Shown: in pieces, positions 1 to 64,000 of the stretch
How positions within the stretch are numbered: position 1 is the first letter of the stretch
How the letters are laid out: the number at the start of each line of letters is the position of its first letter
NCBI RefSeq assembly: GCF_029873635.1
Contig: NC_080420.1
Span: forward strand, 123,574,719-123,638,718
From: Malania oleifera
Taxonomy: Eukaryota; Streptophyta; Magnoliopsida; Santalales; Ximeniaceae
DNA: 64,000 nt
Reading direction: 5' to 3'
Program-made: the position numbers and the translations under genes
The notes under the pieces: generated by a model
Database searches by the model: none
What the model saw: the letters and a program-made list of their open reading frames with translations, nothing else
What the model was told of the DNA's origin: nothing

Positions 1-119
1 AATAATAAAAATAATAATAATAATAATAATAATAATAAAGTGATATTTAAAAATAATAATAATAATAATAATAATAAGGTAATAAAAAAATAATAGTAAT
101 AATAAAAATAAATAATAAA

Positions 120-184
<65 letters not shown>

Positions 185-247
185 GAAAGTATCAACACTA
201 ATAATATATAAGATAATAGTATTAATAATAGTAATAGTAAAAATAGC

Positions 248-289
<42 letters not shown>

Positions 290-364
290 GTAATAACAAA
301 ATAAATAAATAAATAATAATAATAATAATGATAATAAAGATACTAAAAATAATAATGATAACTA

Positions 365-398
<34 letters not shown>

Positions 399-480
399 TA
401 CCAAAAATAATAATAGTAAAGTAATAATAATAATAATAATGAAAATAATAAGAGGGGACCCTTTGTTCTATTTGGTTAGG
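1..480. repeat. (AAT)n-rich microsatellite tract
   Basis: Almost pure AAT/AATA repeats with occasional interruptions. No coding content: the reading frames across it are only homopolymer-like Y/I/L strings. It ends where the truncated LTR of the SIRE-like element begins (about 499), so the missing first part of that LTR has been lost or replaced here. Confidence 0.95.
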
Positions 481-498
481 GCAAAAATAGGGTGTCTA

Positions 499-1567
499 CA
501 ATATTGATATTTAATTATTGAAGTACATAGTAATTGAATTTGTACTAATCTGCTCTTTGTGAGAGTATCATTATACGCAGCTATTTCTTCTTGTTTCTTG
601 ACGATTCCAGGTTGTTGGATCATTGACCAAGCATGGAGTATCGCTTGGAGAGGTGTAGTTCTAACCTATTGAAGGAGTGACCGAGTGTGGGGTATCACTT
701 GGAGAGGCATTGCTCTAGCCTATTTAAGGAGTGTTTAAGCGTGGGGTATTGCTTGTAAAAGGTTTGTTCCACCCAAAAAGGAACGGCATAGTGGAATCCT
801 TTGGTGGTATTGGCCAAAGGCGACGACGAAGGCTAGGGATAAGCCGAACCTCGTAAAAACTCTTGTCTCTCTCTCTTTCCCTTACACTTTAAATTCTAGC
901 ATACTTATAAACTGCGTGGATGTTTTAAATTTCATGATCATAAATACTACGTAATTTGGAAATTAAATAAACAGAAGTTTAATTTGTTTTTGTGATTGCG
1001 GAAACCGAAAGGGAGTACGTTGGTTAATCAATAATTTGTAGAAACCATAAGGAAGTACGTTAATTGATTAACACCCAAAGACTCTTTAACTAAAAGTTTA
1101 TTTAAAGTCTAAGCTTTTGGAAAGAGTGTTGGATTTTAAATTGTGCATCATATTGAGAAAGTAAATTCATTAATACAAGGATTGAATCAAATTCATATAT
1201 ACAAGATTGCAAACAAACAAATACTTTGAATTCTTGTAAAAGATGAAAATTGTCATAGAGTTGCATAGTATATCTTGTTTTGATCATTTTGGTTAAATTG
1301 AATTGTTGGAAGAATATCTGAAAATCTACAAAGTATTCAAGTTACCTTACTTACACTTAATTATACAGGTTTATAACTTAATTAATTTTTCACTGAACTT
1401 ATAAACCAATTTTTTTATGTTGTGTAAAGTATTGGTTTGTGGTTTGAATAATTAATTAAGCCTTGTTGGGTATTAGCGGAATTAATAAGAGGTCAACGAA
1501 TTCATAAAAAGAATTAAAATAAATTTTAATAATCCAATTCACCCCCCATCTTGGGACAACTCCTTAA
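499..1567 (+). repeat. Truncated 5' LTR of SIRE-like Copia element
   Basis: This stretch aligns base by base, with scattered substitutions, to 7848-8921, the second half of the 3' LTR of the same element. The first ~1.2 kb of the LTR (6647-7847 in the 3' copy) is missing, including its TATA box. The right end is approximate. It is followed by a primer-binding-like TGGTATCAAAGAG at 1576, the usual initiator-Met tRNA type in plant Copia elements. Confidence 0.85.
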
Positions 1568-2980
1568 CTTTTAATTGGTATCAAAGAGAGGTTATATAAA
1601 GATCTAGATGGCACACCTAGGAGTAGCTCCCTTTGGAGAGGGTCAATCCTCAACTAGGTCTCTCATCTTTTGTGGTTTAAATTACACATTTTAGAAACAA
1701 CACATGAGAATCTATCTTCAAAAAATGGATTGGAAGACTTGGAAGGTTGTCACACATAGTGACTTAATTCCTACAAAACTTGTAGATGGTAAAGAAGTAC
1801 CTAAAGAAGAAAAAAAATGGACCGACACAGACCATATAATGTTACAAGTAAATTCAAGTGCTATGAATGCATTATGTTGTGCCCTTGATATAAATGAATT
1901 CAATAGGGTCATGGCATGTAAATCAGCCAAAGAAATATGAGAAAAATTAGAAGTATATGAAGGCACTATTGATGTAAGAGATAATAAGATCAATATGCTC
2001 ACTAGTAAGTATGAAGCTTTCAAAATGAACCCGGATGAAACCATCACTAATATGTACACTAGGTTCACACACATAATAAACTCCCTAAATACCTTAGAAA
2101 AAACATACTCCACCTATGAGATGATTCAGAAAATCTTTAGAGGACTTCCTCCAATATGGGAACCAAAAGCCACGACTATAACAAAAGGAAGAAATCTCAA
2201 AAACACCTCACTAGATGAACTCATAGGATCCCTTCTCACATATGAGATGTCTATGAATGAAAGAAGTGGTAAATCTAAAGCTCAAGAATCTATAGCCTTT
2301 GAAGCATCAAAGGAAAACTCTAGTGATGAAGATGAAGAAGATGAACTAGCCTTCATATCTAAGGAACTTGTAAGAATACTAAGAAGGAAGAATAAATTCA
2401 AAAGAAAAATCCAAAACTCAAGTTCAAGTGAGGAAGAAACTAAGAAGAAAGAAACAAAGAAAGAACTACCTACATGCTATAATTGCAAGAAAGTTCGACA
2501 CTTAAAACCGGATTGTCCAAAACTTAAGAAAGATTCTAAAAAGAAAAAGAAAAAGGTAATGAAAGCCACTACTTGGGACAATATGAGTACAAATAGTTCC
2601 AATAACGAATCAAGTGACCAAGAGGTTGCTTATACTTACTATATGGGTTGGGATGATGAGGAAAACTCCTCATCCAAATCAATTAATGCATCTTGCAGTG
2701 AGTCATCTAATGATTCTGATGATGAAAGTATGCCTTCTTATGAAGAACTTCAAAATGAATTATTCAAGGTGCATAAGAACTTAGTTAATGTGACTAAAAG
2801 ATACACATCATTGAAAAACAAGAATGAAGGTGTAATGAAATAATTAGAATCTTTAAAACTTGCTGAAAGAGAAAAGGATTCAAAAATTAATAAACTAGAA
2901 AGCAAGAATGAAAAGGTGATAAAAGAACTAGAAGTTCTAAAGTCCAAAACTTCCATAAATAATGAAAAAAGACTTATATA

Positions 2981-4817
2981 TGTCACGCCCCGAACCCGGA
3001 AATGGGACCCAGGGGTGAAAATGTAATCTAACATGTCCCTGTATCCAATAAAACATCCAAAGATACAGTACAAAAGATGAGGGTCCGATCCCGTGGGGTT
3101 TTCAGGCACCCTATACACATCCAAACACAACAGAATATACGCAGCGGAAAAAAGGTCATTCTATACATAAATGGTACCATACCAGAGTTTATACAAGGAC
3201 AGAATCAAGATTCCATCAAATAACGTACAAACGGGTGCCTAACATATCTCAAAATGACAACCCACAAAAACACAAGTCCTAGCCCTTACCCAAGCGCTAC
3301 CTGCAGTACACCGGCCACTACGCTTCCGACACAAGGACGCTAGTTCTGATTACTCAACTGACCTGAAAAATATGGACGTACAATAGGGGTGAGACACCTC
3401 TCAGTAAAGAAGAATATAGGTTATATCGGTGTGTGGCATTTGAGTGTTATCATGATGCAACATACACGCAATTAAATGCAGTTCCAGTACTATTTTCACA
3501 ATAGTGCATACATGCATACACACGTGATCAAGCAATCTCGGAGCCGTCACACCCTTTGGCTTGAAGCCAGCCCACGATATACGGCATTGGCCAACAGCTA
3601 ACCCACGAAACATGGCGCCACCGGCATATGGCTAGTCCCAGACTCCCATGGCATCGTACCGACACTAACTGGTGGATCCACACCCTTTGGTGATCAGCCG
3701 GTAAGGCTCACACCCTTGGATATAGAGCCGGACACTCTTACCAAACATGGCCAGCGATTTCATATGCCCTCGGATATAAAGCCGGACACTCTCAGTACCT
3801 GAAACAAATTCGGAACTGCGTTCTTACTCGCATTTCAACCAATCACAACATAAACATGCATGCTCATATAACCAAACAAACCACACCCATTTGATAATCT
3901 AAAATCATAGTTTTCCAAACACATACAATTTAAACAAGTCAAGGCACGGTCATCCCTATAACACAGTATAAATCAACATATACATTCGATTTTCAACAAA
4001 ACCAGGGACGCAGCTCGTCGCCCCCTTTTCCCAAAACTGTAATCATGAAAAATCCATAGTTTTCCTTGTTAGATCCCCCCAAATGAGAAGCCAAAACACA
4101 CAAAGGACCGTGAACCACAGTTCTACAGAGTTCGATTTCGAAAATAACCGATATAAACACAATTCCCCTTACCTTTCCCTCAAATGACAAATCCCGAACT
4201 CTAAGGCCCCTCAACAGCGAACCGAGTTCCAAAACCTACAAATCCCAGTATAGAAAATACTCACAAAATTGTTCTTTACAAAACTGTCAGATCAGAATTG
4301 AAAACTGAGTCTTACCTCGATTTTAAGTCGAAACCTAAAAATCTTCTAAATGGGATTCCAATCTGTAGATTTTGTAGAGAATCCTTCCATGATCATCATG
4401 GTAACTTCGGAACAACGATTCCAGCGACGAACGGCAAAAAAATCTAGAGAGAGAGAGTAGGATGAGTTTTAGAGAGAGAGAGAGAGAGAATTTTTAGATA
4501 ACTTAGCTTGGAAGCAACTAAATTGGATATTTATAGCCCTTTAACTCGGCCGCCCTCGTCAACGAATGGCGACCTCGTCGACGAGCCCCTGTAGTCACTT
4601 CGTCGATGAGACGGTGACCTCGTCGACGAGTCTGAGATCTCCGATTTCTCGAAATCTCTCGGCTTCTCCTCGTCAATGAGCCTCTGAACTTCGTTGACGA
4701 GCGGAACAAAGCCTTTGTCGATGAAATTTGGCTTCGTCGACGAAGCCTGCTCAAATTCCAAAATTTTACCCTTCTCTTTATTATTTAAACCTACATATCA
4801 CAGTTCGGGTTCTTACA
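2981..4817 (-). mobile_element. Solo LTR, TCGTCGACGA family, copy 1
   Basis: A 1,837-bp insertion with TG...CA ends (plus-strand TGTCACGCC ... TTCTTACA), flanked by a perfect 5-bp target duplication ATATA (2976-2980, 4818-4822). Removing it and one ATATA rejoins the gag sequence. On the minus strand the order is short palindromes (4545-4745), TATA box CTATAAATAT (4528-4537), a CT-rich leader (4455-4490) and then a long R-U5. It has no coding potential and no internal region, so it fits a solo LTR left by LTR-LTR recombination. The parent superfamily is not visible. Confidence 0.8.
4545..4745. promoter_or_regulatory. Palindrome array TCGTCGACGA upstream of LTR TATA box
   Basis: About eight copies of the 10-bp palindrome TCGTCGACGA or one- to two-base variants (TCGTCAACGA, TCGTCGATGA, TCGTTGACGA) in 200 bp. 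At least three are perfect. They lie directly upstream of the minus-strand TATA at 4528-4537. The position recurs in four other copies of the family, which suggests a promoter or enhancer module. The function is inferred. Confidence 0.6.
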
Positions 4818-5287
4818 ATATATTTCTGAATTAGAAAATAAAATCAGCAAGATGCCTCTATACCAAGTAAAACTACAAGAAAAGGGCAAAAATGTACAAA
4901 ATTCAGAAATTTATGATCTTAAAAGACAAATTGAAGATCAAGCTAAAATAATCTACAACTTCACAAGAGGAAAAGAGAAATTTGATAGAATAATTGGTAC
5001 ACAAAGAATGTCTTTAAAATAAAGAGGGCATAGGGTTCAATAGAGTGGAAAATACAAGGAAAAAGAACCTCTATATGGGGTACTTTACAAAAGCATCCAA
5101 AAACTATGCTAGCGCCTTTTCTAATGTCTATACTCACACTATATGTTACCTATGTAAAAAGAAAGGACATATAAAGTTTGAATGTCCATTAAAGAGAAAG
5201 GATGTGAAATTTAAACAAATTTGGAGAATTAAAGAAACATCTCTTATTAAACCATCCGGACCCAAGAAAGTATGGGTACCAAGATAA

Positions 5288-6632
5288 AAGACTAGTTCAT
5301 AAACAAATGACTCCATGGATTAAGTCATTCCTCTTTGAAATTAAGAAAACTACTTAATCCAAATCAAAGATATTAAACTAGTTGAAATAAAAAAATCTCA
5401 AAGAAAAGTTTAAAAGCTCATTGACAATTATATCATTGAAACAAATACAAACAAAATGGCATTGTTGGCCAAAATCACAGGATAATTTGTACAAGGCTTA
5501 ACTTTCTAAGATTTGGAAAAGCAATATGAAATGAAATCAAAAGAAAGAAAATCTGAAACAAAATTGAGCTTATTGCATGAAAACTTTGATTAAAAACAGA
5601 TATTTAAGAATGAGAAATACTTAAGAAACATGAGAAACAACTTGAGCACAATGCACAAATAATTAATAATATGCTCCATGCTTATATACTGATATGCTAC
5701 ATGTTGAATGTTGATATTCTGATATGCATATGTGATGAGATACTAATATGAACTATATGCTGATATGCTATGTCTATGCTAAAATGCTAATATATTTATA
5801 TTGTCAAAGACATGATATTGACTTGACTCATATTGAGAATTTATGGCTCACTATGCATTGCAAATTTGAGCATGAAATTATTAAGCATGGTTATAAAGCA
5901 TGAATCTTGGCATGATAAGATATTAGTATTAGTATTTATGAAATATATTGGTATCTATAAGTATGATAGTTGATACTTGAGCATGACAACATTTTTGTAT
6001 CCATAAGCATGTTATGACATAGATTATATTGAAATAATATTGGTACTATTCCTGGTATTGGTATCCATGAGCACTTAACATGAAAATAAATTTTTTTTAA
6101 GTATGGCTTGATAAATTTAAAAACACAATTGGTATCTTTATGAATACATGGTTTTCAATTATTATTACAAATGAAAATATGAATTTATTGAATATGAGAT
6201 ACATTTCATCCAAGGGGAGTTAAACTTGTTAAATAATGTTATTACAATAGAAATCATTGAAAAATATGATATAAAATCTTGTGTATTTTCTCATGCTACT
6301 TTGGATCTTGTTGTCTACCTTTTATGCATGATGAATGCAAACTTTTGATTACGGGTGCTCAATGCCTTAATATTTATATTTTTTTGATATCTTACTATTT
6401 TTTATTGATGTCAAAAGAGGGAGAAATTTTGGGTAAAAATTGAGTATGATACTGCATACTTAAGATGATATATTGGTATCTTGATCTTGAATGATATGAT
6501 TATTGATAAATGAGCATGATATTAAAATTGAACATGATCTTAATGTTACAAATATTGCTAAGATTGATGTTTATTGTAAGGGAGAACCTTTTTAAGGTTT
6601 ACTCAATTTTTTACTCCTTATTTATTATCATC
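5288..6632. other. Non-coding interior of pol-less Copia element
   Basis: AT-rich sequence between the gag tail and the polypurine tract. It has many loose repeats of ATGCTGATATGCTA / TTGGTATC / GAGCATGATA type (5660-6560) and no reading frame resembling protease, integrase, RT or RNase H. A second purine run with GAGGGAGAAA sits near 6415-6425. It looks like the 3' untranslated region of the element joined to gag after loss of pol. Confidence 0.6.
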
Positions 6633-6646
6633 AAAAAGGGGGAGAT

Positions 6647-8921
6647 TGTTGGCCTTACAAGGCTTAAAATCTTGTTTTGATGATAACAAATAAGATGAAC
6701 TTAACATATTTGGTTAAGTGATAATATTCCAGGACTCAAGTATGTGAATACAAAGTCAAATGCTCACAAGGATCATTCAAAGCTCATACTTCAAATAAAG
6801 ATGAACAAATAAAAATGCTTAAAGAGTCAAAGCATGGATTCAAAGATGATTCAAAGCTTGAAGATCATAAGAGAATGGATGTTAAAGAAGACTTTCTAAA
6901 AGCTTAAAGTATTTTAAATCTTGAAGACAAGATAGAGCCAAAGAAAGACAAAGCAAGAGAACCTAAAGAAAAACATGTAGACTTAAGAGTTTAAAATGTC
7001 AAAAGTCATAAGAAGTTTTTATGTAAGTACTTCGTATTTAAATATCTCTTGAAATATATTTGAAACTCTTCTAGGGTTAATTATGGACTTAGAGACCTTA
7101 TTTCAAAATTCGGAAAATATATTATAAGAAATCAAAGTAAGAGAGCACAAATGATTTTGAAAACTAAAATAAAAATTCTAAAGTTGGTCTGCCCAAACGA
7201 CTGAGGTGTATCCTTAGAAGTCTGAAGATTCACCCTCAGACGACTGAAGTTTTACTTTAGACGTTTTGAAGAATTTCTTCAAAATACTGAAGAATTAGTT
7301 CAGTCAACTGAAAATTTATTTGTTGAAACACAGAACAGTTAGAACACCCTCAAAAGACCAAACCCTCAGTTTAGTCATCTGAGCTAGGACTTCAGAAGAC
7401 TGAACCTGAAGTTCAGTTGTCTGACCCTGTGTATAGACTATATTTTTTAATGCTTTAAGGAATATCAGACGACTGAACCCGATAGTTCAGTCGTTTGAAC
7501 ACTGTTATTGGTTAGAAAATTTAAATGTTTTAAATTTCAAATAAAGGTTTCTTGAGCCCCAAAATTAATGAAAACTTGGAAGATACTCTGAGTAAACTTG
7601 GGCAACACAAAATCACTTTTAAAAGCCTATAAATACATGATTTTACAAATCAAAATACACCAAGAACAAAAGAATTGAAAAATCTATTTGTTAACTGAAA
7701 GCTCTTGCTGCTCTCTCTTACTCAAATATTTACTCAACTAATGTGCTGAATTTCTGAAGTACTGGTCATCCCACTACTAAGTTCTGAGTTGCTAATTCTC
7801 ATCTAGCAAGAACTTGGTGAATTCTTCTCTTGAGCTTCAATTGTATTTCATATTGATATTTAATTATTGAAGTACATAGTGATTGAATTTGTACTAATCT
7901 GCTCTTTGTAAGAGTATCATTGTACGCAACTATGTCTTCTTGTTTCTTGATGATTCCAGGTTATTAGATCGTTGACCGAGCGTGGGGTATCGTTTGGAGA
8001 GGTGTAGCTCTAGCCTATTGAAGAAGTGACCGAGTGTGGGGTATCACTTGGAGAGGCTTTGCTCTAGCCTACTTAAGGAGTGTTTGAGCGTGGGGTATCA
8101 CTTGTAAAAGGTTTGTTTCGCCCGGAAAGGAACTACATAGTGGAATCCTTTGGTGGTATTGGCCAAAGACGAGAAAGTAGGCTGAGGATAAGCAGAATCT
8201 TGTAAAAACTCTTGTCTCTCTCTCTTTCCCTTACTCTTTAAATTCCAGCATACTTATAAACTGCGTGGATGTTTTAAATTTCATGATCATAAATACTACG
8301 TAGTTTGGAAATTAAATAAACAGAAGTTTAATTTGTTTTTGGGATTGTGGAAACCGAGAGGGAGTACGTTTGTTGATCAATAATTTGCGGAAACCATAAG
8401 AAAGTATGTTGATTGATAAACACCCAAAGACTCTTTAACTAAAAGTTTATTTAAAGTCTAAGATTTTGGAAAAAGTGTTGAATTTTAAATTGTGCATCAT
8501 ATTGAGAAACAAATTCATAAATACAAGGATTGAATCAAATTCATATACACAGGTATGCAAACAAACAAATACTTTGAATTCTTATAAAAGCTGAGAATTG
8601 TCATAGAGTTGCATAGTATATCTTGTTTTGATCATTTTGATTAAACTGAATTATTGGAAGAATATCTGAAAATCAACAAAGTATTCAAGTTACCTTACTT
8701 ACACTTAATTTTAAAGGTTTATAACTTAATTAATTTTCCACTAAACTTATAAACCAATTTTGTTTATGTTGTGTTAAGTATTGGTTTGTGATTTTAATAA
8801 TTAATTAAGCCTTTCTGGGTATTAGCAGAATTAATAAGAGATCAAAGAATTCATAAAAAGAATTGAAATAAATTTTAATAATCCAATTCACCCCCCCCCC
8901 CCTTTGGGACAATTCCTTAAT
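6647..8921 (+). repeat. 3' LTR of SIRE-like Copia element
   Basis: It starts TGTTGGCC right after the polypurine tract AAAAAGGGGGAGAT. TATA box CTATAAATA at 7627-7635. The U3 at 7190-7500 holds many CAGACGACTGA / TCAGTCGTCTGA-like words. The R-U5 part matches the truncated 5' LTR at 499-1567. It ends near 8921 after a C-run (8889-8901) and TTGGGACAA. The right end is approximate because the terminal CA has decayed. Confidence 0.85.
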
Positions 8922-9026
8922 TTTCAAAAATTATATTAAAGTGGCATTTGAAAATACATATTCTAAGATTTTGATTTGAATTGTGTACATTTGACCAAAT
9001 TTTATTCAATTTTTCATAAACTAAGC

Positions 9027-9093
<67 letters not shown>

Positions 9094-9278
9094 TATGTTA
9101 CATAAGGGATATATTATGAATTTTATGCATGTATTTGATTTTATGCATGTATTTAGTTTAATATGTATATTTTTATTCATATACAAGCATTCAATATTAT
9201 AAATCAAAATCAATTTAAGCTTAAAGAAACTCGAAACCGATTTGAGCTTGTGATCAAAGAATTATTAAAAGAAGTATC
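8922..9278. repeat. Intergenic DNA with (ATT)n microsatellite
   Basis: About 21 uninterrupted ATT units at 9030-9093 in otherwise AT-rich sequence. The minus-strand frame across it is only poly-Asn. No gene seen. Confidence 0.85.
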
Positions 9279-10791
9279 TGTCGGCTTTTTTAGGTTTTAT
9301 CCCATTTTGATAATGACAAATCAAGGCATCTAATTGTGATACTGAATATGTTTACAGGAATTAAGGTATTAAGCATAATAACATATGCAAATTGGAAAGC
9401 CATGAAGCGTTTAAAAACGATAATATCCAGCTATGAATATGGAGCATATTAAGACCGAGCTTGAAGACTATGAAGGTATTTATGGAGCTTATGAAGTCCA
9501 AACTTGAAGAATTTAAAGAACTTATTTCATGTGTTTTGCAAATAGGACCTATGTAAGAACACTATCATTGATTATATGAAGAAGCTCATAGGTGACCTTA
9601 GTTAGACCTTAGGCACTCTATATTTCATTAAAAATTATTTCTAAAATGTGCAAAAATTATTTTAAAGTGTTAAAATCATTTTATAAATGTGTAAAAATTA
9701 TTTCAAAGTGTTAAAATCATTTTTAGAATGAAAAACCCCAAAAACAAGATTTTCCAAATCCTCTTCATTTTTCTTTCGCCGCATTGATGAGCAATTTTCT
9801 CGATCAATCACTTCTCATCTTCAAAAATGTTCAACACGAAAGTTGTGGCATTTTTTCTTCGTTTTCTTTTAATACCAATATCGTCCCATTTGAAGTTGTC
9901 TAGTAAAAGTTATGCAACAAATACTGAAAGGTGTTCGTGGATTAATTGCCCGAAAATTCAAGCGACTGGATTCTCAATCCGGGTGACCGAATCTCTGGAT
10001 AAAAGCATCATAACAGCCATAAAATGACTAATTTTCAAAATAATTAATTATTTTCAAAACCCAACAGTCATAAAACAGTTAGTAAATCATCTTGCCTATA
10101 AATACAAGGCTTTTAACTTGTTTTAGCAAGAAAAGGAAAGGGATATACATCTATTACAAACATCCAAAGTTTTTTAGCCTTATTTGAAAAATCTTTTCAA
10201 GCACTTTACAAATTCCTTGTTTATCTTTCAAGTGCTCACCTTCTAGATACTCATTGAGCTTCATTCATAATTTTTAAGAGTGTATTATCATTCTTATTGT
10301 ACTTATTCGCTCATTTAAGGAGCACTATTCATTCTACAACAACGATTTGGGTGTGAATCGTGCCAAGTAAGGGTATATTGCTTGAAGAGACATCTCCGCC
10401 TAGTAAGGAGGGATTGTAAAGGCATCTCCGCGTGATAAGAAAGGATTGTGAAGGCATCTCCATCTGGTGAAGGAGGGATTATAAAAGTGTCTCCGCCGAG
10501 TGAAGGAGAGAGGTGGTTCCGCCTATTAAAGGAGTGGATAGTGAAATTTTCAAATGATTTTCTTGAGGTAAGAACGTAAGCGGGTATAGCCGAACCTTGT
10601 AAAATCCGTGTGTTGTTCTCTCTTTCCCTATACTCTTTACTTTCCGCACTTTTACGATTATATATTGAGATTGTTTTTACATATTTAGAACACAAGCTTT
10701 AAACTGAATTTATATTTGTTTAAATATTTGATTAAAGTTTTTAAATACCCAATTCACCCCCTCCCCTCTTGGGACTACACCATTTCTAACG
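9279..10791 (+). mobile_element. Solo Copia-type LTR
   Basis: It begins TGTCGGC and ends about ...TTCTAACG after AATTCACCCCCTCCCCTCTTGGGA, the usual end of this kind of plant Copia LTR. TATA box CTATAAATA at 10096-10104. Flanking pentamers GTATC (9274-9278) and CTATC (10792-10796) differ by one base and are a plausible decayed target duplication. No internal region. Many GGAGGGATTGTAAAGGCATCTC-like units occur at 10385-10520. The ORFs at 9827-10027 and 10315-10695 are chance frames. Confidence 0.65.
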
Positions 10792-10796
10792 CTATC

Positions 10797-12167
10797 CATG
10801 CTTCGTAAACCAATTTAAGCCCAAAAAATTAAAGCAACTTAGCTCATGGCACGATGTTAAATTTTTTTCATTTTAAAAATAAAACACAAATCATGCATAT
10901 GAATAATTTGGAATGCACATATTTAAAACTGTGTTCACAATTTAATGAATAAATAAATAGTGTAACGGCTTCTCAAATATATCAATTAAGCACAAAGGCT
11001 AATAGTAACCAAATTAACAATTCATTGGAGATGAAAGTCAAAGTTGTTCCAACCTAATGCTTTTCATTATAAAAAATTCAATAAATATAAAATTTGTTCA
11101 AATAACGATCTATCCTAATTGACCCAAACCTGCCCGAACAACTCAAGCCCGAAAGACACAATTTGGGTCGATACCTTTATTGACTCAAATATGAAAGACA
11201 AATCCACTCGAACCAAAATGATCGATCCAGACCCAACCCAACCTAATATAAACAAAAAATGAGTGTTTACCCATTAATAAACCAGTTCTCCAAACTTGCC
11301 CAGGTCAGAAACTACGAGCTAACACCATGTGCCATCACCCAAAAAATTCATAGATAAAATTTACCGCGTTCAGTGCAAAAATTCAAATTCAAATTTTTCG
11401 AGTTGAGTTCAAGTGCTTGCATTTACTCGACTCAATTTGTACAAATTTGAAAGTTCAGCCGCAACATGAGAGAGAATCAAGAAATAAGAACCATAGAAAA
11501 ATATTTCTCTGAACTATATTCCAAGTGAATATTCTAAGTGCATAAGTGATTTCAGAAGAGCATCTAGAAAATACAAAATAAACAATCTAGGCCAACTACT
11601 TGAGAGGATTCAAGTTTAATCTTTCACACTAGTCTAACCAAACTTACTCAAACTTCTGTTATTTCCCTTTCTATCTTGTGTAATTATATATTTTATGCAT
11701 ATGTTCAACGTTGTAAACATTTTAGATCTTATCTCTAATCATCACATGCAACTTGATCAAGTTTTGCTCGAGTTCAACAATTATGAATTCAAATTGATGA
11801 TTCAAGCTTAAAATTTTCAAATTGAGTTTAATACTAATATCCAAATGAGGCAAACTCGACTGAATCAAACACACCCTATTAGGAAAAATAACATTTCATC
11901 AAACAATTTTTGCACAGCTACAATGATCTGTACACACAGCCCCCAATGTTTTTGGTTTCTTCACAACACCCACTTTCATACACAAGCAATCATCTCCCCA
12001 TCTACAAATAATAAACAAGAAAAAGAAACAGAAACAGAAAAGAAATGAAGGGAGTAAAAGGAAACAAATCTGTTTCTTCCCCACCGAACACCTCTGCTCT
12101 AGACCTCTGCTTAACTGCATGCAAACTCAAGAATTCAGAAGATCAAAAATAAAGCAAGAATGGCGCT
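10797..12167. other. RLK 3' flank and intergenic DNA
   Basis: AT-rich unique-looking sequence downstream of the minus-strand RLK stop codon; the part next to 12168 must hold the RLK 3' UTR. 11110-11260 has repeated ACCCAAC/ACCCGAA words like those in degenerate hAT-type MITEs. I see no convincing ORF; the frames at 11845-12120 are low-complexity. Confidence 0.5.
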
Positions 12168-12344
12168 TCAACTCTTAAATCTCTCAAATCCTCTACTCGA
12201 ATCAGTAGGTTGGTAATGACTGGTAGATCCTTCCGATCTCTGACCTCGAACAGCAATCGGGTTCTCACTCCTATCAGTGTCAGAATTATCTCTTTGGGAT
12301 TCAATCTCCATGCTACCTCCCTGAGTTCTTCGGTGCCTGCGATC
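12168..12344 (-). CDS. Last coding exon of the RLK, 7.2 kb from exon 6
   Basis: Minus-strand CTTTCCAG acceptor, then 58 codons and TGA (12168-12170). It begins [10 protein letters not shown] and contains [18 protein letters not shown], the basic/polar tail typical of this kinase family after PIPRE. Phase 0 matches the donor GAG|GTTAGC at 19563/19562. It is easy to miss because exon 6 also reads through to a stop three codons past its donor (19551). This exon is part of the RLK entry. Confidence 0.9.
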   Translation of the reverse strand, partial: DRRHRRTQGGSMEIESQRDNSDTDRSENPIAVRGQRSEGSTSHYQPTDSSRGFERFKS

Positions 12345-14618
12345 CTGGAAAGTTCAGTGGAAAGAAATCAGAGAAATGGTATAGAGTTTTATAAGTCCTG
12401 GAATTGAAGCAGAATTAAATTTCAAAACAGGGAAAATATTGATCCGAGGATTTACAAGAAACTTATTCCTTAATAATATTTGGGTACCAACCTATCACCA
12501 GAAAAGGTAAAGCAATCACTATTGTTTAAAGAATTTGAAAGTAAGAACTCAGTTCTCAATCTTTATTTGGGGTAACTACTTGAGCTGGGCGAGAGAACTT
12601 TCACATCAGATTTTGAAGGGGGGAAATCTTATAGGGTCCTATCCCAACCCAAATTTTCTTTTGCTAGGCCTATACCTAGAAGGCCAATTTTTCTTATGTT
12701 TCTGAGGTTCAATGTGAACTCAAATCCTGGAAGAAAAGCACATGCAATACCTACTTTAAAAGTTCAAAATCCAATTAAAAATTGATTGAACTTTCCTACA
12801 ATTTTGCCCATTAGCTAGACAGCTCTTCAGCACTTCTTGGTTCATCTGCCCATGGTGTGCATGTCCAAGATGGGGAAGAACAATTAAGGGAACAATTTTA
12901 TATGCATTGCATGGCAGAAGGTTGAGATGATCAAATGATGATGGAACGTGATTAGTTGGAAGCTGGAAATTATTTTGGGGAAAAGGTTTGTGCAAGGAAA
13001 CTTTCAAACCATGTATCTTCAATCATCAAATCCGGAAATTTGATCAATGAAAGAACAGCTTCCTACCCAATTTTACATATTCAATGTCCCGTTGTGTTTA
13101 AGAACCCTTACTTGGCATCAATATCAGATAAAGGGCATATCTCAAATTATTGAATTTGAACATGACCATCTAACAATCCAAGCACGACCAATGTGGGATT
13201 TACCTACACCTTTGAATGACCCTTCTCACATTTACAAAAAATCTATTAGAAAAGTGCAAAAATCTTAAAAGTTGACTAAATTAAGGAAACTTTATTGAGA
13301 ACAGAAAAGAGAAACAGATAAAATAAAGGAGAATAAGAACACCTCACACCAAAAAAAAAAAGGAAAAAAAATAAATAAATAAAAACTTGTCCCATAAGCC
13401 CAAGAATCCCCACCCTATTCCAAAGAATGCCCAGTAATCCGTTTCCAGAAAAAATTCTAGCATACCTTTCCAACAAAATTCCCCATAATGAGCACACTAC
13501 CCCTCAAAACCAGTGAAAAAAATAGTCAAGAGCTCCTTCACCGACTTTGGACACACTTCACCAAGAACTCCAAAAGAGTATCCCACAAGCTCCAATCAAA
13601 TGAACAATTTAGGAACAAAAATGACATGCATCCTCAAAACTATTTTCACACATGAGACACATATCTGGAGACGATGCTTGGCGACTCACACCACAGGAGA
13701 CTGTTGGTGTTAACTCTATTAAGTGCCACCAGTCATACAAACTCCTTTATCATAGAAGGAACTTTGGCCTCGCATATAGAAAGGAAAAATGACATCAGCC
13801 TTAATGAGGTGAGAGAAGAAAGATATACATGAATAATCCCCAGACAAATCCAAATAACAAGCTCTCCCATCACTTCCTCCAGTACAATGAGCAAAGACGA
13901 CAGCTCCTCCACCTCTCCCATCATTTAAATCCCTTCTAAAATGAAAGCCTCAAGAAAAGGAATCCCTCACAAGAATAAGAAAAGAAGAAACTACATCAAT
14001 ACATCATTGCTTTGAGAAGAAAAGACGATCCAAACAAGCAAATGAACCAGACAATGCATCCCCGCCCGCCCCCAAAACAAAAAACCCTATCCATACAACT
14101 TCCCATAACCTAATACGATCACCTCTACCATCAATTCAGATTTTGCTAACGTACAATGAGCAAAGAAGATAGCTCCTCCACCTCTCTCTCATTTTAATTC
14201 CTTCTAAAATTTAAGTCCAAGAAAAAGAACCCCTCCCAAGAATAAGAAAAGAAGGAATCACATCATTGCTGTGTGAAGACGACAATTCAGAGGAGGAAAG
14301 GAATTAGATATGCATCCCCTCCAACCCACTCATCTTCCTAAAACCTAGTATGATTACCTCTACCGAATTGAAACTTTGTTAAAGAAAACCAAAGAAATGA
14401 ACCTCCAAAGACTCTCCAAAGAACATCTTAAACCCAAATTAGCATTCCCCTCCATAATCTTGTATGGCATTTACTTTTTATTACATGGAGCCCAAGGGAA
14501 TTCGTCTCCAAGGGATACAATTTAGCCGAGAGGGCAGTGAATTTAGATACTGCATTACCAAGACCCAGCGCTCCTTCCTTCAACCTACACACCACTTCCC
14601 ACTCAACTAAATGAAACC

Positions 14619-14652
<34 letters not shown>

Positions 14653-17600
14653 TTCTCTTCCCCTCTTCCCCTACACCTAACCAAAGAAAATCACTCATAA
14701 CTCCCTCAAGCTTTTGAACTACCCCTCCTAGAATCCCAAAAAGTGATATAAAAAATACAGAGGAATGGTAGAAAGGCTGAGTTGTATGAGAGTAATTCTA
14801 CCACCAAAGAGAACAAAGCTCCAACTGCTTAGAAGACACATCCTACTGTATGAGAGGAATCTTTAAGATTGGTAACACAAATGACCTTGAGGCCAACTAG
14901 AATGCAAATGAACTGCTGCCCAATTTCACAAATTCATGGGTCAAATTTACTAGTATCACAGGTTGAACTAGATTAGAAGATACATCCTAGTCAATAAGAG
15001 GAGGTGTGAAAAAGCTTTAAGATTGGTAGCACAAATGGTCTTGGACAACTAGCATGTAGCAGCTGCCCTAATTAGCAAATTAAGGGTCAAGTTTGCAAAG
15101 TACCACAGGCAGCTTACATGACGGGGGAGCCCAGGTTTGAGCTAATGACTAAGATTCTTCCCCACAGCCATGACTCCTTAAAATTCCTAAGAAGACAGAT
15201 AGCTAGAATTAATAATAATAATAATTATTATTATAATAAATAAATAATTATTATTTATTTATTTATTTATTATTATTATTATTATGTGAGCAGAAAGAAA
15301 GAGGAGAATTTGAAAATAGTTGGTCTCATGGTGGCCTAACTAGGGGTGAGCAAAATTCGGTGAAAACCGAATTAACCGAATTAACCGGCCGAAATTGGTC
15401 GGTTCGGTTCGGGTAAAAATCCCGGTTCGGTCGGTTCGGTTATAATTCTACAAAATTTCGGTTAATCGGTTTCGGTTCGGTTAAGGGTAAAAAAAATTTC
15501 GGTTAACCGAATTACTAATTAATTAGATTTAAATATAATTTATGAATATAAATTTTGCTTATGTAAGTGCATTAAGAAGTTTAATTAACCTTAAGTGCAT
15601 TAAGAAGTTTAATTAACCTATTTGGATTCTTTGTTCTATGGTAAAATATTATTTTCATTAATAAAATTAATAAATAAGGTATTTAATTAAGTTGGATTTG
15701 GTTTTAAAAAAAAATTATAATTGTATTATATTTCTAACAATTAATTTTAAATGATTTCGGTTAAAATCGGTTAACCGAATTACCCGAATGGGCAATTCGG
15801 TCGGGGTCGGTTCGGTGTCTTTCGTTAATTCGGTCGGTTCGGTTAATGGTTTATATTAACCGAATTTTTCGGTTAATTCGGTTAATTACCCGAATTTAAC
15901 CGAACCGACCGTTTGCTCACCCCTAGGCCTAACCACTAGCTAGCTAGCTAGGTTCTCTAGCTTAGTAGGTTCCCATACTTGGCTTAGCTGCACATGACTT
16001 GTTCTGTGGGCCAACCTTGACCTATCCTACTGGGATTCCCTACCCCCTTCTTTTTCCCTTTTTCCCTAATTTCCCATGTGGCATTCAGACATTGGCCTAA
16101 TTAAAAGCATTAATCTCGCTTATTATTTATAATAATAATAATAATAATAGAGATGCAAATTAGACAAATTTAAATTAATAGACTTCCTAGAAGGCAAATC
16201 TTTTGAATGGATGTTCGTGAATTTTTGGTAAACTTCAAAAGAGGTTTATGATATTTTTTAAAACTCAGGAGTGGAAGGGGTGGCAAAACGGGTTAGCGGA
16301 TCGGGTTTGGGCAAGTCATAAATGGGTTCAAGTTTAGGTTGACCGGTTCACTAACGGGCGACTAACATATAAATCCAAACCCGCCGGTTTAATGAAAGGG
16401 TCACAAACAGGTACTCGTTTTAAAATTTAATTTATTCTAAATTTTTAAAAACATTCCATATAAAGCGACATATTTAAAAAAAAAAAACACTCTTTTATTT
16501 AATTTATTAATATCTTAACAAATTTTAATTAATTCTTTTTAATGTTTTTTAACGTAATATATATATATATATCAAATGAAATAGGTCACCCAGTGGGTAT
16601 CCAACCTAAACTCCCCTAACTTGTTTATTAAACGGGTCGGGCTTGGGTCTACTTGTTTATAAATGGGTCATCTTTTACTAAACTCGGACCCGATTTAAAC
16701 GGGCATCACAGGTCACCCGCTGGATTCCAATCCGTTTTGCCACCCCTAAGTGGTCAATGAAATTTTTAATGTATGTGTAGAAGTGTAGAAAAAAAAATGA
16801 TCATATTATTAGGCAAATGACTGCAACAGCATTAGTACCACACTCTTTATAAGTATGGAATATGAAATTTCTATATTTCGATATTAGATTTGCATGTACG
16901 CATATTTTAAAAATTTTAATATAAAATTATAATAGGTTCAACTAAATTTATATAAATTTAATTTTGACATCTATAATTCATGTGTCTGAACACAACTTGT
17001 GAATATCCTTTCCCAAACATACATGATATCAACCTAATTTAGGGTTTGGGACTAGAAAGTTAGGTTATGAAACTTAGTGAAATTTAAATTTGGAAGTATG
17101 CAATTATCATGAAAATTAAAGATTATTTTTTCTTAAAAAAAATGTTGTTTTGTGAGAATATTGAATTAAAGGAAGCATAGACGTCCATGACATATGATTT
17201 TAAGAATAAGCAACCAAATATGAACATTTAGATCGATAAATTACATCCTAGAAAATAATTTTGTACAAATTTCAATCATTGAATCACAGGTGAAGTTCAC
17301 TTAAAACTCTCAATCAAAGTAACCTATCATGATTTTGAGTTCCATCAATTGTTAAACAAGTACGGTTGCAAAAGAGCTGAGCTGAGCCGAGCTTCAGAGC
17401 TTGGCTTAGGCTTGGACTCGACCCAATTCAAGCTTAGAAAGTTGGGGTCAAGCTTGGCTCGAGATTAAAAATATTGGTTCAAGTTCAAACTTGAGCTCAA
17501 CTCATTTGCAAGCTTGGGCTTGGACTAAAATTTTCTAAATGACATAATAATAATAGTTTCATCCACTTATTTTGTTTGGGTCAAAATTTGTATCTTTCTT

Positions 17601-20600
17601 CTTGTGTGATTAGGCTATTAGACTCTTGGGATTGGGCCAACTTAACAAGCTTATTAGCAAGCTCCTTAACGAGTCCATTTGAGCCAATTATCGAGCTGCT
17701 CACAAGTCAAAACGAGCCAAGCTCAGCTATGCTCACGCTCGGCTCGTTTACAAATCGAGCCTAAACATTGGACTTGGGACTTGCTCATTCAGATAATAAA
17801 CGAGGCCGAACCCTATAAACAAGGCCTGATTTTATCTAAGAACGAAGATTTGTTATGTGCATGTGCATGCCATGAATATCTATCTATTTTTATATATATA
17901 TATATATAAAGGCTTTTTGTTCCCAAATTCATAAAAGTATTTTCGAGTTTATTTAAGTCAACGCATTATAAAAATACTCCATTTAAATTCAGCTTTAACA
18001 TTTTGATCTTAAAATTTAATTTTGGCTCTCTCTTTCCTCAAGTACCTCAATTAATATTCAGGGCGACAAAACTTATACAGGTGCTCGAAAAATCCTAAGT
18101 TGGCAACATATGAGGACACAACCAACGGGTACAAGAGCTTAGTTTTGACTCAAACTTCAATCATCTTGTACTTGCTAAACTTGAACTCGAACTTCACTTT
18201 ATTAAATTTAAATCCGTTCTACTTATAAAATATGCATATAATATAAGTTTAAATTTGTAACACACCTTTTACGCAATTCAAAAACACCAGAATATTAACA
18301 AAAAAACTCAATTAAAATCATAACTAGTATTATAAAACCCAAATCTCAACTCATTAAACCCTAAAAACTCTCAAAATAATTAGGATATATTAGAAGACAC
18401 ATCCTAGTGAATGAGAGGAATTTTTAAGATTGGTAACACAAATGACCTTGGGGCCAACTAGAATGCAATTGAACTGCTGCCTGATTTCCAAAATTCAACG
18501 GTCAAATTTACTAGTATCATAGGTTGAACTAGAATACTAGATTAAAAGATACATCCTAGTCAATAAGAGGTGGTGTGAAAAAGCTTTAAGATTGGTAATA
18601 CAAATGGTCTTGGCCAACTAGCATATAGCTGCTGCCCTAATTAGCAAATTAAGGGTCAAGTTTGCAAGTACCACAGGTAGCTTACAAGACTGGGGGGAGC
18701 CCAGGTTTGAGCTAATGACTAAAATTCTTCCCCACACCTCAGAAAAATATAATATAAAAACTAAAAGAAGAAGAAAAAGATTGGTTGTATGTGGATAATG
18801 ATCTAGTTATCTAGGTTTGAGCATCTAACATCCAGAGAAAGAGGGTTGTTATTCGAAGAATTTTAGCAATAAAAATTCACAACATTCAATGAGATTTAGC
18901 CATGCTTTAGGCTACGTTTGGTTTACAGAATGTTCATTCCCAGGAATAAAAAATGATCATAATATATGATTTTGATAGTTTACAAAATAAAAAGTATTGT
19001 AATATGTTAGAGGTTATTTATGTTTTTTAGTATTACTATTATTATTAAGTGTGTTAGTATGTTAATTAGTCAGAATTAGTAAGGGTATTATTGTCATTAG
19101 AATGTATTTAATATGTATTAATGTATTATAAACAGAGGGAGAGACCTTTCTTCGAGTTAGGTCATTCATTTTTATCAAATCTTAACATCATTTTAATAAA
19201 TGACAAAATGCAGGAAAATTACTAAACCAAAGCATTGAAGGGCAAGGAATGATTATTCCCAAATTTCACCATAGGATTTTTTATTCCCATCCTATTACAT
19301 GTTTGATGGAATAACAAAAACTTTTGCACGGTCATGTACATTATGTTGACAACACTTTTTCTTTTGTAAACTATTGAATTGCTATACTTGACAATTCTAT
19401 TCCTAGGAATAAGACATTTTGTGAACCAAACACAAACTTAGGATGTTACACGTTGCCTGTAGAACAATCAACTAACAACAGTTCCTTCAAAACAGATATA
19501 ACTTGCAAATTGCAATCAGCAGCAACACAGCATGAACCATGGAGAGTAAATCAGAAGCTAACCTCTCTCGGTATGGGGTATTCCTCAGATTCTAGCATCC
19601 TAACAACTTGACTCATTTTAGGTCTCTTGTCAGAATCTGGATCAACACATCTTAAAGCAGTCAAAAGGGCTCGTTTTAGTGCTCTTGTTGATGGCCTTCT
19701 CTCAATATTAGGGTCTACTACTTCTTCTGATCTCCTGTTTCCAACCATCATTTTCAACCAATCAACAAGATTTACCTGCACACATTATAAATTTATGCTT
19801 AACAAAACCTTATAATATATGGATATGGAAGTGCCCTGGTGTGTCTTAAAGTAGGGGACCAGATAAATTCAAAAATACATAATTAAAAAAGGAAAAAAAA
19901 AAATTGACCTTCTGATAAAAGGGGATGAGTATGAAGCAACAAGAGAATAAAGTACTTTTAAATTGGTTGGAGGCATAATCCTGTGAAGAAGTAACATTTT
20001 ATACTGGCCAATTTATATGTTTTGTATTGAAAGTTAAAACTGTACATGAGATAGAAATGTTATGCATCCAGGATACCAACTGATCCCAAAAAAATAGTAA
20101 AAAAGAAATACTACATACGGAAAAAGAATGGACTCATAAGCAATAAACGCTGGAAATTTTCAACAGTCTTATTATTCCATGAATTCATGAACCATCTTCT
20201 TCAACAATTGAGCAGACAAGAGTTGGTTGGAGTAACAATAGCATACCTCATGTGTTGGTCGACCATAATCCACAGGATCCCTTCCTGTAATTGCTTCCAA
20301 GAGCACAACACCAAAGCTATACACATCACTCTTTTCATTCAGAAGACCAGTATTTGCATATTCAGGAGCCACATATCTGTCACAGTTGCAAGAGAGGAAA
20401 CAAACAAATAAGAAAGATGGTTATTCCTCTATGTCATTTCATTTTGAAAGTGAACCATCATGAGATAACCAAAAAGGGAGGGAAATGCATAAAAATAAAA
20501 AAAAGAACCAAAACATGGTTCCACTAAGCATCTTCATACATAAGAAAGAAAGCTCACCCAAAAGTTCCCATGACTCGAGTTGTGATATGACTTTTCCCTG

Positions 20601-22082
20601 CACCTAACAACTTGGCCAGGCCAAAATCTGAAACCTTAGCATTGAACTCGTCATCAATCAATATATTGCTTGATTTAATGTCACGATGCACCACCTTTGG
20701 CTCAATCGCCTCATGCAAGTAGGCAAGACTGCAGCAAAAATATCACATTAAATGGGAACTAAAATGTCAAAAAGAAAAATAAATGAATTAACTTACGCCT
20801 TAGCAGTGCCAAGGAGAACCTTCATGCGAGCCTCCCACGTAAGATATCCATGTTGGCGCATAGCCCCATGAAGCCATTGCTCTAAATTTCCATTATTAAC
20901 ATATTCATACACCAACATCCTGAAATTTAATAATAATGAGTTCAACAGGCAGAAAGTAGAAGTTAGAAAACAAATTGCTAGAGACTGAGCTATCATGCTA
21001 CCTTTATATAATGTAAGCCTTTAATAGTTCAAGGACCAACACTTAGATTGTCTCATTTTTGTAGATAACACAGTTGACATGTTGATGTAAATAATTAACA
21101 AATCACAGCATACTGTAAAAGAAAAGACAGTACCTGTGAGTCCCTTCAATGCAGTATCCTAAAAGACGAACCAAATTTTTATGACGCACGTGACCAATGG
21201 CTTCAACTTCCACTCTAAATTCCTTCTCTGCTTGGCCCCTGAATAAAATAATTTAAGGAGTTCAATTAAAGGCTACCTATTATAGACCCATTGTGGTCTG
21301 CCCCCTCCCCAGACCCTGTATACGCAGGAGCTTTGTGCACCGAGCTGCCCTTTTTTTAATTTAAGGAACAAATTGTTTACAATTTGTTAAAATCAAAATG
21401 GAAAAACTTATACTCACAAATTGTTGAGGAGCTTCTTTACTGCCACGGGGTTACCATTGATCAGCTGCCCCTGGTAGACAACTCCATATCCACCCTCACC
21501 AAGAACATTTTCCTTTGAAAATCGGTCAGTAGCAAGTTCAAGATCCCTTAGTGTAAACCAGTGACCCCAACCCAACTGGGAGAATTCCGGTAGGCCAACT
21601 AGAGGAGATGGAGCTGTTATAGGATATGAAGAAGATGGCTTAAAAACAGTAACTGTGCCAGAGCTTCCTTCTTCTCCTGATTGGGATCCAAAGCCATCTT
21701 TCTCCAAATGATGAAATGAACCCGACTGACTACTATCTCCATTCTTCAATTTCCCCATGCCCAGATGAACCAGAACCTTATCAGATTCTTTTTCGCTCGA
21801 TTTCTCATGAATGGTGAGAAGAATTCCATCGCGAGGAACAAACTCATTCGTTGGCACTTGCTCCACCCGAACTTCTTTGATCTCCTTAGAAACAGTTGGG
21901 ATTTGAGTAAATGGAAGTTTGTCTCTAGCCCTCCTCGATTTCTTGCGGGAAGTAAGGCACATTGTTAATACACAGAGGATGGTTATGATAAATAAACCCA
22001 CAATGATCCCAATTATTTCCCAGACCTTGAGGCCAAACACAGAAGTTTTCTTGGATAGTTCCTCATTAAGATCAGTTGCCAT
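12168..22082 (-). CDS. Receptor-like Ser/Thr kinase, At2g42960/At3g59110-type
   Basis: Membrane-anchored receptor-like protein kinase; probably phosphorylates Ser/Thr on cytoplasmic targets, substrate unknown. Coding exons: 21418-22082, 21134-21238, 20797-20919, 20558-20728, 20247-20376, 19563-19775, 12168-12344. All junctions are GT-AG and in phase, giving 527 aa, close to this family's usual ~500. ATG 22082 was chosen because the upstream frame runs into a splice acceptor (AG before 22116). Seen: short N-terminus, membrane segment ~21-43, basic stop-transfer, Ser-rich linker, [10 protein letters not shown]; glycine loop GEGGYG 195-200, Lys216 (VAVK), HRDIKSSN with Asp314, DFG Asp332, APEY activation segment, YPIPRE near the kinase end, and a hydrophilic tail with MEIESQ. 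All catalytic residues are present. The last intron is 7,218 bp and repeat-filled. The family tail sequence ([10 protein letters not shown]) confirms the distant last exon. Confidence 0.93.
13276..13790 (-). pseudogene. Probable degenerate LINE 3' end (zf-RVT-like)
   Basis: Minus-strand translation gives broken pieces resembling the C-terminus of plant non-LTR retrotransposon ORF2: a knuckle-like stretch with CVSCVK, then hydrophobic/Trp-rich text and [12 protein letters not shown], similar to the IW.ER..RIF region after the zf-RVT domain. Stops and frameshifts interrupt it. It lies in the last RLK intron, in the same direction as the gene. No RT or endonuclease part was seen. The call is by pattern only. 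Confidence 0.35.
13880..14395. repeat. Tandem duplication, ~270-bp unit, inside RLK intron
   Basis: GTACAATGAGCAAAG(A)C/AGA-AGCTCCTCCACCTCTC occurs at about 13882 and again at about 14151. Both are followed by matching order: CTTCTAAAAT, AAGAATAAGAAAAGAAG, CATCATTGCT, a GCATCCCC block and ATACGATCACCTCTACC / GTATGATTACCTCTACC. The two units have diverged by substitutions and indels. No coding content recognised. Confidence 0.75.
14618..14651. repeat. Poly-C tract (~33 C)
   Basis: A nearly uninterrupted run of about 33 cytosines in the last RLK intron; in the RLK transcript it would be poly-G. Length may be unreliable because homopolymers are prone to assembly error. Confidence 0.8.
14831..15166 (+). 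repeat. Direct repeat R1 flanking segment A
   Basis: 336 bp matching 18392-18736 (R2) in the same orientation, both starting AGAAGACACATCCTA and ending ATTCTTCCCCACA. Each copy is itself two diverged ~150-bp tandem units, recognisable by ACATCCTAGT...TTTAAGATTGGTA...AAATG.CCTTGG...CAACTAG and GGTCAA.TTT. R1 and R2 bracket segment A. Confidence 0.8.
15208..15285. repeat. AAT/ATT palindrome
   Basis: (AAT)n followed by (ATT)n-type repeats makes a long, almost perfect self-complementary stretch that could form a hairpin. The same structure, with different repeat counts, is in segment B at about 25268-25366. Confidence 0.8.
15341..15925 (+). mobile_element. hAT-type MITE, 585 bp
   Basis: Terminal inverted repeats TAGGGGTGAGCAAA ... 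TTTGCTCACCCCTA, flanked by a perfect 8-bp target duplication GGCCTAAC (15333-15340, 15926-15933), the hAT hallmark. The interior is rich in CCGAATTAACCG / CGGTTCGGTT words and non-coding. Segment B has the uninterrupted sequence GGTGGCCTAACCACTAG, an empty site that proves insertion. Confidence 0.95.
16276..16748 (+). mobile_element. Inverted-repeat MITE in segment A
   Basis: Ends AGGGGTGGCAAAACGG ... CCGTTTTGCCACCCCT are inverted repeats. The interior carries ACGGGT/ACCCGT words (GACCGG, CACCCGC). AGTGG occurs just outside both ends, a possible decayed target duplication. The end sequence resembles hAT-type MITEs. A second copy in segment B (25761-28368) is split by a solo LTR. Confidence 0.7.
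18392..18736 (+). repeat. Direct repeat R2 flanking segment A
   Basis: 345 bp, same orientation and internal two-unit structure as R1 (14831-15166), with perhaps a tenth of positions differing by eye plus small indels. It begins exactly where homology between segments A and B stops. Confidence 0.8.
18913..19434. mobile_element. Inverted-repeat element near RLK exon 6
   Basis: The left end (TACGTTTGGTTTACAGAATG) and right end (CATTTTGTGAACCAAACACA) are imperfect inverted repeats, and the following ATTCCCAGGAAT / ATTCCTAGGAAT words pair too. The middle (about 19005-19205) does not pair and may be a further insertion. No clear target duplication. It sits about 130 bp into the last RLK intron. 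Confidence 0.55.
21260..21357 (+). mobile_element. 5'-truncated Au-like SINE in RLK intron 1
   Basis: It carries the typical 3' end of Au-type plant SINEs (ACCCATTGTGGTCTG, CCCCAGACCCTG, CAGGAGCTTTGTGCACCGAG, CTGCCCTTTTTTT). It is flanked by a perfect 10-bp target duplication AATTTAAGGA (21250-21259, 21358-21367). The tRNA-related head with the pol III boxes is missing, as expected for a 5'-truncated insertion. It is antisense to the RLK. Confidence 0.85.
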
Positions 22083-22116
22083 CTTCTCAGAATTCAGGCT
22101 TTGAGAATTCAGATAC
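22083..22116 (-). other. RLK 5' UTR, second exon part
   Basis: 34 nt between the acceptor (minus-strand TTTACAG|GTATCTG at 22116) and the ATG at 22082. The matching donor is probably at 22542, leaving a 425-bp leader intron (22117-22541). The two in-frame Met codons upstream of 22082 lie in intron or leader and are not used as the start here. Confidence 0.65.
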
Positions 22117-22541
22117 CTGTAAATTTGATATAACAAACATAAACAAAATGTAATTTTGTCTGAGTCAAATTAGATATCCCAAACTATTATTACATTTTAG
22201 AATCCTTATCCAGTCCATCACACTTCCCACCTCCAACAAAATCCAAGAAAAACGAAGGAACAATAGACATGCATATCAACACAATACATCAAAATAAAAA
22301 CCCCAAAACGCAGCATTGCAGTCACCCTATGAACAGATCAGGAAACACATTTGGAGCAGAAGACCCTAAAGCGTAAGAAAAAAGGGGAAATTGAATCTTT
22401 GATGTTCACCAGCAAAAACAAACAGCTCCTATGGGATGCAATCAGAAAAAGAACGTCTAGCAAAAGAAAACCATAAAAAGAAATACACCAATAAGCACAT
22501 GAAAAGCAACAAAATTTTTCAGAGTTTCATCATTCACTTAC

Positions 22542-22900
22542 CTAAGTGCGACGGAACCCCCAAGAGCAAACCTTCAGAGCCCAGATCTCCGAAACCCAGT
22601 TGCTATACCATCTCTCCAAACAAGGAAGAACCATATACCAACTCCAGATCTCCGACAGAAGAAAAATCCCAGAAACCCATTTTAAGATGAACACATAAAA
22701 TAGCTCCGTGGTCCGAAAAACCCAATTATATAGACAAATTGATTGGATTTGGCTTCTGGGTTTTGTCTGTGGGGCAAATGTGAGTCTGAATCTAAGCTGG
22801 GATGGAGCTTTCTGGCACCAGCCCCAGTCCCTTCTTAAAAACCCACAAACCCAAAAATTACACCAGGAGAGAGAGAGAGAGAGAGAGAGAGTTACAGGAA
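22542..22900 (-). other. Probable RLK leader exon (5' UTR)
   Basis: The minus strand has a good donor, TTAG|GTAAGTGAATG at 22542/22541, preceded by GC-richer sequence and a CT microsatellite (GA run 22868-22891 on the plus strand), both common in plant leaders. The transcription start is not determined. A 121-codon minus-strand frame covers this exon but looks like leader text. Confidence 0.5.
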
Positions 22901-23805
22901 CATGCAATTCTGATGATAAGAGGAGGTGGAGTTATCAGTGGTAGGTGATGGGTTTAGATGCCTAACAATGGCTCCCAAACAGTAAAAGGGAAGGCGTGAG
23001 ATTGTTGTGAGGTTTTCTTCTTGGGATTTCCCTGGTTTCTCATGAGCACGACTGACCATCAGCATTTTAATCATCTTCTTCCCTTTTTTCTTTTCAAAAT
23101 GAAATTAAAACATACTAATTAATTAAAAATTTAAACTTTTTCTTGGTTTTTGAGTCTTTTCAGAGTTTTGTTTTATATTCATTTCGAGTATTTTGTACCC
23201 ATCTGCAATTTTTAATCCCTTGAGCGGTCAAGCATCAGCACAGAAAGGAAAGAAGCCCGAAAACAAGAACATTAATAATGGCAGCCGGGTAGGCGGAGAT
23301 GGCAGAACCGAGTCAAAAGCAAATAAGGAGCTTTAAGGAACACTATACGATTGCAATAAGTGCTTAAATTGCCCACATGAAGAGAATGGGCACCTGAATT
23401 CCCCAAACTGCCCTTGACTCCCTCCCCAGTCTCTTCTATTTCTTGCTGAATTACAACTGTACCCCTGGCCCATGAGAAATTAGAGAAATGTCATTTCAAG
23501 TTGTTATTGGAACACACTTTCATACGATTCATTACAATTTTATTAATTATTTTTAAAAAATATCTATTTTTTCTAACCATAATTTTTACAATAAAAATTT
23601 TTATCATTCTACGAATTTAATAACCAGCTGTTTAATTAAATATTATTGCAAACTTTAGTACTTATTTTAGTGGAATTGCAAACTTAATAAAAATAAATTT
23701 TATAAAATAATATGAAATTTTTTATCCATTATTTTACAACCATCATTTTAACTAGCAATAACATGTTTAATATGTATAATAATAACTACCAATAATAATA
23801 ATATT
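22901..23805. other. RLK upstream region
   Basis: About 900 bp between the presumed RLK leader exon and a SINE. It should hold the promoter, but I cannot place a convincing TATA box. 23490-23800 is AT-rich. No ORF of note. Confidence 0.45.
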
Positions 23806-24078
23806 GTCCTCACAAGCATGGCGCAATGGAAAGGAGCTGGACAATCAAGTAGAAGCATTGGAGGTTCGAATTCTCGTTGATGCATTCAATGTAGACTTAA
23901 TTATGTCTTGAGATGTATCCTGAAAGGTAAGTTAGCCGAACGTCTAACCTGAACTGTGATTACCTATGACCACATCCGATTTACATGGATGGCAAATCAA
24001 AGGAGAAAGTTGTCGCCCCGTGGATTTGGTGCCACGCCAATCAGTCCGAAGGGCTCGTCAGTGGCAAGAGCACCCATG
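23806..24078 (+). mobile_element. tRNA-derived SINE
   Basis: The head has pol III promoter-like boxes: A box TGGCGCAATGGAAAGGAGCTGG near 23819 and B box GAGGTTCGAATTCTCG near 23861. A SINE body follows (GTGCCACGCC, AGGGCTCGTCAGTGGCAAGAGC) with an ATA-rich tail (24079-24105). AATAATAAT occurs on both sides and may be the target duplication. It cannot fold as a real tRNA over its full length. Confidence 0.75.
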
Positions 24079-24105
24079 ATAATAATAATAATAAAAATAA
24101 AAATA

Positions 24106-25223
24106 AATTGTCTAGCTAAATTTTTGAACGTATTTGATCATGAAATAATTATAAAATAGTAGATGTAATCCTATATTGTAGAAATTCCAAACTAATATGT
24201 CGTTGTCTTAGCTGTACTATAGGAGGCTCTCGGGGGGAGCTGAACTGTCTTTTGGTTCTCCCCAAAAATGACCTACTTTTTTTTAACATATTTTTAAAGT
24301 CGTATACGATGGATATTGGACACTGTGTGTATCAACTCGAGTAGTGTTATAGCTAACGCGTTAAATATCCGCCTGTAATATTTGAATAGACTTATTTTGT
24401 ACTTGTCTCGAGATGTATATATCTAGGATATGTGCATTTCTAGCTAGCTAATTCCCTCAAATGCAAGTTGCCTTTGTTTCTATATATATATATAGTGTTT
24501 TCTTTTTTTATTAATTGATTTATTGGAGGCTTAAACCGGGTATAAACATTGAATTAAAAATAACCCGTTTCATATCTTATGTTCCTCTCTGCTCCTCTCG
24601 ATATTTGAATTCAATATACATAATATAAAAATCTTAAACTTTAATTATTCTAGTGTATTTAAGGATTTGTTTGGATTAAGAATTTTGTTTAGAAAAATGA
24701 AAGAAAAGGAAAAGTGGAAGGAAATTCATTCTTCACTATATTTTATCTCTATATCAAATATCATTAAAAGTAAAAATTTGTTGTAATATGACTAAAAATC
24801 AAGAAAAACTAAATGTTAAAAATACGTAAAATTAAATTTATGTTCATTAATTTAGTATATTTTCTATTTTCCTTTTCACCTCTCATGTTCACAAAACATA
24901 TAAAGTTGGATTCTTTCAAATTTTCCCTGCTCCTAATAGTTTCTAAATTCCAAACGAAATCTAAGTGCGTTAAAGAAAACTCTTTTTTTAGTGAAGCGAT
25001 TCTCAATTTTACACAAATGACTTTTATACGAACGATGACAGCGCATGATCATAGTTTAGAGAAGATGAAATTTTATTGATTCTTTTTTTAGGTGAAATAT
25101 CTACCTAAAAACCATTTTTAAAATTTTAATTTGTCATTAATATAAATAAATTTAAGAGAAATGGAGGAATTGGATATTGAAGGAAATAATTTGGGTGGTG
25201 GGGGTGAAGGCTCAACCAACATG
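24106..25223. other. AT-rich intergenic DNA
   Basis: No gene recognised. The overlapping frames at 24809-25079 on both strands are AT-rich and similar to nothing I know. A short CT/AT run and (TA)n are at 24480-24496. Confidence 0.45.
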
Positions 25224-25331
25224 ACAGCCTTGACTCCTTAAACTTCCAAAGAAGACAGATAGCTGGAATTAATAATAATAATATTTATTATTATTATAAA
25301 TAAATTATTATTATTTATTTACTTATTTATT

Positions 25332-25366
<35 letters not shown>

Positions 25367-26105
25367 GTGAGCAGAAAGAAAGAGGAGGAGAATTTGAAAA
25401 TAGTTGGTCTCATGGTGGCCTAACCACTAGCTAGCTAGCTAGGTTCTCTAGCTTAGTAGGTTCCCATACTTGGCTTAGCTGCACATGACTTGTTCTGTGG
25501 GCCAACCTTGACCTATCCTACTGGGATTCCCTACCCTCTTCTTTATTCCTTTTTCCCTAATTTCCCATGTGGCATTGCCTAATTAAAAGCATTAATCTCA
25601 CTTATTTTGTAAAAAAAAATTAATAATAAAAATAGAGATATAAATTAAAAAAATTTAAATTAAAAAACTTTTGAAATGGTAAATCTTTTGAATGGATGTT
25701 CATGTCTTTTTGGTAAACTTCAAAAGAGGTTTGTGATATTTTTTAAAACTCAGTAGTGGAAAGAGTAGCAAAACGAGTTAGTGGGTCGGGTTTGGACAAG
25801 TTATAAACGGATTCGAGTTTGGGTTGACCGGTTTACTAACGGATGACTAACATATAAATCCAAACCTGCCCGTTTACTAAAAGGTTCACAAACGGGTACC
25901 TGTTTTAAAATTTAATTTATTTTAAATTTTTAAAAACATTTCATATAAAGTGGTATATTTAAAAAAAAAACAAAAAACAACACTCTTTTATTTTATTTAT
26001 TAATATCTTAACAAAAAAACATAAAATGTAGAAAATAGAAGATTTTTTAATTAATATTTTTTAATGTAATATATATGTATCAAATGAAACGGGTCACCCA
26101 ATGGG

Positions 26106-27656
26106 CGTAACGACCCAAAAAATATTAATATTCAAATATTAAAGAGAGAGGAAAATAGATACAAAAACAGAAGGTATTAAATAAAAATAATTTTAGAAAG
26201 TTCCCAAGCTTCGTCGACGAACACAGGGTCTCGTTAACGAAGGCCTTCAGAATTCCGTCGACGAACACAGGGCTTCGTCGACGGGAAAATACCAAGAGGG
26301 GTTCTGAGGCAACCTGAATTTCGTCGATAAATACAGGATCTCGTCGACGAAATCCCCTGGTTTATATATATGCGGAATCCGGGAAATATCTCATTTTAAG
26401 AAGTATCTCTCACTCTCTACGACTCTCTCTCCCTTCTCTCTTCGTTTCCGGCCCCACCAGTCGCCGGATCGGCTATCCGAGGCTACCATGACACTCCTGG
26501 TGGAATTCCCTACAAGTTTACCGGAGTGGATCGTCGAGAAAACGAAGTTGGATTTCATCCCAAATTCTGGGTAAGGTCTTTTATTGAGTTTTTGGCTTTA
26601 TGGTAGTTATAAGAAATGACATGGGCGGAAAAATAATAATATTTTGTTAGGGGATATTGTGTTTTCAGGAGGTTGATCTAGGAATCCTGTGGGTATAGAG
26701 CCAGATTTTTATAGGGGCTTTTCAAAGTTGAGAAAAGGGAAATATGCTATGCTAAGAATTTTTATAAAGTATTCAGAGATTTTATAGATGTAGATCCATA
26801 TCATTTTATTATTTAGTTTATACAGAATATGAATTAAATGCTTGTGTGGTCTGAGTAGATTTTCATGAGATAAAGAATTTATATAGTTTTTGTGATCTAT
26901 CATACTATACTGAGTACATAATTAATAACAGTATATATAATTTATGTAGCTTTTCCAGTATGTGGGCTTACACAGAATATATAGATATAGATTTATATTC
27001 ACAAAGAAATATACATACAAATACATATATACAGTATTATTCAGAACAGTATTTATATCATAGCTTATACAGAACAGTAAATACAGAGTTTAATATGTCA
27101 TGTTTCCTATTACCATAACATACAGAGTAGACAGACAAAACATATAGATAGAGATACAAACAGATATACATATATAGAGGTAGCATAAAGATGTTACGAA
27201 TACAGTATACAGAAATTACAGAATATACAGAACAGAAAGATAGAGTTATGGTAATTTTGGAAACATAACGGAAAACAGTTAAAGAGTATATATGCATATA
27301 CGTATACAGTATCAGATCCCTGAGGAAAGTTACATAGACAGACACAGATTACAGAGCACGGTACCGTTGCTAGATACAGACAGAGTGCAACCATATAGTT
27401 CAGATAGTATGTGGGTACCGTCAGCCGTGCTCGGAGAGTATGCAGCTTCCCAGTACACTAGGTTGAGGGCACCTGTTTGACGAGGTAGTAGTCAGTCCCG
27501 AGCTTAGGAGAGGATGCAGTTTGGCTGGGTTAAGGTAGTGTAGAGTATGATGACCTATCTGGAGGGCCGACCAAATAGAGTCCCGCCTACAGGCCGCACA
27601 ACCCTGTCATGAGGGGTCAAATCATGACGTATAGAGTCCTAGGGATAAAAACACAG

Positions 27657-27701
<45 letters not shown>

Positions 27702-28222
27702 TACAGTTTTACAGAATAGTATGATATTACTAGTATGAAAAGTAGAAAACAGATGATACAATGTGTTTTAAATAAAGAAAGAAAGATATGCTTGAAAGAT
27801 ATGATTTATAGATGATTTATTGCATCACAGTTCAGTCATTATTTTAAAAGTATTCTTAACTTAGTTGTCATACACTAGTAATAGCATGTTTCCACTTATT
27901 GAGTGTCAACTCACCCCTTTATTTTAACATTTTTCAAGTGAGCCAGATAGGCGAGTAGATCAGGCTCGCAGATAGAGAAAGTGTTTGGTCACCCTAGTTA
28001 TAGGGTGAGTTTTTGGCAGAATTGTGTATGGTTTTGGGATAGATGATACTGGAGTGGCATTTTTGTATGGTCTGTATATTCTAGAATCTGGTATTGTATA
28101 GTTTATGTATAAATGGTTTCATGATATATGTTTCCGCTGCATAGGATTGTTTATGGTGTATATATTTATATATATATATATATAAATATAATAAAAAGGG
28201 TATGAATTTTGAGGTCGTTACA
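26106..28222 (+). mobile_element. Solo LTR, TCGTCGACGA family, copy 2
   Basis: 2,117 bp with ends CGTAACGACC ... GGTCGTTACA (first T decayed to C) and a perfect 5-bp target duplication ATGGG (26101-26105, 28223-28227). Segment A carries the empty site (CACCCAGTGGGTATCC near 16590), so both ends are certain. Order on the plus strand: palindromes (26210-26355), TATA TTTATATATA (26361-26370), CT-rich leader (26399-26446), long R-U5, with (AT)n at 27658-27696. No internal region. Small ORFs inside (26709-27480) are chance frames. Confidence 0.85.
26210..26355. promoter_or_regulatory. Palindrome array in U3 of solo LTR copy 2
   Basis: Six or more TCGTCGACGA-like words (TTCGTCGACGAA, TCGTTAACGA, CCGTCGACGA, TTCGTCGACGGG, TCGTCGATAAA, CTCGTCGACGAAA), several followed by ACACAGGG. 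They stop about 10 bp before the TATA at 26361, the same arrangement as in the other copies. Confidence 0.6.
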
Positions 28223-30005
28223 ATGGGTATCCAACCCAAACTCCCCTAACTTGTTTATTAACCCAGCCGTCTTGTTATAAATGGGTCATCTTTTACTAAA
28301 CTCGTACCCAATTTAAACGGGCGGGTCACAGGTCACCCGCTGAATTCCAATCCGTTTTGCCACCCCTAAGTGGTCAATGAAATTTTTAATGTATGTGTAG
28401 AAGTGTAGAAAAAAAAAATGATCATATTATTAGGCAAATGACTGCACAGCATTAGTACTATTCTTATAAGTATGGAATACGAAATTTCTATATTTCGGGA
28501 GTTTAGAGTTTGAATATTAGATTTGCATGTAAGCATATTTTTATAAATTTAATATAAAATTATAATAATTTCAACTTAATTTATATAAATTTAATTTTGA
28601 CGTCTATAATTCATGCGTTTGAACACGACTTGTGAATATCCTTTCTCAAACATTACATAAATATCAACCTAATTTAGTTTTGGGAATAGAAAGTTAGGTT
28701 ATGAAACTCAGTGAAATTTAAATTTGGATGTATGCAATTATCATGAAAATTAAAGATTAATTTTCTTAAAAAAATGTTGTTTTGTGAGAATATTGAATTA
28801 AAGGAAGCATAGACGTCCATGAGATATGATTTTAAGAATGAGCAACCAAATATGAACATTTAGATCGATAAATTACATCCTAGAAAATAATTTTGTACAA
28901 ATTTGAATCATTGAATCATGGGTGAAGTTCACTTAAAACTCTCGATCAAAGTAACCTATTTTGATTTTGAGTTCCATCAATTGTTAAACAAGTAGGGCTC
29001 CAAAAGAGCTGAGTTGAGTTGAGCTTCAGAGCTTGGCTAGGCTCAGACTCGACTCAATTCGAGCTTAGAAAGTTGGGGTCGAGTTTGGCTCAAGATTAAA
29101 AATATTGGTTCAAGCTTGAACTTGAGCTCAACTCATTTGCAAGCTTGGGCTCGGACTAAAATTTTATAAATGACATAATAATAATAGTTTCATCCACCTA
29201 TTTTGTTTGGGTCAAAATTATGTCTTTCTTCTTGTATGATTAGGCTATTAGACTCTTGGGATTTGGCCAACTTAACAAGCTTATTAGCAAGCTCCTTAAC
29301 GAGTCCACTCGAGCCAATTATCGAGCTGCTCACAAGTCAAAACGAGTCGAGCTCAGCTATGCACACGCTCGGCTCGTTTACAAATCGAGCCTAAAAAATG
29401 GACTTGGGACTTGCTCATTCAAATAATAAACGAGCTAGACCCCTAGAACCAAGGCCTGATTTTATCTAAGAACAAAGATTTGTTATGTGTGCATGCCATG
29501 AATATCTATTTATATACATAAAGGCTTTTTGTTCACAAATTCATAAGAGTGTTTTCGAGTTTATTTAAGTCAACGCATTTTCAGAATGCTCGATTTAAAT
29601 TTAGCTTTAACATTTTGATCTTAAAATTTAATTTTGGCTCTCTCTTTCCTCAAGTACCTCAATTAATATTCAGGGCGGCAAAACTTATACAGGTGCTCGC
29701 AAAATCCAAAGTTGACAGCATACGAGGACACAATCAGTGAGCACAAGAACTTAGTTTTGATTCAAATTTCAATCTTCTTGTACTTGCTAAACTTAAACTC
29801 GAACTTCACTTCATTAAATTTAAACCCGGACTGCTTATAAAATACGCATATAATATAAGTCTAAAATCTTTAATGCACCTTTTACGCAATTGAAAAACAC
29901 CAAAATATTAACAAAAAAACTCAATTAAAAGCATAACTAGTATTATAAAACCCAAACCTCAACTCATTAAACCCTAAAAACTCTCAAAATAATTAGGATA
30001 TATTA

Positions 30006-30624
30006 AAACTAATCATTGAATAAATTATATGGAGATATAGACACACATCCTCATCATCATACAATGCTTGTTGGTAATTTGGTAGGGGCACAAACTCCAG
30101 CAAAGAGGCTAAGGCAATGCTTCCCTGCAGGTATATTATATACCTAGATAGCTTAAATATTAGCCCTTATGTTTAACTGACAAGGCATATATTTATAGAT
30201 GCATGCATATATATATATATGTGTGTGTATGTGTGTGTAGGGTAGGTGGCTATACCTAAATGCCCCATTAAAGTGTGGGTTAATAATTTTATGCTCGTGC
30301 TCTATGAACAGTAGTCGTTTGGTTGTAGGGCATGTGCCCTTGCTATGGACCCCCTCAGTGCTCCCCATGCAGTTCACGTAAGCAGGCATGCCCTCTAGCT
30401 AGCTAGTACCCCATTTTATCCATTTATCATCTTAATTAATTCTCACATTAATAATTGATGAGGAATTAACTAATATATTAATTATTTTTTATTCCATCAT
30501 TTTTTGGACAATCTTAAAAATTAAGAAAAAAAAAAGACGTTGTTTGTCAAAAGCGTGCACCTAGTTAATTTTTTTTCCCTATTCGAAAATTAAAATTTTG
30601 ATGGAATTTAGTTCTAGCTTGTAT
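30006..30624. other. Unassigned stretch with short GC-richer blocks
   Basis: GC-richer blocks at 30055-30130 (ending CCCTGCAG|GTATAT, donor-like) and 30295-30415 stand out from the AT-rich surroundings and could be exon relics. A short perfect stem AGGGCATGTGCCCT lies near 30328. I could not match either block to a known protein or microRNA. Confidence 0.3.
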
Positions 30625-31020
30625 TAGGGGTGTGCATAATTCGGTGAAAACCGAAGTAACCGAAATAACCGACCAAATTTGATCGGTTCAACTCGGTTTA
30701 TTTTTAATTCGGTTCTATACGATTCTATATTTTGGTAAAATCAGTTATTCGGTTTTCGGTTAAGTTATGGAGAAATTAAATTTTGGTTAACCTATTTAAC
30801 CAAATTAAATGCATACAATCATATTTTTCCTATAATTAATTATAATTTGATTCGGTTAAGTTATGTTAACCGGATTAACCAAAAATTTGGTTTGGTCAAG
30901 TAAGGTTCGGGTAAGAAAGGTAGTTCGGTCGGTTCGGTTATGATGAATAATTAACAAAATTTGTTTGGTCAATTCAGTTAATTGGTCAAATTGGCCGAAC
31001 CGGCTAATTGCACACCCCTA
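30625..31020 (+). mobile_element. hAT-type MITE, 396 bp
   Basis: Termini TAGGGGTGTGCATAAT ... TAATTGCACACCCCTA with a perfect 8-bp target duplication GCTTGTAT (30617-30624, 31021-31028). The interior has the same ACCGAA/TTCGGTT word composition as the 585-bp element at 15341, so it is a relative or subfamily. Non-coding. Confidence 0.95.
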
Positions 31021-31028
31021 GCTTGTAT

Positions 31029-31194
31029 GGGTAAAATTCGCGCACTCAAGAATGTAATTAATTAAGGTGCCTTGTGTAATTTTCCCTAATTCTAGTAGGG
31101 GTGAAGAAATTGATATGATTAGTTTTCTAAATTCTTGAAATATCTTTTCTATTTAAAGAAGAAATCAATATTGGTTCGATATTAATAAATATAC

Positions 31195-31238
<44 letters not shown>

Positions 31239-31877
31239 CTATTTTAAAATATATTACTAATAAAAGAGAAAATTTTTTATTGTACATTTGCATTCTCATT
31301 CTATCATAATCTCATGTTTTGAAAATTGGAGCAAATTAATCAACTGGTTTGATTGTTGAATTGAATATTGATTATTGAATTGCATGTGTGATATCATATT
31401 GGTTTGACCTTATTGTGCAATTAGTTCATCGACATTAATTACTTACTCTTGGTTAGGATTTTTGAATCCCTGTTTGTAATTCTTTTTATAAAAATAATGC
31501 AATAATAAAAAATAAAAATATAGTCGGTTTTTAAAAATTACCCTTATAATTATTCATTTTTTATTTTTAAAAAGTATAAAAAAATTTAAAAATTAAATTA
31601 AAAATAAAAAAGTTTAAGTCATGAAGCGCATAGTGCTCTAGTAATAATCAAAGGAAATTAAATTCAAAAAATTAGCAACACAAAAAAAATATTAATCAAC
31701 AATGGAGCTAGCTAGCTAGCTATTAGCAAGCATATATACCTAATTAACTATTGCTATTTTAGCTTCTCCTAAACACCTACAAGCACATGATAAAATGTGA
31801 CATTATTAATTTTGGTTTAACAATGCTAATCCTAAAATATCCCTAATTTACAAGATCTCCTAAATACTTGCCATTAA
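31029..31877. other. AT-rich intergenic DNA with AT/GT microsatellite
   Basis: (AT)n(GT)n microsatellite at 31194-31236; otherwise AT-rich with no gene recognised. Confidence 0.6.
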
Positions 31878-33813
31878 TGTAACAACCCAATAATTCTACT
31901 ATAAAAATACTCTGATACCATAATAATATCAACAAAGTTAACCCGGACCCAAAGTGGGGTACCGGGGTGACCTATCCATCTCTCATGAAAAACTAAGCAG
32001 TGGAAACATACAAATACATATAATCCCAAACACAATACTAGAGTTATAATACCATCATAATTATTTAAATAACTTTTCAAAAATATTTTTTTACATATCC
32101 CCTACACAAAACATATATGTCTATATACATAACAGTATTTCACCGGTACTTACTATAAATAACACCTCCTAAATCCACCCTGGAGCACCCTAGGTTTGAT
32201 TTCTGGTATTTCCTGAAATGTTTAAGATTCTTGGAGTGAGACACCTTTCAGTAAGAAGGAATAAATTATTGTCAGTGTGTGGCAACAAGAGTTTTAATGT
32301 ATCATAATACATTCATTTAATAATTAATTTAACTAAAAAATCATGAAAACTGTACTCATAACCATATATATACATATATACATTTGCAATCATATATTTT
32401 AATGTAGAATCATCATGTTTGTAATGAGGAACCAACCTGAGTGGACATTCTTATATCACCGTCATGTAATAACCCCACATGATCGGGTTGTGCGATCCAA
32501 AGGCGGGATTTAACTATGATTGGCCTATCAAGCTAAGTCAAAATGTACACATCTGTAGTACGATTGACCTACCATAACCTAGTCCAAACCCAGGGGCGGT
32601 CAACATCTCTCCGCAGGCCCAATTGACTTCCAATACCAACGCTCTCCCCGAGTAGTGTGATTGCACTAACTCATTCACTAGCAACAGTATCGTGCTCTCA
32701 TGTACATCACTAATCCATCGGGATTCTCATTTCCACATCTCAAAATAAAAATTGTCATTTCTATCATTTCATTTCCCGATATAATACCGTCATCACATAT
32801 CTCAATATCAAAAATGTCATGTCTGTATTTCGGTATAAAACCGCCATTACATATTCTAATATAAAATCATACTTCATTATTTCACAATGCCTGTCGTATT
32901 TTCAATATTTCTCATAAACCATCATAAATCACATTTCAATCATCATAAAATATTCTCACATGTTTATTGTACAATAACAAAACCATTTCTCATGTCACAC
33001 AAATTTATGTAATATTTCATAATATAATAATTGCCCAAAAAAATATATGATAATCCAAAACCACTATTTTCATATGCCTGATAAATTAGAAAATTATATA
33101 CAATATTTTCATATTCTCATACTTTAAATTAATCAATTAATTTCCAAAATTCCTGACATAATTTATTCCCCTTACCTATTTACTGAGAATGTGCCTGCAA
33201 GGATTCTAAACCGACGCCTGCAGCATTCGGAGCACAAAATCTTATAATCATATATTTTAGTTTAATCAAATAAATCCCGGAATATTTACTATCTAACATC
33301 TCTAGGCTCTCATGCTCTCATTAACCAATTAAATTCTAAAACGACAGACATAATTCATTTTTCTTACCTTAACTTTGGAGTAACACCTAGGATCCCCTAA
33401 TCATGAATCTATTCTGATTAAAATGACGACGATCGAAACTAGGATCCCGTAATGGCGTTTGATCATTGATTCGGGCTAAATTTGGGTTAGAGATATAGGA
33501 GAGAGAGAGAGTGAGACGTAGCTTAGAGAGAGAGTGAGAGAGAGTTAAAATTTTTCTAAAGAAAAATGATTTAGAATCCTATTTATAAGTTGTTGTCCCA
33601 GCCAAAACCGTTGACAATTTTCTTGAAACCGTCGACAGTTTGGTTTTCAACCAAACCAATTTTTACCATTTTTACCTTTACTAGACTTCGATAACTCAAA
33701 ATCGTCGACGATTTTCCTGAACTCCACAAAACTGTCGACAGTTTGGCCTACACCAAACCATTTTTTTCCTTTTCTTTATAATTTTTATTACTTCTATTTT
33801 TCAGGTCTCTACA
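31878..33813 (-). mobile_element. Solo LTR, TCGTCGACGA family, copy 3
   Basis: 1,936 bp, ends TGTAACAACCC ... GGTCTCTACA, with a perfect 5-bp target duplication ATTAA (31873-31877, 33814-33818). On the minus strand the palindrome-bearing U3 lies at 33600-33750 (ACCGTCGACAG, ATCGTCGACGAT, ACCGTTGACAA), then a TATA box (CTTATAAAT, 33581-33589), a CT-rich leader (33500-33545) and R-U5. No coding sequence. Confidence 0.85.
33600..33750. promoter_or_regulatory. Palindrome array in U3 of solo LTR copy 3
   Basis: Five GTCGACGA/GTTGACAA-type words in 150 bp, more diverged than in the other copies. Their flanks also pair (AAAATCGTCGACGATTTT). They lie directly upstream of the minus-strand TATA at 33581-33589. 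Confidence 0.5.
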
Positions 33814-34379
33814 ATTAAAATTGACGAAACTATACTATTTGTTCCAAATCATCCCACGTGTAGCCAGGTTTTGTTGCTTAACAAATACATGATAGGCGTA
33901 CCTATTTTACGATAGCTTTAAATTTGTGACAAAAAGGGTAATAATAAAAAATTAAAATGGATTATTATATGTAGAACGATAATTAAGTCTTGAGTCTAAC
34001 TAAGAAGATAATCAATTATATCTTTCTTTTCTTTTCTTTGCTTATTCTTCACGTATGGTTTAGGGTTGTCACGAATTGAAGAACCGATTCACCGTTTACC
34101 AAAAGATCGAGATTCTCTAAATTATTCTTTGTGGAAATTTTTTAGAAATTTATCGACATGCCATATGCGAGAGCTATGCCCAAAAAACAAGTAAGAGAGA
34201 AAAAAAAAATAACAAGAAATAAAAGTGGTGAACCCTTTTATCGAGCTTTTACGAAGGTGTCGCTCTCTCTTATGCAAAATTACTGGGTGTATCGTTTACC
34301 TGTCATACCACATAAAACGTGTTTCCCTCTCTTTATATCTAAACTAATTTACGAGTTTTACGCACTAAAGGGCCTTTAA
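33814..34379. other. Intergenic DNA, no gene recognised
   Basis: The plus-strand frame at 34158-34379 (73 codons) has no features I recognise and ends in the SINE target duplication. CTTTCTTTTCTTTTCTTTG run near 34023. Confidence 0.4.
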
Positions 34380-34592
34380 TCGCTCAGTCGGGTTGGCTCA
34401 ACTGGTAAGAGCGACTTATGACTTTGGTGACTCTAAGGTCACGAGTTCAATTCCCCCTTAAGAGTTTACTCTGGTGAATTACCAAGGGTGCGTTAATGGA
34501 CGGGCAGCTTGCGCCCCCCTAGGTTTGGTGCCGCACCATAGTGTCCAAAGTGACCGATGGTGACTGAAGTCCCGAGTTATAAAAAAAAAAAA
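34380..34592 (+). mobile_element. tRNA-derived SINE, 213 bp
   Basis: The head resembles a tRNA: A box TGGCTCAACTGGTAAGAG near 34395 and B box GGTCACGAGTTCAATTCC near 34438. A SINE body follows with GGTTTGGTGCCGCACC, then a poly-A tail (34581-34592). A perfect 8-bp target duplication GCCTTTAA (34372-34379, 34593-34600) flanks it. The 3' body and A tail exclude a functional tRNA gene. Confidence 0.9.
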
Positions 34593-35118
34593 GCCTTTAA
34601 CCTTCTAGGATCACTCACTCTCAGTCATTTTGGATCTAAATTTTTAATTTCTATTATTACGTAACACAATTTAAATAGAAGGTCACACATGAACGTACGT
34701 AATACAATAAAAACACGCTCAATAATTTATCCTCCGATCTCACTTTATTTATTTAATAAATACGTCGATGATGTGTTTATTGGATAAAATATTTATTAAA
34801 AACAATTTAATTTTTAAATTTAAATGAATTTAGGTGTAGGTTGAGTATTTTTAGAGAATCTATTCTCTCTTGCAACAATATTTTGGCTTCATGATTAATT
34901 AATGTGGACAGACGTTCACATAGTGTTAATTAGCTCCGCTAATTGCGGCGATTGGGCTATTTATAGACTGGGCCTACATGCAAATTGGGCCGGGCCTACA
35001 TACAAAGTGGGCTACTGAAAGTAGCATGCACCCAACTCATGTGGGCCCAGAAATTTAATTAATTAATTAATTATTAGTTTAATTAATAAGGTACAACATA
35101 TAAGCTACCTAGTAGGGT

Positions 35119-35164
<46 letters not shown>

Positions 35165-37442
35165 AGATGCATAAATAAAAATAAGCGTTAATATGTTTCA
35201 CAAGGAAATGAAATAGAAAATTATTTACTGCACAATCCAAGAGAGAATAATTGTTAAGGCCTCACATGCGAAATGTAAAATGTCAAAAGCATTAAAAATT
35301 ATTTGTACCCTTCTTAATTCGTGCTATGGGTTCGAATTCTCTCTCTCCTTTAGATGTTTTTTTTGTACAAAAATATTGATTTTTGTTTTTCTTTTTTTCA
35401 TTTCGGGGATTTGTAGAATGGGGTGTGAGTGTGGGACCCATTTACACGTTGTGTCTTCCCGGGACAACTTTACATGAAGTTAGTAAGTGGCTAATATGCC
35501 ATTGGCAAAATTACAGGATTATAAATATAATTTTTAAAAATTTTAAGTGATTCTGAATTATTTCATTTTGAGAATATTCAAAATCGAGTGCGAGTGGGGC
35601 CCATATCAGGGCATAGGCCGCACTCTTGCCATGTGTCTTCTTGAAATACTTTTGAGATGAAAAAATCAATAAGTTTGATTTTTTTTTTCATTTTTCAAGG
35701 AGCTGATGAACTGTTAATTACATATTAGACTTCATATTGGGCATTGACAATAACAAAATCACCAGGAATTGTAAATATAATTTTTCAAAATTTAATTGAT
35801 TAATGTTGCATATGAAATCACAAATTTGATGATATTTTTTACTTGAAATTGTGTGGATTTAGACAAAATTTAGTACAAATTTTATACATTTTTATTTAAA
35901 TTTACAAATTCAAATTTGTATTTTTCAGATAAGAGAAAAAAAAAAAAGATAGATTAATTAGTCAAATTAGGAAATACTTAAACAATCATCGAAATTTCTG
36001 CTTAATCAAGGAAAAAAAAAAAAGGTTAATCCATCATTTTTGCTACGGAATTTGAAAAAGTGGCCCTAAAAATTTTCATTGAATTTTATTAAAAATTTTC
36101 TTTTTTATCATTTTAACCTACCTCGGCAAATCACTGGCAAAAGATTAATCTAAAGTTATTTTTTATGATTTTTTGTTATATATATAAATATTATAAAACT
36201 AAAAGAATAAATTATTTTTTTATAATTTATATATTTTTTAAAAAAATAAAAAATATTTTCAATGAGTAAACAAATTCTTTTTGTCTCCATCCATACAATT
36301 TACAATTATAATTCAAGTAAATAAAAATATTATATTTTAAAAAATAAAAATATTGTGCTTAATAATTGATTTTTTAAATCATAAATATAATATTTTAAGA
36401 CACTAAAAGTACTTGAATGTTACAATTAGTTGATTTTTATGGTTGTAGAGAAGAAGCCTCTGCCCTCCTTCCAAAATTGCATAAAAATTAAATTTAATAT
36501 CTTTATAAATGTGCCCCTAAATAACTGCATTTATAGGTGAAAAAATAAAGACATAATCCGACATGCATTCAATTTTTTTTGCTTGGTGGTTGCATCTAAG
36601 TACGACATGTTGAACGATTTAATTCTTAATTAAGAACCCTAACAAGGATCGATTCAACATTTCAATAAAATAGGTTCACTTGTTTTGTCAATTAATTTGA
36701 CTTTGTCCATTGCCCATCAAAACTTCTTTCATATTTATCTTGTGGGTCAAATTTGAATAGAATTTTTCAAAACATGTTTCACATTACTAAATGAGGTCAC
36801 GTTTTTATATTGAAAATAAAAATTTGACTAAATGCGAAAGTAGAAGTTGAATGTAGCATATTTAATATTTTTTTATTTTTTTTTTCATTCAGCTAGACGT
36901 AACTTTTATTTTGCATTTGACGGTAAATATAGATATAAATTTAAATTTGTATGAATTTTTGAAAAAATATTGTTTAAATTTACATTAAATTTCATATAAA
37001 TCCATACAAGTTTAAACTCAGTTTTAAAAAATTTATACTTTCAAATACTATTTTACCTTTTTATAGAGCTTTAAAGGTTATGATTTTGAACTTTAAATAT
37101 AATTAAAATTAAAATTAATATTAATATTAATATTAATATTAAAATTAATATTTATGTATATGCTAGTTTCTTATTTGTTGCGAAATGAAACAATTTTCTT
37201 AACTACCTAAATTATCTCATTCTCACTGACTCCATTTTAAAGTTTCTTTTTTTTTTTTTTTTGAAAATCAATCACTGGATGGTGCAAATTAAATGTAATT
37301 TAAATGGGGATATTGGATGAATAGAAGTGGCCTACTTTGACTTCAGGGTAAACCTCTTTAAAGTATCCTATTTCCCTCGACTTGGGAAAAAAATAATATT
37401 AAAAAAAAAAAAAACCGAAGCCCTAATTGACATTTCTATTAT
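34593..37442. other. AT-rich intergenic DNA
   Basis: Nearly 3 kb of AT-rich sequence without a recognisable gene. It contains (TA)n at 35121-35160, a TGGGCC/TGGGCT cluster at 34955-35047, a pair of related blocks around GTGGGACCC/GTGGGGCCC plus GTGTCTTC (35430-35465, 35595-35642), AATATT repeats at 37113-37155 and poly-T at 37247-37262. The frame at 35280-35477 is not convincing. Confidence 0.5.
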
Positions 37443-37821
37443 TGATATGACATAAAAATAAGATTGGAAAAACAAACTAATGAAATAGGAAAATTAATGT
37501 TTGGCAATTAACTTTCAATTCTTACCATTTAATTAAAATGAAACCCCCACCATCAAAATAACTAGCAAATAAATATCAAATTTAATAGGGGTATATCATC
37601 CCCCAACTATAAAAGTGACATTTGGAGATAAGGTAATCATCTTGTTCTCATCCACTTTTTTTTACTGTTGCAATTTTATCCTCCCACAATCCCTAACTTA
37701 GGCAATTAGGGTGATCTCCTGGAGTACACTCGAGTCCTCCAAACCTCTATTAATTGATTACTTGTAGGTGGTCATGGTCAAAGATTACTCTACATTAACC
37801 AACCCATTTTTGGAAGCAACA
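37443..37821 (+). repeat. 5' LTR of Gypsy element
   Basis: 379 bp, TGATATGACATAA ... GGAAGCAACA, colinear with 46136-46518 and clearly diverged from it. Followed at once by TTTGGCGTCTTATGTGAG. Confidence 0.88.
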
Positions 37822-37872
37822 TTTGGCGTCTTATGTGAGAAATGAAATGATTTCTATCTTTGACCGTGACCA

Positions 37873-39700
37873 TGTCGCATAATTCCAAGTCAAAACTTGT
37901 TGTTGGGAATCAATCACCCCAATCGATTCATTCCACCCCAACAAACAACTCAACACCAAGTGTGTTCTTAAGTGAATTTTTGGCTTTACAAAAGAGGGTG
38001 GAAGACATGTACAATATAATCCTGCATAAAAAAAATGACTATACAGAACGTGTTCTAGAAGCCACCCAAATAGAGGTAGCACCCAGTGGGACGATGGTGA
38101 TACCACAAGAAGTCATTGTAAAGATATCAGACTTGGCCAAAAAGATAGAAAATAAGATTAGTGTGGATATTTATGACCACTGATCACAGGAGCTTGAGGA
38201 AAAGTTCAAGAAAATTGACCAGCTAGAGAAACTAGCGAAGAGGTGTGCAACCATCCCTCCGTAGAAGAGACGTTGACCAAATCCACAAACCCCCCTTTTA
38301 CAAAGGAGATAATAGAGATTCTTTTGCCAAGTAAGTATAAAATGTCAAGCATTGAAGGACATGATGGGCTATCAAATCCTTTAAACCATCTTAACACTTA
38401 TAATATCGATGCAATTGCAAAGTGCATCTAATGCAATCATATGTCGAGCATTTAAAATAACTCTAAAGGGGAATGCCAGGGCGTGGTACCAAACTTTAAA
38501 TCTCAACTTAATTGGGTCCTTTATTAAGATGGAGTAACAGTTTATAAGGCATTTTGTAAACAGTAAAAGTAATGAAAACTTCAACCCACTTAATGAGTCT
38601 TGTTCAACAGGAGAAAGAAACATCAAAGGAGTTCATGCGCCGCTTTGTCAGTGCAAATTTAGAAATCAGAATATTAGATCATGGGGTAGCGGTAATGACT
38701 TTGATAACAACTCTTCAGCTATAGGATTTCTTAAATTTGTTGGCGAAGAAGCCCCCAGTTAATATAGGTGAGCTGATGACATGAGCCCAAAAGTATATAA
38801 ATTTAAAAGAGGTTATCACCACAAGAAGGAGCATAACTTATCTGAAAAGGAACAACCCGAGAAATATTGATGAAGCAATTAAGGGAGGTAAAATGTAGGA
38901 GATTAATAAATCGTCCAGTAGTTCGAAGGAGAACCTATGCGGACCTCATCATACAAAAGAAACACCTCAAAGTTCTGCAAGTTCCATAGAGACATGGGCA
39001 TGATACAGAGGAATGTGTCTATCTAAAGGAAAAAATTGAAGCTCTGATATTGGGAGGACACTTGTCAAAATTTGTAAAAAGGAACGATCGTCGAGTCAAG
39101 ACACACAATCAGCAAAAGCCAGAAGCCGCTAAAAAAGAAGAACATGTTGTAGGAAAGATTGCTATGATTTTTAAAGAACCAACTAGTGGATGAGCAAGGA
39201 AAATATATGCAAAACAAGTTTTCATAGCTTATAACCAAGTGCAAGGTCCGAACAAATTACAGTAGGATGAGGTTATTACCTTCACAGAAGAAGATATGAA
39301 ATGAATTCAACATCCACATGACGATGCTCTAGTAGTGTCATTGCTCATTGCTAATTATCGAGTAAGAAGGATATTAATAGATAATGAAAGTTTGGCCAAC
39401 ATAATTTTCTAGTCAGTTTTATAAAAAATGAAGTTGGGTTAGAACACTTGAAGCCCATTTCAACAACCTTAGTTGAATTTAGAGGTGATGTAGTTCACCC
39501 CTTAGGTACAACCAAACTCCCACTGACAACGGGGACGCCATTGCAGCAAATCACTTTCAAGACAAACTTCTTGGTGGTGGATCGTCTTTCTATCCACAAT
39601 GTAATATTAGGGTGTCTCGTACTCAATGCAACTTAAGTGATCACTTCCACTTACCACCTGAAGGTTAAATTCCTAACCTCAGACGGAAAAAGGGAGACAA
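37873..39700 (+). pseudogene. Gypsy gag-protease remnant
   Basis: An open stretch at 37860-38183 starts the gag region. Further pieces in changing frames include KEFMRRFVSANLEI near 38620 (retrotransposon gag domain) and, at 39448-39700, a protease-like block with PLTTGT, FLVVD, NVILG and TSTYHLKVKF typical of Tat elements. Many stops and frameshifts. The catalytic Asp motif of the protease is not clear. Confidence 0.7.
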
Positions 39701-39959
39701 AAACGGATTGGACGACAGCTCGTAGTTGTTAAATAATAACCTTAAAGGGTAGAACAGAAGGGTGAGAGGTTTTGACCATAGAAGACAAATACATAAGGAG
39801 CACAAACCCATAAGTCAATACATTAGTTAATAATTTAATCAGCATTCACTTAGAGGAAGACAACCAAAAGAAGTGTGTCTAATTAGGGGTCTAGTTGTCA
39901 TAAGCATTGAAGACAAAACTTTTGAGACTATTGCGAGAGTATGCATACATTTTTGTTTG

Positions 39960-40853
39960 GTCTACTAATGATATGCCTGGGATCGATCCCACAGTTATTG
40001 AACATATGCTTCAAGTGGATCCTTGCCACTATTGAGTGAAGCAAAAGAATAGGAACATTGCTCTTAAGCAAATCAAGGTATTGATGAGGAAGTAATCAAG
40101 CTTTTAAAAGCTAATTTCATTAAGGAGGTTCACTACCCTGAATGGCTTAGCAATGTTACTCTAGTGAAGAAGTCAAATGGGGCGACTCACCAGCGGTTGG
40201 TAAATAAAATTTTCAAATATCTATTGGGAAATACTATGGAGGCTTATATGGATGATATGCTAATAAAGAGTTTAAAATTTGATGATCATGGGAGGGATTT
40301 GAGGAGAATATTAGAATTACTTTGTAAGTATATAATGAGATTAAATCCCACCAAGTGTGCATTTGACATTCAGTAGGAAAGTTCCAAGGTTTCATGGTGA
40401 CCCATAGAGAGATATAGGTAAATCTTGACAAAATTTAGGCCCTAATGGAGACTTATGCCCTACAAACTAAGAAAGAAGTGCAAATCCTAATTAGAAGGAT
40501 GACATCTTTAAGCAGTGAGTTATGTCTTCATTTGAGAAGAAGGTATACAAGACAAACCAGTATACTACACAAGCAAGGTGTTATGGGAAGCAGAGATCAA
40601 TTACTCACTGGCAAATAAAGCTACATTTGTAGTCCTGTGCACGACTAGGAAACTGAGACCCTACTTTCAAGCACACATAGTTGCCATATTGACCAACATG
40701 CCTTTGAGACAAACCCTTCAGCGTCTGGAGTTATTAATCAGGATTATGAAGCTGTTAGTTAAATTGGGGGAATTCAACATCCATTACAAGCTAAGAATTA
40801 AGGCGCAGGTAGCTGACTTCATCACTGAGCAAACTTTCGAAGACATGCCCACT
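39960..40853 (+). pseudogene. Gypsy reverse transcriptase/RNase H remnant
   Basis: 39968-40185 reads DMPGIDP...HYPEWLSNVTLVKKSNG, the start of a Tat RT. It then jumps straight to ATHQRLVNKIF and YMDDMLIKS (40186-40376), so about 100 residues of the RT core between VKK.NG and ATYQRLV are deleted. A second gap joins the RT end to RNase H (40578-40853: SKVLWEAEINYS, TRKLRPYFQAH, LRQTL, LGEFNIHYK, ADFI). Stops are present throughout. The element cannot encode working enzymes. Confidence 0.85.
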
Positions 40854-40856
40854 TGA

Positions 40857-41500
40857 AAAGCACAACTCGCGAGACAACCCAAGAGTAGGGATGACTCACC
40901 AAAAATGACCCATATGATGAACACCACTCATGAGACCCGAATAGATGTCCACTTGATGAGCACAATTCATAACGTAACCTAATAGTGAACACAACTCACC
41001 AAGAATGATCCATCTTATGAGCACCGCTTATGAGGCCCAAAGACATGCCCACTTGAAAAGCAATCCAAAAGTGAGCACAACTCACCAAAAATAACTTATC
41101 TAATGAGCATCGTTCATGAGGCTCAAAGACATGTCCACTTGATGAGCACAACTCAGGAGGTAACCCATAAGAGAGCACAACTCACTAGGAATGGTCCATC
41201 TTATGAGTAACGCTAATAAGGCCTAAAGACATGCCCAATTTATGAGCACAATTCATGAGACAAATCAAGAGTAAGCATAACTCACCAATGATGGCCTATC
41301 TGATGAGTAATGCCCATGAGACTAGAAGACATGCGCACTTGATGAATACAACTCATGAAGCAACCCAGGAGTGAACATGACTCACAATGAATGGCCCATT
41401 CGATGAGCACAGTTCGTGAGGCAACAAAAGAGCATGGCTCACCAAAGCATGGCCCATTTAATGATCACCGCTTATGAGGCCTAAAAATGTATGCTTGATG
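40857..41500 (+). repeat. Minisatellite 1 in Gypsy 3' region
   Basis: Diverged tandem units built from GAGCACAACTCATGAG, CAACCCAAGAGTGAGCAC, AACTCACCAAGAATGGCCCAT, GATGAGCACCGCTCATGAGG and CCCAAAGACATGCCCACTT, with a long period near 130-150 bp and shorter sub-repeats of ACTCATGAG/CTCACCAA. No coding content. Confidence 0.85.
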
Positions 41501-42150
41501 ATAACTACTCAGTATATAGAATTATGTGTTCAGCCAAAAAGTTGTTTAGCAGATAAAAGAATTGCTCAATATATAAAAGAGTTGCTCAACAGATAGAATA
41601 TGCTAAGGAAATAAAAGAGTTGCTCAGCAGATAAAATAACTGCTCAGTACATAAAACAGCTACTTAATAAATAAAAGAGCACTCAGCAGATAAAACTACT
41701 CACAAAATAAAAGAGTTGCTTTATAAATAAAATCTGCTAAAAAAAGTTGTTTAGCAGATAAAAGAGCTACTAAGTAGATAAAAGAGTTGCTTAGCAGATA
41801 GAATCTACTCAGCAAAAGAACTGCTCAGTAGATAAAATAGTCGCTCAACAGATAGAATCTATTCAATATTTTGAATATGCTCAGTAGATAAAATAGCTGC
41901 TTAACAGATAAAAGAACTACTCACTAGATAAAACTACTTAGTAGATAAAAGAGTTGTTCAACAGATAGAATCTACTCGACAAAAAAGATTTTCAGCAGAT
42001 AAAAGCGTTGCTCAACAAATAAAAGAACTACTCAATACATAAAATCTACTTAGAAAAAGAGTTTTTCAATAGATAAAATAGTTGCTTAGCAGATAAAAGA
42101 ACTACTGAATAGATAGAATTACTCAATAGATAAAATATGTTTAACAAAAA
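41500..42150 (+). repeat. Minisatellite 2 in Gypsy 3' region
   Basis: More than 25 diverged units of about 20-22 bp built on CAGATAAAAGAGTTGCTCAG and variants (TAGATAAAATAGCTGCTTAA). It follows directly on minisatellite 1. Such tandem arrays between pol and the 3' LTR are known for Tat/Ogre-type Gypsy elements. Confidence 0.9.
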
Positions 42151-42164
42151 AGTTGATTGGTAAA

Positions 42165-44036
42165 TGACCCTATGACACTCACCTTTGCACTCATAAATGT
42201 TAAGCACTTGAATAGGGTAAAAGTGTATTGAAAAATGACCTAAATGCACACTTTGTGCACTTTCGATCGACTGACTTTGACAGTTCACTCTGTCCCGGTC
42301 AACTGAATCCGCCCTGAATCAACAATTTGACCTAAGCCCGGTCGACCGAACCATATAGTTCATTTGTACCCCAGTCGATCAAAACCAGGTCCAGGTCAAA
42401 GGTTGACCATGTCCCGGTCGACCGAACCATTGTAGTTCAAATCCCCCGGTCGACTAAAACCTCCTGAGGTCAACAATTTGACCACTTGGTCGACTGAGCT
42501 CAAAATGCATTGCAACTGTCTAGTCGACTGAGGGTCCTCGGGAGAAATCCCAACTGTCTGGTCGACCTAATCGCCCAGTTCAAAATAGCTTGTTCGACCG
42601 AACCTCGGAAAAATGGAAAAATTGCCTTGGACATACTCGTTCAGTCGACCGAGTCCCCAGTTCAAAAATGTCATAGTCGACTGAGCCATATGAACTTCAG
42701 TTGACCAAAAGTGTTCTGGTCGATCGGGCCTCTTGGGTTGCCTTGATTTTTTACCGTGGTTAAAATATTTTAAATAGGGTTCAATTAATTAAAATGCCAT
42801 TAATCTTTTCAAATAATACCGGCTATGTTCCCAACGGTCATAATTCATGGGGTGTCTATAAATACCCCTTCATTTGGAAAAATTAGCAACTTAATTAGCA
42901 AACAAACTCCAAAATTTTCTCTTAAGAAAAATACTTTCTACTACTCATACTCTTTCTCAAAATCACTCAAACTTACCTTCTCTAGTTCCTAAATCCTCTA
43001 TACGTGTCTTGAGTGTTTTTGTAATTAGGTTTGCTCTTTCATTGCTTGTGATTGAATTGATTTTTCATTGAGAGCTAAACCTAAGTGTTCTTAGGGGACT
43101 TTGCTCACAAGCCTATCCTAAGAAGACTTGTCTAAGCTTCTGAGTGTTGCATTCATATTGTAATATCTTTGGAAGCTTGTATTTGTTTTCGAATTGCAAA
43201 ATTATTTTAAAACTTACTCAAATATCTTGTGGAATCTATATTGATATATATGTGAAAAGATATTTGTATTTGTGATATTAATCTTTGTGGCAATATTTAT
43301 TCAAGTATATATCATTTGCTTAATACAAAAATTGTATAACCTTTGCAAACCAAGCATATACACTATATTCGTGATTGAGACATCCTACTGATTGACATAC
43401 TTGAAACTCACTTGATATTTTGTGTGAACACATTTGATTGAACATTTTGAGATACATAGATTGTTGTTGATACTCTCACGTACTCACTACATTGATAGAA
43501 AATACATTTGAGAGTTGAACTATTGGACCACACTGAGCTTACATATTAAATCATTTGTGGTGTATGTGATTGAACGCATTTGGGTACATATCTGCTTTAC
43601 TTGAAAGCACTTTTATCTGTACCATTTGATTGTAAATATGAGTGATTCCAGGCGTGGCTTGAGGGGGCGGTAATCCAGTCCGGTAAGGATTGTTGTAAAG
43701 GTTGAGGTCAACCTTGTGCTAATTAACATGGTTTGTATCGGTGCCGCTCTACCCGTTTAAGTAAGCAAGTTATAGTGGTAATCCTTGTGCTTGTTAGCCA
43801 AGGCAGGGATATAGGCAATTGGCTGAACCTCGATAACATATCTACGTGTCACCTTCTCTTTACTACTTTCTAGTGCTTGTGTGATTGATTAAATTGCACT
43901 ATTTACTTTCTGGTATACATTTACTTTACTTACACTAGATTGACCATAGGGTTGCAAATATACTAGTGTTAGGAGATTGACCTAGGGATTAAATTTTAAA
44001 AATACCAATTCACCCCCTCCCCCTCTTGGGATCACG
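42165..44036 (+). mobile_element. Solo Copia-type LTR with GGTCGACC array
   Basis: It starts TGACCCTATGACAC and ends AATTCACCCCCTCCCCCTCTTGGGATCACG (final CA decayed to CG), with GTAAA on both sides (42160-42164, 44037-44041) as a 5-bp target duplication. TATA box CTATAAATA at 42856-42864. U3 at 42270-42725 contains the CGGTCGACCGA array. The end sequence matches the SIRE-like style of the LTRs at 6647-8921 and 9279-10791 but is a different family. No internal region. Confidence 0.7.
42270..42725. promoter_or_regulatory. GGTCGACC palindrome array in U3
   Basis: Around 15 copies of CGGTCGACCGAAC or variants (AGTCGACTGAG, GGTCGACTAAAA, TGTTCGACCGAAC, AGTTGACC) in 450 bp, interspersed with GGTCAACAATTTGACC, itself palindromic. 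They end 130 bp before the TATA at 42856. The array does not explain any coding or LTR-end feature. Confidence 0.6.
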
Positions 44037-44046
44037 GTAAAGCTAA

Positions 44047-44957
44047 CATCACCCGCCCATACAAGTGGCTTCCCTCTACTCTGGTCCCACAATTAATTAC
44101 CAGAGTACTCGCCTTTCTCAGCAAGCCCCCCAGTGGAGTAATCTACTTTACCCAAACTACTTAATTAATTAAAGTCACATTTATACCCTTATCACAATCA
44201 TTCCACATAGAATGTTCATACAATTTCCAATTTTACCCACACACGATTTACATTCACATGTCATGTAATCATCCACAAAGGACTCTAACAAATCCCAACA
44301 TAAATTTCCACATAGGATTGGTCCACACAAGACTACTCAAATCATAGCATAAATGTCCACACAGAATTGGTCCACACAGGACTAATCAAACCACAGCAAA
44401 AATGTCCACACAGGACTGGTCCACATAGGACTAAACAAATCACAGCATAAATGTTCACACAGGACTAACCATAACATAGCATAAATGTCCATGCAGGACA
44501 CATAATAACACTCTGTTCATAGTAAATAGGTAAACAACCTCCTCATACCACTGTCAATGTTTACGTCCCAATATAAACGTCCATATAACGACCTCCTCAT
44601 ACCACTGCCAACGTTATATGACGGTTATACCAGGTACGATATAACGACTTCCTTATACCACTGCCAACGCTATATCATAATTTACATGAACCACAACCCA
44701 AACCAACAACAACCAATCAATCAACATATCCATAATTCTACCACAATAAACACCACATCAGCATATTCCACTAGCCAGAATTCACAATCAAACAATATTT
44801 GCATTCTCAATAATTCTTCATTCCACAATGTCCACAATCATTTAATTATAAAAAAAAAAAAAAGGTTTCAACCACACGATTTTTCCCAATATAATTTATT
44901 TATCTAAAAACAACATTTCAATACCATCAAGGTTTAGAAAATTATACATGTATATAA

Positions 44958-44991
<34 letters not shown>

Positions 44992-45793
44992 TTATACTTG
45001 AAACTAGTCGTTTAAAATTATTAAAAAGCCATTATAAAATATTTCCCCTTACCTACTCCTCGAAATTCGACCAAAAATCAACAAAACAAGACCCTATAAT
45101 TCAGAAATTCCAAATTCCTCAAATCTTAGCAAAACGCCCTTATAACACTATCTAGACTCCAAATGACAATATTTGCTAAGGAAATTCCAAAATAATTCAC
45201 TTACCTTGATTTTGAGATGTTTCCCAAACTACTCAAATCAAAGATCCACTCTGTCTATATTGCAGAGAATCTTCACAGGAGTCTCGTGGTAGCTTCTGAT
45301 CGTCGAACCGAGCTAAATCTGGTCCGGAATCGAAGAGAGAAGGTGGTATGGCCGAAGGCTTTAGAGAGAGAAGGGAAACATGCAGAAATTTCGTGCTGGA
45401 ATGAAAGAAATCCTTATTTATACTCAAGGATTTGTCGATAAGACACGTCAATTCGTCGACGAGACACGTCAATTCGTCGACGAGACACGTCAATTCGTCG
45501 ACGAGACACATCAATTCATCGACGAGACATGTCGATTCGTCGACGAGTCCTAGTACACAGTTTGCCGACGAGACAACCAACTCGTCGATGAATTTCAGTC
45601 ATGCAAAGAATCCCTCTCGGTAATTCCTCGTCGACGAGACACATACCCTTGTCGACGAGCTAAGAAGAACATTCGTCGACAAGACTAGTCTATTCATCAA
45701 CGAATGTTTGCTGCCACCTTTTCGATTTCATTCTTCCTTCCCTTCTATGTTCCTTATTATTTCAAATTATTTAAAAATTTTTGGGTTGTTATA
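44047..45793 (-). mobile_element. Solo LTR, TCGTCGACGA family, copy 4 (left end uncertain)
   Basis: The right end GGGTTGTTATA (decayed TTACA) at 45793 and the minus-strand order palindromes (45425-45710), TATA (GTATAAATAAGG, 45415-45424) and CT-rich leader identify the family. The left end is placed only roughly: CATCACCCGCCC at 44047 could be a decayed TGTCACGCCCC. The flanking GCTAA/GCTTT are weak as a target duplication. Also inside: TCCACACAGGACT-type tandem repeats (44325-44480). It lies next to the previous solo LTR inside the Gypsy element. Confidence 0.6.
45425..45710. repeat. Palindrome array, locally a perfect 21-bp tandem repeat
   Basis: Consecutive 21-bp units GACACGTCAATTCGTCGACGA (45440-45530), then looser TCGTCGACGA words to 45710. 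At least five perfect TCGTCGACGA are present. It produces repetitive frames on both strands (SSTRHVN and VDELTCL) that are not genes. It lies directly upstream of the TATA at 45415-45424. Confidence 0.8.
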
Positions 45794-46135
45794 GCTTTGA
45801 TTGAGCGAGAACCTCATTAAGCGGGTTGGAGATTCCTCAATTCGGCTTGGATTGAGCCGAATCCCTTTTAATCGGCTCGGTTTGAGCCACAAACCCTTCG
45901 AATCAACATAATTTGGGCCAAACTTAGTAGCTCAAAATGAGTTGGGGCTCTCGAGGTTGGCCCAAAAAAAGTCGATCGTATGGTTTAGGTGAAAATTTAT
46001 AAAAATGATTGTGCCTTGATTTTTCTTAAATAATGCACAAAACCACTTAGATTGATCCAAAGCCACTAACACAAAGTAGACTCTTGAGTTTACAAACTAA
46101 ATTTCCTTAACTAAAGAGTAAAGGTGGGGGACAAC
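45794..46135 (+). other. 3' untranslated tail and PPT of Gypsy element
   Basis: GATTGAGCCGAATCCCTTTTAATCGG-type short repeats at 45796-45900. The polypurine tract AAAGGTGGGGGAC lies at 46119-46131 just before the 3' LTR. No ORF. Confidence 0.7.
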
Positions 46136-46518
46136 TGATATAACATAAGAATAAGATTGGAAAACAAATTAATGAAAGACGCAAGTCAAGGTTTTGCAAT
46201 TAACCTCCAATTCTTACCATTGAACCATGATGAAACCCCCAACATCAAAATAGTTAGAAAATAAATGTCAAATTTAGTAGGGGCATGTCATCCCCAACCA
46301 TAAAAAGGGATTGACATATGAAGAAAAGACAAGCATCTTATTCTCATCCACTATTTCTAACTGTTGCAATCTTATCCTCCCACAGTCCTTAACTTAGGCA
46401 TCAGAGTGATCTCCTAGAGTACATGCTGGGTTTCCCAAGCCTTTTTTGTTCGATTCCTTGCAAGTGGTCACAGTCAAAGATTAGGTCTACATCAACCAGC
46501 CAATTTTTAGTAGCAACA
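46136..46518 (+). repeat. 3' LTR of Gypsy element
   Basis: 383 bp, TGATATAACATAAG ... TTAGTAGCAACA, followed by the target duplication ATTAT. Colinear with 37443-37821. Confidence 0.88.
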
Positions 46519-46951
46519 ATTATCAACCGTATTAATGTTTAAAATTGGAACGATGTTTTTAGTTTATTTATTTATTATACATATTAAGAATATAATTCTT
46601 TACGGTCTTTATTGTATAGGTTAAATTTTTCATGGTCTAAAATTCAATGAACTAGCGTGTTTGATAGGCCATTTAATGGATGCTTAATTACAACCTAAAA
46701 ATCTTACGATTGCTAATTCATTAAACATTTTTGTTTAAATATGTTTAAATCTTACGCTCAAAGGATGTTTTTAGTTTATTTACGGGTCTATTTAGAATTC
46801 CATTGAACATTTTTGTTGTTGAAAATACAAATCTACAATGATTCATATTTTATGCAAATGCCTATTCTCGTATCTTAAATCACACTTTATACATATTTAT
46901 CAAAGATTAGTTATCAAATAATTAAAATAATTCATCATCATATGATGAGAC
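46519..46951. other. AT-rich DNA between Gypsy element and solo LTR
   Basis: 430 bp, AT-rich, no gene or known repeat recognised. Confidence 0.5.
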
Positions 46952-49121
46952 TGTAATGCCCCGACCCGTTATATGGCCTTAGAGTGCTACTACACTTGTA
47001 CAATATACCTGTATCTGGTAAACATACCTATACAACCCGCCCTGAATAGGGACATACGTGTTGTTCACACTAATCTGAAATCTCATGCATAGCGGAAAAC
47101 ATAAACATCCATATGGGAAATCTAAAAGACATGCTAGAGCTTCTAACTGTATCCTCAAATACATAAGATCGTACTTAAAACATAACATGTTCTCAAAATC
47201 TCCAAAATATATTCTAGACTAAGTCTATTACATATACAGAATGCTTACATGAGCCAAAAATCAAAACGACCCTCCAAGTCCCTCTAGCAACTAGGACCGA
47301 CGTCCTGTAGGACCTAAAACAAAGGTTGTATATTGGGGTGAGACACTTCTCAGTAAGGTGAAAGATATTACATCAGTGTGTGACCATATATATTCAAGCC
47401 AATAGAAAATAGTTGCACATATATATAGCATATTCTCAATACTGTAATATAGGATATATATATATATATATACACAATTCCCATGATAGATGGTTTAGCA
47501 TCATAACAAGCAAGAGTTCCCGATATTAGAGTAGGGTACATGCCTATACCCTGTACGATCTCTCTACCCAGTATTCAAACCTATGACTTTACCCATTTTA
47601 GTTTTCAAATCATAAATATGCATATTTAAAACACTGTCCAGCTTAGATACAATAATAACAACTACCAACACATTACCCCTTCGCCTATGGGTTGTGCAAT
47701 TTACTATAGTCTGACTGGTACCACCTGGTCCATTAATCCATCAGTGGCCGCTCCAATATCTAGCAACTATCTCGATACCCACGCTGAAAATCATATGTGT
47801 GGTTGCACTGTATCCAATATATATATAGCAACGGAACCGCGCTTAACGTTGAGCTTTTTAAGGCTCTCTTATAAAGGTGAGCTTTTTAGGGCTCTAATAG
47901 TAACAAGTTGGGGTTTCTAAATATCATATATACAATTTACGGTAAAACGAATTAACTTGTTTCACATTCACAAATCACTTGTACAGTTATAGTATTTTCA
48001 CAAACTCATACAATCATATTGTGGCATAAACCGGCACACAACTTCTCAGTTTAACCCTTTTTACGTATATAGTTCGATATATAACTGACATCTATTTTTC
48101 ATATTTTTCACATAGCAAAAATGGAACTCCAGTTCCCATAGTTCATATACGTATTTAAACAGATTTATGTATTCAATTTCATATCATATGTCACACCCAT
48201 TTGATAAAAAAATCAGGTATATAGTATATAACTCGATAAATAGCATTTAAATGAAAAACAAGGGATTTAAGCATCTCTTACATTAAGATTAATACAAATA
48301 AAGAAGTTTTAAAAGTTTGAAGATCATACGCCAAAACCCTTATTTCTACCAAAATCGTAAAATCGCAAAACTAGCATTTTAACCAGGTGAAACTTCACAA
48401 ATAAGCAGTCATATCATACGCATAAACATAAGCTAACTTTTTAGCGGTTTAATTTTATAAAAAGACTGATGTAAATAAATCTCCTTATCTATTTTTGAAT
48501 TTCTAAACATGAACAGATCGATCCAAAACAACGACCCGGAATCCCCGAAACCTAAAAACCAAAGAACAATACTTTATTATAATCTCAACTACTACATAAC
48601 TACTGAATAAAAAACGAAATCAAATCCTTACCTCGATTTTAGGGACAATCCCAAAAATCTTCAAAACGACGATCTAATCCGCTATAACTGTAGAGTTTCC
48701 TCCCCTGATCCACATAGAAACTTCTGATCATAGAAACAGACAACGAACGACGAAGGATCATAGAGAGAGAGAGAGAGAGAACTCGCTGGTTCTAGAGAGA
48801 GAGAGAGAGAGAGGGCTTTTAGGTTTTCTTCACCCTTAAGCAACAAAAAATGACATTTATAGAGCCTTTGACCAAGTCAAATTCGTCGATGAGGCGGTGC
48901 CTTTGTCAATGAACCAGCCATTTAGTTCGTAGACAAAGCTCTACCTTCGTCAACGAACCCTATCCGGATATTTTCTTTGGTTCGTTTGGTATTTCTTCGT
49001 CAACGACGTTCATAATTTCGGCGACGAAGAACTGAAGGGACCTACTGCCTTCGTCGACGAACCCTGCTGTAATTCTCTTTTTACCCTTTTCTTAATTATT
49101 TTACAGGTTCGGGTCTCTACA
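46952..49121 (-). mobile_element. Solo LTR, TCGTCGACGA family, copy 5
   Basis: 2,170 bp with ends TGTAATGCCCCGACCCG ... CGGGTCTCTACA, flanked by GAGAC and TAGAC (one mismatch). On the minus strand: palindrome array (48880-49070), TATA CTCTATAAATG (~48853-48863), GA/CT leader tracts (48760-48815) and R-U5. No internal coding region. The frames at 46979-47188 and 47687-47920 are chance ORFs. Confidence 0.8.
48880..49070. promoter_or_regulatory. Palindrome array in U3 of solo LTR copy 5
   Basis: Words ATTCGTCGATGAG, TTGTCAATGAA, CTTCGTCAACGAA, TTCTTCGTCAACGACG, TTCGGCGACGAAG and CTTCGTCGACGAACC, all variants of TCGTCGACGA, directly upstream of the minus-strand TATA near 48855. Confidence 0.5.
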
Positions 49122-50449
49122 TAGACTTATCTAAATATTTTAAAACTAATCTACATATTTAGAATTGCATGCTTGATACTTGAGTTTGCCAAACATCCTC
49201 TGAGAATATAATATTATAATACAACACTATTACAACTAATTTCACATGCTTTTCTATTACACCCAACATTAAACGTGAAGGTTGCGAGGGCTTAAATAAT
49301 AATGCGTTATCGCTATTTTAATTTATAAACTTATTAAATATATGTAAATTGTACCTAAAAATTTATTTAATTTTCAATTTTAACTTTCTACAAGTTAATC
49401 AATATGCTTGTGTATAAAATTAAATATTATAAATATGAAATGATTGAAATATATGTACTTGTGTGTAATAATGTAGTTGTAATTACTTGTGAAGAGAACA
49501 ATTTGTAAAATTATTAAGTTGCGTCGAAAGTATGAATTCATATATTAAATCTAAATTTGTGTGAACTTGAATGAGACTTAATATAATATTGTATCGAATA
49601 TTTTTTGATACCATACAAATCCAAATATAAGGTTTAGAATTTAGAGTCCAAATACATAGTTAGTGTTCAAATTTTTAACTTTAATCTCATTAAATTGTAA
49701 AGCTATAAAATTTTAAAAATTAAAATGAGGTTTTAGAAAAACTAGGGGAGAAAATATAATTTTATTTTCATTTTTAATTTTCAAAGGATTATGAAAATAC
49801 CAAATGGTTTTCCATATTTTAATATTTGCATAGAAAATATAAAAATAATAAAGTTAATCTAAATATTTATGACAAAAATAAATAAAAATATTTTTAGCCT
49901 TTCATAAAAATATTGAAAAATAAAAAAATAATAATATTTTTTGAATTACTTGAAAATACTAAAAATTTAAAAAAAAATTCACAAGAAAATAGATCGTAAC
50001 TTACAAGAAAATATTGCAAATCCTTATCTAACAAAAGAGAGCTAACATATTGAATCACCTTTTTTTTCATGTGAACCCGTATTGGTTAGAGGTCGTTTTT
50101 ACTCAATAATAAGCTATAGAAAAACTATAAAAAATGTATTTTAAAATTACTTACACTTTATTTGGATGAAATGATTCGGAGAGAAAAGAAAAGAAAGGAA
50201 AAGAAAATCTCTACTTCGTTATTAGTGTATACCTGTAAATACATTAGGTTTAATTTAATAATATAGCCTAGGGATCTCATTGAAAAAAAAAAAAATGCGT
50301 ATCAAAATCACTCATATTTTGTTTGGATTAAATGGTTTGGAGAGAAAGGAAAAGAAAAGGAGAGGAAAGGAAAGGAAAGTCCCCATTTTGTTTTGATCGA
50401 ATGCGTTAGAGACGACGTCGTTAATACGGGCTCTCGACGTTCCCGCCCG
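49122..50449. other. AT-rich intergenic DNA upstream of HASPIN
   Basis: Mostly AT-rich, no gene. Two related blocks, TTTGGATGAAATGATTCGGAGAGAAAAG (50160-50187) and TTTGGATTAAATGGTTTGGAGAGAAAGG (50322-50349), each followed by AAGGAAAAG purine runs, form a local duplication or MITE remnants within 430 bp of the HASPIN start codon. The HASPIN promoter should lie in 50200-50480, but I cannot place a TATA box. Confidence 0.5.
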
Positions 50450-50579
50450 AACTTCAAAATCCCCACTTCTCCCTTTCTCTCTCCTCTCTGGAAAATCCGT
50501 GCGTCGGCTGACAGGACAAGCACACTCTCCGAAACCCAACGTCCCTCTCTTCCTCTTGCTCTCTCTCTGTTAACTTACA

Positions 50580-53500
50580 ATGGCTTCGCAGGCAGGTAAG
50601 AGCAGGAGGACTTTTACTCGGGGCAGAGAGATAGCCCTATTTCCTTATCATCTTCAATCTTCTGTTCATAATTTAATGCAACATCCCGCATCACAGGTGC
50701 GAGTGGTGGAGATCTCTGGTCAGAAATCATAGCCATGGAACAAGAACAAGATCAGCAGCAGCAACCTCAAATCGCTGTAATTTACAGAAGAAGAAAACCC
50801 AACAAGGCCCATAAAGATTTAGTAGAACCGTAGGTCTTGGCGGTTAATTTCTAAATCACGACGTTTAATTTCAACCCATGTTTTGTTCTTGCTCCTCAAA
50901 ATTGATCTTATTTGGTCTTCGTTTCTCTCTTTCTTTTTTTTTTTTTTTTTTTTTCAGAATCAAATCCAATCCCAATCCCTGCCATGGGGCTCGGATGAGT
51001 TTGGCTCCCAACAAGCGGGTCAGTTGGAATCGTTCCCTCTCTACCAGGTTAATTTAATCTCTACCCTGATTCCTTAAATTAGCTATCTGCCAATCTAATA
51101 TGCTCCCATTCATTTTTTTTAATGAAATTAATTAGTACTTTAATTTTATTTTTGGCCTTTTAATAATTTAATTAACTTCATTTTCCATGTATCTAATGTT
51201 TACTCTCTGGCCACTAAGAACTATTGCAAATATCTGTGATCAAATAATAGTTAATTTTTTTTTTCTCAAAGTCTAGAATTTGCATTGGAATATTTTAAAG
51301 AAGTGAAAAAATTGACAGAAGAAGACAGATAGTTATAGTTGTGAGATACAACAACAACAACAAATGAAGCCTTAAGTCCCTGTAGGTGGGGTTATGGAAA
51401 TTTGCATAATTGTGGGCAACCTCCTCCAACAATAAGGATTCATAACATAGACATAGAGATCAGTTACCTAATATTTTTCTATTTTGCACTAGTTTTACTG
51501 TTCAACCAGTGCTTCTAAAGAAGTATTACACTGAGTAAAGAAATGGAAACAAAAGTGGGGGAATTTTTTTCTATAAGTGTAGGAGATATCAAATATTGCA
51601 AATTTTATGTTCTTGTTTGAGTTTTAGTTAGTGCTTTGCGTGTTAGGATTTATTTATATTTGATGTTTCTGAATTTTGATTAAACTGATTAATGCAGGAG
51701 TAAGTATTTAGAGATTTGTTTGAATGACACCCAGTTTGTGCGTGGTAGTGCATTAAATGTTTTGTCCTGCTACTTTATGCAGCATTGTCATTTTTTGAAA
51801 TCAATCTGCTGCAGCCCAGTCATATACCTTCAGAAAATTTTGGTTTTCTGCTTGTTAAAATGCATCTTACTAGCAGCTGAGCTGATCTTCTACATAACAG
51901 GTCCCCTAACTGACTAAAATCCAATCTCCCTGCAGTTAGATTGCCTTCATATATTGGTAGCTTTAATTATGGTTTTGAAACTGAATTTCAATGCGAGTTT
52001 CTGAAAAATTTTATCGAATTGTGTTCCCTGCCCATATATATATACTTTTTTGCATGATTAAATGTCACCAGAAATGTATTCTTAGCAGTTAGCACACACT
52101 GTTGCAAATGTATGGCGGCTTACTTTTTATGATTTGGGTGAAAATACATAAAGTTGCAATTTAAGATTTTCATATTTGTGCTTGGCAGAGGGAGGACGAG
52201 CATTGCAATTGCTACATGTGTGGATTATCAGCCTCAACAAAGAAAGCCAAAAAGAAAAGCTAAACCACCTCTTCCCAAAGTATGATCCTCATACTCTTTC
52301 TTTTGTTTCCTAAATTTAATAGATTATGTCCACTGCTTGACTATCATATATTTGAGCAATTTCACTGGCATGTGGTTAATTCACGTTTGGGAAACAGAAA
52401 ATAAGGATAAAAACTGATAAAAAATTGAATTCTGATTTTTCTGAAATTTCCACTACCAATATTATCAGTGTTTTAAGCTATTGCGATTCCTTAATATGCA
52501 TCAAAATTATGTTAGGGGGGAGGTTACATATTTATTACGATTCCTTCATGCTACCTAACGATTTTGCTGTTTACAGGGAAAAGTTGTGCATCTTCCAAAC
52601 TACGAAAGAGAGCGAGCATACTTTGAAGAGGTTGATGCATTTGAATTGTTGGAGGAGAGCCCCTCACCTAAGCACTTTGGTACATGGGCCATGGGCATCC
52701 AACGTGATAGTGTTGCTATACCACCTTTGTCTTCAGTGTTAGAAAAATGGTTAATCTCCAAGAAGTTAAATTACAGTTGTGGACCTTCTCATTCCCTGTC
52801 CAAGATATTAGAAACTTCAGCAATATCAGAGTCAAAAAGCAGTGATGGTTTTGACTCTACAAATGTAAAAACCCCAGAAAAAGCTTCTCAGCAAAGCCAT
52901 AGGGGTGTACATTCTGTTCAGAACATGTTTAATTCCAGTTTCATGAGCAAAAATGTTTTTGAAAGGTGCATGTTTTCAGAAAAGAGCACTGCTGAATCCT
53001 TAAATGCTGGTGATGGCGGTCATGAAGATTTGGAAGTTGCAGTAAAGAAACTCTCTCTTGCATCTCAATCTTCTTCACTCTATAGTGATTACGAGGTGCC
53101 ATTTTCAGCACTGTTAGCAATCTGTGGACAGTCAGCTCCTTCAACGCTATCAGATGCATTCTCTGATTATTGGTTTGTTCTTTTCTTTTTGGAGTTGCCT
53201 ACTAGTTTTTCTTAACAAGTTGCACAGATACCATTTATATATTTTCGTACATTGAGAAAAATACTTGCATAGATACCTAACTAGATATTTTTTTTTCATT
53301 TTCTTAATTAGCTATAATTCTTTAATGGAGTCCTGCTTATTTCTCTGCACCATTCCTGTTGCCTCACCATGTTGCTGCAATGAGCCCTGACAAAATTTCA
53401 TGTAGCTTTTTTCATGTATGGAAACTGGCTTCCAAGTTCCAAGTAAAATTTTGTAGCTACTTAGAATGTTGTAAGATTCTTAATCCTATGTTTGGGAGCA

Positions 53501-56500
53501 TGGAATTCAGACCTTGGATTTGGATTTGTGGATTTAGATAACACGTAGTACAAAATTGTATTGAGTTTCCTCCAAATCCACACAAATTCAAATCCAAGCC
53601 CCAAAAATCCATGCTCCCAAACACTACCTTGAGTTCTTTATTATTTTGTTTTTTGGAATTTTTATCAGTAGACTCTGTTCATTTGGCTTAACTAAGTTTT
53701 ATGTTGCTTTGTATCTTTATGGTCTTTTATTCTCATTATATTTTTTTATTTTTTTTCTTTTTATTTTTATTTTTTTTCATGTCATTCTTTAAAGAAATTC
53801 ACTTACCTATGTTTGGGAGCATGGAATTTGGAACTTCAATTTGGATTTGTGTGGATATGGACAAAATGTGTATGACATCGTATTAAGTTTCTCCCAAACC
53901 CACACAAATCCAAATCCAAGCCCTTAAATCCACACTCCAAAACACTATGGTATTTTTAGAAGAGCATTGTATGAACCAGTTTTGGTTGGAGCAAAAATAA
54001 AAATAAAAGATTGATTCATGTCTTTCCAAAACTGGAATTAGATAAGCAGGCTGCAATATATAGTAGCATAATACAACCATTTCTTGTTGCCTCCACAGAA
54101 GCATGGATTGTCTGACATAATTGCATGATTTATTTTTTGAATAGTACTTAAGGATATGAGGGAGTATACCATAATTGGGCATGGTGGCTTCAAGGTTCAA
54201 CTTTCTCTTTGAATGTTTACGAAGTTTTTCTGAAGATGTTATATATACAAACATGAAAGGCTAAGGAAGCTGTCTATTTTACATAAAATCATCTGAATTT
54301 GAGCGGATATGGACATATCCTTGATAATTAGAGGCCTTCGATTTAATTTCACGTTTATGGCTCTGAACAATGTTGAGTTTTTAAGTTATCATATTTTTCT
54401 TCTGCCTTTTTTCTGTTGGGATGGGGTGGAGGTGAAATTTTATAGGTGTTTTTGTTCTGGGATTTTACTTATATTCATAAATGGTTGTTTAATTATTCTC
54501 AGTTTCTGACACTTTTAATGGATTAGTATTACTTGCCACTCTGCTACTATGTTCTCATCTATTTTTTCAGAAAAGATTTTAGCTGAATGTGGATGTTCCA
54601 TCTGATGCAGTTACTCAGAGGGTATAGTCAAGGTTGGTGAAGGTACATATGGAGAAGCTTTCATGATTGGTAAAACTGTCTGCAAAATTGTTCCAATTGA
54701 TGGTGATTTACGAGTGAATGGTGAAGTGCAAAAGGTATTCATTATAAAATACATATCTTTTTCCAATGGATTATTGTTCCTCTCACCCTCTCTGGATTTC
54801 TGAATCATATTTGGATCAAAATCATCCATTAATATAGAAAATTATTCAGAGCTGAGGGAAGGAGCGATAAAGGTCTATGGAGTTGTCATTCATCGTGTTT
54901 TAGGTTTATTTATTTGTTAGGTAACATTAAGCTGGCTGGTATTCATCAGGGCACTTACCAGGTGTTAGGCTGTTGTAAACACTAACATTGTCTTGCTGCC
55001 TTTCCATGAAAAGCTTCGTGAATGCCAGGAAACTGCCTTTATTAACGCTAACTAGTTCTAGAACTGGAATATTTGAATTTTTTTTTCACATGGATGAATA
55101 ATGATATTGTATTTGGTCAAATGGCATGGTTTGTGGATTATTTAGAAAAGTATGTTTAACATCTTGAAATACAAACTCAGTTTAGTGGGAATATATTTGT
55201 GTAATGGACTTTTTATGTTGTGGTTTACTGTTTTGCAGAGATCAGAGGAATTGCTTGAGGAAGTCATGCTGTCTCACACTCTTAATTGTTTAAGAGGAGA
55301 CGAGGATCAGGTTTATAATGCCTGTACTTCCTTCATAAAAACAATAGAGTATGTTTTCTGCATAACTTGCTTTCTATTACTTTGCAACTAACAGCCAATC
55401 TGAGGTACTGTCATAGCTGGTCAGCCTGTTCGGCTCTCATACTTTTAAAGGGAGTCCCCAGGCCACAAGGCTCCCCGCTTTGCGAGAGTAGGGGGAGGCT
55501 TGTCACGGTGTGTGCAGCTGGCAGCCTTACTCCTGCTTTTTATGCTGAGAGGCTGTTTCCTTGGACTCAAACCATAACCAACCAGTCACAAAGGAGCAAC
55601 CTGACCATTGATCCAAGGCCCGCCCTCTAGCTCTCATACTTTTCTAGCCTGAAGATGAAAAGTTGGAAACAGGTCTGCCATATGTATGTGGTGTCTGGAA
55701 ATAACGAAGAGGAGTTTCCCAAGCTGGCAGTTGGCAAAGTTCTAGGTTTATAGTTGATGTTCTCTTTCATATTTTAAGGCAAGGAGGACAGATAAGCTAG
55801 GTAGAGATTCGTATGCCGAGCCCAAAAAAAAGAGAGGAGAGAGAAAAGGTAGAGAGTCATAGTGAGAATGCTACAGCCTTTGGTTATTTTTTGCATGTTT
55901 ACACAAACGTAACTTAAATAATTAGCATTGTTCCAACTCTGTGAACTCCCTGTTTCTGTTCCTCCATCTCTTCCCCCTCCCTTCTCCACCCAGTCAACTA
56001 ATAATATGTTTTTGACTTTGTGCTTGCATGCATTTATGCTCACTAGTAAATAATAAAATGAGCAATTGTTGTATAATTTAAATATCTGTGATGTAGTTTG
56101 GATTTTTTAAAATCAATTGATAATACGCTTTCGTTGTTTAAAGTTTCTAGTGTTTATAGTTTTATCTTGGACATCTCATGAAGTATCAGATGCATATTAA
56201 AGAAATGTAAAGAGTGTTGTTACATATACAGTAAGAATATAAACAAGATGCTCTTATAGAAAATTTTTAATTCTTATTTTTTGTAAACTTGCTATGTAGT
56301 TATCTAGTGTTACTATACACATTCTAAAATAAACTAGTAATACTGTCACAACTTGTTAGGAATATACGAACAAATTCCCGAAACCTGTGAGAAACAAATA
56401 GAGAAAGAATAACGCCAAAGAAAAATTCAATCACACGCACAAGACAATATTTACGTGATTCGGCAATTTTGCCTACGTCCACGGAGTTGCAGGGATTTCA

Positions 56501-59500
56501 ATATTATCAGGATGAAAGCACAGAGAGTGTGGCGATACAATTCTCTCGCTCTCGCTCTCTCTCGCGGATACAACCACACAAACCCTAATCACCCGAAAGC
56601 ACCCTTTTTATATGTTGCGCCTAGGGTTCCGTTCCGAATGGGCTCCAAAGCCTTCACTCCATGGACTAAGCCTTAGGATAGAAATCTCTAATTAAACAGA
56701 GGTCCGGTCGTCATCCAAATTAAGACACAACTAGGCTCCACAAAAGCCCAACAAATCTCCCACTTGGAGACTAGTTCAATCACCAATATCAACTGCAATC
56801 CTCCTGAAAAACAATCCCTCATCCTTGCAACTCAACCTCCTCTCCTTAAGCTAGAAGACCAACTGAAGCTGCACACAGCTTTAGTTTCTCAATAGTAACA
56901 CCCTTAGTCAACATGTCTGCTGGGTTCTTAGATCCACATATCTTTTCAAGTATTACCAGCTTATCTTCAACAAGGTAACGGATAAAGTGGTATTTTGTTT
57001 GTATGTGTTTCGACTTTGAATGAAAAGCCGAATTTTTGGCAAGAAAAATTGCACTCTGACTGTCACTGTGTAGAATGCCCGTCTTCTGCTTCTTACCCAG
57101 TTCCTCTAAGAAACCATGTAGCCAAATCATCTCCTTTCCAGCTTCAGTTGCTGCAACATACTCAGTTTCTGTAGTAGACAAAGTAACAATCTTTTGCAAA
57201 TTAGAAGCCCAAGATATAGCTATACCACCCAAAGTAAATACAAATCCAGTAGTACTCTTTCTACTATCATTATCACCAGCAAAATCAGCGTCTACATAAC
57301 CCTGTAGTTTCAAACTTGCACCAGTGAAGCAAAGACATGTATTTGATGAACTCCTCAAATATCTTAGAATCCACTTTACTGCCTCCCAATGCTGCTTTCC
57401 TGGCCTACTCATGAATCTACTAACGACTCCCACTGCATGTGCAATGTCTGGCCTTGTACACACCATAGCATACATCAAGCTACCAATAGCTGAAGCATAG
57501 GGCACCTTGCTCATATGGTCCCTTTCTTCTTCTGTCTTCGGTGACTGTTCCTTGCTTAGTTTGAAATGACTCCCCAAGGGTATGTTCACTGGTTTAGATT
57601 CATTCATGTTGAATCTGCTGAGAATTTTCTTCACATACTCTGACTGTGAAAGCTTCAATGTACCAGTAGCCTTGTCTCTAATAATTCTCATTCCAAGGAT
57701 TTGCTTTGCAGCTCCCAAATCCTTCATTGCAAACTGTTCTGACAATTGCTTCTTCAGATTATTAATCTCTTCAATGTTAGACCCTGCAATAAGCATATCA
57801 TCTACATATAGCAGTAAAATGATATAAGAATTGTCAAAGAACTTAACATAACAACAGTGATCAGCTTCACATCTCTTGAACTCAATTTTATGCATAAAGC
57901 TATCAAACTTCTTATACCACTATCTTGGAGCTTGTTTTAGACCATACAAGCTCTTTTTCAGTTTGCAGACTAAATTCTCTTGTCTCTGGACAATGAACCC
58001 TTCTGGCTGAATCATGTAGATGTCTTCCTCCAAGTCACCGTGAAGGAATGCCGTTTTCACATCTAACTGCTCAAGATGTAGATTTTCTGCAGCCACCATT
58101 CCCAGTACCAGTCTAATTGTTGATATCTTCACAACTGGAGAAAATATTTCTGTAAAGTCAATGCCTTCCTTTTGCTGAAACCCTTTGACAACTAATCTGG
58201 CTTTGTAGCGCTTCCTACCATCATGTTCGTTCTTTATTCTGTATACCCACTTGTTATGCAGAGCCTTCTTCCCTACTGGCAATTCAGTTAGTTCCCATGT
58301 CTGATTCCCCAACAAGGAGTCCATCTCATCCTTCATGGCTAACTCCCACTTGCTTGAACTCTTGTCCTGCAAGGCTTCATCATAACACTCTGGCTCACCA
58401 CCATCAGTTAGCAGAAGATAATTTAAAGCAGGTGAATAACGCTGTGGAGGTCTAGTGGCCCTGGAAGATCTACGGACCGCAGCTACAGGTGTAATTTGAA
58501 TTTCCTGCAATTCTACATTCTCCCTATTATCTTCACCCCTTTCCTGGACAGTATTTTAGTCAACTCATCTAAGTTAATAAACTTAGAATTTTTCTGATCT
58601 ATCGCTGTGACATCTGACACTACAGTTGACCTATCCTTGTACATAACCTGTTCGTTAAATATCACATTCCTACTTCTGATGATTTTCCTGTTTTGTTCAT
58701 CCCAAAACCGATAGCCAAATTTCTCATCACCATAGCCAATGAAATAGCATATTTTGGACTTTGCATCAAGTTTACTACGAGCATCAGAATCAACATAAAC
58801 ATAAGAAACACAACCAAAAACTTTTAAGTAAGAAAAATTTACCTCTTTATCGCTCCAAATCTCTTCAGGAAGTCTAAACTCCATGGGAACTGAAGGTCCT
58901 TGGTTTATCAGATAAGCTGCAGTACTGACAGCATCAGCCCAAAAAATTTTTGGTAATCCAGCATGTAGCCTCATACTCCTGGCATGCTCGTTGAGAGTTC
59001 TGTTCATGCGCTCAGCCACACCATTCTGCTGTGGTGTCCCAGGAATGGTCTTTTCCATTTTGATTCCATGTGCAGCACAATACTCTCTGAACCCTCCATC
59101 TATGTACTCTCCTCCGTTGTCCGACCTCAAACACTTTACTTTCAAACCTGTCTCAGTCTCAACCATAGCCTTCCACTTCTTAAAAGTTTCAAATACATCA
59201 TATTTATTTCTCAGAAAATAAACCCATACCTTTCTGGTTGAGTCATCAATGAAAGTAACGTAGTACCTTGAACCCCCAAGGGATGCAACAGGAGAAGGAC
59301 CCCATAAATCTGTGTGCACTAACTCCAATTTTTCAGCCTTCGGTGTTCTGCCACTTTTCAAGAAACTCACCCTTTTCTGCTTTCCTAAGATGCAGCTTTT
59401 ACACAATTCAAAATCAACAGACTTCAATTCCGGCAGTTTCCCTCTTGACAGCAGCATCTTCATCCCCTTCTCACTCATGTGACCAAGTCTGCGGTGCCAT

Positions 59501-62500
59501 AAGCTTGTATCAGTATTTGCTTCAGCAATTGCAATTGTATCTCTTGGACTTGACGTCATGTATAAAGTACCAGATTTCTTTCCACGAGCCAATACTCTGG
59601 CTCCCTTTGTAACCTTCCAAGTGCCACCAGCAAACAACATCGCATGCCCTTCATCATCAAGCTGTCCGACAAAAATCAAATTCCTTCTCAGGTCATGAAT
59701 ATGTCGTACCTTCTCTAGTAACCAAACAGACCCATTTGGCAGTGACATCCGGACGTTTCCCATACCCACAACATCCAAGGCTGTACCATCAGCCAAATAT
59801 ACGTTACCAAAATCTCCTGCTACATAATTCTGTATGATTTCATGGTGTGAAGTAGTATGAAATGAAGCTCCTGAGTCCAAAACCCAATCATCAAGTGGAC
59901 TGTCTACTGCAAGAAGTAGTGCATCCTGTACCTCTTCTGTTACAGCATTAGCGGAATCATCCTCACTCCTCTTCTTAAGACTTTTGCATTGTCTCCTAAA
60001 GTGACCTGTTTTCCCGCAGTTCCAGCATTGTCCCTTTTGGCCAGGTCTGGACTTACTTCTGTTTCGATTATAGTTTCTGGATTTTGATCTACCCCGATCT
60101 GAATTTCGGTCATTACCTCTGCCTCTGGTCTCAAGATTTAGGGCAGAGCCGGATCCTGAGGTTTCGCCTACATCTCTTCTGCGAATCTCCTCAGCCAGAA
60201 TTAAATCCCGTATATCATTATACTTCAGTTTTTTCTTTCCAGTAGAATTGCTTACTGCCATCCTCATTGCCTCCCAACTGTTTGGCAACGAAGCCAAAAC
60301 GATCAGTGCACGAATCTCATCATCAAAATCAATTTCTACCGACGATAATTGATTTGTGATAGTATTGAACTCATTCAGATGTTGTGCTATAGATGCGTTT
60401 TCTGTCATCTTTAAATTAAATAATTTCTTCATCAGATGTACCTTGTTATTTGCTGATGGTTTTTCATACATACCAGATAGAGCCTTCATCAAATCTGCTG
60501 TAGTTTTCTCCTTCACGACGTTGTGTGCAACAGACCTGGACAGAGTTAATCTTATAACTCCCAGTACCTGTCTGTCAAGGAGTGTCCATTCCTCGTCCTT
60601 CATAGTAGCAGGTTTTTCTCCTAGAAGCGGTAGATGTAACTTCTTCCCATAGAGATAATCCTCGATCTGCATCCTCCAGATTCCAAAGTCTGTGCCGTCA
60701 AACTTTTCTATTCCAGACGCCCTTCCTACTTCCTCTGCCATTGCTCCCACTCGAACCTAACCCTAGGCTCTGATACCAGTTGTTAGGAATATACGAACAA
60801 ATTCCCGAAACCTGTGAGAAACAAATAGAGAAAGAATAACGCCAAAGAAAAATTCAATCACACGCACAAGACAATATTTACGTGGTTCGGCAATTTTGCC
60901 TACGTCCATGGAGTTGCAGGGATTTCAATATTATCAGGAAGAAAGCACAGAGAGTGTGGCGATACAATTCTCTCGCTCTCGCTCTCTCTCGCGGATACAA
61001 CCACACAAACCCTAATCACCCGAAAGTACCCTTTTTATATGTTGCGCCTAGGGTTCCGTTCCGAATGGGCTCCAAAGCCTTCGCTCCATGGACTAAGCCT
61101 TAGGATAGAAATCTCTAATTAAACAGAGGTCCGGTCGTCATCCAAATTAAGACACAACTAGGCTCCACAAAAGCCCAACACAACTATCCTTTTTTAATTT
61201 AATCTCTAGTGTTGTTCTTAAAATCAAAAATTTAAAAGGGAGTTATATCGTGTATATGAATATATCATATCATGTGAGGGAATTCTTTTTTCATGTGAAC
61301 ATTAAAAATTTTAAATAAATTTATTATTGATTTTATTATGTAAAATATGCTTTGAAAATATTAGACTATTTTTGAATAGCATGTATAGATATAATAGTTT
61401 GTTATATGACAAGAATGTACAAGGTGTTTTGAAAATCTCAAAATTACTGTTTTCTAAAAGAATATTTCCATTTTTATTTTCATGTCTATGTATCCTACTT
61501 TTGATTTTTTTTTCAGTTAACGATTAATTGGTGAGTATTTTTATAATTTAAAATTAATTTTACTTTATTATCTGAAAGATATTTCTGAATTTATGAACTT
61601 ATTATAATATTCATTATTACTATTTAGAGGTTAGATTTATTATTTGTCTGAACTCTATTAGAATTTTATCTAAATTTGTTTGAACTTTATTATTTTAAAG
61701 AGTGTTTTATCCTACTTCTAAAAGATAAGATAAGGATATTTTTGTCTCAAAAGGATTTGCACTATTCTTATTTCTATATATAGCATAGACATGTGTATGA
61801 GAAAGCAAAAGATAGAGCAAGGAAGGAAGTTTAATTCAATGCTTTTGACATAAATATTTACAATCTTGTTCTGCAGTTTAAGGGTCTGAATCTATGATTT
61901 TGACATAAATATTCATGATCTTGTTCTGCAGTTTAAGGGTCTGCCGTGGCAGTTATGATGCTGCCCTGATAAGAGCATGGGAAGATTGGGATGAAAACCA
62001 TGGTTCAGAAAACGATCATCCTAAGGAGTTCCCAGAGAAACAGGTTTTTTGGTTCTTTTCTAAGTTGGTTTTTCTGCATAAATGTGATTTTATGCTTTAG
62101 TAGATATCCATCTCCCTACATGAAGATGTTTTTGGGTTCTGTTTTTTCCTTTTCAAACTAAAATGGTCCAGAAATGAGTATTTTCTTTTTGGTTATCTGT
62201 TAGTGTAAGGTCTATTGGTGGTAATGCCAAAAGCTTGGCTTCAAATCTCCTTGTGAATTTGAATGCTAATTGTCCTTCAACCCTGATCTACTGGTTGCCT
62301 ATCTTAAAAATTTCTCTTTCAATTGTACTTCAAAATCAAACGTAGTAACTATTAAGCTTTGATGATCATTAACCACAGTGACAAGGATTACTATTTTACA
62401 TTTTACAAGCTGCGTAAGTTTCTTTTTAGATTGCTTTACTTAATAAATGTAATGAAATTTCCCGCAGTGCTTTGTTGTGTTTGTTCTTGAACATGGCGGC

Positions 62501-63246
62501 CAAGATCTTGAAAGCTTCGTGCTCTTGAATTTCAATGAAGCAAGAAGTTTGTTGGTTCAGGTGAACTGCAGATCCTCTTGATATTTCAGTCCAGTTTACA
62601 AAATCTATTGTTGTATAACTATTGTTGCTGCACTCATTCCTTGTGCAATGCAGGTTACTGCTGCCTTGGCTGTGGCAGAAGCTGCATACGAATTTGAACA
62701 CCGGGATCTGCACTGGTTAAGTTGTCATGCAACATAAGGTTGTAATGGGGCTTTGCTTTGCATGACTGCCCATTTAGAATATTCTTTTTTTGTCACAGGG
62801 GGAACATCCTTCTAAGTCGTAAAGAGTCTGAAACATTACAATTCACCCTTGAGGGAAGGCACTTGTCCATAACCACATTTGGACTGTTCATATCAATAAT
62901 TGACTTCACCCTATCCAGAATTAATACCGGTAAATATTTGTGCATTTGAAACTTGTAATTATTATAATATGCCACATCTGAGGTCAACTCTTTGTTGCTG
63001 ATTCATCATGCTGAACAAGCTTTCTTTGTGAACAGGAGAAGACATACTTTTTCTCGACTTATCTGCAGATCCAGAACTATTTGAGGGTCCAAAAGGGGAT
63101 AAACAAGTAAGAAAATGCAAAATAAGTTGTAAACATTTTTAAGTATTCCATTTTTCGCTCTTGCACCAAACTGATGTCCAATATTATCTGCAGTCAGATA
63201 CATATCGCAAGATGAAGGAGATAACTGAAGACTACTGGGAAGGAAG
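50580..63246 (+). CDS. HASPIN: HASPIN histone H3 Thr3 kinase (3' end outside window)
   Basis: Family role: atypical kinase phosphorylating histone H3 Thr3 at mitotic centromeres. Exons: 50580-50595, 50697-50829, 50958-51047, 52189-52279, 52577-53172, 54611-54734, 55239-55348, 61932-62043, 62468-62560, 62654-62715, 62799-62929, 63036-63106, 63194-63246. All GT-AG and in phase, 560 complete codons. ATG 50580 was chosen as first Met in phase with DLWSEII, which the plant family has near its start. Seen: RRRKP and SLSTRG motifs, [22 protein letters not shown], glycine loop GEGTYGEAF 318-326, Lys334 (CKIVPI), HRDLHWGN with Asp473, and IIDFTLSR with Asp511 where most kinases have DFG. EDYWEG is the last block seen; the final ~40-70 residues (the RTNVLWL region in relatives) are not before 64000. 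Intron 7 (6.6 kb) contains a Copia element. Confidence 0.95.
51048..52188. other. HASPIN intron 3
   Basis: 1.14-kb GT-AG intron. At 51346-51420 ACAACAACAACAA...GAAGCCTTAAGTCCC resembles a fragment of a plant SINE tail or body. Otherwise unremarkable T-rich intron sequence. Confidence 0.6.
53489..53623. mobile_element. 135-bp MITE in HASPIN intron 5, copy 1
   Basis: Almost fully palindromic: TGTTTGGGAGCATGGA at the left and its complement TCCATGCTCCCAAACA at the right, with inner arms TTGGATTTGGATTTGTGG / CCACACAAATTCAAATCCAA. Flanked by CTA on both sides (53486-53488, 53624-53626). Superfamily not certain; a 3-bp duplication fits PIF/Harbinger-like elements but the usual TTA/TAA is not seen. 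Confidence 0.85.
53810..53944. mobile_element. 135-bp MITE in HASPIN intron 5, copy 2
   Basis: Same length, ends and CTA flanks (53807-53809, 53945-53947) as the copy at 53489-53623, with scattered differences; its right TIR is more decayed (CCACACTCCAAAACA). It begins 186 bp after the end of copy 1. Confidence 0.85.
55447..55629 (-). mobile_element. Au-like SINE, antisense in HASPIN intron 7
   Basis: On the minus strand it runs from a tRNA-like head (A-box region ATCAATGGTCAGGTTG, B-box region GGTTATGGTTTGAGTCC) through AACAGCCTCTCAGCATAAAAAGC and GCAAAGCGGGGAGCC to the 3' end. A 14-bp target duplication GCTCTCATACTTTT flanks it (55433-55446, 55630-55643). Confidence 0.9.
56354..56753 (-). 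repeat. 3' LTR of Copia element
   Basis: 400 bp; in element orientation it starts TGTTGGGCTTTTG and ends TCCTAACA. It contains a CG/CT-rich stretch (GCGAGAGAGAGCGAGAGCGAG on the minus strand). The small plus-strand frame at 56455-56676 is an LTR shadow. Confidence 0.97.
56846..58560 (-). pseudogene. Copia RT-RNase H, one stop codon and upstream frameshift
   Basis: Second part of the polyprotein. The RT runs from about 58370 ([29 protein letters not shown]) through [14 protein letters not shown] to YVDDM near 57800 and DADFAGD...RKSTTGF (RNase H, about 57290), ending at 56846. One in-frame TAG at 57920-57922, where APRQWY is usual, splits it into two ORFs in the same frame; a Gln codon has become a stop. 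The join to the upstream ORF (58513-60750) needs a frame change near 58540-58560. All major RT and RNase H motifs are still present. Confidence 0.92.
58513..60750 (-). CDS. Copia gag-protease-integrase ORF (745 aa)
   Basis: Long intact ORF of the Copia element. Gag at the N-terminus ([18 protein letters not shown], residues ~15-190), zinc knuckle [14 protein letters not shown] (~242-255), protease active site LDSGASFH (~291-298), GAG-pre-integrase/HHCC ([15 protein letters not shown] to CKSCILGKQ, ~415-455), and integrase core with [24 protein letters not shown] and [10 protein letters not shown] (~480-600). It ends early because of a frameshift before RT. This is transposon protein, not a host gene. 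Start ATG 60750 lies 17 bp inside the PBS. Confidence 0.93.
60767..60778 (-). other. Primer binding site of Copia element
   Basis: Minus-strand TGGTATCAGAGC, two bases from the inner edge of the 5' LTR, complementary to the 3' end of plant initiator Met tRNA. Confidence 0.9.
60781..61180 (-). repeat. 5' LTR of Copia element
   Basis: 400 bp, same ends as 56354-56753 and five substitutions by eye, no indels. In element orientation it drives transcription toward lower coordinates, against the HASPIN transcript. Confidence 0.97.
61843..61943 (+). repeat. Tandem duplication of HASPIN exon 8 splice acceptor
   Basis: Two 46-bp copies (61843-61888, 61898-61943) with a 55-bp period. Each contains TTTTGACATAAATATT, CTTGTTCTGCAG and the first 12 exon bases TTTAAGGGTCTG. 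The second copy continues into the true exon (CCGTGGCAG...). The first is followed by AATCTATGA, so splicing there (exon start 61877) would give four codons and an in-frame TGA. Both acceptors look equally good by eye. Confidence 0.93.
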
Positions 63247-64000
63247 GTATAACTGCTGACATCTTAATACTCCATTTTGTACAAATTCAACGTAGCTAAG
63301 CTCTATTTTTGACATCCCAATTACAAATTTTATAACTAAAATGCTGATGGAATAATTGCACTGCACTGGAATTATGAGAATGAAACTATGCAAGAGAAAT
63401 CATGTACAATGCTATCTTGATAATCGTATCTTAGGTAACCTAGGAAACAAACATAAATATAATTATGAACTTGAAACTATCCAAAAGATAAAAACATCCT
63501 CACAAAAAATTACTTTCTCTCACCCCTTCACCAGTGCAAATAACATTGAGGATTTGCCAAGTAGAAACTGGGAACTTTGCTGTCACGTGAGACTGAAGAA
63601 ATCTGCAAGTGATGGTACCTAGTTGAAGTTTTTGATGAACCAAAATAGTAATTAAACCGAATGTGCTTCCTGTGCTCATGGAAGACATATATTTAGCAAT
63701 CTGAATGGCACTCTTGTTCTCTCAATATAATCATTTCTCTCAATATAATCATGTTGTGCAAATCAAATACAGCAAAGCAGATAACCCCGTAGCAGAAAAA
63801 ACAAAAATAAACGCAGAGAGAACACTTAGATTTGTGTGGTTGAAGTTTGAAGCCTTTGTACATGGGTAAGAGATTAGAGAATTTCACCACGAATCAAGCA
63901 GTACAGTGGGGCTGCCCCTGCACCCATGGAAAATTCTTGTGTAGCAGCAAACATTAAAAAGTGATCGTGGGCACCTGTGCCCTTTCCCTCAGCCAGTTGT
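63247..64000. other. HASPIN intron 13, continuing past the window
   Basis: It starts with donor AG|GTATAACTG after the EDYWEG block. I find no exon encoding the expected C-terminal end. The frame at 63356-63622 has no resemblance to it. AATCATTTCTCTCAATAT repeats twice near 63726-63750. Confidence 0.6.

Follow-up and report, generated by a model that had tools for sequence, protein, structure and literature searches.

HASPIN intron 7 in this plant ends in two abutting copies of a 55-nt unit that spans its boundary with exon 8, and this local duplication alters which splice sites the intron offers. The reading that we favor, with a probability of roughly two in three, is that an old duplication has been tolerated as a roughly neutral change. 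The downstream site would be the productive one, while use of the upstream site would be minor and wasteful and would not constitute a regulated switch. Coordinates are positions in the window, that is, the whole 64-kb stretch of DNA that was analyzed, and continue on the same scale beyond its end.

HASPIN gene model and copy number

The gene model comprises 15 exons from 50580 to 75198 (window scale), with 14 GT-AG introns and an open frame of 624 aa that runs to the stop. The exon numbering of the initial annotation, in which the exon at the duplication is exon 8, was right, as exons 1 to 7 occupy 50580 to 55348. Exons 14 and 15 were located with what we take to be the C-terminus of Arabidopsis HASPIN; they fit the HASPIN frame and end in a stop.

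50580..63246, plus strand: HASPIN exons 1 to 13 (exons 1 to 7 at 50580-55348)
55349..61931, plus strand: HASPIN intron 7, 6583 nt long; subtracting the Copia element and one copy of its target site leaves about 1751 nt
61932..62043, plus strand: HASPIN exon 8, 112 nt
74863-74929 and 75073-75198 (window scale, beyond the window), plus strand: HASPIN exons 14 and 15

The marks of a haspin kinase were all present. The protein encoded by exons 4 to 13 matched PF12330 with 129.9 bits (cut-off, 25), the part from exons 5 to 13 matched human haspin (2vuw) with an E value of 2.4e-53, collinear across the exon 7/8 junction, and the HRD and DFT motifs lie at residues 471 and 511 of the 624-aa protein. 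When the exon 4 to 13 protein was compared with the 1.49-Gb genome, all nine matches with E values up to 0.001 among the best candidates scored were HASPIN's own exons. A genome search with PF12330 gave 41 matches at E values up to 10, and among the best candidates scored, the HASPIN locus alone passed the family cut-off. Because both searches point to this locus alone, HASPIN appears to be single copy in this plant, and neither search yielded, among the best candidates scored, a paralogue or retrocopy that could serve as an internal control. No relative of the HASPIN protein turned up in one scan of contigs from prokaryote genomes. According to the passages cited from PMC3113928, haspin is encoded by one gene in most organisms and in some plants and by two in soybean and Medicago; the same passages state that no Arabidopsis knockout line was found and that the authors considered embryo lethality possible.

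Two further features of the gene were observed. Intron 13 (63247-74862 on the window scale, running past the window) is 11,616 nt long, and introns 9 to 12 and 14 measure 83 to 143 nt. A short stretch of exon 5 (52613-52657) resembles Sororin_C (PF25220) with an E value of 0.0004 and 20.7 bits, under the cut-off of 27.4; as the kinase is linked to cohesion, such a sororin-like motif may merit attention.

A 55-nt tandem duplication crosses the intron 7/exon 8 boundary

Direct reading of the sequence from 61829 to 61943 revealed the two copies at a spacing of 55 nt. When they are aligned so that both end on the exon side, 49 of 55 positions are identical; a repeat-finding program, in its own register, scored them as 85% alike. 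Each unit joins 43 nt of the intron side to 12 nt of the exon side, and both abutting copies therefore hold an intron 3' end and an exon start. The initial annotation had described a 46-bp tandem duplication over the polypyrimidine tract, the AG and the first 12 bases of exon 8. Such a duplication is present, and 46 nt holds as the size of its better-conserved core (61843-61888 and 61898-61943; 43/46 identical), but not as that of the tandem unit, which is 55 nt, as the copies abut.

61834..61888, plus strand: upstream copy of the 55-nt tandem unit, with branch-site candidate, pyrimidine tract, CTGCAG and 12 nt of exon 8 sequence
61889..61943, plus strand: downstream copy of the unit, matching the upstream copy at 49/55 positions; the real exon 8 starts with its last 12 nt
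61875..61876, plus strand: upstream AG; the exon would start at 61877 and read DLRV-stop, 390 aa
61887..61889, plus strand: in-frame TGA after use of the upstream AG
61930..61931, plus strand: downstream AG; exon 8 starts at 61932 and the haspin frame is kept

Both copies contain a TTGAC branch-site candidate (A at -29), a pyrimidine tract, CTGCAG and the first 12 bases of exon 8, with no AG between the TTGAC candidate and the AG of CTGCAG. The 26 nt from -14 to +12 around the AG are the same in the two copies, and all six differences lie outside them, which bears out the earlier description of near-identical acceptors 55 bp apart.

The duplication is beyond chance. When 61501-62400 was shuffled 200 times, no 46-nt self-match exceeded 30, and within 400 nt of the 13 other HASPIN acceptors no second copy scored above 26/46. 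Across the whole 64-kb window, a search for 46-nt stretches with at least 41 matches at shifts of 30 to 300 nt returned six clusters, the HASPIN acceptor duplication being one of them. That the duplication is an assembly error is hardly credible, given the six mismatches among the 55 aligned positions; moreover, a 214-base stretch is present once in the assembly.

The window holds other repeats as well. At 40894-42136 lie long, degenerate tandem arrays whose nested periods are about 20, 54, 100 and 186 nt. Closely similar 54-nt units form two separate arrays, at 624-749 and 7973-8104, that are probably parts of one repeat family, and a 21-nt unit is repeated 5.6 times with 90% matches at 45430-45547.

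The two acceptors would specify different products

Splicing to the downstream AG neither adds nor removes a coding residue relative to the haspin alignment, and the normal frame that had been claimed for this site indeed gives a product collinear with human haspin. With the upstream AG, the mRNA gains 55 nt and exon 7 is followed by DLRV and a TGA four codons past the junction. The resulting product, earlier put at about 390 residues, has exactly 390 and, as had also been claimed, ends before both the HRD motif (471) and the DFT motif (511). Its exon 4 to 8 part found no match to PF12330 at an E value of 0.001, whereas the exon 4 to 13 protein made with the downstream AG does match.

Between the upstream-AG stop and the next junction are 154 nt, and seven junctions lie downstream of the stop. 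Under the exon-junction rule, nonsense-mediated decay follows when a stop precedes an exon junction by more than about 50 nt. This distance is exceeded here, and by this rule the upstream-AG mRNA should be a decay target. Since the acceptors are equivalent and the upstream one leads to a premature stop, it is a fair prediction that some HASPIN transcripts may be non-productive.

Evidence on which acceptor is favored

Several features count for the downstream site. GC content over positions +1 to +50 is 28% after the upstream AG, the lowest of the 15 acceptors tabulated, versus 52% after the downstream AG and 36 to 52% after the other 13; introns are usually richer in AU than exons, as stated in the cited part of PMC4974935. 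A full exon stands behind the downstream AG, and only 12 nt of exon sequence stands behind the upstream one. The introns flanking exon 8 measure 6583 and 424 nt, and for human 3' sites of equal strength the preference for the upstream site was significantly reduced where both flanking introns were long, as given in the cited part of PMC9225289.

Taken further, the GC step and the exon context could mean that the upstream copy is a silent relic whose AG is practically never used. We regard this as unlikely, since the two copies share the same branch-site candidate and the same 14 intron bases ahead of the AG, and each candidate is followed by its own AG with no other AG in between. In human data on 3' sites separated by 20 nt or more, the upstream site is favored overall, and the same holds in classical in vitro competition, according to the cited part of PMC9225289. 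A small matrix built from the 13 other acceptors scored the upstream site at 9.4 and the downstream site at 8.0, the 3rd and 10th ranks among the 381 AGs of intron 7; the other acceptors, left out one at a time, ranged from -4.1 to 13.0. Predicted accessibility, upstream versus downstream, was 0.38 versus 0.57 for the branch region, 0.35 versus 0.32 for the tract and 0.57 versus 0.45 for the AG. Neither the local matrix nor predicted accessibility discriminates the two acceptors, with the matrix leaning slightly upstream. Intron definition is generally held to matter more in plants. For this reason, because of the leaning of the matrix, and because the human data and in vitro competition favor upstream sites, use of the upstream AG could be substantial; minority use of 61877 is an estimate, not a result.

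We also considered how the differences between the copies are distributed. All six fall within the first 29 of the 55 positions (p = 0.016, post hoc), whereas on the core all three fall in the first 20 of 46 positions (p = 0.075, not significant), and the p value varies with the point chosen as the start of the unit. This clustering could hint, weakly and post hoc, at constraint on the upstream acceptor. Together with two locally equal acceptors, an immediate stop and seven junctions beyond it, the 26 unchanged nucleotides around the upstream AG would suit a regulated poison acceptor, in which a controlled 61877/61932 ratio sets HASPIN dosage through nonsense-mediated decay. The loss of significance on the core speaks against this, as does the finding that the best matches in the open-licence PubMed Central literature included no plant HASPIN splice switch. 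We consider regulation of this kind quite improbable, and slightly more so its fuller form, a lineage-specific poison acceptor that arose from the old duplication, was kept by selection and sets the amount of a mitotic histone kinase through the site ratio. The kinase-dosage switch proposed in the initial annotation found no support, the sign of constraint on the upstream copy being weak and post hoc.

Age of the duplication and the Copia element

Intron 7 also contains a Copia element, as had been noted previously.

56354..61180, minus strand: Copia-type LTR element in intron 7, antisense, with 400-bp LTRs at 56354-56753 and 60781-61180 and CAACT on both sides

Its LTRs align with 5 mismatches in 401 columns (about 1%). 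The copies of the duplication are more diverged (6/55 versus 5/401; Fisher p = 0.0007; core 3/46, p = 0.04), and the duplication is therefore probably older than the Copia insertion, unless conversion or unequal constraint distorts these divergences. If so, intron 7 would have been about 1.75 kb long when the duplication arose. The Copia element was set aside as the cause of the duplication, because by divergence the duplication is the older of the two, and the link between them looks coincidental. Given its greater divergence compared with these LTRs, the duplication has probably persisted for a long time while HASPIN stayed intact. The Copia coding stretch falls into three stop-to-stop frames of 747, 211 and 357 codons, so that the element looks interrupted.

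A tolerated duplication as the best explanation

In the explanation that we favor, an old 55-nt tandem duplication arose across the intron 7/exon 8 boundary of what is apparently the only HASPIN gene. Because branch site, pyrimidine tract, AG and exon start would have been copied together, the copy that adjoins the exon would have remained a complete acceptor. This downstream copy would make the normal HASPIN mRNA, as its observed frame and collinearity suggest, and the upstream copy would act as a second acceptor with the same local sequence, probably used in a minority of transcripts. Transcripts spliced to the upstream AG, with their stop four codons past the junction, would be removed by nonsense-mediated decay, and the arrangement would be tolerated as nearly neutral. 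A harmful duplication should not last in such a gene, given that the absence of an Arabidopsis knockout allows for embryo lethality (PMC3113928, cited passages).

The collinearity obtained with the downstream site, the PF12330 match, the open 15-exon model and the apparent single copy all support a tolerated duplication. The local equality of the two sites, the lean of the matrix to the upstream site and the human upstream bias count against it.

Comparison with known systems

A tandem duplication across an intron-exon boundary is already published. In the cited part of PMC4974935, such a duplication in potato RdRp is described as having made a new intron, with supporting RNA-seq reads. Among the best matches in the open-licence PubMed Central literature on duplicated acceptors, duplicated splice sites or duplication-born introns, no HASPIN case was found. 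By that description, potato RdRp resembles HASPIN in being a plant gene whose duplicated unit contains a branch site, a pyrimidine tract, the 3' AG and an exon start; its copies differ at ten positions, those of HASPIN at six. It differs in that a cryptic donor derived from the exon produced the new intron, whereas the exon part of the HASPIN unit is 12 nt long and has no usable donor, so that the duplication would yield a second acceptor only.

The potato precedent raises the reading that HASPIN shows the beginning of an intron gain, in which the exon sliver of the upstream copy turns into a mini-exon and the downstream copy into a new intron. Of the three GT/GC positions in the 55 nt, however, 61884 (AGG/GTCTGA) alone gives an intron of more than 9 nt; this intron would be 48 nt long and would leave a 7-nt insert whose frame shift leads to a stop at codon 398. 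The possible introns are 48, 9 and 4 nt, all leading to a premature stop, and the duplicated exon part offers no usable donor for a spliceable intron. We rejected an intron gain as in potato on size and frame and hold it to be very remote. For intron gain in Drosophila, nonsense-mediated decay has been proposed as a shelter for imperfect new splicing, according to the cited part of PMC2809761.

Unproductive splicing coupled to nonsense-mediated decay is known from poison sites. The HASPIN case is similar in that use of the upstream site would place a stop far before the last junction, and different in that its upstream acceptor is a putative site known from sequence.

One implication of the arrangement is that an apparently single-copy cell-division gene can tolerate having one of its acceptors crossed by a duplication. 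Another is that the HASPIN acceptors, which lie 55 nt apart, share every base from -14 to +12 and have a branch-site candidate apiece, form a natural splice-site competition. Set in a plant gene, and with an outcome that is easy to score, this competition could reveal what the plant spliceosome prefers when local signals are equal. Close counterparts are the competing human 3' sites that are equal in strength and separated by 20 nt or more (PMC9225289, cited part), which likewise each have their own branch-site candidate and tract and serve one exon; their usage was measured, whereas the upstream HASPIN site is a predicted site in a plant.
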